A stretch of 64,000 nucleotides of DNA from Parelaphostrongylus tenuis. Lineage: Eukaryota; Nematoda; Chromadorea; Rhabditida; Metastrongylidae. Every line of letters begins with the position of its first letter. Positions within the stretch are counted from its first letter, which is position 1. The stretch spans positions 45,906 through 109,905 of the forward strand of contig JAHQIW010000843.1 in the NCBI GenBank assembly GCA_019055375.1, in the 5' to 3' direction. The notes beneath the pieces are model-generated. The model did no database searches. It was not told where the DNA came from and saw only the letters and a list, made by a program, of their open reading frames with translations. This document shows, one piece after another, positions 1 to 64,000 of this stretch. Both the position numbers and the translations under genes were made by a program.

Positions 1-300
1 AGCGCATGTGGCGCAGTGGTTGGGATGCTCTGCATCGCATCACGAGGTCGATGTCTCGATCTCGCGCTTATGGCTCATCAAGTCATCCATCCCCTCCGCG
101 GTCGGTAAATTGGTACTAGACTGGTCTCAGGCTTGCCTAGGAGAATAAGCAGTACTGACTCGGTTCAGCGGGAGGTCACCGCGAGTCATTGTAAAGGCCA
201 GATATGTATTCAGTCACCTCAGACGAAGTTAGATTCAAGACGGATGCATGGTGCATCCTCAGGGATTGATCAACGCCGAGAGCTTTATCCTTTTATCCTT
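1..300 (+). mobile_element. tRNA-derived SINE, copy A (5' end at window edge)
   Basis: About 300-bp element that recurs at 4258, 24630, 39545 (minus), 52124, 52875 (minus) and 63218. It begins with a tRNA-like head: box A TGGCGCAGTGGTT followed by a box B-like TCGATCTC stretch. The tRNA-unrelated body contains GGTCGGTAAATTGGTAC, and the 3' end is a short TTTATCC repeat. The internal RNA polymerase III promoter and A/T-rich simple 3' end are what is expected of a SINE moved by a LINE. This copy is diverged from the consensus formed by copies B, E and F. Confidence 0.85.
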
Positions 301-489
301 TGATTGTTCTCTTATCATTCACTATGTACATCTTTCTGATGTAACATAAACAAGTTACGCTCAGGTAGGTGGCTCATTGAACAAGATTTGGTTGATTAAC
401 CTTTATTTCCCACTACTCATCTATTCATACTGTCATACATTTCGTGAACGTAAATGTTCGATAGGAGGTACTTGTTAATTATGAGGCGA
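301..489. other. Unassigned A/T-rich spacer
   Basis: No coding frame or repeat recognised between SINE copy A and the foldback element. Confidence 0.4.
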
Positions 490-1262
490 CAAATGAAAAA
501 CCGATTTCATTAGCTGAACAGGAACTTTTCAGTGGAGTGTTGGTGATCATTTGAAAAGCTTATAGTTTTGGCTAGAGCTCCACGTGGCCTGTCCTCGGAA
601 AACTTTTTTATGTTCTTACAGGAGGAAATTCCTTGCGTTCCGGACGCGCAAATTTCTCGCCGGACAGTGCTCTCTCTCTTTGGACTACTACTAATCATTC
701 GATAGCCTTTGTTTCCTAATTCCAACGATGTGCTATTTTCTGGAAACACCGTTTCTCTGCAATACAAAGAAAATAACTCGAATTCACATCGCGAGCACAG
801 GTGTCTTTGACCAAAACACGTGCCAGTGGATGAGGCGGCCATGCCGCTGACGCTATGTCGTAAGACTGGTCCAAGATCCATCGATCAGCGTTTCGGCGCA
901 TGTGGTCGCTTCATTCACCGGCACATGAATTGACCAAAGACACCTTGGTCGCACTTGGTAATTCGAGTTATTTTCTCTGCTGACGTTGCAGATAAACGGT
1001 CTTTCCAGAATATAAGCACAGCATTGGAATCAGCAAACATTACGCTATCGAATGATCACTAATAGTCCAAAGAAAGAGCTCTATCCGGCGAGAAATTTGC
1101 GCGTCTGAGACCTAGCTTAGTGTGAATCTTACAGTTTAATAAAGGAGTCTTATCGAAAACCGGCGACGTGAATTTGTAGCGGGAAATCTGAGCTTTCGAA
1201 TTATTACTAGCGCTGGCATGGAAAACTCCTGTCCAGCGAATGAGATCGGTTTTTTCACTTGT
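490..1262. mobile_element. Foldback/MITE element A (about 770 bp)
   Basis: The left end (AAACCGATTTCATTAGCTGA onward) and the right end (up to GCGAATGAGATCGGTTT) are diverged inverted copies about 90-100 bp long. The same arms recur at 4219-5375, 31895-32727, 61612-62372 and, as a left arm only, 63880-64000. No transposase frame is present, so this is a non-autonomous foldback DNA element. Confidence 0.75.
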
Positions 1263-1395
1263 GTGCCAGGCTATTGAAACACGACGATAATGTGGAACTT
1301 TTATCTGGTTAGCGTCGCGGTGCTCTTGTTCTTTTCTTAGACTAAGGCTTAGCTCCTAATGAACAATTACCCAATAAGATGAATGATTTAATAGG

Positions 1396-1780
1396 TTGGG
1401 GGAAAAGTTCTGAGAAAATTCTTGTAACTTTTCTGAGTGTCGGCCATTTTTTGTGTTTTTGGGCCATTTGAAAGCCCGTCTTCTCCCGCGTTGATTGGTA
1501 TATGATTTATCTACTTATTTTAACATGGAGTTAACCAGCGAGCAAATTAGGTTGCTAATGATGCACGAATGGCTCTTGGATTCAAATGCAACGGTGGCAA
1601 GTGGACGCATCAATCTGGCTTGGGGAGAAGACACAGTTGGCAAAAGTACGGTGTACAGGTGATTCAACAAGTTTGGCGAAGGTGAAAGAAGTACTTTGAC
1701 TATTAGTTTTGTCTTTGTTCGGGTGTAATAGATGCATAAATAAATGCTTTACAAGCATTTTCTCAGAACTTTTCTCCCAA
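1396..1780 (+). mobile_element. Internally deleted mariner with transposase N-terminal remnant
   Basis: The ends are near-perfect terminal inverted repeats of about 25 bp (TTGGGGGAAAAGTTCTGAGA on the left; its near complement ends at 1780). Inside, from about 1525, a frame reads like the first helix-turn-helix of mariner transposases (starting MELTSEQIRLLMMHEW). It reaches a TGA where the family has Trp before the FNKFGEGE segment. The catalytic domain is absent, so the copy is a non-autonomous relic. Confidence 0.8.
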
Positions 1781-3070
1781 GCAAAGCGTGTGACTCAGTG
1801 ATTGGAGCTTGCCTTCGACGCAAGTGGTCATTTACTCAGTCCTATTTCCGAGGTAACGTAAACCAACCATATGGGACATACATATAGCTGCTATACTTAT
1901 CGGGAAGGATAGAAAGATCGGCGCAGTACTTTGACGAGCTTCCGGAAGTGGCTGTACTGGGTAAATAGTCATTCAGTTACTTCACAAAGTGAAGTTAGAG
2001 TTGAAATTGGTAATGCGGTTCCATGAGAAAAAAGGATGATAAGCTCCTTAAACGGTCCAAATCAAAATAAAGTCGTACGGCTACCTCAAAAGAACAAATT
2101 GGTTGAACCGGTTCCGGGATCGTCTTCTCAGGCTCTCAGATACGAGATTTCTCACTGAACCTCGCAAAGAAAATTAAACTATTTCATAAAATTTTTCCTA
2201 CATTTTTTCTACAATACAAGTACCGATTTTATCAGCAACCAACCTCGACGGTTTTGCTCTGGTAAGAACTGTTCACAGAGTCAATACCCCATATCAGAGA
2301 AAGAGGGATGGTAAACAGCTGTTCCGATGGTACAGTGGCTAGCGTACGTCTTTCAAAAGGGTGAAGCGTGCGGGTTCAGCTCTCGCGCACGTCCGAGAGT
2401 TTTGCATATCTCGACATTATGGGAAAAAGGATAGTTCGTGAGATTGTGTGGTTATTTCACATTAACAAAACGGTTCAAGGAGCTTCAGAATGGTATAAGA
2501 ACTCATATTCCCGCCTCCAGTCGTGGTCATTGAAAATTTTCATTTCTATGAAGAACGAATAACCATGTATCAAAAGACCTGGAAATCGACAACAATAAAA
2601 ACCAAATTATATAACGAAACAATGACTGCAAATATACGCCGTTCAAATTCATGAACGTTGGAGGTAACGCTAATTGAATGAATGAATCAAGCAGCTACAA
2701 AGATAACTTAGGAAAAATGAGCGATGAAACAAAATCATATAATGAATTACTATTTGATAAAATAGATCAGGTTACAATGGCTCCACTTTTGAGCATGACA
2801 TCGAGCACTTGTCTCATATGTACCTCTACATGATCTTGGAAGCAGTTATAGTTTTTCGGCGAGATCTGAAATGCAGATGAGAGTTGAAACTTCGTGGAAA
2901 AATCTGTAATACATCAAAATATGTATTTTTTACCATGTCATAGCAAAAGTAGATGTATATTACTTGAGATAAAATCGAGGGAACAAAGCAATTATCCAAG
3001 ACCGCTACATTCTAGAACGTCGACTGTTCATAACACAAAGATGTTATCTCATACCTTCGTCGTCTTACTC
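1781..3070. other. Non-coding stretch, one tRNA-like relic
   Basis: Apart from the tRNA-like element at 2325-2405, no gene, clear repeat or RNA was recognised. The short open frames at 2368-2562 and 2894-3085 have no recognisable protein similarity. Confidence 0.4.
2325..2405 (+). repeat. tRNA-like element relic
   Basis: Contains a box A-like GGTACAGTGGCTAGCGTACG and a box B-like GGGTTCAGCTCTCG about 40 bp later. It is followed by the TTTTGCATATC tail shared with other tRNA-like relics in this window (for example 51835-51935). It cannot be folded into a good cloverleaf by eye, so it is treated as a SINE/MITE relic and not a tRNA gene. Confidence 0.55.
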
Positions 3071-3707
3071 ATTAAAAAGTCCTGAAGTTTATCGTCTACA
3101 ATAGAGGTGATTTCCCAAGACCGACTATCTATTAACCTCAGCATGCTTCAGTAATTCCTAATTTTCTTCTTTAAGCCAAACACGAGGTGGTGTATGATGA
3201 TTGAGGTGACCGATTGGATTGTAGATAACTTGACCTTTTCAGGGTCTGAAGAAGGCGAACTGCCTGAACGTCACCTGCTGAATAAAGAAATTATCTAAGA
3301 CCTCGTGTTCGGCTTGAAGAAGAAAATAGGATTAGAAAGGTCATTTCTAAACCAGACTACCTGAATAGGTACTGAGGTTCACCTATCTGGGTCGTGACTT
3401 AGTTGCCTCACTACGAATTATCGAGAAATGTGGTAACGTTAAACTACTATAATGGTATTGATGTGCTAAGTAGACAATTTTGAGCGTGTGTACACAGGTG
3501 CTGGCTGTTTTTTATATGCTACTGTACGATTGATGATGTAAAAAGGTTGAAAAACAGATTCGGTTCTTTCTGATAATAAAGAAACAAATGAAACTGATTT
3601 CATTCGCTGTACGCAAACTCTTCATAGGAATGTTAGGTATGATTGGAAAGCTTAGACCTCTGGCTACAGCCCCATGTCGCCCCTTTATAAGGTTGCAGCC
3701 TTCATTT
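3071..3707. repeat. Local direct duplication, copy 1
   Basis: The stretch from TTAAAAAGTCCTGAAGTTTA to the end of the GTCGCCCCTTTATAAGG region is repeated almost base for base starting at about 3706, a period of about 635 bp. Copy 1 contains the uninterrupted site ...ACTCTTCATAGGAATG that is split by a SINE in copy 2. Confidence 0.9.
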
Positions 3708-4257
3708 AAAAGTCCTGAAGTTTATCGTCTACAATAGAGGTGATTTCCTAAGACCGACTATCTATTAACCTCAGCATGCTTCAGTAATTCCTAATTTTCT
3801 TCTTTAAGCCAAACACGAGGTGGTGTATGATGATTGAGGTGACCGACTGGATTGTAGATAACTTGACCTTTTCAGGGTCTGAAGAAGGCGAACTGCCTGA
3901 ACGTCACCTGCTGAATAAAGAAATTATCTAAGACCTCGTGTTCGGCTTGAAGAAGAAAATAGGATTAGAAAGGTCATTTCTAAACCAGACTACCTGAATA
4001 GGTACTGAGGTTCATCTATCTGGGTCGTGACTTAGTTGCCTCACTACGAATTATCGAGAAATGTGGTAACGTTAATCTACTATCAATGGAATTGATGTGC
4101 TAAGTAGACAATTTTGAGCGTGTGTACACAGGTGCTGGCTGTTTTTTATATGCTACTGTACGATTGATAATGGAAAAAGGTTGTAAAACAGAAACTGTTC
4201 TTTCGATTATAAAGGAACAAATGAAGAACTGATTTCTTCGTTGTACATAAACTCTTC
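3708..4257. repeat. Local direct duplication, copy 2 (interrupted by SINE copy B)
   Basis: Second copy of the 635-bp unit, only a few per cent diverged from copy 1. It resumes at 4560 after the SINE. It contains a small inverted repeat around CACGAGGTGGTG/AGACCTCGTGTT, also present in copy 1. Confidence 0.9.
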
Positions 4258-5375
4258 GAGCGCATGTGGCGCAGTGGTTAGAGGTGCCCTGCGTCGCACA
4301 CGAGGTCACTGGTTCGATCTCGCGCTCATGGTTCACCAAGCCATCCATCCCTCCGGGGTCGGTAAATTGGTACCAGACAGGTCTCAGACTTGTCTGGGAG
4401 GATAAGCAGCACTGACTCGGTTCAGCGGGAGGCCACCGCGAGTCATTGTAAAGGCCAGATGTGCATTCAAACACCTCAAACGAATTCAAAAATTGAAGTC
4501 GAATGCATGGCGCATCCCTCAGGGATTGATCAACGCCGAGAGCTTTATCCTTTATCCTTTACATAAACTCTTCATAGGAATGTTAGGTATGATTGGAAAG
4601 CTTAGACCTCTGGCTACAGCTCCACGTCGCCGGTTTTCCAAAACACCCCTTCATAAGGTTGTAACCTTCAAAATCATGTTTCATAAGACCACATGTTTTT
4701 TTTTCTGTTATCTCGCTTATACTTCGCTGGACAAGTCTACTTCCTTAGAGTGCCAATACTCAAAATATAGCACATGCTTTAAAGAACTCAAAAATGTGTT
4801 TGCTTTTCAAAAAGCTCTTTTGATCTTTCGATCTCTTTTGGTCTTTAATTTGTGCCTTAAATCTCGCCGGACACAGCTCTTTTTTTAGACTATTATAGAT
4901 CATATGATAGTGTAATGTCTTTTGATTCTAGCGATGCGCCTATTTTCTGGAAACACGGTTTAGCAGGGAGAACATGGTCGAGTTTTATATTTTCGGGGGT
5001 TGTTTACTAGCTATCCGACATGGCGACGGCCGTGACAGGGGGCAGGGCGAGGCGGGATCATCGATATATTGTTATCCGATTGGGAATTTTTCCTCCGCTT
5101 CAAAAGAAACTCCAGATAAAGCGATTGATTAAGATACTACAAAAATTTTTTCTACACACTGATATGCTTTTCGGCTTCCAGCGAATCACATGCGTGATAA
5201 AAATGGAGGCGAAAGGCATATGAAACATAATTTTTGATCGAAATGCTTCAGCGTTATATAAGGACCATTTGAAAACCAGCGACGTGGGGCTGTAGCCTCA
5301 AGTTTCAGCTTTCCAATGGCCACTAACACTCCTATAAAAAATTCCTCTCCAGCGGATAAGATCGGTTTTTCATTT
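4219..5375. mobile_element. Foldback/MITE element B, host of a SINE insertion
   Basis: The left arm (from about 4219, resuming at 4560) and the right arm (about 5260-5375, ending GCGGATAAGATCGGTTTTTC) are inverted copies of the arms of element A. Without the SINE it is about 855 bp. The open frame at 5020-5223 lies inside it and has no recognised product. Confidence 0.75.
4258..4559 (+). mobile_element. tRNA-derived SINE, copy B, with target-site duplication
   Basis: Full-length element, box A TGGCGCAGTGGTTAGAGGT, box B-like GGTTCGATCTC, ending TTTATCCTTTATCCTT. It is flanked by the 14-bp direct repeat TACATAAACTCTTC at 4244-4257 and 4560-4573, the footprint of target-primed retrotransposition. 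The paralogous site in duplication copy 1 (about 3615-3640) is empty. Confidence 0.95.
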
Positions 5376-5448
5376 GTTCCCTTTTAAGCAGAAAGAACCG
5401 CAAAAACAAATGCCTTGTTGCCGTCATTTCCCTGATATGCATCCTTAC

Positions 5449-6683
5449 CATTTGATGAATTTCATCGACAAAGTCAGTCAGTGCTGTGAGATCTGTGAGA
5501 GTCATTTTTTTCCGTCCTAGTGACCGGATCTATAAAACTAAGAAGATGAAGGCAAAATCAAGTGGACATGTTCAACACCAGCCTTTGAATCATTGTTCAC
5601 CTGTAGTAAAAGAGAGGTTAAGGCCGTTATCAGTCTCAACGCTTGCGTATTAGTAACATTTAAGTTCTGATTGCAATGTTTTACTATTTGATTAGCATGT
5701 GAGGTGCACATTCGACGAAGCGCCTCAGGACGTGCACTTATGCTGACCTAAAAAAACATTTACAGTGAAAAAAGTATAAATTAAGGTGCAAAGAATACTT
5801 CGCTCAATTGTGGGAGCAGTTGAGTATTGTAGTCCTGAATTCCACTGAGGTAAATGTTGACTTGCCGATTTACTGTCTCTAGATCGACGACAGTTCTCGC
5901 GTATCGCTCCTAAAAGAAGACCACTAGTACTTCGAACCACATCTTCACCCTAGTATTTTCTGCATACATTGGAATTCAGTGATCACACTATCAAATTTTC
6001 CTAATACTCGCGTAAAACTTCGGGTAACAGTTAAGAACAACAACATACTTGAAACACGGAGGTGTACACATCAGTAAGTATACTCTCCCTTTCAGCCTCA
6101 TTATTAAGCTCTGTTAGGGTTTTCACGAGTTTCTTCTTGATCTCCAGTAGTTTCGACACTTTGACGAGAATCACGAGCATCCGTACAGGAAAGTTTCTGA
6201 CCTTCTCGTCTGAGAAGAAGTATATAAAACTTTCTCGACAAAAATTAATTCGGTAGATCAAATGAAAGACATTATTGTAGGCAAACCAATGAAATAACTT
6301 ACGATTTGCTTCTGTAGACTTCCTTTGCTTCAAGGGATGCGTAACTGGGACTAAAAAATGTGGTGTAATAGGAGAAGAAATGCGCATACAACTATACAAA
6401 TGTAGTAAATTCGTATCCAGAAATGTATGACATTTAGCAGCAAATCAACTCACCAGTCCGAGCTGAGCTTAGTGTTGATAACCTTGCATGATTTTGCTGT
6501 GAAAAGTTAGGCAGCGAAAGAAGTTCCAAGGATCGATCGTACATTACTTTACTGTCTGGCACGAATGCTCGGGGAATCATGTCTTCCTATAACAGGATTC
6601 TACGCTTTCAGCATTTCTCTACAGATGAGTGATTACGATAAACCTTATCAAACACAATGCGATAACCACCACCACCGGTGGGT
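5449..6683 (-). CDS. lin-9: LIN-9 (DREAM/MuvB complex subunit), C-terminal exons only
   Basis: LIN-9 is a nuclear, chromatin-associated subunit of the MuvB core that controls cell-cycle and vulval-fate genes. Seven consecutive minus-strand exons were found: 6644-6683, 6553-6586, 6303-6350, 6049-6209, 5799-5909, 5601-5747, 5449-5516. All have GT/AG borders, and phases agree except at the last one. The first ends a Tudor-like segment (GGYRIVFDK). The fourth carries FPVRMLVILVKVSKLL and KTLTELNNEAE, closely matching the human LIN9 block starting FPVEFLIQVTRLSKIL. The fifth (ERYARTVVDLETVNRQ) and sixth (RRMCTSHANQIVKH, ITALTSLLLQ) continue the same helical domain in order. The last exon fits only if a seven-A run (5505-5511) is really eight. 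The donor at 5448 implies a further 3' exon, not found; the N-terminal DIRP domain and start were also not found. C. elegans lin-9 is, from memory, adjacent to unc-32. Confidence 0.88.
5505..5511 (-). other. Apparent -1 homopolymer indel in lin-9 exon
   Basis: The preceding exon ends in phase 0 (LLLQ), but this exon, with seven A on the coding strand, runs into TGA after four codons. With eight A it reads DGKKMTLTDLTALTDF, in register with the family. Confidence 0.7.
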
Positions 6684-8029
6684 CTGAAATCTTAAATAAT
6701 AACAAAAAAAGGCTGGAAAAAAATCCACGTGGCTACAAAAAGACTGCCAAGAGTTATGGAGAAGGAAGGGGGAAGGGGGAGAGCGCAGTGGTTACTGATG
6801 CGTTATATCAGAAAGCAAGCTCCTAAAAAATGGCGCTTATTCTCTGAATAAAGTGGCACTATAGATACTGTAGAGAGTTTCGTTGATACTTTGAGTAGCC
6901 CCCTCTCGATGCTCTGCCTCCTCGTGGTTGGAAGGTGTTCTGGGTGCCGGACTGCGAGATACAGCGGGGTTCAACCCCCAGTAGTGCTCCCAAGCTGGGA
7001 AGGAGTTCGACGTTTTCACTCGGAAAGCCCAGCTGAGAGTATTCCATACCGGCAATCATTGCCACCCTGGTGCGTGGCGACGACTTGAAGAAGGTCCTGG
7101 CTAAGCTGGCGCAGGGACTCCAGGAAACAAAAAAAAAGTTAAACCAGCAAGCATCCATGAGTTTCCAACAAACTTATACGAATAGTGTTGGATAAAGTAG
7201 ATTTAGTTTCGGAAGAAGGCGAAGTCGCCGAAGCTGTCAGATTGAGATACCAAAGCGCAACTGCTAACCAACCTGGCATCTATAACCCTTCAGGGCCATG
7301 GGCTCAACCATCTGTGTCTCCAACTCACAGCGTGCTGCGTCTAACATGGCGCCTAACCCCTAGCGTGCCATTGTTAGCAGCAACACGTCTCATCAGAAAC
7401 AACACGCTGGGGCCAGAGACGCAGAGGGGTTGGGTCCACGGTCTTGAAAGAGTTTAAATTTACGCATTCCAACTATTTCTGCCGAAATTATTCACATTTA
7501 AAAAATCTTAGCTATTCATAGAAATTTTGTCCATAAAATCTATCCCGGATCACCGTGGTCAAGTGTCGTGATGCGCGGCACGGCCACGTTGAGCCGAGTT
7601 CCACTACCAACTCCCTACGGACGCCTTATGGAGCGCCACGGACGACTATCCTCGAGATTGCAAGAAGACTCGCTCATCTACGAGAATGTTCGAAGCCTTG
7701 CCTTAGCGAGGTTTGTTTGAAGGTTGTTCTCATAAATTATACTAAGGGTTTATTGCGAGGTTAAAAAACACTCGATGATGTGGATCAATCTATATCTACC
7801 AGCCGCGATTCATCGACTGAAAATGGTCGTAACACGATGTCATTGTACGTTGTGCTACCACCACATACTTTTCCCCTCTCTTTATACAAAGTAGAGCAAC
7901 TAGGTGTGGGGCGTGGGCCACTGATGAAGAGGGCGATACCGCCTTGAAATACGTGTAAGAATGGATCTGTCGTAACAACCTCAATAAAGCTTTGAACATT
8001 CTAGGTAGACCATGATGAATATTTAGTAT
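6684..8029. other. Repeat-derived stretch upstream of the known lin-9 exons
   Basis: May be lin-9 intron. A tRNA-like head AGAGCGCAGTGGTTACTGATG lies at about 6779-6800, close to the one at about 54298. The stretch 6880-7160 has a tRNA box B-like GGGGTTCAACCCCC but no fold. The plus frame 7185-7457 is open for 90 codons with no recognised product. No lin-9 exon was recognised here. Confidence 0.4.
7755..7945 (+). repeat. Dispersed repeat shared with 63560-63760
   Basis: Segments such as GGTGTGGGGCGTGGGCCACTG, TTGTGCTACCACCAC and ATCTACCAGCC recur in inverted orientation near the right end of the window. No coding potential was recognised. Confidence 0.7.
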
Positions 8030-8345
8030 TCCTAATGTTTTTGACTGCATTTTTGCAGTGGTACGATGTTTCTAATACACCTAAGAGAATTGAGTGATGA
8101 ACAAAAACACGGCCTCAGACGGGAATCGAACCCGCGTTTCATCCTATCCGGGGACGCGTGCTCTACCACCAAACCACCACCTACGCAAATTTGCGCTACC
8201 ACTCATTCTTCAACATTTCTATGTTAGCTATCAGCCACCAACCTTTAACAGGTGTTTTTGCTCACCTTCCAATTCTCTTAGGTGTATTAGAAACATCGTA
8301 CCACTGCAAAAATGCAGTCAAAAACATTAGAATTTATAAGCATCA
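8030..8345. mobile_element. Foldback element enclosing a tRNA-like sequence
   Basis: The arm at about 8033-8095 (ATGTTTTTGACTGCATTTTT, AATACACCTAAGAGAATTG) is the almost perfect reverse complement of about 8270-8335. Between them, read on the minus strand, is a tRNA-like block ending in box B-like CGGGTTCGATTCCCGTC. A partial inverted relative follows at 8366-8570, with GGTTCGATTTCCGTCTGAG on the plus strand. Confidence 0.8.
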
Positions 8346-8365
8346 CATATCACGTGGCTGTCAGC

Positions 8366-8570
8366 TCAACTGAGTTTATAAAAGGAAATCGCATACCCGA
8401 CCAAATCTGTTAAAGGTTGGTGACTGATAGCTAACATAAAGATGTTGAAGAATGAGTGGTGGCGCAAATTTGCCTCGGTGGAGCAGGGTAGAGCACGCGG
8501 CCGTGGATAGGATGTAACGCGGGTTCGATTTCCGTCTGAGGCCGTGTTTTTACTCACCACTCAATTATCT
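8366..8570 (+). repeat. tRNA-like element, inverted partner of 8030-8345
   Basis: The sequence TGGTGACTGATAGCTAACAT followed by GGTGGAGCAGGGTAGAGCACG and GGGTTCGATTTCCGTCTGAG mirrors the tRNA-like half of the preceding foldback. The anticodon arm is not conserved, so this is not called as a tRNA gene. Confidence 0.65.
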
Positions 8571-10419
8571 TAGGTATATTGAATGATTATTGCGAGGTTA
8601 AGAAACAGACGATGATGTGAAGAGAGAAAATCAAGAGATCTTATAAGGCAAGCAACTAGAACTGCTAAGATTTCTGAGATCTTCACATGTTTCAATTCAT
8701 TCTTTGAGGTTACCGTTGGAAAGTTTTTTGAGCAAGCAGACCTTGTGGCCTCCTGGCAGCAAACCCCGTCTCATATCTTAACTCTTTGCGGACGATGAGG
8801 CTTCTCCTGATTACTTCACTTTCAGTGGTTTTTTTTTTGCTGAATAAAGCTTTCTATCTGGAATTTCAGTAGTCAATCAAAAGCTCAAATCTAGGCGATT
8901 TAAACATTGGTTTTCAACAATAACAAGGTCAGCTTTCATCGTCGAGGTTTGTGTTATCGAATCTATGGATATGGTCTAATGAAAAGCGATCCACAGAATT
9001 TGGGCGAACGAACAAAGCGAGTGTGAAATGCCTCCGATCTTAGTTAGGAGTGGTCACATTTTGCTCGTATCACTTCTCTTGAACGTGTAACGTTGGAAGT
9101 CTAGCATAACTCTCATATGTCTGAGGTCCTGATGGAGCAACTGTTAGCAGGCACTCACCGACAGAGTGGGACGAGGTCAGCCGAGCACATCACCACCATC
9201 TTGATGTCCCAGTATCATCAGAATCTGGCCTACTATCTTTACTACTTGATTATTTTATGTAATTTCATATGAACGACCTGCCCCTCGCCTTCACCTCTCC
9301 ACACGAGAAATGGAAGGCTGAAGGTTCCGTGAGTGCAGGACATGGATCGAACCAAGCACCACGTCACGTTATGTGCGTCGGAATTCACTGCGCCGCCACG
9401 CTCTTTGTTCTCTTCCCTAAAATCTCCTTTTATCATTTCACTCTCTCCATACAAATTCATTATCTTGTCGTTCTACACTGCTCATTATCACGATTTACTC
9501 TGTGAATCACAGCCTTGTGTCGCAGATGCAGTGATAGTAGAAGAGGTGCTTCGGTAGTGGAGCGGCTAGCGTGCGACCTGGAAACGATGAGACGCGTGTT
9601 CAGCCCCCTACTGAGATACGAAGGATTGCATATCACTCAATGTTACTAGATATTTAGTCTTCGAATATTTCACGTTACTTCGCTTTCTGCTCAAGAATTG
9701 CGTCTTGTCAAGGGAATGTCGTTGAATATCAGTCGAGACGAATATGCTTTCAGTGCTGGAGTTTTCCAGAATATGGCGTTCGTTGATAAATTACAATAAA
9801 AGTTCTGGAATAGTGAGTCAGACCAGCATCTTGCTTATCACTTAGCCATTTTGCGGTTCACTTCTTCGATTGAGAATCTCTGATCAGTAGCATTAGTTTT
9901 TGCATGAAAGAAATTGTTTGCACATTTTCCGCGGCACTTCATTCCTATTTTCTTTCACCTTTATGATTTCTAAACCATGAGAATAGTTTACCATTCATTC
10001 GCTATTGTTACGCCAAGAAAATCCTGGAATATGAAAAGAGTACAGACGATCGTTAAGACATGTTCAGACTCTGATTCGCTGAAATCAATCGCAACCCTAG
10101 TGACAGTTGTGCGCAAACCTGCTCACTCAGTTGTTGCCTGGACGGCCCATCCTTACTGGAGGTGCGGGACCCAGCATAGTTTCCGTTCATTTCTCTCTCG
10201 CGCAACTGTCGTGCATGGTGTTGGTCTTCTTCGAACATCGTGGCGTACACGAGACCCATTCCGTGAATGTAGACTCGTTGACGTCTGCGGATGTAGATGG
10301 TTGACGTAAGCCACAAATACAACCATCCATCGCTTAGGTGATCTCCCAAGAGAACACTTGCACTCTCTTCGAGGTCATTCCACTGTTCTTCCCGTCCATC
10401 TGTCATCTGGTCTTCTTCT
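8571..10419. other. Non-coding stretch
   Basis: Holds a copy of the dispersed GCTGAATAAAGCTTT / CTCAAATCT repeat near 8835-8900 and a tRNA-like relic at 9540-9620. Overlapping open frames at 9242-9557 and 9977-10406 occur on both strands with no recognised product. Confidence 0.4.
9540..9620 (+). repeat. tRNA-like element relic
   Basis: Box A-like TCGGTAGTGGAGCGGCTAGCG and box B-like CGTGTTCAGCCCC are spaced like a tRNA gene. They are followed by the ATACGAAGGATTGCATATC tail common to this family. Confidence 0.55.
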
Positions 10420-10960
10420 TATGTCAACGGCTCATCTATGTCTCGCTGTCAATGTGAACAATTCTAAGTTACAAAGGTGGGATAGTTTGTGAAGATTGGA
10501 GCTGCGCAAACCGATTAGACGTTGTAAGTACCGAATGAGGTACGAAGACTTCTTGACGTGGTTGTAGTATCAGCCCGCCTCTCCGCTTCATAGCAGAGCG
10601 CTTTGAGGATTCTCGAACCGAAAAGTTTAGCGCGTAATTTTGGGCTCCCCACTACTTGGTCAGTGGCTCTTCTGAGAGGCCCGAGTGCGGCTCATGCTGC
10701 TCTCATTCTTCTGTCAAGATCCTCGTACTCATGTTGTTCATCATGTTCACTGAACGTCCAACGCACACATACGAGATGATCTCCTCGATCAAAGAACCAT
10801 CCAATTCGATTTGCTTACCTTCGCACCATGGATGATTCGTCATTAGCTCTGTCTTCGTCCTACGCGTAGCCCACTCTTTTTCTCACTTCGTTGAGTTTAT
10901 TGAGTATCGCGTCTGCTTCACTATCACTTTTCAAAAGATGACTATGCGGAAAAGAAGGAA
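10420..10960 (-). pseudogene. RTE-like LINE reverse transcriptase fragment
   Basis: On the minus strand, broken frames give KTELMTNHPWCEG, ELDGSLIEEIISYV, LGRSVNMMNN-like and GGLILQPRQEVF pieces in the order found near the C-terminal part of nematode RTE/CR1-type reverse transcriptases. Several frameshifts and stops; not functional. Confidence 0.6.
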
Positions 10961-11139
10961 ATCAACTCTCCAGTTCGTACGGATCCGTGTGCCCGTAAGT
11001 GGCGTGGAGCCGCATGATCTTGAGCATTAATATGTTTACAGTAACACAGTAAGCGTTCTGTCCACTGATTTAAAATATGCCTGGTAATCATTATTTGAGC
11101 CACGCATGTCAGTGGTCTGTTAATCAGGGCTGACTTATA

Positions 11140-11185
11140 GAAAACGATACACGTGTTTCGATCTTGCGATCTCGTCAGTTTTTTA
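11140..11185 (-). ncRNA. Hammerhead ribozyme motif, left arm
   Basis: On the minus strand the core CTGACGA (11178-11172) is followed by stem II GATC-GCAA-GATC and GAAA, then ACACGTGT and a U-A cleavage dinucleotide. All core bases match, but stem I is weak (an A-rich strand opposite TCGTTTTC), so activity is uncertain. Confidence 0.6.
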
Positions 11186-11279
11186 CCGGACATAGAGTGT
11201 AAATCGTACGTCGTCGCTAACTCTTATTGTGGGGACTGGAGCACCCACAGAGATTAGCAAAAGACGAGAGAGCGCAACT

Positions 11280-11322
11280 GCCCGACTGACGAGATCGCAA
11301 GATCGACACACGTGTATCGGGC
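11280..11322 (+). ncRNA. Hammerhead ribozyme motif, right arm (one core change)
   Basis: Stem I GCCCGA/TCGGGC pairs perfectly. The core CTGACGA is intact, stem II is GATC-GCAA-GATC, and stem III is ACACGTGT followed by A at the cleavage position. The GAAA core box reads GACA (A14 changed to C), which should impair or abolish cleavage. Confidence 0.7.
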
Positions 11323-11393
11323 TCTATAAGTCAGCCCTCATTAACAGACCACTGACATGCGTGGCTCAAATAATGATTACCAGGCATATTGAA

Positions 11394-11883
11394 ATTTGAG
11401 CTGTGGTCTTAAGAAAACACTCGAAACAAAAGATATGATTTAGAATAATTTTTCACAGCGAAATAATATTACCGCCATCTTCAGCAGATGGTAGTCTTTA
11501 AGAATATCTAGTGGCTCTTCGTTAGGAATAGATTCTTTGACGTTTCAAGAGATTAATGTGGACGCACTGCAGCGGAAGAAGACGTCATTTGAGTTAACAA
11601 TAAGTGTTGAAGCACCTTGGAGCCTTTTAATTCCTCCAAAGATCAATCCTACTCGTTTTCAATCATAACTGCTTTGACTTCTATCTACTGCTCATCCTTT
11701 TTCCATGGAAGGGCACGATATGAGGTACAACCACAAGTATGCTGACAGTCGTATCTCGGCATTCTTGTGGTTGTATCTCGCGTTACTGCCTTACCTATAT
11801 CTATATTTACTTATACCTATATTTTACCTCTATCTATTGACCGTCCTTTTTTACGACATGGCCCGATGTGAGATATAATACAG
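11394..11883. other. Unassigned spacer
   Basis: No gene seen. A short imperfect repeat of ATACCTATAT-like sequence occurs near 11790-11825. Confidence 0.35.
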
Positions 11884-12078
11884 CAGTCACACCCAGCCAC
11901 ATCCACCACACACACCCACAGGTTCTGTAGGTGCGCTTCCACCCACAACCACCACCCCCCCCCTCAGCCACATCCTCACCCACACCCTCACATGGTGTGT
12001 TCCCACCCACACCCACCCACCTGCACCCACCCACTCGCACCCACCCATACCCACGCGCTCACCCACACCAACACTCAC
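11884..12078. repeat. CACCCA-rich minisatellite
   Basis: About 195 bp of strongly strand-biased CACCCA/CCACAC repeats, C+A on the plus strand. The glycine- and valine-rich open frames here on the minus strand are by-products of the repeat. Confidence 0.95.
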
Positions 12079-12109
12079 ACCCTTGTAGAATGGTAACGTA
12101 AATGGGTGT

Positions 12110-12770
12110 TGTTTTCCTACCCGTGGCTCGTGAAGGGCTGGATCAGCGAGTGAAACGTGCGAAACAGTGTAAAATCAAGCTGCACAGTTACAAGATCCCG
12201 TGTGTCCACTTTCTGGACAAAACGATGAAGAGAACACGGCTTCAAAAGGCTCATCGAGTGATTCGTCTTGATTTCTGGTGCTCGTTTGTCGATAAAGCTT
12301 CTTTCGGATGAGAAGATATTCACAGTCAAATCACTACACAATCGCAGAATTGACGTCAACTTCTCGAGAAGGATCAGCAGAAGCCTGCAGTAGAAAATAA
12401 ACATGGGTTTCCAGTCACTTTCCGGCCCCTGTGATGATCTAGGGACAGCATTTTGGCCACCGGAAAGACGCTATTGGTCTCCATCAACAAAAACATCACC
12501 TTTGGTTCCAACGGATTTAGCTTTAGAAAGACTGAGCTCATGTACATTCGGGCCGCTCAACGACTTCCGTCTGTCACGAGCTGTTTCGATGTTTCGGGCA
12601 AGGACATTTGGCCGCCAATCTTGCTGGATCTCATCCCAGTGAATTACTTCGTGTGGTCCATACGGAAGGAAATATTCTCGGCTACTCGTTATGCTAGCGT
12701 TACGACCTCACCCCTCAACGGGCGGCTATGGAAACCGATGTGCATTTTTTCCGTTTGATTGAGGTTTCTT
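12110..12770 (+). pseudogene. Mariner-like transposase pseudogene
   Basis: Frame fragments follow the order of a DDE transposase: KIKLHSYKIPCVHFLDKTMK, ATGKTLLVSINKNITFG, FDVSGKDIWPP and LDLIPVNYFVWSI. These correspond to the catalytic-domain ends seen as [11 protein letters not shown]...WGKDIWPS in the better copy at 33843-34820. Frameshifts separate the pieces. Confidence 0.75.
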
Positions 12771-13000
12771 CTTCATTCGAGAAAATTTTCGGAGTTCTTG
12801 TAAATACTTTGACTGGAGAAATATTTTCTCTAGTGGCTCATACACTTTTGGCTTAGTTATGCGTGCCTTCTGTAAAGAAAAACGCTGGTTTACTGCGCAA
12901 CTGTAATGAATTGGCATTTAATCAATTCTATTGCATTGTACCCAGGGGATCATAAGTAAAATCTTTCGTTTTGCTCTTCCCTAGTATTATACAAGAGCCA

Positions 13001-13840
13001 AGATTCATCATGACCTGTATCACCTGTCGTCCCGTTGATCGTCGAGTGATTTGAGCGGGTATCAGCAAGTCTTCCATTTTTCCCTATCGCGTGCGAGAGT
13101 AGCCCAGTGGGTCCTCCTCGCTCTAAGGATTCGCTGTGTATCATGTCGTTCTTCCATAGCTTTCGTAAAGAAATCGGACCAACGGGTCGGTGGTATTCCT
13201 GTACAGCGCTTGATGTCCCGAGGAATTCAGTCTATAACGGCTCTCGTCCACCGGTTGTCGTTGAAGCGCATCACGTGTCCGGCCCACCCTTATTTTCGAT
13301 ATCCTGGCGTATAGAACGGCGTCTCTAATTCTCGATCGTTGACGTAGGTCGGAACTTCGGATTCTTTCTCTCATTTGCGAGATACGGGATACTCCTAGCA
13401 TCGACCTTTCGACTGCGCGTTCGATAACGCCAAGTGATCTTTCATCCTGTTTAAGTAGCGACAGGTTTCTGCTGCATACGTTAGGGCAGAGATAATCGTC
13501 GAGTCGAAAAGGTGGGCACGGAGTCGGACATTCTTTGTCCTCTTCACCACATCTTTGATGCTCTTAAGCGTTCCCCAAGCCCCTCGTTTCCTCCTCTCTC
13601 TGCTCTGGAGCTAGATCGTTCATCATGTTGATTTCATGACCTAGATAGACGGAACTGGAGCATTCGGAGATTGTCGTTCCGTTGAACGTGAATGGGGCAT
13701 CCAAAACCCATCCGTTCCTCATGAACATCGTTTTCGTTAGATTTAGTTAGAGACCAATCTTTCCATAGACGTTATCGAAATAGGTCAACATTTGTACCGC
13801 TTGTCTGATGTTTGGTGTTATAAAGAGTCATCATAGTAAG
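13001..13840 (-). pseudogene. RTE-like LINE 3' fragment
   Basis: The minus strand encodes the C-terminal region typical of nematode RTE elements (often mis-annotated as craniofacial development protein 2): MLGVSRISQMRERIRSSDLR, RDAVLYARISKIR and DESRYRLNSSGHQALYR, then HWATLARDR-like residues. Multiple frame breaks; no intact reverse transcriptase. Confidence 0.8.
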
Positions 13841-14279
13841 TAGAAACTGGAAAACAGCCAGTAATTTGTCAAAAAGGACTATACATGGTGTACTCGATAC
13901 CTGTTCATCAAAAACTCTCAGAATAAGTTTCTATCAGTCATCGCTTATTTCCAATTATTCACAGTTGACGGACGTGAGAAAGGGTTGAGTACTAATGGAC
14001 AGTGGAGGAATGCCGAACGAAAAGGGACAACCTTGTTTGAATAAAAGAACATTGGCAATATGCTACTATGGATCAAACAATTGGTCAGCATTATGTGTCT
14101 CCAAAGAAGAATTCTCGGTACTTTTGCCCTATTAGCACCCATATGCAGAGAAGGTAATTTTTATTCCTTCTTGAGGTCTTAGTACTTTCGATAGCTTGAA
14201 TATCGAGAATTTAAAGGATGTATTTTGTTTTTCCAAATGGTCTTTATATGACACCATAGAGGTAAAGTAAAATTTTCTT
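13841..14279. other. Unassigned spacer
   Basis: No gene or repeat recognised. Confidence 0.3.
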
Positions 14280-15720
14280 TTACACTCAAACATCTTTCGC
14301 TAACAGAGGGTTTAATTAAGATTTTCAACAGCCGTTCAACATCACAAATCTCAACAACTCAATGATAAGCTTGGCTTCCAAGAAGGACGCTTTAATGCGT
14401 TGTTGCATTTAAAAGGCTATTGAGTTTCACCCTCGGCACCGTGTCGATCGGGCAGTGTAATTTACATGTGGCGTGCAGTGCGTGCCGAGTATAAAACCCT
14501 ATATTTTATTAGCTGTAACGACGCACTAAGAAGTCTTTCTCAAGAACTAAGCGTACCCCTTGAAGTTGTTGAGATTTGCGCTAGTGAATGGGTGTGAAAG
14601 CCTGAGATAAAAGCCATGTTTAGCGAAAAATACTCAGATGAGCAACACAGTCTTACTATTGTAGCTACAGCTCGCAAGAGACTTTTTCAGACGCAAACGC
14701 GACACATGTGTAAGGCAGTCTTAAATTCAGGGTTACCGAACATAAAGAGACTTCTTCAAAAACCAATAACGCCATCAAATTCGTCGCGATTTGTGCTATT
14801 AATGAATAGCTGAATTTCCTGAGGAAAAGCTTTGCTCATCGAAAATTGCTTGACTGTCAAATAACATTTTCCTTTTCGCTGTTACAGCGTAGTATAGAGA
14901 TCTTGCAGAAAATAAAATACATCTTTCAAATTTTCAAAAGTTAGGCTATTGAACAATTATTGAAACGCCTTGGAAGAAAGAAAAATAATTTTTTGCTTTT
15001 GAATATGGATGCTGATGGGGAGGTACCGCATCATACGCAGTGACGAAACGCGCCCTCTTACCACCCTTACTCGACCACATTTAGAATTACCTTCACATAG
15101 ACCTCCATTAAAAATATTTAGTTGTAGAAGATGTGCTTTCAAGCTACGCTCTCGCAGACATGCCATAGAAATGCACAAGAGGGGTTAAAAGGTTGTTTAT
15201 TTTTTTCATAAGGGTGTGGTCATACCGCTGAAAAGTGAAGGATTTCAAAAAAAGTAATCAGCCTTTATACAAAAAATTTTTGTAAAAATTCATTCGTGAT
15301 TTTTTAGTATTAATGTAACGATAAGATACCTTTTATGTATGAACTTCACGTATGATTACCAATAAACCACCTGTGACGTCCAAGCGGCGGTGTAACATTT
15401 TAAGCGTGAAATATGATCTTCTTTTCGCTCTTACAGCGTTTTATGATAACCTTTCGAAAAACGAACCAAATCTCCAAAATTTTGAGATTTGGGCTAATAA
15501 AACTTTGGTAAAGAGCCATATCGAAGCCCTACCGAGAAAATGAAGAAAATTGAGTGTGAAACATAATTTTATTTTCGCTGCTGCAAAGTAATGAAAAGCC
15601 TTTTTTGAAACTAAACAGATCGTTGAAATCGCAGAGGTTTGAGCTTTTGAATGATTACCAAATGTCTAGCAGAAAACATTTGTGCAGCGCGAAAGGCTTT
15701 CAAACAATCGTGTATGTACC
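14280..15720. repeat. Cluster of diverged foldback units, with a strong central hairpin
   Basis: Repeated units contain CAAATCTCAACAA..., GCGCTGTAACAGC-like and TGTGAAACATAATTTTATTT-like blocks in both orientations. At 14442-14495 lies a GC-rich near-palindrome, CTCGGCACC...GTGCCGAG, flanked by inverted unit arms (about 14330-14440 and 14500-14600). A close relative of the hairpin lies at about 41475-41550. Confidence 0.7.
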
Positions 15721-18700
15721 TCAGCTGGTGCACGTGTTCCTTAGGGGTTAATGGTAGCAGGGGTGATCCGTAAGGCATGTGGTACGGATGAAACGTGCGA
15801 GGACGATCAAACGTACGTACACCACTAAAAATACCATAGCGGACCTCTGAAAGACTTAAGACACTCTATCGGAAAATTGTAAGTCTAGAGAATCAGCAGT
15901 CATGTAGAATACTACGGATATCATCTTTACTTTGAAAACTTTAAATATCCCACTTCTGCATTTGTATTCCTTTAAACAAATTTGAAGACCAACATCATGT
16001 TGTCAGTGTATTGTGAGCTGTCGAATAAAGCTAGAACATGGGCAGCTGACAATATATACAGTCGGTTGATCTTCAATTGTAACAACTATCTCAATTTCAA
16101 AACAGGTGTTTATAAATTCGAGAATTATCAAGTCATTTGAATTCTCTATTGTTCCAGTTTGAAATCTACAAAAGAAATAGGCCAGGCGCTGGTTCGATCC
16201 GCTCCCCAATACCTTTTTTGCTACCAATCAACGAATGCTCTGAAAAACGTTTTAGCTCGGCCACCTACAGGATTATACGAGAATTGTCTTGATCAGCATT
16301 CTTCTTGAAGAATACGAATCCTCGAGAAGCAGCCGAAGCGATACTCAGAATATTCGAAAACTTAGGAGAAGAATAAATTCGAGGAAACGAGTTGAATCCA
16401 AGAACTTCTGAGATCTTCCTAGTGAATTTTAGAAGCGGATTTTGTAAATAATTATTGCCGAAGTGGTTTTAGCATAGATTAGATGGTTGTGCTCACAGAT
16501 GTGGATTATTTATCGTAACTCTCGATATTTAGCTATTAGCTGAATGCAGCATATATATACAGACAAGGATCGCATGAGAACGCACGAATTAAAAGTTTTC
16601 CCCTTCTCGCACTACTATCCATTGTCCCCTATATCCTGTAATCCCATACTACTCAAGAATGTTCTTTTTAGACGTCATCTACCTTCTCGTGCCAAAGACT
16701 TTCCGGCCACCTCCCCTTTGTAGAGTGAAGAAATGATATATACTACGTAATTTCTTCGTTTATATATGCCTGGGTAAAGAATAACAGATGAAAAAATCAT
16801 ATCTCCGCTTGTTACTGCCATTCTCTTACTTGTTATTGTTCTGGAAAGTCATTTGTGGTTGTATTTTCGTTTTACCAAATTGAACAATGAAAGAGGCTTT
16901 GGGTAATGCAAATCCCACATATAGCCTATTTGAAAGGTTATATCGATGCTTGTTTTCATGTTTTTGCATTCATCGGACTCAAATTTCAACTATTTTGGTT
17001 ACTGTCCTATTGTCATGCTTTAGATCCATTGTATGGTGTTTATTCTCGAACATGAGCGACGAGACGTGATTCAGCTTTATTTTTGAATAATACTGCTATA
17101 ATCTTGATCTTAATTTGTAACACCAGCTATCAGGAGGTCATAGCTGTCATTGCGTGTCCAACGAAATTGATCCAATTATCTAAACCTTCGTCTTAATCTA
17201 GTAGTTATCGTGTTTGACTTATCTTTTTACTCTGCAATCTTTTTACTTTCGCAATATATCGTTGACTCTGAGAGGCGAACTTTGTCACAATTTCACCTTT
17301 CCGGAACGGTAGTCCGATCCGTAGCAAAATCGATTCTGCTTGAAAGATATTTGCTGCATGCGTCTTGTTTACAACAGATGATCTGCTGTATTTTTATTCA
17401 ATCGCTTAACAAATAACTTTACATCACACATTAGTTCACATCAGTCGTCATGAAGACCTTCGAACTTTCGCGTCTACGTGTGGCTTCGCTTGAGGATTTT
17501 CGTCTCTATGCTTTTGAATAGTCAGTTCTCATCAGAATCTTGAGACAGCCGAACTGAGCCGTTCCTATGTGGATTACAAAAACGCGGCTGGTTCTAAACA
17601 AATCTGCTATCGATTTCTTGACCTCGGAGGAATGAGGGAATTGGTCAGCTTCATGCGAAGTGAAAATAGAGCCTAGTTCGAAATGAACGGCGTCACTACC
17701 ACCGCACAACTCGCCTTTGATAGATCATTGTTGAGTGAGATAGTACTTTCAACAAATGTTAAAAAGTGCCTCTTTATCTAAATAGGGATGAACGGAACAC
17801 AATAGTCATGTCCACTTTTTGTTCTGCAACTATACATATACGATGAAAAACTATTCAACATCTTATTCAACGGAAAAAAAGCTGAAATTAGTTCACGCCT
17901 ATTCCAAAATTTTAAGCACTTGAGAACGAAGAATATGGAATGTTCTCACTAAACCATGATGACCTAGTCATTTTTTTTCCACATCAGTAAAGCGATTGGT
18001 AGAAGACGCTTTTTTCTATCATTGATCAAAGACATAGTAGTTATAAAAGCTTCATCTACTTAACTGAAATTTTGACCTTTTCGTTTTTTTTGGAAGTTAA
18101 TTATGACAAATGAAAGAGAATCTGTTCTAAAAATACGATTGTAAGTACTTTTATTGAAAAATGAAGGCATCTGGAACACGTTTTTGTTTCCCATGTTCGT
18201 GTCGCCTTTTAAATTTAATCGGTACAGTTAGTCAAGTTAGCACATCAAAAGAATATATGAGCACGAATGGAGAAACTTTTTTGGTACTTCCTCTGCGTCT
18301 TCACAGTATTTTTCCACTGTGCGGATCGCAGTACTACTAGCATTCTAATCGTTTTTTGATCTTCTTCTTCAACGTCGTAGAATGCTGGCTGAGCACGTCT
18401 CCTTGCGAATCTCGAGGACAACCTGTCTTCGGGTCTAGTGAAGAAAGGCAGTGGTGATCTCTATCTGGTTCTGTTTCTATCAATCAAGTATGCATCATCA
18501 TTTGAAAATGAGATGAAAATTACTTAAGGGTAGTGACACATTTCCTCAGAGGATCATCATGGGCGTTTGTTAGTAGCAGTTACTGCGAGATGTTTGTAAT
18601 AAAAGGAAGTTTAATGCACTCTCAAAGAATCGCTACTAATGAGTTAGATACAGCGAACACAGTCTAATTTCTGTTTAGCGCGTACCCTCATTTGAAGAAC

Positions 18701-19099
18701 ATGTTTTATCTGCTTGTCAGAAATGCTTTATGCTCAACAGCGAAGATAGCTTCTGAATACTAGGAGACAGAAGATTACCTTGTTTAATGACATAGAAATC
18801 TTGCTGGTAATAATATACAGGATTGATGAAATCATTCTGTGAGATCATTATGTGGTTTTATTGCTAAAACGTGGGAAATTCCTTCGACAAATGGGCGTAC
18901 TATGGGAACCTCTTTTGTGATATTCCATCATTCATTAGTGATGTCGGTATTTTTCCATTATCTCGGCCCTGTTTGAGGCCTTCGGTAAAAAGTTTTGTTT
19001 TGCTTTTTCAAGTCTTTTCAGTAGTCATTCGACAGCCAAATAATCTGAATTTGGATGGTATAATTTATTTGTCAAATGGCTTCTTTCTAGCGCTGTAAC
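15721..19099. other. Mostly unassigned stretch
   Basis: Contains box A-like TGGTGCACGTGTTCCTTAGG near 15725, a box B-like CTGGTTCGATCC at about 16188 and the repeat at 18290-18460. The minus frame 17506-17709 (GELCGGSDAVHF..., HIGTAQFGCLKIL) has coding-like composition but no recognised family. May include lin-9 upstream introns. Confidence 0.35.
18290..18460. repeat. Dispersed repeat shared with 55745-55910
   Basis: The blocks CACTGTGCGGATC(G/C)CAGTACT, TAATCGTTTT and AACGTCGTAGAA recur in the same order and orientation at 55790-55860, where they lie in a 103-codon minus-strand open frame. Confidence 0.7.
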
Positions 19100-19560
19100 A
19101 GTCGAAATGATATTCTGTTCCACATCCAGACAATTCTCGCTAGATAGAAACTTGATTTCAATCACTAGATAGCGTGAGTCTTATCGACTTCAACAGTATA
19201 CTTGGATTATAAAAAGGACTTTCAGCTCTGCAATGGTTAGAAGAAGATTGAGTTGCACACATCCGAATTATTGTTTTTAACCGCATCCCTTTGAAATTGA
19301 GGCGTTTTCTTAACTTTTGAAGTGGCTCCATAGCCTAATCAATAGCTCAAATTTAGACCATTTCAACAATATGCTTTTGTTCTGGAGAATACCTTTTAGT
19401 GCGCTGTAGCAGTCAAAATAAAATTATGTTTCACACTTGTGGCGTTTCACTGCATCTTTCGCTAGACAAAACATTTGCCTTGAGCTTAAAATGACCATTC
19501 GATAGTCTGAATTCTACCGATTCCAGTAATGTATTTAGTTTTTTTTGAAAAACTTCTCAA
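19100..19560. repeat. Diverged dispersed-repeat units
   Basis: Two or three units with CGATAG...CTGAAT, CGCTGTAGCAGTCAAAATAA and GTTTCACACTTG blocks, the same family as clusters near 14.3, 36.2, 38.1, 40.4, 41.1, 50.3, 51.3 and 58.0 kb. Confidence 0.6.
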
Positions 19561-20165
19561 TGAGCTGTGTTGGCCTAAAGAAAGTTAGGTGTTGCGCATT
19601 GCAACAATGGTACCAGACCACCACGCATTGCCAGTATGTGGATGGATTTTTCAAATAAGCCTCAGGCCAACGAGCCATCTCAACATTCGTCACGTAGAGT
19701 GAGTCATTGGAAGGCAACTGCCTTTCAGCTGCCTTCTGCTTCTCATCGAGTTCACTTAATCATGAGATTCTTGCTTCGCCAACCACCGAAAAAGAGCCGT
19801 CGTGCTCATACATAAACACGGCGTATTGCAATCCAAACGTCTGTGCAAGAAAGGACATCGAATGTAGGTTCACTTCTATTCAGAAATTGCTTGGCGATGT
19901 TAGAAGCGTAGGCGTCGATAGGTGTCGCTATGATGTCATTATTAGAGTCAGAAATTGGTTCGAGAACACTCGTTAACTCTTCGCTACAGCTCTTCGTTCC
20001 TTCTACGGTGGGACTGAAGAGTCAATGCCGATCACATGGTGCAAGGAAAATCTCGGTATGAACCACAACGCAGTTTTGAACTGGAATATCTTTCTATCTT
20101 TCAGATCACTCTCGGATGCAACGAAAGTTTTCTGGCCTCCGAAAGTGATCTTTATTTTAGCGTGA
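19540..20165 (-). pseudogene. Unidentified coding-like island with frame breaks
   Basis: Read on the minus strand, three consecutive pieces look protein-like: KITFGGQKTFVASESDLKDR (from about 20150); then, after a possible 50-bp intron with a TTCAG acceptor, PTVEGTKSCSEEL and ATPIDAYASNIAKQFLNRSE; then, in a shifted frame, FLAQTFGLQYAVFMYEHDG, an in-frame TGA, and LPSNDSLYVTNVEMARWPEA. The family is not recognised. It could be a real gene carrying the same one-base errors as its neighbours, an old pseudogene, or a transposon fragment. It lies between tpk-1 and lin-9 on the same strand. Confidence 0.4.
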
Positions 20166-21087
20166 GTTTACCAATCTTCGAAACACACTAAATCATTTTC
20201 ATCATTTCTAACAGATCTTTTCCCAAAAAAAAACCTCCCATGAATATATATAAAAAATTTCGAGGTAACAAAGAGAATTCTGGCACTCATAAAAAAATTC
20301 ACATGTGATTCGTGTCGCGAATTGATTATAGCATCTAGAACACACACTCTGACAGACTAGACGTGTCCACCGAGTGCAAAAACACCTTTGGAATCATCAA
20401 TATTTGCTCTGTGTAATGATTATAATTTGATCATTAAAAAAATCTACATCCGGCGAGAAACCTTCATTGTAAAACAAAATTTTATTTCAACTATTACAGC
20501 GCTGAAAATAAGTCACTTGAGAAATTATATATACCGTTAAAATTCACTTAATTTGAGCTATCGAACGACTACTAAAACGTCTCACAAAAGAAATAAGTCT
20601 TTACACGAAGACTTCATACAGGGTCGAAATAACGGAAAAGTACCATGATACCTTATGAAAATCAAAAAAAAAAATCAGATAACTTCCCCAAATTTCCACT
20701 GCTGCGTGAGCCTCTTGGCGCAGCGCGAGAGCTTGAGAACAATCGTACATATAAGTGTCATACGGGACTTAAGGCATTAAAACTGCACTTCAGCAAAAAA
20801 AGTACACTTGAATGAACGATTAAGTAAACCGCTAATAATATCGGAACGATGGGAAGAACATAATCTTGACAATAAAACATCACATCATAAAGGATATCAA
20901 ATAGAAGAGGTAGAGTAGAACAAAAAATGGAATAGACTGAGATAGAGAGAGTCGTGAGAACAATATTACCACCAGAAACGTCACCTAAAGGTTATTACTC
21001 TGCATAGGCTGAACAATTTGCACTAGAAAAAAACCTTTTCAAAAAATACTTATACAATCAGTCGTTATAAAGAGGGTATTCAAACTC
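20166..21087. other. Stretch downstream of tpk-1
   Basis: A diverged dispersed-repeat unit is visible near 20450-20600 (CGGCGAGAAACC, TTTCAACTATTACAGCGCTG). Nothing else recognised. Confidence 0.35.
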
Positions 21088-24000
21088 TTAGGAGACTGCA
21101 TTTGGCCTCAGTTCCATAGTGAAAATCAACGGTGCCGAAGTCTTCACGCGTAAAACATCTTCTTCAATGAAATTAGACGTGCTTATCACACCTCCAAACG
21201 CCATCTTCGCATCTTCTAAATATTTGATACTATAATTGTAGTCCCGTTTACTACTGACCATTTAATAACATATTTGCACCACGTGATGATTATTTTCCGT
21301 CCTAAAAGGGATATTTTTGAACTAATTCTTCATTTCACCACATGTTTTATACAGGCACATCGCAGTACGCCAGAAAAAGCCGAGTATTGTTGCTGAGAAC
21401 CACGTAAAAAGCGTTGACTGATGCAGCTGCAGAAATATCGAACACAACAATGTCAGTGTCAATCCAGAACGTAAGTCAAAACAGTCACATGATTGCAGCT
21501 AGTTCCGATCTCAATTGTATGTACGCATCATGCAATAACGAGTGATGTCCTTTTCTGACAACTGGCGATAATTTTCTCGTAATTAGAGGAACTGGAGATT
21601 TGAGAACTCGATGAAGTGGAAAAAGTTTTTTTGGAATTGCTCACTGCACACAAATGTAGAAAACGGAAAAAACTTTTCCAAAAAATGAAAATCTCTAGCT
21701 CAATGGAAAAACATTTTCTTTTTTTCATGTCTCAGCATTCTTGTGGCCATATTCCACATCGCATTTCCGCATTTAGCCGTTAAAACAATGAGCTAGCAAG
21801 TAGAGGTTAACACTTTTATTCAATTTGATGTTACTTTTTTGGTGAACTTTCTTCTTATTACTCATATTAGGCCCAACTTGCATATCTTAGATGAAATTTT
21901 CAAGTAAAATTACTTCTTAGAAAATTACCCTAAGTTCAGTGAGACGTGGACCTCCGATATAAGCTTGCAAAGCCCTCAAGTTGTTGGGCGCTATAGTCAA
22001 CGATGAATTACCAACCAACAATTTAGTGTAAGAAATCGAGAAACCCACACTTCCCAAGCGCCATTCTATTCTAACAACTTTGTTCTCATGTTCTCATGAG
22101 AGCTGGTGACAAGCAGCAAATAAGCGCTCGGCAAAGCATAAACAACGAATACATGTGACGAGATCTTCTGCCCTTACAGGAAGACCCATTCATTAAACTA
22201 AATTGTGGTCCTTCTGCTAAAGATACCTCTGAAGGCGATGATGGAATCTGATGTGACCTCTGAGTTCAGAAACAACGCATAAATTAGAGTTTGGAAAAGC
22301 TGTAATGTATTGGAAGACAAAAAAGCAGTGCCTGTGGGCCGTGCTGACCTGTTTCTACAGCTCCTATTCAATAACCTAGAGAAAAATGGCTACAACTTTT
22401 AAATTTAACATACGTTACACCAAGTTGAAACGACAAGTTATTCTTCAGGCAACAGTTATGTCCTAAGGAATATTTCAACATTGCTTCACCATTACCAATT
22501 TTTTCAAAAATGCTCACCGAGATTCCACCGAAATCCACTCATTGTGACGACCGTTTCTTTTTGACAAAACGGAACAACACCACATGTGCCTGTGACCAGG
22601 TGCCGTTGAATATCGATATTATGTTCTCCCTGTAAATACTAAGTATCAAAGAACAGAATTCTTTATTTTGACTGCCACTTGCAGTGGTATGATATTATGA
22701 TATACCCAATAGTGTGGAGTGCTGTGCAAAGACAATTGCGTCGGCCGGGATTCGAACTTAGATCTCACTCGTTCAGACCGTCGACAGTTGGCTGTTGGCA
22801 GACAACGCGTTATAGCCTAAAAAGAGTGCTGGGCAAAACGAGCGTCGGTGGTGCAACGGTTAGCATACGCTCTCGGAAAGAGTGAGTTCTGGGTTCAGAT
22901 CCCGGCTGACGCAAATGCTTCTGCACAGCACTTCACATTATTGGGTATATCAAGGAACACTTTTTTCCGAGATAGGAAGAAATAATAATAGCGTAGCGGT
23001 GGCGTCAGTTGTATAGCAGTAGCATGCACACACAGTATGAGTGAAATTGGGTTCAGCTTCTGCCTGTGGTCAAAAGCTCCGCATATCACTCAACCTTATT
23101 AGAGGTGTTGTTCGTTGAGTAAGCCTCAACAACAAAGTTGATTTTGAGAAATTAATCAATCCGACTAAGGTTTTAACGTGATGCGCCTTTTTCAGAGCCG
23201 ATACTCGAGACGATCAACTAAAGTTAGCTCACATTTTTTGAATCAACTTCGAGGTAGATGCTTAATAAACAAACAATGTGTGACTGGTCGCTACTGTCGA
23301 AGACCAAGAAAACCAGCTTATAGATCATTTCAGATAAAATTTGAAAAGTTTCACAGTATTCAAATCTGAGAAGATAATAACATTGAATTGAAAACTTTCA
23401 TAACTAAAATGCGAACAAGATTGAACTGGAGCTCCACGTCCAAATTTTAATAATCTCTATCACCTCCAACTCAATTAGTTATTGGAGAGTTCGAGCAATG
23501 ACGGCAACAACCTATTTAGAAATCATAATCGTCGACACTGTCGCTCTATGTAGATAGCCCAACGGTTCGATCCTGGCCTGATGTAACCACGTATATTTTG
23601 TACTTCCTCTTGTACAGAAAAAATCACATCTTATTCAAACGACATCTATCCCATAAAAAGCACTTGCAAATCGGTTACACTGTTATGTGGTAAGAACACC
23701 GAAAAAATGGTGGAGGACTTCTAAAGAGAGTGCAAAATTTTTACATGTCTTACTGTTGAGATCTGAGATGTTTAAACGTTTTCTTATGGTAATACACAAA
23801 CAGCAATATCAAATAAAACTTGTCCAACTCTGGTGTTTGTAGAACAGACCACTTCATCAAAGATGACTATAAAGCTCAAAGCGAGCCTAAACATTTCGTA
23901 AAGTCTTGTCAACGAATAAAAAAGGATGTGTGAACTAGCTTGAGCCAAGAAATATGGGACTTCATTAAGCCTCTCTAATCCAGCTTTGTGAAAAAAATAG

Positions 24001-26223
24001 TCTACTTTATTAATGATCGATTTGTCTGCAATTTCTTCACTTATAGCATAATTCCTCCTCATATAATGAGCAATCACAATGTACGTGTATGACTGACTGT
24101 ATTATCGAGGTACTCACCTCATCAAGGACAAAAGTAAGGTTCTCGCCGTCTAGACAGTATACCTCCTCGTCCATTAATGTTCTAGAATAATACATCGAGT
24201 TTTATAGCAGCTAAGGCATGATCAAAGCGACCAGAAGTTCCACCAAGTAGTACGACTCGGGACTCGGGATCCTTAAATAGGATCAAACTTTATTGGACGA
24301 CCCAACTTCTCGAGCGTTCTACGAACAACTCACTTATGAACGTAACACCCTATTGAGGACAATGTGAACTCCAACACAGTCATGTTTGTTTAAGAGATGT
24401 ACGGCTGGATTTTGAAGACTTTACTCTCGCGATCTGACCATTAACGCGTCACCAAACCCTTATCACAGACATTCATCGAGGACAAGAACTTTTGTTCATT
24501 TTTTGAAGGGTCATTATAGAAAATTCTAACAACATCAAGTTCCTGTAGCCACTATTGTGAACTTTATGATGTCAATGCCCTCAGCAAAAATTTTTCCCAG
24601 ATTAGCTAACTTACATATCCTGGAAAGAGCGCGTAGGGCCCAGTGGTTAGAGATGATCTGTGTCACACATGATCGACCAATCGATAATCCACGGTTCAAT
24701 CCAACTCAACGCTGATCAAACCATCTATCCTTCCAGGGTCGGTAAATTTGTACCACGCTTGTTTAGGAGGATACCACTACTGACATGTACATGGGTAAGC
24801 CATCACGAATCACTATAAAGATCCGATACAGATTCTACCACCTCAAAAAGGCTGTCAATTGCAGACGAATGCATGGTGTATCCCTCTCAAACTGATCAAC
24901 GCCGGAAGCTCTATCCTTTTATGTTGGGTATATCGCCCCAACTTACATTTCAACTTTGATACAGAAATTACGAAGAAGAGTGTTGTATCACGAAGGTAAA
25001 CGCGTAGTAATGGTCCATAGAACGATTACTTGAGAAGGAGCCACACTGTCTATGCTACTTTTTCCTGCTCATTTTCTTTCTATAAACAGTGAATGCCTGG
25101 ATACAATAACAAGTTGACAAAATTCGTCTATAGACACCACCAAGCTGAAAAGAAAAACTGCGCACCAAAATGAATCACTCAAGATTGAGGCTCAGGAGCC
25201 GCCCCGTCGTTGGTGAGTTGGAGGAACATCCATCTCGACTTTGGTTTACTACACCATAAACTTTTCTATGATAATATCTGACTCTAATATTTAATCATTG
25301 CTGAATGTAACCAAAAGGAAACTGAACTACGTTTTTAAACTACTTCGCAGTTTTGAATGGGAAAACACAAACCCATTTCTTAATTGAGCAGTATAGAGAT
25401 AGTGTCATACTATCACTTGATCTTGTAAATCCCGTCAGCTTGCCACTTTCTTTCTAACACAAACTAGATCTATTTCACAGTATCACAAGTCAAATCATTC
25501 AAGTCAGTAATACCATTCTCCCAAACAAATCTGGTACCAAATCCACCGATTTTGGAAGGATGGAAGGCTTGATGAATATTGCGTGCGGGGCCGAAACACT
25601 GACCACATGTGTGTCCCTTCTGACTACTGCGCCATACTTAGAACATAAATCATTGAATGATGACAATTATAGGGTTGATCCAAATGTATGTTCAAAAGAA
25701 CAAACTAGTGGTAAAGTCCGAGTTTGCCACCCTGTAATACAGCAATGATTGTAGATGTTTAAAACAGTAAATAACCTAACTCTAAGCCGTTCTTGAAATT
25801 TTGTGCGACAACCTCTAGACATTTTGTAAGATCTGTTTTGTCTTGATCTGGTGCATGGATTACCAATGTGGTTAGCTTTAAGCTATCCTCTACCGCTGGC
25901 AGTATAGAATCCATGTCTCCAATGACGACATCGGGCGATTTGAGGTTTTTCCTTCAACAAAAAGAAAGAGGAGAAATAGTTCATGACAATCGAGAGGATA
26001 AGAATTTAAGGTTTAACTACCTGCCAACAACTCTGTTGGCACCTCCATCAGTACAATAACGTTTCTTACACGCATTCCATAGAGTGGTCCAAACCGGACG
26101 TTCACTTTCCAGTGCGCCGTTGAGCCACACACAAACGTTATTCGCTTCAAAAGCAAATTCAGCATTCATAAACAACCAACGATCGAATGCTTCAAAACCG
26201 TTGACCATTTTATGCCGAGGCAT
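21088..26223 (-). CDS. tpk-1: Thiamine pyrophosphokinase
   Basis: Transfers pyrophosphate from ATP to thiamine, making the cofactor thiamine diphosphate in the cytosol. Five exons: 26021-26223, 25776-25951, 24118-24271, 22518-22629, 21088-21215; about 256 residues, normal for the eukaryotic enzyme. Motifs in order: TDGGANR, GDMDS, PDQDKTDLTK, GGTSGRFDHALAA, TGTCGVVPFCQ and SGFRWNL joining EDAKMAFGGVISTSN, matching the TPK catalytic and thiamine-binding domains. The start ATG has a possible trans-splice acceptor (AATACTAG) four bases upstream. Exon 3 has an extra A at 24200-24203 (should read AAINSMYYSRTLMDEE), and the exon 2/3 junction is one base out of phase, so a second indel is likely there. 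It starts 906 bp after the unc-32 stop on the same strand, the same neighbour order as in C. elegans; co-transcription is possible but not shown. Confidence 0.93.
22699..22951. mobile_element. Foldback element enclosing a tRNA-like sequence (tpk-1 intron 3)
   Basis: The left arm 22699-22750 (GATATACCCAATAGTGTGGA onward) is the near-perfect reverse complement of 22901-22951. The right half holds a tRNA-like block from about 22840 (GCGTCGGTGGTGCAACGGTT) to GGGTTCAGATCCCGGCTGACGC, with pairable acceptor and T arms. It lacks U33 and the long variable arm a GGA (Ser) anticodon would need, so it is not called as a tRNA gene. A single-arm relative is at 59630-59770. Confidence 0.8.
23000..23095 (+). 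repeat. tRNA-like element relic
   Basis: GTGGCGTCAGTTGTATAGCAG and box B-like TTGGGTTCAGCTTCTGCC, then GCATATCACTCAACC, the tail seen in other tRNA-like relics of the window. Confidence 0.5.
24200..24203 (-). other. Apparent +1 homopolymer indel in tpk-1 exon 3
   Basis: With AAAA the frame hits TAG after KLDVLF. With AAA it reads INSMYYSRTLMDEEVYCLD through to the intact donor, in register with the next exon. Confidence 0.85.
24630..24925 (+). mobile_element. tRNA-derived SINE, copy C (old, in tpk-1 intron 2)
   Basis: Strongly diverged copy: CAGTGGTTAGAGATGATCTG head, CGGTTCAATCC box B, CAGGGTCGGTAAATTTGTAC body, and ATCAACGCCGGAAGCTCTAT then TCCTTTTA at the end. Confidence 0.85.
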
Positions 26224-27129
26224 TTGCTAGTATTCAACTCAACCACTTTCATCATTTCTCCTTGCTTATTATACACTACTGATCAATATTCAGCAGTATC
26301 TTCACATCTCTACTGTCTACTATATACTAATGCAATTTCCAAAAAACAACTACATTCTAACTAATTTGGCAGAAGATAACTGTCATCATATAAAGAAGGA
26401 AAAAAATAAAAATTCGTGAATTTCGAACCAAACAGTAACTATGGACTCAAAGGCGATGGGACTTTCTATACCAACCCGGCTTCAGTAGGCAGTCAAGTGG
26501 ACAGCGAAGTCGCTTCATCCGCTCTCAAAAGTGACTTTGACTGAATTAGAAATGTATCTTGCCTCAATATTGAAGAGAAAACTCACGATACAGTACAACA
26601 GGTCACCAGTGACACTTCATTTCTTCACAAAGCACAAACACCACACAACACCGTAAGATTGTTACAACGGAATCATTTCTACTAAAGCTCATGGCCTGTA
26701 GCAAAACAGACTACAGAAATTCCTACTGAAGCGAAGAAAATGGACATCATGGAGACGAAAATCTATGATACCACAATCGAAACTGCGCGAACTTCTTCTA
26801 TTTTTGTCAGCCCTCCTCCAAAAGCAACAAAACCAACATAATTTCTCATTCAATATAATTTGTGAAATGGTGGCGGAAAACTGCCGATAGTTATCAAACA
26901 AATAAATAGTCGAGTAGCCATAAATACTATTACACTGATACAGAGCTTATTGAGTACAGACGGACAGATCTTAGTCAGAGACTTTGGCGCTCTCAATACA
27001 AGTGGAAAAAAGAAACATTTTGACTACGTACAGACACCACGATATATATGAGTGAGTCATCTATCAATTCTAAAAACTTTACATCGGACATTTCAGGATC
27101 AATTTCGATCAACTAAATTTAGTATAAAT
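26224..27129. other. unc-32 / tpk-1 intergenic spacer
   Basis: About 0.9 kb. No open frame of note and no plain AATAAA signal was seen on the minus strand. If the two genes form an operon, the tpk-1 leader would be trans-spliced at the TAG ending at 26227. Confidence 0.4.
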
Positions 27130-27415
27130 TTAGAGATTCTCTTCAGCTTCCCTCTCTTCCTCAAGGATCTTTTCAAACGAGAACGGAGTAAACATGTGAC
27201 CCAAGCCTCCATAGAACTTGGACTGGAACTCCACCCTGGAAAAGAACGACAAATACTACTGTGGTTATATATATATATGTATTTACATATATATATGTAT
27301 ATATAAGCATATATCTGCATGTATATGTATAAACATATGTGATATATATACTTGCGTATCGGTATATATGTGTATCTTTACACACATGCACGTAGAATGT
27401 GTACATATACACAAT

Positions 27416-27460
<45 letters not shown>

Positions 27461-27485
27461 GTGTATACGCATATATGTACTTATT

Positions 27486-27517
<32 letters not shown>

Positions 27518-30500
27518 CTTCCATACACATATATACATACAGATATATGGGTGATATATACGAAGAAATAACAAACTACAAGTCGAACTCCTAAATGGTC
27601 ATAACGCAATATGACGAGAAGTTTGTACTTCTCTGACTCCAGCCACTCAGATATGTACATTTGCTCGGTAACACAATACTGCGCTAGCATATTGTTAACA
27701 TGTTGAACTGACCAGTGAAGACGTAAGGCATGTAGAAACGCTGACAAGCCTTCCATCAGTACGAGAATAAATATAGACAATGATCCAAATATGAAGAACA
27801 GGACATATGTAGCCACTGCTCCATAGTAGCCATCAAGTTTGAACGCATGACGAAATACCATTGTCCACAACACGTCTGAGAGCTCTGAAAAAAAGGCACT
27901 AGCAGTGATGACTAGAACTTGCTCAGCTCAGATCTCCGAAACCCGTCTCATCTTCGCAATCTAGAAAAATATATATATCGCAGCAAAACACAGATGTGCC
28001 AGTCATATAGGAAGCAGATTAGACGATAAGTGGACGAAACGAACTGTAGAATGGACTCCATGAGAATACACTTGTCTCCGAGGACGACCACCTACCTACA
28101 ATATAGGCGGACATGTATGTAAAGAGAATTATCAGCTGTACTCGCAGCTGCGATGTTTCAGAGGTTTTCACGGTGTGAGATGCTGGCCAGCCGCCATTTT
28201 CAAATCAAACCACCACCATGGGCGACAATAGCGAGAAGAAGGAACGAATGGAAAATGTGCTAGGGTCCGTAATATTTCTGAAGAAGGACCGTCCAAACAT
28301 TCAAGTAAATAGAAGAAACAAAAAGATCTATGTACAGTATCTAAACCATGCTTGAATGATGATCGAAATGTATTATAACAGAAACAACCGGAGGCGCTTC
28401 ACTTTCTCTTTAAAATACCAATATGAGCTAACAAGGATCATTAAGAGCTAAATGCTCAATTTGCGTAAATCGCGCATGACACAATAGATGATTTATAGCT
28501 TCGTGCGACCACAACTTATGCATCCCCAACAAATGAATGATCGTTTTTGTTGAATTTTTCATTCAATAAAACAATTTCCCTAAACAACTTCTCGATTATG
28601 CTTTTTTTCCAATTCTAACCAATTTATCTATATTCTTGGACAATTCCACCTTTCGCGCATAACGAAAAAACTCGTGCCAAACAAAATGTCAAAATATGAT
28701 AGTCAGTTACATGACTTATTCTGAGTAAACCTCATCTGCTTTGCATGTCGTCTGTTTTCAGTCATATTCAACAAGGGCGTAGAAGGAACACTCCACCCCT
28801 CGAAGATATATTGCATGCCAACTCAGTGGTAAGTGCGCAAACAAAATCTTAGTACCCTAATCGTCAATTCGAGTAAGCACACTCCTATGGAGAACTCTTT
28901 TGATAGAGTAGATATGTAGAGAACAGATTCTGTCAACTCACGCTTAGCAGATAATTCACGTTGAGAAAACTGTTGCACAAATTAGCAAACGTAGTCAAAA
29001 AGCTCTATGTAGTGAAAATTAGTACGCGGAAAGAAAACGACAGCTCAAACCGACAACAGGTGAAAAAAGCAACCCATTACGGTTATTAGTGCTAAAAGTA
29101 AATATGCAAAACTAACGTGCATGAGCGAGAGAAAGAGCCCAGAGACGAAGGTAGGACGCAGTGTGTGATATGGACCCAAGTACAAATTCTATTGTATGGA
29201 TCCCTTGATACACCATGACTTCTCCAAGTTCGAACTAAAAAAGGAATATTGTAATCAAAGCTTAAGACATCATTAAGGAAATTCGCATAGACCCAATAAC
29301 GTTGAGCAATGTTAAAAACTTTTTGCGTCAGGCGGGACTCGAAACTCACATATCGCCCTATCCGGGGGCGAGTGTCCTAACCCGCTGCACTACCGCATCT
29401 AAGACTTCATAACAACGCTAAAAGCGATCAAGGAAAAAAAAAATTCTGTTTGATCATTCAATACTCTATATTTGTCAGCGTGACTGGGTTTGATGTCGAC
29501 ATCGACTACCCAGGCCAAACCTTCACGGTTCGTTGCTGAGAGATAGATGCGCTGAAGCGTAGAAAAAGTGGAGGCAAAACAGGCGTTGGTAGTGCGACGA
29601 GAGAAAGCAAGCGTTCTGTATAGAACAAAACGCGGGTTCAAGTCTCGCTTGCCAGAAAGTTTTGTACATTACTTAACATCATTGAAAAATCTAAAACATC
29701 ATACCACACTTAAAAACGGGTAAATGAAAAGGATGGTTTACAAACATGCATTTACTCGGCTACTTTAGCTATATTGAAAAAAATAGCTCTGGAATTCGCA
29801 CACATATATTCCACATACTGAGTTTCTATATGCACTTGTAAACGACAAACACTTCCCTATAAGTGAAATGTGCAAAAATTCAGAAATTGGGAAGTCCTTA
29901 CTTACAAACTTATCATATCTCAACTTCTAACTATAATATAAGCAGGCCATGAAAACTTCCCTTTCAAAGGAAAGCGTATTCTCTTCAACATTTACTCATT
30001 CAGACGTGTCTAGGATATATGCTCACCGACTCCGTTCCATGTCCACTGTTGATTCCTGATGCCGTCAGTGTTTTCGGTTCTGAATGGACAACTTCAGCAT
30101 CGTCTCCGTTCATATCAGCGCGTACGCTCTGAATAGACCATGCTCTTTACAAGTGATTGAGGTTAATCACCAACACCACCAGCACAAACGGATACTGTTA
30201 GCATGCACTCTAATTTTACAGAATGGAAAGCTACTTGGAAGCAACAGATAAACACAGACACAAAAAAGACCTTCTTATAATGTCAGTGAAACAATAAAAA
30301 TGTGAGAGTTCACGAAACAATTACACCACAACAGGGAAATTTGCTTTTCAGGTAACGAACCTTAAGCAAGAACTGACTGGTTGAAGAGCAGTGGTGTTGG
30401 TGTCAATTACAAATAAACCTTTTCAAATTATACTATTGTAATAGCGTGAAGCATATTACATGGAATAGAACACTATAGCAGAGAGCGCTTAGAAATGACC

Positions 30501-31227
30501 ATGACCAGCAGAACAAATTTTTGATGAAAAAGAGCCAGAAAAAATTAATAGGCAACATACAAAGCGCGCTGATGCAACAATATCTCAATCCCACGCATCA
30601 GTAAAATTTGCTTCGGTAAATTTAGTGGACATTACAGCGCTTTCATATAGGCATAAACAAGGGTTGGACATTAATTTGGTGCACTGATTTTTTTTTTGTG
30701 AAATAAACAGTCCACTACAAATGATAGATCGTTTATGTCAAACTATGACTTAGAACAATGGTCATTCTATGAGTCCTATCTAAGCTGTGAAACATCCACA
30801 TTCACATACAGAAATCAGTGGTAAGCTCATCCTAGAACCGCTGCCATTTGAGAAAACCTGGTCGAAAGGTAACCCTCTTAATGTTAAAAGGTAAGCGAGG
30901 ACCTGTGGACGATTTGGAAATAAATTGATGATTGATCTTCAACAAAACAGCCGCAAAGCGGAAGTCCGCTGAGACTTGCGTGATTATTTGGGTAAGACCA
31001 GTCAACACACTCGCGACGTTCGACGATGTTAACATTCAGCTAACGTTGATAATTTTCCAGCAGTTGTATGTGGAAATCTTAGAGCGTCATAGCTATAGAT
31101 TGATATGGAAGACTTCTACCACTATAAATATATATACTTATACATATACGTGCATATAAATACATATATACAATACAGATATGCTTAAAAAAAAGAATGT
31201 GTATATAATTTCATGTGTTATGTTCTC

Positions 31228-31271
<44 letters not shown>

Positions 31272-34200
31272 ATATATATGTACATATAAATGTATATATA
31301 TGCATAGAATGTATGCACGTGCATATGCACAAATATATATATATATATATATATACATACATATATATGCATGTACATACGTATGTGCATATATGCATAT
31401 GTACATAGATACGCGTACACATATATATTATATATACATATGTATACATATTATATATATGTATATATATATATATATATTCCCTCTCGAATCTCGCTTT
31501 CACTATGATTGGATTACAACTGAAATTTCGCAATGATTCAAAAAAACAAGCTGTCAGAACTTCAAACTTGAGCACAGAGACCGCATACATAAATGATGAA
31601 TTTTAGAACTGATGAATGAAATGCGGCTTATTCATCTTCTAAAAAGTTCTGTGGCCGCCAAAATGCGAGTTCCGTGTTAAAACAAAAAACAACTTGTGGA
31701 TGAAAGACTGCAGATTTGAGGGGCTATTGTTTTATAAATCAATATTGAGATATGTTCTACAAGGTAGTAGGCCAAGCTGGTGTCAGTCAGCCTTAAGAAC
31801 TATAGAGTTATATGGTCGCGAGTGTGCCTATCATCTAAATATTGTACATTGCATTGGTGTAATGAATGGTTCTTTGCGGTTAACCGGAGACAAATGAATA
31901 TTCCACATCATTTATTGGACAATATTTTAATAGGAGTGTTAGTAACCTTTCGAAAGCTTAAATCGCTGACTACTGCGGTACGTTGTCGGTCATTCGAAAT
32001 ATCCTTTTACGTCGCTTTAAAATTCAAAATATAATCATGCTTCACACACCAACCTTCTTTTTAATCCCATGTAAAGTTCGCTGGGCAAAACTTTTTCCTT
32101 ATAGTGCTAGTTCTCTTCTTGAAGTATGAGTCTCGAAGAATTCACAAATGTGTTTCTTTTGGGAGAAGCTCTTCTGATAGTGCTTCAGAAGAAAGAAAAC
32201 AATTTTTTATACCTCGCCGGACCCACACCTTTGCTATAGCGCAAGTTTCAATGATTCCAGCGCTGTGCTTATTTTCTGGAAAGACCATTCCACTGCAGCG
32301 TAGCAGGGAAAATAAGATCGAGTTTCATATAATCGGTGGCTTGAATCCGGCCAATCTACGGGCTTGGGAACGGAGCGATCAATCGATATACTGACGCGTT
32401 AGACATAAGAGGTGCAACCTGATACTAGTTGGGAAATTTCTCCGCTTTGAAACAGATCCTAGACTGAACGACTGATTCAGATACCACAAGATTTCCTCTA
32501 CACGATCCTATGCGTTCTGCGCTTCCAGCAAATTATGTGCGTGATAAAAATGCAGCGCGCGGTGGGTGTGAAACATAATTTTTATTCTGGATGCTACAGC
32601 GTTGTAAAAGGGTCTTTCGGAAGCTGGCCACGCAGCGCTTGAGAGATCAGAACTTTCGAATGATTATTAACACCCCTATGAAAAATTTTTGTCCAGCGAA
32701 TGAGGTTAAATATTCATTAGTCCCCGGATAACCGAAATGAACTTAGTGGATAGAAATCTACTAAATAACGATGCATTCTAATGAAACGAATGGCTAGTTA
32801 TTTCATAGAGTCGGTGAAAAAATTATCAAGAAAGCATCAGGGACAGAAGGGGTTGCATACACCTACACTTTCAAATCTTACTGATACAACTTATAGGAAA
32901 AAATAAATCGCAATATGAAACGAGTGTGGAAATCCCTATTCATATTCCCCATTAAACTGAAAGACATAAACTTTAGCACTTTCACATCGCAATACGGACC
33001 TCATCGCGCAGTGAGTGATAGTGAGCGTCTGCTGCTCGTCTACGATATCGCAGTATCAACGGCTTGACGAAAAGCATCAGAGGCACTTGTACCACCGCTA
33101 ACACCAGCAGAACTTGCTCGACGATCGCCTGAAAAGCTCGGCTGCTCTCCCAAGACACGAATATACAAATGGCCCTAGAAAGAACTTGAAACGCCACATG
33201 TCTTCGACCAATTGCGAATCCGTGTCAAGGGTAGTGCACAATTTTGATGTTTTTTCTAAACTTGCAGCCGGCCTATAAATGCTCATAAATGTTTCCATAA
33301 TTCATGATGTGCACATCTGCACACATCACTAACCAGCTGCCTATGACCAGCCTCTCGACGTTCCTTATCCATCTTCCAGAGCATGTATGGCTTTGCGAAC
33401 AGCATGACCGGTACACATGCAACCGCTATCAGCACAAATAGCGTTTGGAAAAAACCCTAAGATCGCACAATTATAAACCAAATAGAATATATCTAATAAT
33501 GCCGCACTTATAATCGAAAGAAGGAAATATGCAAACAATTTCTTCAATTAAAGATCCGGCCTTCTGACCTAAGTTGCTACAAATATTCGTAGCCATCAAA
33601 GATAGCGGACAAGATTCGTATACATTTGACACACTTATACCACTAGGTAAAATATGTATGTAAAAGGTGCACAATAGTGACAATTCGTATTTTGTTAATT
33701 TTGGCAATGATATGACATTTTTTTTGCTAATGATAATTTTGCCGAAGCTGAATTCTAGTCTAGGGTCTGTTCTAATTATTTATCATTTTTTAGCTGTGCT
33801 CAAGTCATGGACTGTAGAAACTAACGTATCTCAGTAGTTAGATTGCACAAGTCGGGAATAAAAACAGCAGCCATTGTTAAATCGACTTGTTTCAAAAGCA
33901 GCAATTGTCTACAGAACCGTGGAACGTTTCAGAAGAGTGGATGGATTGAGGATAGTCCTCGAAAAGATCGTCCAACCACCTCATCTACTCCGAAGAACAT
34001 TCGAAAGATCCACTGCCAAGTTCAAAGAAATCCGGAGCGCTGAGTGCGCAAAATGGCTCGGGGCTCGGGGCTCGGGAATCTCACGATAAGTGAGTGCAGC
34101 GCCCGAAACATTATCAAAAATAAGTTGGAGCTGTGCAGTAACAAGATCGCCCGTGTTCACTTTCTGAACAAATACATGAAAGAAAAACGGCTCTAAAAGA

Positions 34201-37200
34201 TAAGCCGAATGATCCGTTCGATAGCTGGTACTCGTTCGTCGAAAGTGCTTTTCATTGACAAGAAGAAAATCACGGTTGAACCACTGCACAATCGCCAGAA
34301 TCGAGGTCATTTTCTCAAAAAGGGTTAGCAGAAGTCCGCAGTAGCAGAAACCATGTGCCGCATCCATTTTCCGGTCTCTGTGATGGTCTGGTCCGGCGTT
34401 TGCGCCACCGGAAAGACGATGTTCGTCTTCATAAACGGAAACGTCAGAATCACTGCTGCCAGCTACCAGCAGCAAAATTTACGGGGCGTACTGGAGCCTT
34501 GGACTACTCAAAACTTTGGTACGGACGGATTTATACTTCAGCACAACTGCAGCCCTGCGCATTCAGCCTGTTCAACGATTGCCATCTGTCAAGAGGTGTT
34601 TCCAGGCGTTTGGGGCAAGGACATTTGGCCGTCAAACTCGGCGCATCTCTACCCAATAATTAATGCATGTGGTCCATGTGGAGAGAAATGTTTCGGCTAC
34701 TCGCTACTTTATCGTAGACGTGCTTAAAACAACGTTGACACGCGCTTGGGACAAAATACGGTGGAAACGTGTGCTAACATCGTTGGAAATTTCGCAAGGA
34801 ACTTCGTAAACGTATAGAGGCCACAGGAGGCAACTTTGAGGATTTGTTTAACTTTTTGGCTTATTGTCATGATTGCTGATATACTGAGAGAAATGGTAAT
34901 ATCAGAACATAGGTTTCATGAACGTCTATATGAGATGTAACCTATAAGCAGTTTTTCCACAGGTTGTCTGTTCCTTGGTTAATTAATGATGTTGAAAGGA
35001 TATCACTAAAAAAGCAAAGATCCTGACGAAAGTTTATTTTTCAATCCCTCAGCCGCTCCATTTCAGCCGTCGTATAAAGTTCGTAAGAGTGGTTTTATGA
35101 AATTTCAGCGTTGTGTAAAATTCTCACGATTATAACAATTTTATCGTAGAACTGTATTTCTAGCTGGTAGTTGCTGTGTAGCCGATGAAAAATCCTTATG
35201 CACTAAATCGGGACGCACTATTTACCTATGCTCCCAGTTACCTACGACCAATTCTTTCGCAACTCTGTTAAAGGCCTTTTCTAAGTTGACAAAAATGAGA
35301 AACGGTTTCCTCACTTCGCAAGACGTCGAGGCACTTCCTTATAATATGGGTTCGCGCTACCGTGCCGAAAATTCCGTATTCCACTGTTCCACTGCATAGT
35401 GGTACTTTTTGTTCATGTTTGATAAATCGTGTTAAGGGTGACTCAAGTGAATATCCTGCACACAAATGACAACAAGTCCAGTGGAGGATGATTGCCAATT
35501 ACTGCAGCTTGTCTTTTTATGAAACAACAAAGCTCCTTTGGTTTAGCATTAATTTAGGACATATTCTATCATAAAACGTGTGGAAAACTGAAAATCTTCA
35601 CGTCCTCTAATTCTGCTATCCACTTGACGAAATCCCACAAAGCATCCAACAAGCTGATAATCTGTTAGGTGAATCAGCGGTAGAATACTAAGAATCATTA
35701 ATTAGTAATGAGGGTGAAGTTAAAAATCACAAATACCTGGCCTGGGTACCAATGATTGAGGTGACACTGAAACTTTTGTACTCCATCTGCTTCGACGAAT
35801 CCTGAGTCTAACGGCTTCATCATGAACATATTGATAAGACCTATCAATAACGATGGAGCACAGTTTGAACCAGGGTATTTATACCCAAAGATGGAATCCT
35901 GCGCCTATAATAGACATTAATTTATAAATTATGACAACTCAGTACAACCATATTATACTGGATGAACGGTATATATAAGAACAGATAAATGCACGCTGTC
36001 ATACTGCAACTAGTACGTACCCCAGCAGTGAACCGAATCCATTTCACTATGATTTCCAAACAAAGGTACATGAATATGCTGGCAAGAAATATTATTTGGG
36101 GATGAACATGAATTTGATGTCAAGTTCGGATTTGAAATATCTGGAAAAAGACATGTAGAAACAAAACGAAATTTTATAAGAGCAGATCATTATGAAAGCA
36201 TTTGAAATTCAAAAAGTATTGGGTCTTCTCATAAGTTTTGGCGCTAGAGCAATGAACACAAAATTTCATGATATACATCGATTATTGGTAGTCGTTCAAT
36301 AGCCCGAATCTCGACAACTTTGATGCGAAAAATGGTTCTTTGAACGGTTTATAATAGAGCGCTACTAGAGCAGAAAAAAATCATGTTTCACACTCAAAGT
36401 AGTTAGCTCTTCGTTTGGCAATGTGATACAAAAGAAAATTCTGTACCTGCAGCACAACTTATCATAGTGTCCAATTGTTATTCGAAAAACCTAGAAATTT
36501 CTTTGAAAAGAGGAAAAACATTTCCAAATAAGTAAAGAATGTTGAGCGGTTATCAAATGACGCGCTCTTACGAGGCGGTAGTTGAAATCGCTGCGCACAG
36601 CGCCACTTAGAAATTTTTCCCTCTTCTCGAGGAATTTCTAGATTTTTTATATTATAATTGTGGAAGAGACTTTGTTATATTGTTCTATGGGTACAATAAA
36701 GTTTTTATTTCACACTGCCAAGTAAGTCCACTATAAAATTCAAGTGAAGAGCTTAGTAGAGTGCGAGACATGATCTTTTCGCTCTAAAGCGCTTATATAG
36801 ACAGCTTTATAAACTAGTCTAAGCAACAAGATTGTCGAAATTCAGATTATCGGATACCTGCCAATAATCCATTTATATTATAAAATTTGGTGTTTATCGC
36901 CCAGTGCCACAACTTATGAGAAGACCTAATAGCTGCGTGAAGTAAGAAACTGACTTATAATTATGGTAGCTAAGAAGTACGCCAAAGGTCATCTGTGCAA
37001 TGCCGAGAATTACGGATATTTTCATTTTCATCGAGTTCAGAAATGTAAGCTTGTTCGATTCCGCAAGATTCCAAACAGGATCAACACCAATTGGATATGG
37101 TCCACCAGCACTCTAAAACACACTGCTCTAGACGAAACATTAAATCATCAAACGGCTGAGTTAGTAGAGAGAAAAAGAAAGCAATGACCACAGGAAAGTT

Positions 37201-40200
37201 ATCAATGAAATGTAAACTAACATCATAAGCATTTTCGGGAATCAACATGAGTTGCCTTTCCGGGCTAAACCCCAGTCGATCTACTTGATGGAGGTCGTAA
37301 CAATTTGTCCATCCTGATCCAAATATGTTGAAACTTTTCGAGAAGACGTCGTTATATAACAATCCAGTATAGATTGAAAAAGCCCCATCAAAAAAATGAC
37401 GTATCGGCCTCCGAAAAACGTTTGAAAGATCTAAATTGCTTATACAAATAGATTAGAAAGAAGAAGAGTAAGAATGTTCGCTACCTCATCTTTGATACGC
37501 GCGGCTTCGAGTTGCTTCTCCTTTAAAATGAAGAAAAGAGCAGCGAGGAGCATTATAACGCCATGACCGAGATCACCAAACATCACAGCGAAAAGAAACG
37601 GAAATGAGATCATCGTATATGGAGCTAAATACGGAAACTATTCATTATTTTGCATAAACAGTTGACATAAACCAGCGTTGAGTTCAAAACAAACAACGAA
37701 AAGGATAATAAAGGAGGAATACACTTATTTGGGTATAAAGATCTAGTGAAAACCACACCAGGATTGATCTCCCGATAGGTTGCAACTCCGTATGCATCAA
37801 CAATGTTCTGAAAGCCCCTTGTGAATTTGTTCGTTTTGTGGTACGTGGGTGGTGCTTCGTTTGTCTCCATCCGATTCAAAATCGATGGTACTTGACTTCC
37901 GCTTTCTTCCTTAAGGAGAATAAATTAGTAAGCACAGCCTATTTCTCATTTTGAGCTCGAAACTCGTACCGTTCCTCTCTTCAAAGCCATTTTGATACGT
38001 TTCTAATTCAGTAACTGGACACCAACATTCAGCGATTAAACATTTCTGCAAACAGTCAAACTTTTACATTATAATAACGGCAATTTTTCGTTATCCGCCC
38101 CTAGGTCGAACCCTCGCGAAAAACGTATTTTTCGGTTGTTTTCGAAGTTTGAGTAGTCATTCGATAGCTTAAATCTGGAAAAACTCGAACATGTACCTTA
38201 CTTTTAGGATGGTCTTCCTGGTGCGCTGCAATCAAACGTTTCTCGTTGAACAAAACTTTTTCTTCAAACTTTTAGTGATTATTCGGTGCTTCTCGACAAC
38301 ACTAACAATGTAATTGATTTTCATAAAGACTTTTTGAAGCGCTGTAACAGCCGAAAGAAAATTGAGTTTCGCAAATTTGGATTACTTTCGTTATCCACCC
38401 TTTTTCGACTCTCTCTGAAAAACCCAGTTTGATTTTTCTCAATCTTGACAATTATCTAATGGCTCAAGTCTCAAAATTTCAATGGTGCGTTTTACTTAAA
38501 TATAACTTCATTATTGAGCTGTAAGAGCCGAAAAAGCTATGTTTTCCACTCGAACATTTCTTGCTGAACAAAGTGTTTCGTTTGCACTTCTAACAATCAC
38601 TCGATGCTCAAATCTCCACGATTTCAATGATGAATCAGGCTTTTGGAAAAGACCTTTTGGTGCGTTGTAGCAGTCAAAAGAAAGTTAAGTGTCGCGCGCG
38701 CAACGCCAAACCAGTGGATAAGATTTGGCAACATTGCCACTACAACATAGCGCTTTTACGTGCAAAACTCAACTTGCTTTTGATTGTTAGAGCGCACTAA
38801 GAACTCCCTTTCAAAAAATAAAGACGTCATTGAATTTGTCGAGATTACGCTATCGAGTAGTTCTTGAAATTCGTAGGATGCAACATAAGCCATTTGAAAA
38901 AGTATATTTTGAACTTTTTTAGGACTTGAGCTATCGATGGACTGTTCAAACATTATAAACAACCAAATAATGTTTTTTCCGGAGAGCTGGAACTGAGGGC
39001 GGATAACGGAGAAGTACCATAGTAACATATGCACTAAGTTACATTTGACTGGATAAGGAGCCCTCTTAATGCTTAAAAAATCGAGATTTGTCTTGGGATG
39101 TACGTCTGAAACCTACGTGAGTTACGTCGATGTTGAACAAGTTCAAAGTGTGATAGATAGATTTGATCTTGCGTACTTTTGTCAACCACATACGGACATT
39201 CTTCGATGCAGCAACCTGAAATGATAGATCAGAGAATTATAAAGTAAGCATGATGTTTGCCTAGTCTCATAGAACGATGTCAATCTCACAAGCACTCTAT
39301 GGCGGTGATCCTGTGTTTGTCCTAAGACGGTCTTCAAATCTTCAATCCTTGTCATCACACCGATCGACATTTCACGACGTTCTTGTGGTGTGTCGGGACA
39401 GGGATACAGAGTTGCGCGAAAACTGCAATCTACTTCACATAATCTCTCCATTGATAGCTACAGAAAAGTAAAAATGCCTGTTAATTCAAAGCAATATTCC
39501 AAAATTAATTTTTGAGTGAACATGAAGGCAGATAATGTAGCTATAGCTCTTGGTGTTGATCAATACCTGAGGGATGCGCCATGCATTAGTCTTCATCTCT
39601 CAGGATATGAATGCATATTTGGCCTCTCCAATGACTCGTGGTGACCTACTGACGTATCGAGTCAGTGTTGCTATCCTGCCACAAAAATCCAGTACCAAAT
39701 CACCGACCCCGAGGGATACAGGCCTGGTGAGCTTTGAGTGTGGGTTCGAACCACTAACCACCGACTGATCGACCACGTGGGCATTATGTAATAACTCCCA
39801 GGATTGACGATCTATTAACGTTGGCATAATTAGGAATGAAACAATAGTTTTTTCCTGACAAGCAGTTCCGAACTGGCAATAATAGTGTTTATTGAATACT
39901 AGCAATGCAGTACAATACACAGTACAGTAATGCAGTGCAACAGTACAGTATAATAATATAGTGGCTAATTTTACTACAAGTATCGCCTTTTCTTGGGAGC
40001 CTGGAAAGGTCAAACTGATTTGCAATCCCCTCAGTCAAACTCCCCATAAGTTCGGCACAAGACGTAAGGAATTAATTTTGTCGCATAGTAATAAGCTTCA
40101 TTTTAGAATTCAAAGTTCAGATGTTTCAAGATCTCCAATTATTCAATGGAGACTGGCTGCTTAGAGTCAGTGCATAAGTAAGGCTGAGAAAATACTCTTC

Positions 40201-43200
40201 TAAAGCGGGGAAGATACACTTCCTCAACCGGAAACACTGGGAAGAAACAGTTTAGCTATATATAGCTATACACTATACGTAGTAAAGGCCCAAAAATGCG
40301 CAAAAAGGAGTGCCTCGTAATCACGCGTGACTTTACATCATAGCTAGGACTAGTCTTACCAGCCTGAGTCAGGCACAGCCTTAGTTAACCTTTGAGGGAC
40401 GACGTCTACCAGCCGAGTTACAAGATTGTTTGAACGTCTTTCTCACTGGGCAAAACTTAGATCTATTATTCAAAAGCTTAATTTATGCGATCTTAAAGAT
40501 ATACTTGATTTCTACAAAAGGCTTTTAATTAAGTTGTGGTAGAAAAAAAAACGTTTCACGCTCAGTTTGCTTCATTTGCTCGTCTAGGGCTTCGATATGG
40601 CTCAAAGTTGACAGCCTAGCCATTTGATAGCCCAAATCTCAAAAATTTTGATGACGTACTTCGCTTTTTTTCAAAGGTTATCACAAAGCGCTGTAAAAAG
40701 CAAAAAAAAAGATTGCATTTCACGCCCAAAATTTTACCCTGCCGCTCGGACGTGATAGCTAATTTATTGGTAATTATAGGTGAAGTTTATAGTCAGAGGT
40801 ATCTTATCGTTACATAAAGGATGGAATATTATGAATGAACCTTTTACAAAGGCTTTACTGATAAAAGAGCGACTACTTGTCTCGAAAGTCTTCATTTCTT
40901 TAGCGGTATTACCACAACTTTGTGAAAAAATAAATAAGCTCTTAACCTTTACTGTGCATTTGTACCACTTGCCATGAAAGAACGTAGCTTGCAAGCAAAT
41001 CCTCTGCAACTGAGCACCTCTCATTGAAGTCTATGTGGAGATATTGTAGTCCGTAGCTGGAATAAGTGTCGAAAGAGCGCGCGTTCGTCGTTGCAGAGAA
41101 TACGGTGCTTCCCTAACAGCACCCATTTACAAAGAAAACTCGATCTTTATTCTTTTCACATATTTTAGCAGGCGTTCGATGGCTTAGATCTCTGAAATTT
41201 AAAGAATGTGTTTTAATTTTTTGAAACTTTTGTATATTACGTTTGTAACAGTAAAAAGGAAATGTTGTTCCACACTCTAACATTTTTCTATGAACAAAGC
41301 ATTTCAAAAAGTTCGGTAATTAATCGATGACACAAATTTCGACAAATTTTGTGATGTACTTGATATACTTGGATACTTTTCGCTGAGGACAGCCTTTCTC
41401 TCAGCTTTTCAAAAACTAATAGGCTCGGTTTTTGAAACAGACACTTTGATGCGGTTACAGCCAAAAGAATATTGGGTTTTGCACTCGGCTCCGTGTCGAC
41501 CGCACTGTGCAGTTCACACGCGGCTTGCGATGCGCGCCGAGTGCTGGACCCAGCATTCCTTTAGCTGTAACAAGGCAAAAGATTAAGTTTTCTGGAAAAA
41601 ACTATGAATATTATCTGAAATTTTGAGATTTTTGACATCGCATGGTCAAAGAAAATCTTTGAGAAAAGCTGTGTCCCGGCGAAAAGTACCTTGATATGCA
41701 ACACAATTCTACTTTTACCGCTACAAGGCGCGAAGAGATTTCTGCGAAATCCATCTAAATACCGGTGCAAAGTATGCGCCGCATGTGAAATGCAATTTAA
41801 TTAGTGTTGTAGTGCAACAAAAAAAATTTTTTTTGAAAAACAAAAAGCATTGTTAAGTTTGTCAAAATTTGTGCTATCGATTAACTACTGAGTTTTTAGG
41901 GAAAACCTTAGCTCAGCGAAAAATGCTTCAGATTGAAATAAAATTTTATTTTTACCGTTAAAACGTAATACTAAGGCCATTCAAAAAATGGAATATACCG
42001 CTCAGATTCTCGACATTTGAGCTATTGAATAATTACTGAAATGTAGAAAGAGCAAAATAAACGTTTTTTCAAGGATATGGTGCGAAAAAAGGAAAGTAGC
42101 GATCACTTCTAGGAAGACACATATTTCTGGCCAATAGTTTGCACAATGAAAATGTTCCTAGCCTTTTATTCAAACACGATTGTCTCTTCACTTAATAATT
42201 CCTCCACTATCCTTGAGTTCCCAACTCTTTCTCACATACATCAGCTCTAAATAATGGGAAATAAACGAATCACTGATGTAAACTTAGTTATGGTGGGAGT
42301 TATACCGATGAACCGATATCGCATACAGCATGCATCATTATTTTTGATTTACTTTTTTTTCTTAATTCTACTTGCTATGAAAGTTCTTCGGTCTTGTATA
42401 AAACCAAGGTAGATCAAAAGTAGAAACTTTCTATTGTGATATTATTTGCACAGTTCAATACAATTGACTGACTGATTGCCAAACTCGGAAAGATTCCATA
42501 GTAAAGCAGCATTTTTTCTCTATATGCGACAGTTCATATTTGAACCAAAGCATATCAGTGAGTAGAAAAATCTTCTTCTAGTCAAGCAATTTAAAAAATT
42601 CCAAGAATTTTTGCAAAACGGAGGAAGAAATCTTTATAAACAACGAAAGTCGCGCAATTGGCTCTGCGCACATCGATTTCTATAGCCGTCCTTTAGGGTT
42701 TAAGCACTGACTCTAAGCGGCTGGTCTCCAATGAATAATTGGAGGACCTAAGACATCAAAATGGTGAATGATCTGCAATGAAGCTCTTTAATAGGCAATC
42801 CAAAATTTATTCCTTACGTTTTCTGCCGGGGTTATGGAGATGTTTGACTAAGCGGACTGCAAATCAACTTGACTTTTCCAGGCTCTCAAGGCGAGACTCG
42901 TCGAATCGTTAGCCACTGTATTATTAAGTTATACTGTTGTACTGCATTACTGTACTGTATTACTATACTGCATTACTAATACTCATTAAATACTAGTATT
43001 ATCGACCTCGGAACTGTTTATCAGGAAAAAAACCATATCGTAGAGTACCTGTAGCCATTGGGCCACATGAGCTCTGAAGGTACACTTGTGAAGAAATAAA
43101 CAAACCAAATACAACGCACCCTTCACAAATCTTTTTCACTTTCGACTTGAGTTGATCTCCTTGAAAGAATATAATAAAGACCGTTTATTTACCGGTTCTC

Positions 43201-46200
43201 CCTAAAAACGAAGACCTCATTAGACATATTTGGAATAATTCAATAACTATGTCTGAAACAGAATTTATGTCAAACTTCATTAGATGTGCTGGTATGATGA
43301 GCCACGCAGTCTTCAATGGCTAACGTATTGCACTCGATAGGAGCTAATTTTCAAATGTAACATTTGAGTATATTTCGGCAGACGCTAGTGGTGAGAACAA
43401 ATTCCAAACTTCACACACACAGTGTAGCACGTCTTCCATTTCCACACTTTCTCTCATTACTCGCCATCACATTCAGTGTGGGGGTTTCAGCGCATTTGAC
43501 CTCTTTCCTTCCATTCGTCATCCAAGAAATATATCAAAACTTTGCATATTGTTTCGGTTACTATTCAAGGAATGTTGTGGATTGCTGATCGAGACTATTC
43601 TTGTTGCTAAGGACTAGCGCAGGCATACGGTCTTCGTGCAAGCTTGCGAGAGAGCGTTGGGAGGTACTACGTAATGTATTATATCACCGAACATAATTTT
43701 AGCAGTGGTAAAATCAAAACTTTGCATTAACGACCTTGGGTCCGCTCATCACAAAAACAATTCTTTCTACCTCATATCCATATTAACAAATCTGCGATCT
43801 CGCGTAACGAATCAAATGCAGACTCTCGAAAGCGTTTCGTAGAAAACACATAGAAGTAAAAGTCATTTTCGACGAATGTTTCGTCTACTACATAAAGTAG
43901 CAGTTTTTTTCTGCAGCAGAACTTCATTGCCACAATTGCTGCATTAAATCTACAGCATCCCCATCACAAATGTTGCATAGCATGTGATATGAAGCTCGAG
44001 GTTATTTCCTACACATAGAAATCTCCCACTCCTTCCAGAATAAACACTAACAGGACAAATTTCGCCACAGTAGCAACCACCGCAGTGACTCGTTACTAGT
44101 AAATGAATTTGTTAATATGAAAATCAATAACATTTTCCTATGCATCTAAGATGAGTACTGTTAAGTCTTCAACTCCAGTTTATAAGCACACGTCAAGAGA
44201 ATTTTGCATTTAGCTCTCCGATTTCACGTTTCTTGTGTATACTCTATTCAGGGGCAACGGTCTCTTATAGTGTCAAACAACGTGACAAGAACTTCTATAC
44301 TAAGAAGTTACCCGTAAGTTGTTGAGAACGGGAGGAAAATTTTCTTAGATGATATCTTATGTGATATGTGTTAGATATGGTGTCTACTGAATACAAAAAG
44401 AATAGCCCAAATTTTTTGCTGGACAAAGCAAACCAGGAAGAAGAAAATGCACTGAAACCAATACATGTGGGTCCGCTCTGCCTCATAACTGACGCAAATC
44501 AACTTATATAGTCGTGCAAGTGTTGAAAAGCACTATGTTTGTATTACATAATCAGCGTATCAGTAACTTACCGTCACCGTGTCGTTGAGGACATCGTCAA
44601 TTTCTGAAGTGCGCAAAAACACATTACCACGGCAAGCACGCCAAAGAAGACGCTCAAACGCCGGAAGACGTTCCCGACGAATAACTCCAGCAACGAAACT
44701 AAATCTCATAGATATCGCACAGTATCTGAGAGATCGTTTAAATAGAAATTCATTCTCATAGTTTGAATTTTAGCAATGAAATTACGAACGTTGATCTTGC
44801 AATCCAACACTCCCACAACCACAAAAATTTGGATACTTCTGCTCCTATCACGAACAACACAATGCCATTTCAACTTTTAGCGACAATACATTCAACGACA
44901 CATCTCTACTATCAAAATACAACATCCCGTCCGCATACCGTAACTGGACCTTCAGTGGTGCGCTGTCGTGATGTTGCATTGTTCTTGCATGCTGAGCGTC
45001 CTCTTCAGAAGCGGTCAGTAGCTCTTCGTGCTATAGAACCACAACAATACACTATTGTCTTTATAATCTCCTTGATAACAACTACACAATAACAACATTG
45101 AATTCCTGCGTACTGACAAAACCTAGAAGAAAAGTGCCCAATTATAGTTGAAGGATTCACAAATCACATCTCCACAAAACATGGAGACAGTGAGCGTTGA
45201 GTTAACTTAAATCCACATCACTTTTCAGAATGGGCATCGCATTCAAAAGAAAGAAATCTGTCACTTGCAATTCAATGCTGATCATGGAAAGGATGCCTCC
45301 GCTGAAATCATGCACAGTGTGCTCAAGACGGTGACAGGAGGAACTGCTAAACACATGCAGCAAACGCCAAGCGTTAGCAAGCACACGGACGTCATAACTT
45401 TGGTGATACGTAAAGCATGAAGAACAAAACTGAGGACAGTGAACTTGCTGATGCTCGATATTATATCTACACTGAAAAGACGAACTCGACGCCAACTTAG
45501 ACCAACCCAAAGTTATGAAAAAGTGGGCCCGTAGTCTGTGCAGGAGCACTGGGCGCTGATGTAAGTTCCACCGTCTCCGATTCGTCAGTAGTAGGCACCA
45601 TCGCATCTACTTCAGCCTGTGTTGAGAAAAGTAAAAACTAGACTTTTAGTAGCGCTGAGATTATTTTTAAGAAAAGAGAAGCACGTCTAATGATTAAATG
45701 ACAAGAGTAAGGTACACAAAAGACATTGTATACTACTCTACCTGGTGTACGGTTAGGTAGCGTTACATACACATAGCACCGAGTATTACGATCACAATAA
45801 AAATAATAGCTTTCTTGTTAGAAGGTTGAAACTATCCAAAAAAAGCAAAAAGTTCAGAACATAGGTGATAACGCCATAGGTCTAAACAAGATGGCTATCT
45901 AGCAAATCCAAATGAGAATACACAGAAGACAACATATGGGCTATAAGCACTGACACATTCGCGACGAGCTCTAAATGCTCGTGGTATATCTATAGAGAAC
46001 GCCTAATTTCTCGTCTAACTTCCTATGACTTCGACTGAGGTCACACCGCCAACACTGCGATGCAATTTGAAAGCTTCGCCCAATTTTTATTACACACTAA
46101 CGTTTTGCTTTGCGCTTTAAGAAGAAGTTGTGGGCCACTCATATTAAGCAGGCTCTATATTCTATCAAATAGCCCTCCTTTCATATTTATAGTGCATATA

Positions 46201-49200
46201 CAACCACCGTATGAACTGAACAGAAACTCGTTTTACTACTCAATCATATGGTGTTAGCATTTAATGAAGTTGCATAAGTTCCGCAAGAGAAAATATGACC
46301 ATTATCTTTTATTTTAGATATCCTTGGTTCCGAACAACATCCAGAAGTTACGTGGCGATTATAAACTAGGAAACAATGAAATGTTTAGCAAAAAAGTTGT
46401 AGAAACACTGAACGCTAGGTCAGGCCATGGAAACAGAAGTATTTTTGCGTTCCCTCACTAGCCACACACTCTTCATCAACAAAAGTTTCCGCCGAAAATG
46501 AGGAATGACAAGGAGGACACACCTCTCTGGAAGAGATGCAGCTCCACATACGCCTTGGTTAAGCTATTAACCCTTACGGTACTGTGGACTCACGGCCTCT
46601 TCGTCCACGGTCCCTTGAGGGTTATGATTACAAGGAGAGTGGGAAAGAGATTTTGCGCATCAAAATGATCCACGAGGAAAAATAACGCCATAGAGGTCAT
46701 ACCGGCCACTTTGCCCAACCATAAACGACCATCACAGAGACTATGTCGTTACAAATAAAGAACTTGTCCTGCTTCAGGAAAAGTATCTGATGATACTTCT
46801 TTCGCTCTTTTGTTTTGAACTGAACATATGAAACATTCGAAAAAAAAAACAAACATCAGAAGACAACACTTCGACACTGTTGTGGATGTGTTGGATGCAC
46901 TAAGCTCATCTGAAATCAACATTCAAACTCATCATGCCATGCGGATTTTAAGACTCGTAAATAATTTTGAACAGTCCACGCCTGAAGGGCAAGCTGCGAT
47001 ATTATTACGCCACTTTCTTAGGAAGATGAATATCTAGGAAGAAAAGCTGGCCGCCAAGGAATGAGGCTTGAAAAATATTGACATGAAGCAAATTGCTTGA
47101 AAGTTTTGATTAGAATACTGTTCTTACGTGGTGTCTACCTACCCCAGTCTTAGCATCGTCAGTGACAGACTCATTCCATAAGACGATTCTTCTTCAGCAG
47201 TCAGAATCAGCGGTTCTTGCTCTCCAGAAAGGGTCCTCCTGGTGGTTTCGCCAAAACGACGCCGATCGTGTTCCACCTCACAAATCACGACAATCATACA
47301 CAGTCGTGACGACCGCAAAAAATATGACTTCATAGTGCCTTGAAACGTTTGACCAACGAAGACAGTAAATAATTGGTTCAGAAACATTGGCCGCTTCGTA
47401 TGTAATTATGAATTTTACAAGTATTTCGCTTTCAGACACTTAAATACGCCCATATAGCGCGTAGGTATTCACCACTTCGTCAATTCGGGCATATACATAT
47501 ACAACTTAATAATGTACACTCACAATAACTTTGAGTATTTCGAATAAAGCTCGCAAAGTCACAAGTTTGTGTGCGTTCTATTTCACGCGATAAACGCTGC
47601 ACTTACTACCGTAGAAGCGACTCAAAATGATTTCAGACATAATCCAAAAAAATGCATCTGCACTTGATGGTGTTTGAAAAGATACGTCTGAAAAACGTTG
47701 AGCTTTTAATAGCGAAGAAGGTCGTGAACACCAGTTGATTGATCTAATGGAAATAAATATAAAAAAAAACTTTTAAGAAAAAACTTGTCTAAAAAACTCT
47801 TCTACTCAATCTGTGTTATGCCAATGACATCGAAAAAAAAAGAAAAGTTAGGTAAGTGAAGCCACACGAAATCTACAATTTTAAAGAAAAAGACTATAGC
47901 TACAAAATGTGTTAAAAACTTTTTTTCGACGATACAAATGGGCCTCCTTCTTCGAGGGCGTCGTAAGTAGGAATGAAAATCGAGGCTGGTCGAGGATTGT
48001 CGTTGTATTACTCATTCAAATCAACATGGAGGTCATAACGCCAATTTAAGGGCAAAATTTCACCGAAGGAAGTGTCCCGAAATCTAGTCAGCCTGTTATG
48101 GATAAAACAGATTTTATAATTACGGCCAATAAGATTTGAAAAGTGAGTTTGATTTAGACGAATAATCATGTTCATTTGAAATAAACTGTAGAATGTCACT
48201 GATTACTTCGGAAATCAGCCTATGTTCGTGCACCAGTCATAAACGAAAGACACTTATCAAAGTCTCATGTCTGGTCAAGGCCACTCAAAGTTCTCAATAT
48301 TCGAAACTATTAGGTTTGAGATGTCAATAACTTCAGTACTAGTGAGATAATTGTTCAACAAATTCGCCAAAGTCCTACTGCACTGAGATAGAATCTCATC
48401 TTAGAATAGAATCTCATAGAACTTTTACCTTTGAACATATATTCAATCAGAAATGATTACAAGAAAAATGAAATGATTATAACTATAGTAACTCTTGCTT
48501 ATTCGATCATTTTAACATGAGGTTTTACATCATGCGGTGCTTCAAAATAAAAACTCATGCAGTGGGCCTTAGGGCACAGAAAGATAAAATACTCTACATG
48601 CATAGTTGGTGGTTTCGTGGAAACTTCTTTTCAGTAAAACTACGACCTCGTATTTTGTGACGCATACAGAAATACAACTAAGGCCTACACACACTAGCCA
48701 ATCCTACAACCAAAATGTGCATTAGCTTGTAAAGTAAAGTAAAGCTTGCATAATAAAAGTGCAACAACAAAAATCTACCACCTATATAAGAAAGTTATTC
48801 ATCCCAAAAATAACCCATTTGCTTCGATACCTTACCTAAGGCCATTATCGGACATGTAGGGTTGTTGCAAAAAATGAAACATTCAAAACATTGGTTCATT
48901 CAAAACAAACAAAATTTTGAGCGGGTCTGTAAAAAAGCAGTCGATAGCTTAAGTATAGTTCATTTTAAAAGCCGTAAGCTCGACTGCCGGTCACCACAAA
49001 GTCAGGTAATACCATCATCCTACTTTGGGTGCTTAATTTTAGTCGGCGTCGGTTCCTTTAGAGGATTATTTCACCTCAAGGGATCGACGGAACCGAGGGA
49101 GGGTGCTACTGATGAGTCCCAATAGGACGAAATAGGCGCCTATATAGCACTAGACCTATGGCTCAAAATATGTCATATCCTTATCAGATTAAATCATTTT

Positions 49201-51191
49201 GAGCGGGTCCTGTAAAAAAGCAGTCGATAGCAGAAGTATAGTTCATTTTAAAAGCCGTAAGCTCGACTGCCGGTCACCACAAAGTCAGGTAATACCATCA
49301 TCCTACTTGTGGTGTGCTTAATTTTACTCGGCGTCGGTTCCTTTAGAGGATTATTTCACCTCAAAGGATCGACGGAACCGAGGGAGGATGCTACTGATGA
49401 GTCCCAATAGGACGAAATAGGCGCCTATATAGCACTAGACCTATGGCTCAAATATTGTCATATCCTTATCAGATTAAAACATTCAAAACAGTTTTCAAAA
49501 TTATTCTAACACACAAGCATTGAGGTGAAGGCTTCAGAAAACTGTTGGCCTATATTTCACATTAGATTTGCGAAAGATAACGAGATAACCAAAAGCTGAG
49601 TTTCCACGAATCCAGAGATAGGTAACCAAGAAAAATCTATCAGCGTCAGGCGATTGAAAGCAGCTAGTGTTTAGTGACTAAGCAGGAATTAAGCAGCAAG
49701 AAATATGATAACTAGGCAAACATTATGTAAACAGCAAAGCAACCTATCCATTGATCAGAATTGTGAATATGGAATGAAAGCAGCGACTACGCGAGATATA
49801 AATAACTGAGCAACAATTACCTCTTCGAAGAATGTTTGCGTTTTTCTGAGAATGTGCTTCAATTCCGTTAATTCTGCGAAGTTTTTCCTTAGCGTTTCTT
49901 CGTTTCCGATTTACTTCACGTAATTCATTCTCCAATTTCTCAAAGGTTGCCTAGAACAACAACAACAACAACGAAATCCTCAAAAGAAAAAACTACGCGT
50001 CGAGTGATATGATCATACCTCTAGATCAATCATTTCCCTCGGTTGTGGAGCGTCAGGATTCTCACCTGTATCCAACATTGGTATTTGGTCCTTCTTGATC
50101 TCCCTCTCCAGATATCCTGTATCGACAAATTTTCATTAGATTTCCCACAACCTTCACTTCTACGTTAACAATCATTTGTGGGCGGGTGATAGTGACCTAC
50201 ACCTAATTACTGATAGTGTCTTAACCCCTAAGGGACTCGTGGCACCCAGCTGATATACACGATTGTCGGAGGGCTTTCTCGCTGAACAATTTCCTCTTAG
50301 ATACTTGGTAACCATTTGAAAGCTTAAATCTCAGCGATTTCAACGATGTGTTTAATTTCTGTAAAGTCTTTTGATGCATTGTAGCAGCGAAAATAAAATT
50401 AGGTTTCACACTCAGTTTGCTTTATTTGCTCGGCTCGGGCTTGTATAAAGCTTCTCGCGAAACTCTTACTAGTCATTCAATGGCCCAAATCTCGAGGATT
50501 TTGATGCTGCAATTGATTTTTCGCAAGGTTATCAAAGAGCGCTGTAAAAGCGGAAATGAAGATTACGTTTCCTACTCAGAGTTTTTATTGTACAGAAAAG
50601 GTTATATATGCACGTAAGACGTATGACCATGTAGAGAAAATTATGGAGTATCAGAGCATCACAAAAAACCCAGAGTTTTGCTTTCCAAATGGAGGAAAAA
50701 CCCTAGTTCAACAACGAAAATCGCGCGCCTATTGTTGCAAGTTGCGCAGCGCGATCGATCACCTGCCGTCCCCAAAGGGTTATCACCTTTATATGGTGTC
50801 CAAAAAAGTTCACCTGAGGGCTGATATAAACAAATTTGATTACTGAGCACATCAAGAGAAAATCCTCAAACGCAATAACAAACCAGCTCTATATAATCTA
50901 TAGAAACTCACGCAGTTTTCTTTTCCATTTCATCGCATCGGCGTACCTCATTGACATATTTGCGTTGAAACGAACTCGTATCTGGATTCAACTAAAACCA
51001 TAGATAATTCTGCTCGCTAGTTATGGTGCTTCAAAATCTCCTATTGCTCTTACATCTCTGAATTGTACAAGTCCTAGTTCACCCAGTTCAGCAACACATT
51101 GATAAGCAGCCTCAGACTGGAGGAATAGCTGTGCGAGCGTCATCTGCTCGCTTCGATAAATCCCAGGTTGGTCTGGCTCTGGCTCGAACAT
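27130..51191 (-). CDS. unc-32: V-type H+-ATPase subunit a (UNC-32 orthologue)
   Basis: Membrane (V0) subunit a, which with the c-ring carries protons across vesicle and vacuolar membranes. Exons: 51054-51191, 50912-50991, 50019-50116, 49821-49950, linker exon (three choices), 44572-44698, 43120-43201, 39290-39422, 39117-39215, 37970-38045, 37759-37909, 37485-37624, 37222-37430, 36955-37112, 36021-36140, 35737-35898, membrane exon (two choices), 30027-30128, 29117-29234, 27713-27884, 27130-27235. About 887 residues. Landmarks: [68 protein letters not shown], and [20 protein letters not shown] with the essential transport arginine (Vph1 R735 equivalent). The stop follows [10 protein letters not shown]. 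Six exons each need one base added or removed in a homopolymer. Paralogues vha-5, vha-6 and vha-7 are possible, but tpk-1 next door and the two exclusive-exon clusters favour unc-32. Confidence 0.95.
27262..27556. repeat. (TA)n-rich microsatellite, last intron of unc-32
   Basis: Long TATATA tracts broken by TACATG/TGCATA variants between the last two coding exons. The Tyr/Ile-rich open frames here on both strands come from the repeat. Confidence 0.95.
29312..29663. mobile_element. Foldback element with two convergent tRNA-like halves (unc-32 intron)
   Basis: The left half on the minus strand has GAGTTTCGAGTCCCGCCTGA, the right half on the plus strand GCGGGTTCAAGTCTCGCTTG. Their outer ends AAAACTTTTTGCGTCAGG and CTTGCCAGAAAGTTTT are inverted relatives. 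A minus-strand relative is at 60570-60720. Confidence 0.65.
31120..31480. repeat. (TA)n/(TATG)n microsatellite, unc-32 intron
   Basis: About 360 bp of TATATA, TATGTA and CATATA tracts; the open frames here are artefacts of the repeat. Confidence 0.95.
31895..32727. mobile_element. Foldback/MITE element C (unc-32 intron)
   Basis: Left arm TAGGAGTGTTAGTAACCTTT and AAGCTTAAATC; right arm GAACTTTCGAATGATTATTA and TTTTTGTCCAGCGAATGAGG. Same family as element A. Confidence 0.7.
33000..33128 (-). CDS. unc-32: unc-32 alternative membrane exon, second copy
   Basis: 129 nt, acceptor GCTTTTCAG, donor GTCCGT, phase 0 in and out. Reads [20 protein letters not shown] then [20 protein letters not shown], and joins [15 protein letters not shown] in the exon at 30128. 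Confidence 0.9.
33334..33456 (-). CDS. unc-32: unc-32 alternative membrane exon, first copy
   Basis: 123 nt, acceptor CGATCTTAG, donor GTTAGT, phase 0 in and out. Reads [20 protein letters not shown] then [20 protein letters not shown]. It is homologous to the exon at 33000-33128: hydrophobic helix, VPxMLFxKP, then a charged tail. Splicing both in would duplicate a transmembrane helix, so they should be mutually exclusive (C. elegans exons 7a/7b). Confidence 0.9.
33843..34820 (+). pseudogene. Mariner-like transposase pseudogene (unc-32 intron)
   Basis: Pieces in order: an N-terminal DNA-binding part in broken frames (33843-34090), then [55 protein letters not shown] and [16 protein letters not shown], which follow the catalytic domain of Tc1/mariner transposases. 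Frameshifts near 34090 and 34200. Inserted opposite to the host gene. Confidence 0.85.
35150..35500 (-). pseudogene. RTE-like LINE reverse transcriptase fragment (unc-32 intron)
   Basis: Minus-strand pieces [15 protein letters not shown] and, one frame away, [18 protein letters not shown] match the FxDLEKAFDRVPxE motif of RTE-type reverse transcriptases. Confidence 0.65.
36095..36101 (-). other. Apparent -1 base in unc-32 exon 15
   Basis: FMFIP is followed by AAA TAA. Adding one C (or A) to CCCCAAA restores [16 protein letters not shown]. Confidence 0.92.
36225..36900. repeat. Dispersed-repeat units (unc-32 intron)
   Basis: Blocks TCGTTCAATAGCCCGAATCT, TAATAGAGCGCTACTAGAGC and CATGTTTCACACTC. 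The stretch opens and closes with a short inverted repeat, TCTTCTCATAAGTTTTGGC and CACAACTTATGAGAAGA. Confidence 0.6.
37377..37386 (-). other. Apparent -1 base in unc-32 exon 13
   Basis: RYVIFLMG must continue (A/L)[16 protein letters not shown]. The run GGGGCTTTTT lacks one G or one T. The rest of the exon, 209 nt, is clean. Confidence 0.92.
37990..37993 (-). other. Apparent +1 A in unc-32 exon 10
   Basis: CAAAATGG should be CAAATGG: ELETYQ then MALKRGT, joining [14 protein letters not shown] in the next exon. Confidence 0.92.
38095..39060. repeat. Array of diverged dispersed-repeat units (unc-32 intron)
   Basis: At least four units, each with a CTGTA(A/G)(C/G)AG(C/T)C block (38230, 38340, 38517, 38653; spacing about 110-180 bp), a CAAATCT...GATTTCAATGATG block and a TCACACTCG-like block. 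Confidence 0.65.
39545..39785 (-). mobile_element. tRNA-derived SINE, copy D (unc-32 intron)
   Basis: Minus-strand copy: CGGTGGTTAGTGGTTCGAAC head, CGGGGTCGGTGATTTGGTAC body, CATGGCGCATCCCTCAGG and TTGATCAACACC at the 3' end. Diverged from copies B and E. Confidence 0.85.
40440..40760. repeat. Dispersed-repeat units (unc-32 intron)
   Basis: Units with CATTTGATAGCCCAAATCTC, CACAAAGCGCTGTAAAAAGC and CATTTCACGCCC blocks. Confidence 0.6.
41110..42075. repeat. Dispersed-repeat cluster with GC-rich hairpin (unc-32 intron)
   Basis: Contains at 41475-41550 CACTCGGCTCCGTGTCGACC...GCGCGCCGAGTG, the close relative of the hairpin at 14442-14495, again between inverted unit arms. Confidence 0.65.
43184..43186 (-). 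other. Apparent -1 A in unc-32 exon 7
   Basis: AATAAACGGTC should be AATAAAACGGTC: GEPVNK then [20 protein letters not shown]. As it stands the frame gives [10 protein letters not shown]. Confidence 0.92.
44939..45030 (-). CDS. unc-32: unc-32 alternative linker exon C
   Basis: 92 nt, acceptor GGTTCTATAG, donor GTATGC, phase 0 in and phase 2 out. Reads [18 protein letters not shown] and ends APLKVQLR, joining FVAGVI. It is the shortest of the three alternatives and lies only 240 bp before the constitutive exon at 44698. Confidence 0.85.
45507..45616 (-). CDS. unc-32: unc-32 alternative linker exon B
   Basis: 110 nt, acceptor TCAACACAG, phase 0 in and phase 2 out like its alternatives. Reads [18 protein letters not shown], then an Ala/Pro/Thr-rich part ending TGPLFHNFG. 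The donor is the weak GTTGGT. An acidic, flexible linker would replace that of exon A. Confidence 0.75.
47143..47276 (-). CDS. unc-32: unc-32 alternative linker exon A
   Basis: 134 nt, enters in phase 0 after FFEE and leaves in phase 2. Reads [20 protein letters not shown] onward and ends SLTMLRLG, joining [12 protein letters not shown] in the exon at 44698. Acceptor GTGAG, donor GTAGGT. Corresponds in place to one of C. elegans exons 4A-4C. Confidence 0.85.
49103..49150 (+). ncRNA. Type I hammerhead ribozyme, unit 1
   Basis: Stem I GTGCTA/TAGCAC; core CTGATGA (49109-49115); stem II GTCC-CAATA-GGAC; core GAA with A-U closing pair; stem III ATAG-GCGC-CTAT; A at the cleavage position (49144). 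Every conserved core base is present. Confidence 0.88.
49389..49434 (+). ncRNA. Type I hammerhead ribozyme, unit 2
   Basis: Same core, stem II and stem III as unit 1. Stem I is one pair shorter (TGCTA/TAGCA). Predicted cleavage after 49429. Confidence 0.87.
49903..49905 (-). other. Apparent +1 A in unc-32 exon 4
   Basis: The frame reads ENELREVNR, then shifts at CGGAAACG. With one A removed it continues [20 protein letters not shown] to FFEE, the conserved sequence. Confidence 0.92.
50275..50830. repeat. Dispersed-repeat units (unc-32 intron)
   Basis: Units with GAAAGCTTAAATCTCAGCGA, TTGATGCATTGTAGCAGCG and GGTTTCACACTCAGTTTGCT blocks. Confidence 0.6.
50916..50919 (-). other. Apparent +1 A in unc-32 exon 2
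   Basis: The exon must end KKLR to join [12 protein letters not shown], but an extra A in AAAAGAAAAC gives KKT and a phase error. The donor GTGAGT is intact. Confidence 0.85.
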
Positions 51192-51201
51192 GGATCTGCA
51201 A
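51192..51201 (-). promoter_or_regulatory. Trans-splice-type acceptor before the unc-32 start
   Basis: On the minus strand AATTTGCAG ends four bases before the ATG at 51191. An AG acceptor so close to the start, without an upstream cis exon in sight, suggests spliced-leader addition. Confidence 0.6.
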
Positions 51202-51264
51202 ATTGCTAATGAAAGTATCAGAATAGACCATAGATCGTTGCGGACGATGAGGGCCATTTACGTT

Positions 51265-51720
51265 CGTAATTTCAGAGGTCTTTTTTGGCTGAACAAAGCT
51301 TTTTATCTAGAATTTAAACAGTCATCTGAACTGCTTAAATCTCAGGGATTCCGACACTTTCTCCTTGCTTTTCAAAGAGGCCCATTGTTGTACGCTGTAG
51401 CAGCAAAAATAAATTTTGTTTCACACTCGGGCTGCCTTACTTTCCTCAACTGTAAGTTCTTAGATCGCTTCTAATTGGACTGAACTAAGCTCATTCGGCA
51501 ATTCAAATCGCAACAAATTTCTAACTGCCAACTATTCCTCAAAAGGTTCTTACAGCGCACTATGAGAGCGAACAGAAAATCACATACACATTCGAAGTTT
51601 TCTTTGCACATAGCAGCTATATAAGCACTAAACATATCTAAATTCACAAAGAATCTAAAGTATTTCCAAAATACAAAATAAATCTTTGTCGAAGACGAAA
51701 ATCGCGCGCCACTGGCTTTA
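51265..51720. repeat. Dispersed-repeat units upstream of unc-32
   Basis: Same family: CTGAACAAAGCTTTTTATCT, TACGCTGTAGCAGCAAAAAT and GTTTCACACTCGG. Confidence 0.6.
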
Positions 51721-51834
51721 TCGATTATGCTGTCGTACGCAGAGATAAACAGGTGGTCAAATAGAGAAATTTAGCAGATAAATTCTCATTGACTGAGGTA
51801 ACTGTGCTATATGCTAAAAACGCAGAAAAAGTGG

Positions 51835-51935
51835 CAACAGAACCGGAGCGAGATAGTGCAGTGACTAGCACGCATCGCACGGAGAGCTGAGACGCGGGTT
51901 CAACTCTCGGCCGAGGCTTCAAAGTTTTGCATACC
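51835..51935 (+). repeat. tRNA-like element relic
   Basis: GATAGTGCAGTGACTAGCAC, box B-like GCGGGTTCAACTCTCG, then AAAGTTTTGCATACCACCC. Confidence 0.55.
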
Positions 51936-52123
51936 ACCCAATCCTCTTGGATTCGTTAGTTATGTTCAATGAATGTGTATACTTGAATGAGACAAAGGAG
52001 ATCGAAGGACAACGTTAAGGTGCATACGTATAAGAACAACTGGAGAAACAAAACACAACAGCTATTTACTGCCTATTCTTTTTCGTAGCAAGGTACGATT
52101 TAAATGACATATTAGGGAAACCC

Positions 52124-52423
52124 GGAGCGCATGTGGCGCAGTGGTTAGAGGTGCCCTGCGTCGCACACGAGGTCAATGGTTCGATCTCGCGCTCATGGCT
52201 CACCAAGCCATCCATCCCTCCGGGGTCGGTAAATTGGTACCAGACAGGTCTCAGACTTGTCTGGGAGGATAAGCAGCACTGACTCGGTTCAGCGGGAGGC
52301 CACCGCGAGTCATTGTAAAGGCCAGATATGCATTCAATCACCTCAAACGAAATTAAAAATTGAAGTCGAATGCATGGCGCATCCCTCAGGGATTGATCAA
52401 CGCCGACAGCTTTATCCTTTATT
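52124..52423 (+). mobile_element. tRNA-derived SINE, copy E, with target-site duplication
   Basis: Young copy nearly identical to copy B. Flanked by TATTAGGGAAACCC at 52110-52123 and 52424-52437. Confidence 0.95.
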
Positions 52424-52679
52424 TATTAGGGAAACCCTAAATATACGAAGGCCACACTATTTACTGAGAGAATTACTAGTAGATAGAGATGAACTAAACC
52501 ATAAAGGATTTCACTAGACGGCAGTTCTCGATGGCATGAGATCATATACTGAATTGGCAAGAAATTTTGCAGACTTCTTCGTTCTTCTCGATTTATTTTT
52601 TCATTTATTTAAGTTTTAGCTTTTACTATCGTTCAGAGCAGCTTCCTGAGGTTATTTTGATATCACCACTTCGTTTCTC

Positions 52680-52815
52680 GAAGGGGAATTGTCCCGAGAG
52701 TAAAAACGATTGCTGATGCCAGACGAGTATCGTTTGGGTCCAAGTGCTGCTTTGGCACTCAACAATACTCGTCGTCCAGCATCAACGCTCGTCTTTGCTC
52801 TCGGACAATTCCCCC
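52680..52815. mobile_element. Small foldback element between two SINEs
   Basis: GGGGAATTGTCCCGAGAG...GACGAGTATCGTT and the inverted CAATACTCGTCGTCC...CTCTCGGACAATTCCCC form a hairpin of about 135 bp. No open frame or tRNA motif. Confidence 0.8.
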
Positions 52816-52874
52816 ATAAAACAATGTATATGTTATTTATTGAAATAACGTTTATTTCGAGGATTTTATTGATA

Positions 52875-53178
52875 AAGGATAAAAAGGATAAAGCTCTCGG
52901 CGTTGATCAATCCCTGAGGGATGCGCCATGCATTCGACTTCAATTTTTAACTTCGTTTTGAGGTGATTGAATGCACATCTGGCCTTTACAATGACTCGCG
53001 GTGGCCTCCCGCTGAACCGAGTCAGTGCTGCTTATCCTCCCAGACAAGTCTGAGAGACCTGTCTGGTACCAATTTACCGACCCCGGAGGGATGGATGGCT
53101 TGGTGAGCCATGAGCGCGAGGTCGAACCATTGATCTCGTGTGCGACGCAGGCACCTCTAACCACTGCGCCACATGCGC
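52875..53178 (-). mobile_element. tRNA-derived SINE, copy F, inverted relative to copy E
   Basis: Minus-strand copy nearly identical to copies B and E. Flanked by the 10-bp direct repeat TTTATTGATA at 52865-52874 and 53179-53188. Confidence 0.93.
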
Positions 53179-53204
53179 TTTATTGATACCACGGTCAAAT
53201 TTCA

Positions 53205-53800
53205 ATATACCTCATGATTATTATTTGCGCCAACATGTCATGTGGTCTATTAATGGGCCCCTGTACAGCCGATATATGTGGTTCGGCCTCGCGGCCTCTT
53301 CAGTAGGGCAGACCCTTAGCCTTTAGCCAATCCTCCGGGAGCCCCTATATCTCCCTATAAAGAGGTAGGCGGCGACGAACAATTTACGCAATCGCGGTCA
53401 AGTGAAAGATCACATGATCGGTAATTTCGAGATTCGATTGCATTTGGCTGGTGTTTTTGAAATTTATGAGACATATTGAAATTTGGTGTGGTCCTAATAG
53501 CACTCGAAATAAACGCTATATATTTCAAAAATACCGGTTAAGAGCAGTCGTGTGTCGAAAATTGCCGATTTTGTGATTTTTCACTTGACGGCGATTAATT
53601 ATGTAAAGCGTTCGTCGACGCATACCTCTTTGTAGGGGGATGTAGGAGCACCCGAGAGGAGCACTGGCTAAAGACGAAGGGCTTGTCCGACTGACGAGGC
53701 TGCAAGGCCGAAACACGTGCGTGTATCGGGCTGTACAGAAGCCCTTTAACAGGTCACATGACATGCTGACTCAATAACTATGAGATATCTCAGGATAATC
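53205..53800. mobile_element. Foldback element with hammerhead motifs in both arms
   Basis: The left arm (CATGTCATGTGGTCTATTAA, CCCTGTACAGCCGATATATG, CCTCTTCAGTAGGGCAG) and the right arm (53650-53800) are inverted relatives. Inner parts also pair (TATAAAGAGGTAGGCGGCGA with TCGACGCATACCTCTTTGTA). The right arm carries an intact hammerhead. The left arm, on the minus strand, carries a decayed one (CTGAAGA, stem II GGCC-GCGA-GGCC, then GAAC). Confidence 0.8.
53685..53731 (+). ncRNA. Type I hammerhead ribozyme with complete core
   Basis: Stem I GTCCGA/TCGGGC (one G-U pair), extended further out by GGGCTT/AAGCCC; core CTGACGA (53691-53697); stem II GGCT-GCAA-GGCC; GAAA; stem III ACAC-GTGC-GTGT; A at the cleavage site (53725). 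All conserved bases present. Confidence 0.9.
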
Positions 53801-54894
53801 ACAAGAAGCTGCTCCAAACGATAGTAAAATGAAAATTTAAATTCATGAAAAATTATCAACAAAAACGGAAAAGTCCGGAGAATTTCTTCCCAACCCTATA
53901 AAATCAACATCACGAAGACATTCATCGATAGTATTGGCCATGCCCAATGATAACCCTGAAGGGTTAAGGCTACCACTTTTTGACCTAGATCACCTTGAAA
54001 GAAAAGCATTTCATAAGTAGAAATTTAGAGGAAGAAAGAAGGAAAAGAAAGATCCGAGATGGAGCCGTCATGGACGCGACGACGACGACGACCACGACGG
54101 TGAGAATCAATCTAAATGAGCGCCAGGGCGGCTAGACGAGCTTCCACGGGCCGAGTGCGGTCGATAGCCAGTGGCTCCGCCCATCGAAAGCGCCGAACCC
54201 GCCGGAGTGGTCTGGATGAGAGGGGAAAAGAAGTCGTTGTTTTTTTTTTTTTTAAGTAATTTAGCATTAGACTACTAGACTGGTGGGGGGGGGGGGGGTG
54301 GCGCAGTGGTCAGTGATCCAGTGTATCAGGAGGCAAGGTGCCCATTAGATCCCCACATACGGCCCCCTCTCGAAATCAGTCAACGACATCTTAGGCAACG
54401 CTCGAGCTCAGATGCCTCTACGAATGCAAGGAAATTCGTCCTGAATAGCATTCTAGGGCATTCATCAAGGGGGTGAGATACTTATGCAGCGGCCGAGCCA
54501 GCACAAGAAATATTCGATAGCTTCGTGCAGGATGAATGCTAGAAGACGAGTCGGATTTCAGGATCAGCACAGTGATTGGGTTGAATAAATAGCTAGGTAG
54601 GTTGACAGACCGTGCGCGGCCCTCCTGGTCACAACTACTGTTGATGAATTCGTTTCCAGATCCCTCAGTGACTCATTCCGTTATTAATCATTCCTTCGAT
54701 TTTCGCTTCAATGGCACCTATGTTTGAAAAAGGGACCACTATTTCCAGCACTGACTATCGATTGATCTCGGCGGTAATCGATAATTCTGTAATTTTCTTA
54801 TTTAGCGACACGAGGTTCTAACGGACGATTTATTCAATACAACATAGACGGACATATGTATCACCTGTACAAGACTCTAGCGGCTCATTGCTCC
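53801..54894. other. Non-coding stretch with homopolymers
   Basis: Holds a short ACG run (54070-54100), a poly-T run (about 54240-54253), a poly-G run (about 54285-54298) and a tRNA-like box A TGGCGCAGTGGTCAGTGATC right after it. No gene recognised. Confidence 0.5.
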
Positions 54895-55310
54895 AAGTTG
54901 AATCAGGCTGGAAATATTCTAGGATGACCGAAAACTGGATGTGCTCTCAAGTCTCCGGCGGACATTCGCATTTCTTTCGGGTCTATATGGCCGAGCTGAC
55001 TCAACCTGGGGCTTTCTAGGCCAAGCTGATTCAACCTGTTATTCTAGGATGACCGAGCTGGAGTGCTCTCAAGTTTCCGGTAGACACTACCTTTTATGGC
55101 CAATGACTCAACTGGGGCTTTACTGGGCCGATCTGACTCACCTGTTATTCTAGGAATACCGAGCTGAAGTGCTCTCAAGTTTTCGGTAATACTACCTTTT
55201 CTTTCTGGGTTATAGAGGCCGAGCTGACTCAACCGGTTATTCTGGATGATCATGCTAAATGCTCTCAAATTTCCGGCGGACATTCCCTTTTCTTTCTGGG
55301 TCGTAGAAAA
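54895..55310. repeat. Tandem repeat, about four units of 95-125 bp
   Basis: The block GTGCTCTCAAGT(C/T)TCCGG recurs at about 54940, 55066, 55167 and 55259. Each is followed by GACA-TTCxxTTTTCTTTCTGGG-like sequence, GGCCGAGCTGACTCAACC and GTTATTCTAGGA. Diverged copies; no long open frame across the array. Confidence 0.85.
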
Positions 55311-55714
55311 ATCTGAAAAAAATTCTCCAGCCACGGCAGTCCCATTTTATGTAGATATCGCTTCAAAAGCAAAGTCGGGAAAAAAGTCCACTTTGAAAAT
55401 TATATGATCAAAAGTTTTGGTTTGTGTAATGCAGTGATATTAATTACTCACCGCCCTATCGAGTTGTGTAATTCTTGGAAAGTTCACATTTATTCGTTTC
55501 AGGTCGACAGAAAGGTGAAAGTCAACAACTATGCAAAAATTGCGGTATAATCTCCTCGAAAAACAGATATTGCTTCAGTTCATTTTCATCGTAAGGTTAT
55601 GTAGCTCATGAAACCAGTCAAAGGAAGGTTCACTCTCTTTTCCAATGGCAGAATTCCAAATTGAGTTGATAAAAAATCAACCATACGATTTCACTGCCTT
55701 ATTGGTAGTTGAAA

Positions 55715-56026
55715 TTATTGCGACTTCCCACTGATATTGGGAAAAAACTCTTCAGGCACTTCACTATCCGTCTTCACCGCGTATTTTTTCCTCACTGTGC
55801 GGATCCCAGTACTTCTCAATTTAATCGTTTTGTCTTCTCGAACGTCGTAGAAAACTAGTTGAGCGTGACTCCTTGCAATTTTGGGAGAGCCTGGCTGTGG
55901 CGTTTCATATGGCTTTGTTGTTAACTGCCGGAGAGTGTTTGTGGAGTAGGGTTCGGTCCCCACGCGCGTCGCGACGAACGTCGCAAACACTCGGCCACGG
56001 CACCGCCAGTAACCTAATGCAAACAT
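55715..56026 (-). other. Open frame of 103 codons in a dispersed repeat, unidentified
   Basis: Contains ARSHAQLVFYDVREDKTIKL and ends EEFFPNISGKSQ. Part of it (55790-55860) recurs at 18300-18400 without the open frame. It may be a domain of a transposon; no family recognised. Confidence 0.35.
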
Positions 56027-56159
56027 AGTAATGATATCCCGTGAACTCCTTTTACGATTCCAAATTCTATTGACTCATTTGAAGAAATCAACTAAATCAA
56101 TGGGAAAATCACCATCTTGATCAATGACATGCAACTATTAGTTGGGCAAAAACTGGATG

Positions 56160-56860
56160 CTTTCCTCTCAGAAAGAACGAGGCTGCGATTGAAGAGTTGG
56201 TCAGGTCACTGAAAAGCTTATTGTGGTCTACAAAACTTTTCTCCCGCAGATGCTGTCTCGAGACGCGGAAGAGGTGATAACTTGTTGGAACAAAGTCACG
56301 GTTATACAGCGGGGCGAGGTATTGTGGTCCAGCTCAGTTTCTCTAAAATGTGGTGAGTCGACTTAGCAATGTGAAGTCTAGCGCTATACTGGAGAAGGGC
56401 GACACTGAGTGATATCGAGCGCTTTTCTCGCACTGCTGCGGCCAACTTCCGGATATCGCTCCTGTAGACGTGGCACTGATTGTCTGCTTGTTTCCGAGCA
56501 CATCGCAAAGCAGCATGCCCTGCCAGTGCTCAGAAAGCCTAGAGCATAATCTTCCGAGCATGATACTAGGCCTTAGTTGAGCTGATGGGTCGTTGTCGCG
56601 AGACATACAATGCACATGATGCGTGTTGTTCTCGTAGTAGATCCAGGACTCATCTCCAGAGCAGATCGACTTCAGAAAGTCTTGCCTGCGCAGCTGCAGC
56701 AGCATACTGTCGCAGATGGTCACGCGTGCAGCCGTCGTGGTCAATCGAGACTTCATTTTGCGATAAAACGTTTCTTCTGAATAGCGAGCGATGGTGCTAC
56801 GGTCGTAGTGTCTAGTAGAACATTCTTCGCATCCCACAGGCTTTTGGCAATAAGCGGAAT
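56160..56860 (-). pseudogene. Mariner transposase pseudogene
   Basis: Minus-strand pieces QDFLKSICSGDESWIYYENN, MLLCDVLGNKQTISA, RKLAAAVREKRSISLSVALL and HHILEKLSWTTIPRP follow the mariner catalytic core (GDESW, the region before the second Asp, then LGWTTLPHPPYSPD in the family). Several frameshifts, so inactive. Confidence 0.88.
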
Positions 56861-57989
56861 AAAAATTTTAAGAAAAGGAGAAGGAAAAAAGATTATAACA
56901 CTAGTGCGAAACCCAAAGTAAACAAAGTATTGTGAGAATCTGCCATAGTTGTCTTGATATTCGTCCAAAATTATTCGATATCCTTGGGCAAATGAAGCAG
57001 GTTTTGGAATGCTTAGGATGTAGACAAGGATACACAGGAAATATGGAGGGAGAAAGAAAATCGTCCATTTCTTCCACAATTCCGCTATCGATTTCATTCG
57101 ACAAGTTTTCGCACAAAAGAGCATAAGAGTACAATACTTTACACAATCAAAGATATCAAACGATCGTTCTGAGAAAAAAGGGTATTGCTGGGTGTGGAAG
57201 TTTCATTTGAGCGGTGCTCAAGTTCAGATGATTCGAGTTGGTACGATTACAAAAAGACATATCAGCAAGTACGAACGGCTTATGAAAAACTTACTTGAAT
57301 CATTACACTACTTTGAAAAAATTTTCCACTGCGATTAGAAGCGGGATTACTGAAGAGAGGTGTACGATTAACAGTTTGACAAAGTAATATGCAGAAGAAA
57401 TTTATAACAGTAATAACTTGGAGAGCAGTGCGAAAACGTTAGCAGAATAAATTTTTCTACCACTCTCGTGCCAAGCTATTACTTCGGTGATTTTCTTCAT
57501 ATGGTCAGACATTGAGTTCCTCTTTAACATTTCGTGTGGTCTTTAGAGAATTACCCTTAATTACTACTTCTTCCATGACTTATGATGAGTTCGTACAAAA
57601 TTATTTGCGGTTCATACATTGTTGAAATGCGTCTCCTTTACGAATTTTCTTAAATCTCCACTACACTGTACGTTTGTTATCATTTGTTTGAGCCAAAATG
57701 ATTGTTCATGTTGCGAGTTATCTCCGCTGTTTTACGACCCATTTCAGACTGCATGTCCGAAACCGTGATTACTTTTGCACCGAGCAACATCCTTTCGGAG
57801 TCTATAAGTAATGTAAAACAAGCAGCAACTAATACGTCATTAACAACGAAATATAAAACGAGAAGTGCGTATTGAAGTGATGTATAATATAACTATTATA
57901 TCTCAACATTTATATCTAACTGTGCTTCATTTTCAGATTTATTTACATTTATTTCTTTGATCATTTAGCTATTTCGGGATGGTGAATGT
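56861..57989. other. Non-coding stretch
   Basis: Open frames overlap on both strands at 56901-57146 without recognised products. No repeats recognised. Confidence 0.35.
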
Positions 57990-58440
57990 TGTTTTCGGCC
58001 CTCAATTTTTCCGAGATCTTTTTCATTGTGCAATAATTCTTTACTGTAATTTCAGTAACCATTCGGAAACCTAAGTTTTTGGCGATTTGAACATTGTGTT
58101 TGGCTTCTGAAAGGGCCCTCTTGGCACGATGTAGCTGTGAAAATAAAATTACCTATGACACTCGGAGTGTTTTGCTCGCATGGCTAGGGCTTGCAGATGG
58201 TTTTCCATTAGACAGAACTAATATAATTTGGTAGCACGAACTCGGCGATTACGAAGCTTAGTTTTGTTTTCAAGAAGGTCCTCATAATGTGCTGTTGGAG
58301 CGAAGAGATAATTATGTTTCACACACAGTTTTCTTCACATTTAGAGCTGTATATGCGCAAAGAGTAGATCAGCGTGTAGAGGAAATTATGACTTTCAGAT
58401 CAGGATAAAAAAACCTGACGTTTTTTCGAAACAAAGTAAG
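57990..58440. repeat. Dispersed-repeat units
   Basis: Units with CATTCGGAAACCTAAGTTTT, CACGATGTAGCTGTGAAAAT and ATGTTTCACACACAG blocks. Confidence 0.6.
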
Positions 58441-58589
58441 GGGCCGTATTTACAAAGAAATCTCAATAAGTATTAATCTACAATGGTTGTCACTTGACTG
58501 CGTTCAAACCAGAAACTGCTTACCCGACTAAACTTGTTAGAGGTGGTTGCTGAAAGCTACACATAGGACAATTCGATAAAGCAGTGCTA

Positions 58590-58685
58590 TTAGAGTGGCA
58601 GCCTCATGCGTAGTGGTAGCAGGAGCACGGTATGGGTGAAAACGCGGGTTCAACTCCCTCCTGAGCCGCATTTTTGCTTACCACT
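58590..58685 (+). repeat. tRNA-like element relic
   Basis: GCGTAGTGGTAGCAGGAGCA and box B-like GCGGGTTCAACTCCC ending CTGAGCCGC. Resembles the element at 8366-8570. Confidence 0.6.
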
Positions 58686-59629
58686 CATTTCTTTTAGGTG
58701 CATAATTATAGCGTCATAACACCGCAGGAAAGCAGTAAGAACGAAAAATCTTGAGGGTTAATATTTATTTAAGGGTTCATTCCAATATCAAACGGCGCCA
58801 TTGAATAATTCATAACCGCAATTATTCTTCACCAGCTAAAACCACCGACTTTCGCAGAATGCACTACCACCTTGGAGAGGAAATCAGTAGATTATAAGGA
58901 TGGCAGCAATTAATAGCTTTTTCATACAGAAGATTAGTGCCTAGTGAGGTTTTTCATTGAAGTAGTATCCACTCCAGAAAATTGGACTCGACGCGACAAT
59001 GATTCCGAAAACGAGCGAACTATTAATAATCCTAGTTGCTTACTAAATGATTCTATCGGTTAGTATAGCTCAAATTCTGATCTCAACCTTCACAAATTTA
59101 GTTGTTTTTCGGGTACAGTGTATCGTATTTAGTTTCAGAATTTGCTTGGGTTTACAGCGATTCTTTGTTCTCAAAATCTCATTTATCACCGTTCGACACG
59201 TAGTGGGATGCATAAAGCCATCAATTCCAGTAATGAGTGGCGTTTGTAAGATGGTTTAGAACGTTGATCAAGTTATTATCAAACTATGAGTGATTGATAG
59301 GACTGCGTGTCAATGTGAGACTTGTTCGTTAGTGGGCCAAAATTTTGAATATTTGAATTATGTGCTCGATTTCTCAATACATCACTTCACTTTCTCACTC
59401 ATACTTTCGAAGTAAGGAATGGAAAAACACCACGAAGAAAAATATACACAAACAACTCCGACTTTAAGCAAAATCATTTGCGCTATTGAGCGATATTGAC
59501 TATGAAATGAGGCACTTAAATTCTCATATGTTCAAAAAAGTTAATTTAAATTTATGTAGGCCCAAGAACAACCAATCCCTTTAACTTGATCTCAAGGAGG
59601 ATAATCAGTCTAAATTCATTCTATTTTGA
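58686..59629. other. Non-coding stretch
   Basis: The plus frame 59047-59259 is hydrophobic and unrecognised. Nothing else seen. Confidence 0.3.
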
Positions 59630-59770
59630 CTGCCACTTGCAGTGATATGATCTTATAGTATACCCAATATGTGGAGTGCTATGGAAAAAACGTTTGCGTC
59701 AGCCGCGATTCGAACTCAGATCTCACTCTTTCCGAGAGCGTATGCTAACCGTTCCACTACCGGCCGTCAA
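59630..59770 (-). repeat. tRNA-like element, relative of 22699-22951
   Basis: Shares TTGACTGCCACTTGCAGTG, TATACCCAATA and GTGGAGTGCTATG with that foldback. On the minus strand ACGGTTAGCATACGCTCTCG and GAGTTCGAATCGCGGCTGAC are box A and B-like. Confidence 0.7.
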
Positions 59771-60569
59771 AGAGGATAGTACCCATTTTTTACATGACTC
59801 ATCATTACATCTACGATACGAATCACACTAGTTCTTGCATTCAATTCGTTTCCAATCATTCATCCTCCACAAATAACTGCCGATCGAGGATTTCGTCTTC
59901 TTCATGCAATTCTCCCAGCTATGTTGGAGGTAGCACAACTAAGGCCTTGTCACGCGGATTGCAAAAGAGTACTGAAGAGGGGGAAGGGGGGTCGGTACGA
60001 TCAGCAATTTGTTTCTATTCGACTGGATCACCTTCCACTCCACTATAGTTAGCGTCACATAAATTATCATTTTTTCAAAAGTATCTCTTCCGAACAAAAA
60101 ACATTCCAAAAAAGACGAAGGCAGCAAAAAAGTAATCAGCGTGTGCTACTGACTTTCATATTTTGTTAGACGATTGAACTTTGTCGCTATAGAAGATCAC
60201 AGCATGGCAGTCTATTTATTCTTTTTCAATGGAAAGAATTAGAATAGCACTTTTCCTCCTGTGGTGTATTCCACTTCGACACTTAGCTCTCATTAGAGTA
60301 TTACATTCCAGAAGGATGTGAGTTATAAGTGCTTTCATGTAAGCAAATAGGTAAAATCATGGAGGAAATTTTTTCAATAAGAATTAACTTAATGGCGATG
60401 TTAATGCCTACTGATGAATGCGGCCGCTATTACCTGTTAGGCATGATGTTTTTAAAAACTCAAATTTCTCACCGTTCGATCTTAGCGAGCGATGTCAGCA
60501 AATTCGAGATTGGCGGGATTTTCTAACAATCTGAGATTATGAAGCAAAGTGTAGCACCCAATGATTTTA

Positions 60570-60720
60570 AGTGATGCGCAAAACTTTTGCGACAGTTGGG
60601 GCTCGACTTCGCATCTCACTTTGTCTGGAAGGCGCGTGTTCTAGCCCGTTGCACTACCGACTGCTGTTTTGCCACCACTCTTTCTACGCTACAACGCATA
60701 TATCTTGAAGGTATTAATTT
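60570..60720 (-). repeat. tRNA-like element, relative of 29312-29663
   Basis: Minus strand: GGTAGTGCAACGGGCTAGAA and GAAGTCGAGCCCCAACTGTC, with GCGCAAAACTTTTGCGACAG at the outer end. Confidence 0.6.
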
Positions 60721-61054
60721 TTCTTATCTAACCGCTATCCATAGCAACGCTAGAAAGCGGTTGAATGAAAAAAATCTTGTCTTTAAGATGTAATTTGTCT
60801 ATCAATCTAAACATTTTCGGGATACATATGGATCAAACCGTCATTATGCTGACTACTTTTATTTTTCTCAATAATAAAACGACAGATAGGTCACCGGTTG
60901 GCGCTGCCCAGCACCACAAACGTGTTCGTTCGTTGGAACCTGCTCGCCCTCGAAGACAACGAGCCTTTCATATCTCCGAGGTGGCCGAAATGGTACCAGA
61001 ATACCCTAGTCTCGACCGATTATGTGGACCTCGCTCAAAACAGTGAAAGCCTGA

Positions 61055-61425
61055 TAACATTATAACATGTTTGAGCCTGTTATGAGGTCTGATAAGGGTA
61101 CTTATACAGTGCTTAACAGGCGCATGTTTCGCCCTTCCGGATCCCAGTTTCCTTCGGTTCAGCCGACCCCTTGGGGACATACCCCTATATAAAGAAATCG
61201 ACGCCGAAGAGTAGACTGCGCAAGTCAAGTGACAAAATCCCCTGACTCCAGTGCCCACAGTCGAGTGCTAGCGGCTGCGGCATATCCCCAAAGGATCTGT
61301 TGAACCGAGGGAGACTGTGCTACTAAGAAGTCCGGAAGGACGAAACCCGCGTTTGTCCAGCATTATATGTGCCCTTATCAGACCTGATAGTAGGCTGAAA
61401 CATGTTGATATGGCACCAGAACTAC
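61055..61425. mobile_element. Foldback element with decayed hammerhead motifs
   Basis: The left arm (ACATGTTTGAGCCTGTTATG, AGGTCTGATAAGGGTACTTA, CTTCGGTTCAGCCGACCCCT) and the right arm (TTGAACCGAGGGAG, CCCTTATCAGACCTGATAG) are inverted over about 150 bp. On the plus strand the right arm keeps stem II GTCC-GGAA-GGAC and GAAA, but the core CTGATGA has become CTAAGAA. The left arm keeps only CCGGAAGGGCGAAAC on the minus strand. Confidence 0.75.
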
Positions 61426-61534
61426 ATAGCAGTATAGCGGCTCCGTCTTGCTACATTGATGGGCCATCGAAAGTAAATGCACAGGCCACACATAGGCATT
61501 GATTCAATTCTATGATGATACGCATGGAATCAAG

Positions 61535-61600
61535 TGCATGGTGGTGGATTCCCGAGGGATTATTCAACGCTGATCGCTTTATCGGTACTCATACGTTAGA
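61535..61600 (+). mobile_element. SINE 3' fragment
   Basis: CCGAGGGATTATTCAACGCT and CGCTTTATC match the 3' end of the SINE family. Confidence 0.6.
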
Positions 61601-61611
61601 CCGCGACAAAT

Positions 61612-62372
61612 TTTTAAGTCGATCTCATTCGCTGGACAAGAATTTTTCATAGGAGTGTTGGTAATCATCCAAAAGCTTAAATCTCTAGCTACAACTCGAC
61701 GTTGCTGGTTTTTAATAAATCTTTTTGTGACGCCGTAGCATCCAAGGAAACATTTTGTTTCTCATTCATTTTTACCATGCGTATAAATCGCTGGAAGCAC
61801 TAAAATTATTTCAGCGTGTAGAGAATTTTACGCAGTATCAGAACCTACGTTTTGCTCTAAAATTTCTGCCCATGCGATGAAAAAAAATCCCCAATTGAAT
61901 AACAATATTTCAAAAGGTATCGATCGCTTCGCCTCTGTTCCATGAATGGGCCGGTAAACAAAGTTGCTGAAAAGGTTCATAGCTCACTGAAACGTGAAGG
62001 GAAGCCACAGCGACGACTTGTTAGTTAAGTAATCCACGCTTGATCTACCGCACTGTGCATTTAAACGGCGAGAACTATTGTCACTGAGATGGGGATTTTT
62101 CACCGCATCGACAGAAACTTGAGATAAAAACGCATGATTCTGATCCTGAGGAAAATTCTCTACACGCTGATATGCTTTTCGTGCTTCCAAGGATTTATAT
62201 TCGTGGCAAAAATGAAGGCTAAAAGCGAGTGAGAAACAAAACTTTATTCTGGATGCTACAGTTTTATAAAAGGGTATCTCAAAACTGTCGACGTGGAGTT
62301 GTACCAGAGATTTGAGCTTTCGAATGATTACTAACACTCCATGAAAAGTTCTTGTCCAGCGAATAAAACCTG
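61612..62372. mobile_element. Foldback/MITE element D
   Basis: Left arm CGATCTCATTCGCTGGACAA and TAGGAGTGTTGGTAATCATC; right arm TTGAGCTTTCGAATGATTAC and TTCTTGTCCAGCGAAT. This is the best-preserved copy of the family, about 760 bp. Confidence 0.8.
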
Positions 62373-62439
62373 CTGGAAGATCTGTCGCCGTCTAGCATGT
62401 AAGTTCTCTAGAGATCAAAGGTCGTGCTGAGCCAGGAGC

Positions 62440-62686
62440 CGTCGGCCTCGTAGTGGGGGGAGCGCGCGCGGGATGTCTATCTCGTTGTGTGAAGTTTGGC
62501 GGGAGGCATGGGACGGGGCGGGCGGTCTGCAGTGCACAACAACGCTTACCGCGAATTACAAAATCACGCTGCTCTCCCGCTTCATCGCACTGCCCCACCC
62601 TTTCTCTTGGGAACGACCGACGTGTGTATGTTTTTGTGTCGCTTTGAGATCAACAACGCCGAAGATCAAACCCGTTCGCGGGCGCG
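62440..62686 (+). promoter_or_regulatory. GC-rich stretch upstream of the plus-strand gene
   Basis: Local G+C is far above the window average (for example GGGGGGAGCGCGCGCGGGA at about 62455). It directly precedes a start codon, as expected for a promoter or 5' leader. No specific element recognised. Confidence 0.4.
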
Positions 62687-63061
62687 ATGAGTCGCTCACC
62701 GATCAAGAGTCCTGCGCGGAAGAAGATGGCAACGACGCCAAACCTGGTAGGTTCGATTCGACGCTCCTCCTCAACGCTTGTGCAGGTTGATGCGCCGATT
62801 CCTCTTCTCAGTACGAGAGTCTATTCACAAATCATTTGCATGAGTGTTGTCCATTTTCTTGATCTACTGTGCTTTTTGCAGAGAGAGAGAGAGAGAGAAG
62901 AAGAAGGGAATGCTTCAGGTTCGCGACAAATCGTCGTCACCGTATAAACTGCGTGACACGTCGAAACTTCCGTCACGATATCGAGACGAAGACATAGATG
63001 TGCCACCGCTGAGAAGTCCACGAACCCCAGCGAAACCACGGACACCACTCAAAAACACCGC
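62687..63061 (+). CDS. Start of an unidentified Ser/Pro/Arg-rich protein gene (partial)
   Basis: Exon 1, 62687-62746, reads MSRSPIKSPARKKMATTPNL and ends at the donor GTAGGT. Exon 2 follows TTTTTGCAG at about 62882 and ends 63061 before GTACGT. The likely frame gives KGMLQVRDKSSSPYKLRDTS, then LPSRYRDEDIDVPPLRSPR and a TPAKPRTPL segment: basic, SP/TP-rich, as in nuclear or cytoskeletal proteins. Exon 2 starts inside a (GA)n tract; to join exon 1 in phase the acceptor must fall at 62885/62886 or the tract is miscounted. Translation from the exon 2 Met at 62909 is an alternative. The gene continues past 64000 and the family is not recognised. Confidence 0.5.
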
Positions 63062-63217
63062 GTACGTTCACTTCTATCTTTTTTTTTATAAAGGTTTCTA
63101 TGCGAGGATATCCTTCCTTACCTTAATGGGTTGGCAAGCTTTTTTCCTATGCAGCACTATGCTTTCTCCTCTTTAGTTTCATTACTCTTTATAATCCTAA
63201 AGAATGCTTAGAGAATA

Positions 63218-63515
63218 GGGTCCATGTGGCGCAGTGGATTAGAGGTGTAATGCGTCGCACACGTGGTCTGCGGATCGATCTCGGACTCGTGCTTATTGAG
63301 CCATCCATCCTTCCGAGGTCGGTAAATTGGTACTAGACTGATCTCAGACTTGTCTGGAAATAAGAGCTGACTCGGTACAGCGAGAGCCACCGCGGGTCAT
63401 AGCAAAAGCCACATAAGCAATCAATCATTTCGAACGAAGTTGAAAAGTGAAGACGAATGCATGGCGCATCCTCAGGGATTGATCAACGCCGGAAGCTTTA
63501 ACCTTTTTATCCCTT
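63218..63515 (+). mobile_element. tRNA-derived SINE, copy G (intron of the plus-strand gene)
   Basis: CATGTGGCGCAGTGGATTAG head, GAGGTCGGTAAATTGGTACT body, TTGATCAACGCCGGAAGCTT and TTTTTATCCC tail. Moderately diverged; no clear target-site duplication. Confidence 0.88.
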
Positions 63516-63559
63516 CAAGAATATTTCAAGACTATACCAGCGTTGTTACGTTAGACCAT

Positions 63560-63760
63560 AGACGTGCTTCGGATGTATCGCCCCTCATCAGTGGCCCACG
63601 CCCCACACTGGGCCCTAATTTATAGTAGAGATGGGGAGACGCTTGTGGCGATGGCAAACGTACATGACATTGTGCTACCACCACTTTTTCAGTCGATGGA
63701 TGTGGCTGGTAGATACGAATTGATCCATCTCATCGAATGTTTTTGTTTCTTTTTCGTGTA
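63560..63760 (-). repeat. Dispersed repeat shared with 7755-7945
   Basis: CAGTGGCCCACGCCCCACAC and GTGCTACCACCACTTTTTCA, then CTGGTAGATACGAATTGATC, match 7755-7945 in inverted orientation. Confidence 0.7.
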
Positions 63761-63879
63761 GCTCTTCATATACTTTCTTGTAGAAGTACTTTATATGCTT
63801 GATGAACATTCATTTTTTCGCGGACCACTATTTACTTCTCATTGATTTTTCTCTTTCTTCAGTTTTTTTTTTAGTAAGT

Positions 63880-64000
63880 CTGATTTTTTTCGCTTACAAG
63901 GGAACAAATGAATATTTGACCTGATCCGCTGTACAAGAATCTTTTATAGGATTGTTATCGGTTAACGAAAGCTTGAATCTCTGACTAGAGCCTCACGTAG
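63880..64000. mobile_element. Foldback/MITE element E, left arm cut by window end
   Basis: GGAACAAATGAATATTTGAC, GTACAAGAATCTTTTATAGG and GAAAGCTTGAATCTCTGACT match the left arms of elements B and D. Confidence 0.6.

Follow-up and report, generated by a model that had tools for sequence, protein, structure and literature searches.

Head-to-head arrays of a retrozyme in Parelaphostrongylus tenuis suggest insertion by Penelope-like elements from both sides of a cut target

A tandem repeat pair in the nematode Parelaphostrongylus tenuis is one copy of a new retrozyme family, which is abundant in this genome and predicted to be self-cleaving. Most sampled copies are head-to-head arrays with two different fixed ends, and the Penelope-like elements (PLEs) of the same genome follow the same plan. 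This array layout suggests that insertion is by PLEs, which would copy a circular RNA starting from each side of the cut target. The copy described here is probably a metazoan non-LTR retrozyme, non-autonomous and mobilised by PLEs through two-sided priming on circular RNA. It lies in a 64,000-nt stretch of contig JAHQIW010000843.1 (assembly GCA_019055375.1, positions 45,906 to 109,905), referred to as the window, and is itself the minority form of the family, with both units in a single orientation.

The first-pass annotation had reported two direct repeats of ~285 nt, and these are borne out by TRF (48914-49483, period 285, 2.0 copies, 96% matches); the two units are 95.8% identical across 288 columns. 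The span first given, 48905..49490, does hold an insertion, with bounds that now fall at 48908-49479 and 11-bp target site duplications (TSDs) flanking it. The features are as follows.

48897..48907, no strand: left TSD, CATTCAAAACA; direct repeat present at both ends
48908..49479, + strand: retrozyme insertion (locus L048), two co-oriented 285-nt units; from TRF and circle mapping, 52 to 54, 2.00 units
49093..49161, + strand: hammerhead 1, outer stem I included; core from 49109, predicted cut 49144|49145; from Rfam and descriptor
49378..49446, + strand: hammerhead 2; core from 49394, predicted cut 49429|49430; from Rfam and descriptor
49145..49429, + strand: predicted 285-nt monomer between the predicted cut sites (circle nt 1-285)
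49161..49204, + strand: predicted stem-loop A (circle 17-60), from the fold
49179-49190, + strand: putative reverse transcription (RT) start site A (circle 35-46), from end mapping across the family
49220..49270, + strand: predicted stem-loop B (circle 76-126), from the fold
49231-49245, + strand: putative RT start site B (circle 87-101), from end mapping across the family
49480..49490, no strand: right TSD, CATTCAAAACA; direct repeat present at both ends

A strict hammerhead descriptor, which calls for the full core, stems I-III and a U preceding the cleavage base, finds three sites on the two strands of the window (49109, 49394 and 53691) and none in 150 dinucleotide shuffles. Each unit carries the full type I core that had been claimed for it, with stem I open and stem III closed, and the predicted cuts are spaced 285 nt apart, also as claimed. 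The claim of matched stems is only partly true of hammerhead 2, because its stem I has one non-standard pair where hammerhead 1 has G-C. The covariance-model check that the annotation had proposed finds both units with Rfam Hammerhead_1, at 49103-49150 (29.5 bits) and 49388-49435 (24.3 bits), both lower than the curated cut-off of 34. The respective E values are 4.3e-5 and 0.0022 over an 801-nt stretch and 0.0034 and 0.18 over the whole window. At the gathering threshold, Rfam gives no match in the whole window or in the long array L047, and the curated hammerhead cut-off is passed at 20 other places in the genome. A search of viral contigs for the hammerhead core pattern gave no match.

The unit has a GC content of 43% and the circle holds no ATG open reading frame (ORF) of more than 20 aa. 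The predicted circular fold of the 285-nt monomer has an energy of -78.0 kcal/mol (z -3.4; 0/200 shuffles as low). The retrozyme-like reading of the annotation agrees with the published description: metazoan non-LTR retrozymes, in the available text of PMC7229834, have a type I hammerhead, direct tandem units in the 170-400 nt range (taken as 150-450 bp for the test made here), GC below 50%, no ORF and a TSD of more than 4 bp. The family shows these metazoan features. The accessible text of that source names no nematodes among retrozyme phyla, and the string 'nematod' is absent from it. Plant LTR retrozymes are likewise hammerhead-bearing, non-coding and multimeric, but are described in the excerpts available (PMC7229834, PMC7761336) as having type III hammerheads, LTRs, ~700 nt between hammerheads and a 4-bp TSD. 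Type I topology and the 11-bp TSD rule out this class for the window copy. It is not a PLE itself, as the unit has no ORF for RT or GIY-YIG.

The insertion sits in an intron of V-ATPase subunit a, between exons near 50.9k and 39.3k. Its intron location and antisense orientation, proposed earlier, hold up: exons on the - strand (near 51.1k, 50.9k, 39.3k, 37.8k, 37.6k and 27.6k) flank an insertion on the + strand. The exons were assigned from two Pfam matches, one comparison to solved structures and motifs that we take to be those of subunit a, through which most were recognised. At 27.2-27.6k and 31.1-31.5k, TA-rich microsatellites gave many sub-threshold microRNA matches in a permissive Rfam scan, taken as chance.

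The annotation had named a lack of further genomic copies as a point against its reading; the 285-nt unit instead gave 1720 first-look candidates in the 481.5-Mb genome (5105 contigs). Scoring 40 of these, in a ranking biased toward copies near the query sequence, gave 208 matches. From among the matches listed, 40 loci (L009-L048) were grouped by eye. Three (L028, L029 and L031) were removed as duplicates of L023, whose TSD they carry reverse-complemented, leaving 37 distinct loci. Near position 5893 of L047, beside the retrozyme array, is a 15-nt match to what we take to be the nematode spliced-leader core.

Metazoan non-LTR retrozymes are described as direct tandem repeats (PMC7229834, as far as its available text goes), whereas in this family 32 of the 37 distinct loci are head-to-head arrays in the (-..+) order. 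None has the (+..-) order and five have a single orientation. Circle positions are numbered from the predicted cut site, and outer ends were trimmed by the TSD. The outer ends cluster in two groups, A (n=25, circle 35-46, median 41) and B (n=21, circle 87-101, median 92). Among the 32 two-armed loci, 25 are AB, and the seven that run counter to this plan comprise one AA, one BB, three with A and another end, one with B and another end, and one with two other ends. The single-orientation loci L016, L018, L037, L045 and L048 have 3' ends at 38, 89, 89, 40 and 50, the last, that of the window copy, lying one base beyond the trained A range.

Because the first A and B ranges were drawn from the same loci that they class, a split-half check was run in which 16 loci set the ranges and the other 16 were tested. 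In the tested loci, 26/32 ends fell within the ranges, with 12.6% expected. The classes were AB 10, AA 1, A-other 3, B-other 1 and other-other 1, so that AB accounts for 10 of the 11 decided loci. In the predicted fold, loops hold both start sites (mean unpaired probability 0.63 and 0.71 versus 0.42 overall).

Flanking direct repeats reach 10 nt or more at 28/38 non-edge loci (the three duplicates included) versus 21/1406 control pairs, six of those 21 being 15-nt pairs. A TSD of 8-16 nt that is consistent with the boundaries was found in 24/30 two-armed non-edge loci, 12 nt being the commonest length; 6/30 are without one.

The PLEs of this genome are built in the same way. Searching for GIY-YIG domains gave 1723 first-look candidates, of which 150 were scored; among the matches listed, all were over the cut-off. 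RVT_1 and GIY-YIG occur together in one open frame of this genome. Neighbouring GIY-YIG domains within 6 kb, counted by eye among the matches listed, are arranged (-+) in 20 cases, (+-) in none, and (--) and (++) in one each; one more (-+) pair, more than 11 kb apart, was excluded from the count. For the outer ends alone of the 20 (-+) pairs, with classes assigned by eye, 16 pairs were resolved and all 16 have one A end and one tailed (B) end, with a tail of ~45 nt. The flanking repeats of these 16 pairs are 8-14 nt long, mostly 12, and reach at least 12 nt in 14/16 (control 1/380). The remaining pairs (L079/L080, L105/L106, L107/L108 and L109/L110) gave no resolution, the 12-nt match of L109/L110 falling within an element. 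Among longer two-armed PLE loci, L065 and L052 combine an A end with a tailed end and have repeats of 12 and 14 nt, L060 has a 12-nt repeat with its left end inside an element, and L061 is A/tailed in appearance with a best repeat of 6 nt.

A minimal hammerhead is present at PLE 3' ends. The plan common to the retrozyme and the PLEs thus consists of head-to-head arms, one untailed and one tailed end separated by 45-51 nt, and a stagger close to 12 nt. The ends themselves did not align significantly in sequence, either with those of seven PLE loci (69 to 849 of 1000 shuffles as good) or with those of a second PLE family at four loci (141 to 333 of 1000), and an end sequence match was rejected as evidence. 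The heptamer of one PLE family's site A occurs once in the retrozyme circle, at A. Folding of four loci gave no support for a stem-loop around PLE site A. Within the window, the main PLE family is represented by two pieces in head-to-head order, at 3112-3331 and 3745-3964, with the tailed end left and the A end right; this pair repeats at a spacing of 633 nt. In L069, at ~1186-1272, a PLE-like tailed end (by eye) and a diverged retrozyme arm are separated by ~150 nt and may form a composite insertion.

PLEs have been called 'a strong candidate' for mobilising metazoan retrozymes, a proposal that the available text of PMC7229834 bases on shared hammerheads, tandem copies and co-occurrence; a 2024 review, in the part available, gives 'LINEs or Penelope-like' (PMC11722881). 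Inverted PLE copies, tailed at one end and flanked by TSDs, were already known (PMC3846280, in extract). The endonuclease-containing PLEs of that source, like those described here, match the retrozyme in their head-to-head inverted copies, the optional tail at one inverted end, the TSD and a hammerhead near the 3' end. They differ in encoding RT and GIY-YIG, the retrozyme unit being non-coding. Excerpts of PMC11167929 describe an Anolis PLE that cuts and extends both target strands in vitro; RT starts within a stem-loop, and its two start sites delimit the tail, which is how we picture retrozyme insertion. Two observations in that system count against our reading: no difference in start site was seen between strands, and insertion did not need ribozyme cleavage. 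The RNA there was linear and unprocessed, and the retrozyme, seen in genomic copies only, has one A and one B end.

We propose that tandem retrozyme DNA would be transcribed, that the hammerheads would cleave the transcript, and that the 285-nt monomer RNA would close into a circle. A PLE enzyme would cut both target strands with a stagger of ~12 nt, and each free target 3' end would prime RT on the retrozyme RNA, with stem-loop A used by one end and stem-loop B by the other. Both cDNAs would circle round the template, often beyond one turn, and be joined at a variable point. This would leave a head-to-head (-)(+) array with start sites A and B at its two extremities, flanked by a TSD of ~12 nt. 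We are evenly divided on whether a single circular RNA is primed simultaneously at A and B, with two reverse transcriptases rolling round it until the cDNAs meet. The array would then be the normal Penelope-type product, and retrozymes would be parasites with a minimal Penelope-type start-site pair.

The A/B plan in retrozymes and PLEs of one genome provides structural evidence for PLE mobilisation, and it is a fingerprint that can be searched for in any assembled genome. Two-sided priming also offers an alternative account of inverted PLE copies, which were attributed in 2013 to self-priming on antisense RNA (PMC3846280, in the extract available). The retrozyme data would unite the published PLE facts, in that an insertion has a start site at either end, usually not the same one. 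We found no counterpart to this insertion plan in the open-licence PMC literature searched. Those searches returned no account of retrozymes in head-to-head arrays, nothing linking twin priming to hammerheads and nothing on Penelope/Nematis retrotransposons in nematodes. Judged by the listings, Penelope with twin priming gave unrelated papers only, and nematode hammerhead retrozymes gave one paper, also unrelated.

The arms bear on the nature of the template. Judged by length, every one of the 46 arms at 23 AB loci passes the cut site, and in 36/37 loci at least one arm is longer than one unit (both arms in eight), so the template was either ligated across the cut site or left uncut. The B arm is longer than the A arm in 17/23 AB loci. 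Within a locus the arms come from like templates, with 1.4% divergence versus 2.2% between loci (0/2000 permutations as low). Subfamily markers are concordant between arms in 76/84 comparisons; the eight discords, confined to five loci, indicate that some arms derive from different molecules.

These arms leave room for a different template, in which PLE two-sided insertion copied an uncut multimer transcribed from an array already in place, and circle and ribozyme were irrelevant. We regard this as unlikely. It accommodates arms that run past the cut site, and a PLE does take unprocessed RNA in vitro (PMC11167929, in the excerpts available). Arm likeness is compatible with it too, because source arrays are homogeneous. 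Against it, the hammerhead core is intact in 129/135 units, and the hammerhead region has 27 changes where 52 are expected (p 0.002 once two end zones are excluded). Yet 18/285 windows of equal size are quieter than the hammerhead region, and taken by themselves the core positions are no quieter than random position sets (p 0.14), making the evidence from hammerhead conservation mixed. The 17.8 units of L047 also speak against an uncut multimer, as all 18 copies, over both arms, have four non-consensus variants in common, of which three are subfamily markers.

Inverted arms can also arise in LINE-type retrotransposition. Twin priming likewise yields head-to-head copies with TSDs. We nevertheless give this origin very little weight, since the outer ends fall on two fixed start sites, A and B, the retrozyme ends listed have no poly(A) tail, and the plan is common to the PLEs of this genome.

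A second retrozyme family (query L070; 3186 first-look candidates, 40 scored) was sampled at 19 distinct loci within L111-L130; L124 was left out as a repeat of L114, and L111 is the locus of the query itself. A tail was detected at exactly one end in 15 loci, at neither in four and at both in none. Flanking repeats of at least 10 nt occur in 2/19 (control 1/342), hardly above control. The junction sequences vary between copies. A viroid-like reading of this family and of the window element 11074-11390, from palindromes and ribozymes in both polarities, was set aside because the differing junctions of the second family better fit separate two-sided insertions; it may still hold for 11074-11390. 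Satellite DNA or a foldback DNA transposon, its arms being terminal inverted repeats spread by recombination or a transposase, would give tandem arrays with inverted arms, and second-family copies do resemble foldback elements of ~420 bp, but this origin for the main family is scarcely credible when its two ends are unlike (A versus B), TSD length varies from 8 to 16 nt and inner junctions vary among copies.

The window holds further elements. Two related inverted-repeat elements, at 11074-11390 and 53225-53774, carry hammerhead motifs in their arms (+11286, with one core mismatch, -11178, and +53691, with the full core); the two have sequence in common at their outer ends, one end being the longer. 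An inverted-repeat relative of the retrozyme, at 61051-61419, is 75% identical over 61 nt and has a decayed hammerhead. Two related short elements, at 7860-7990 (+) and 63764-63500 (-), have hammerhead-like cores at 7921 and -63591.
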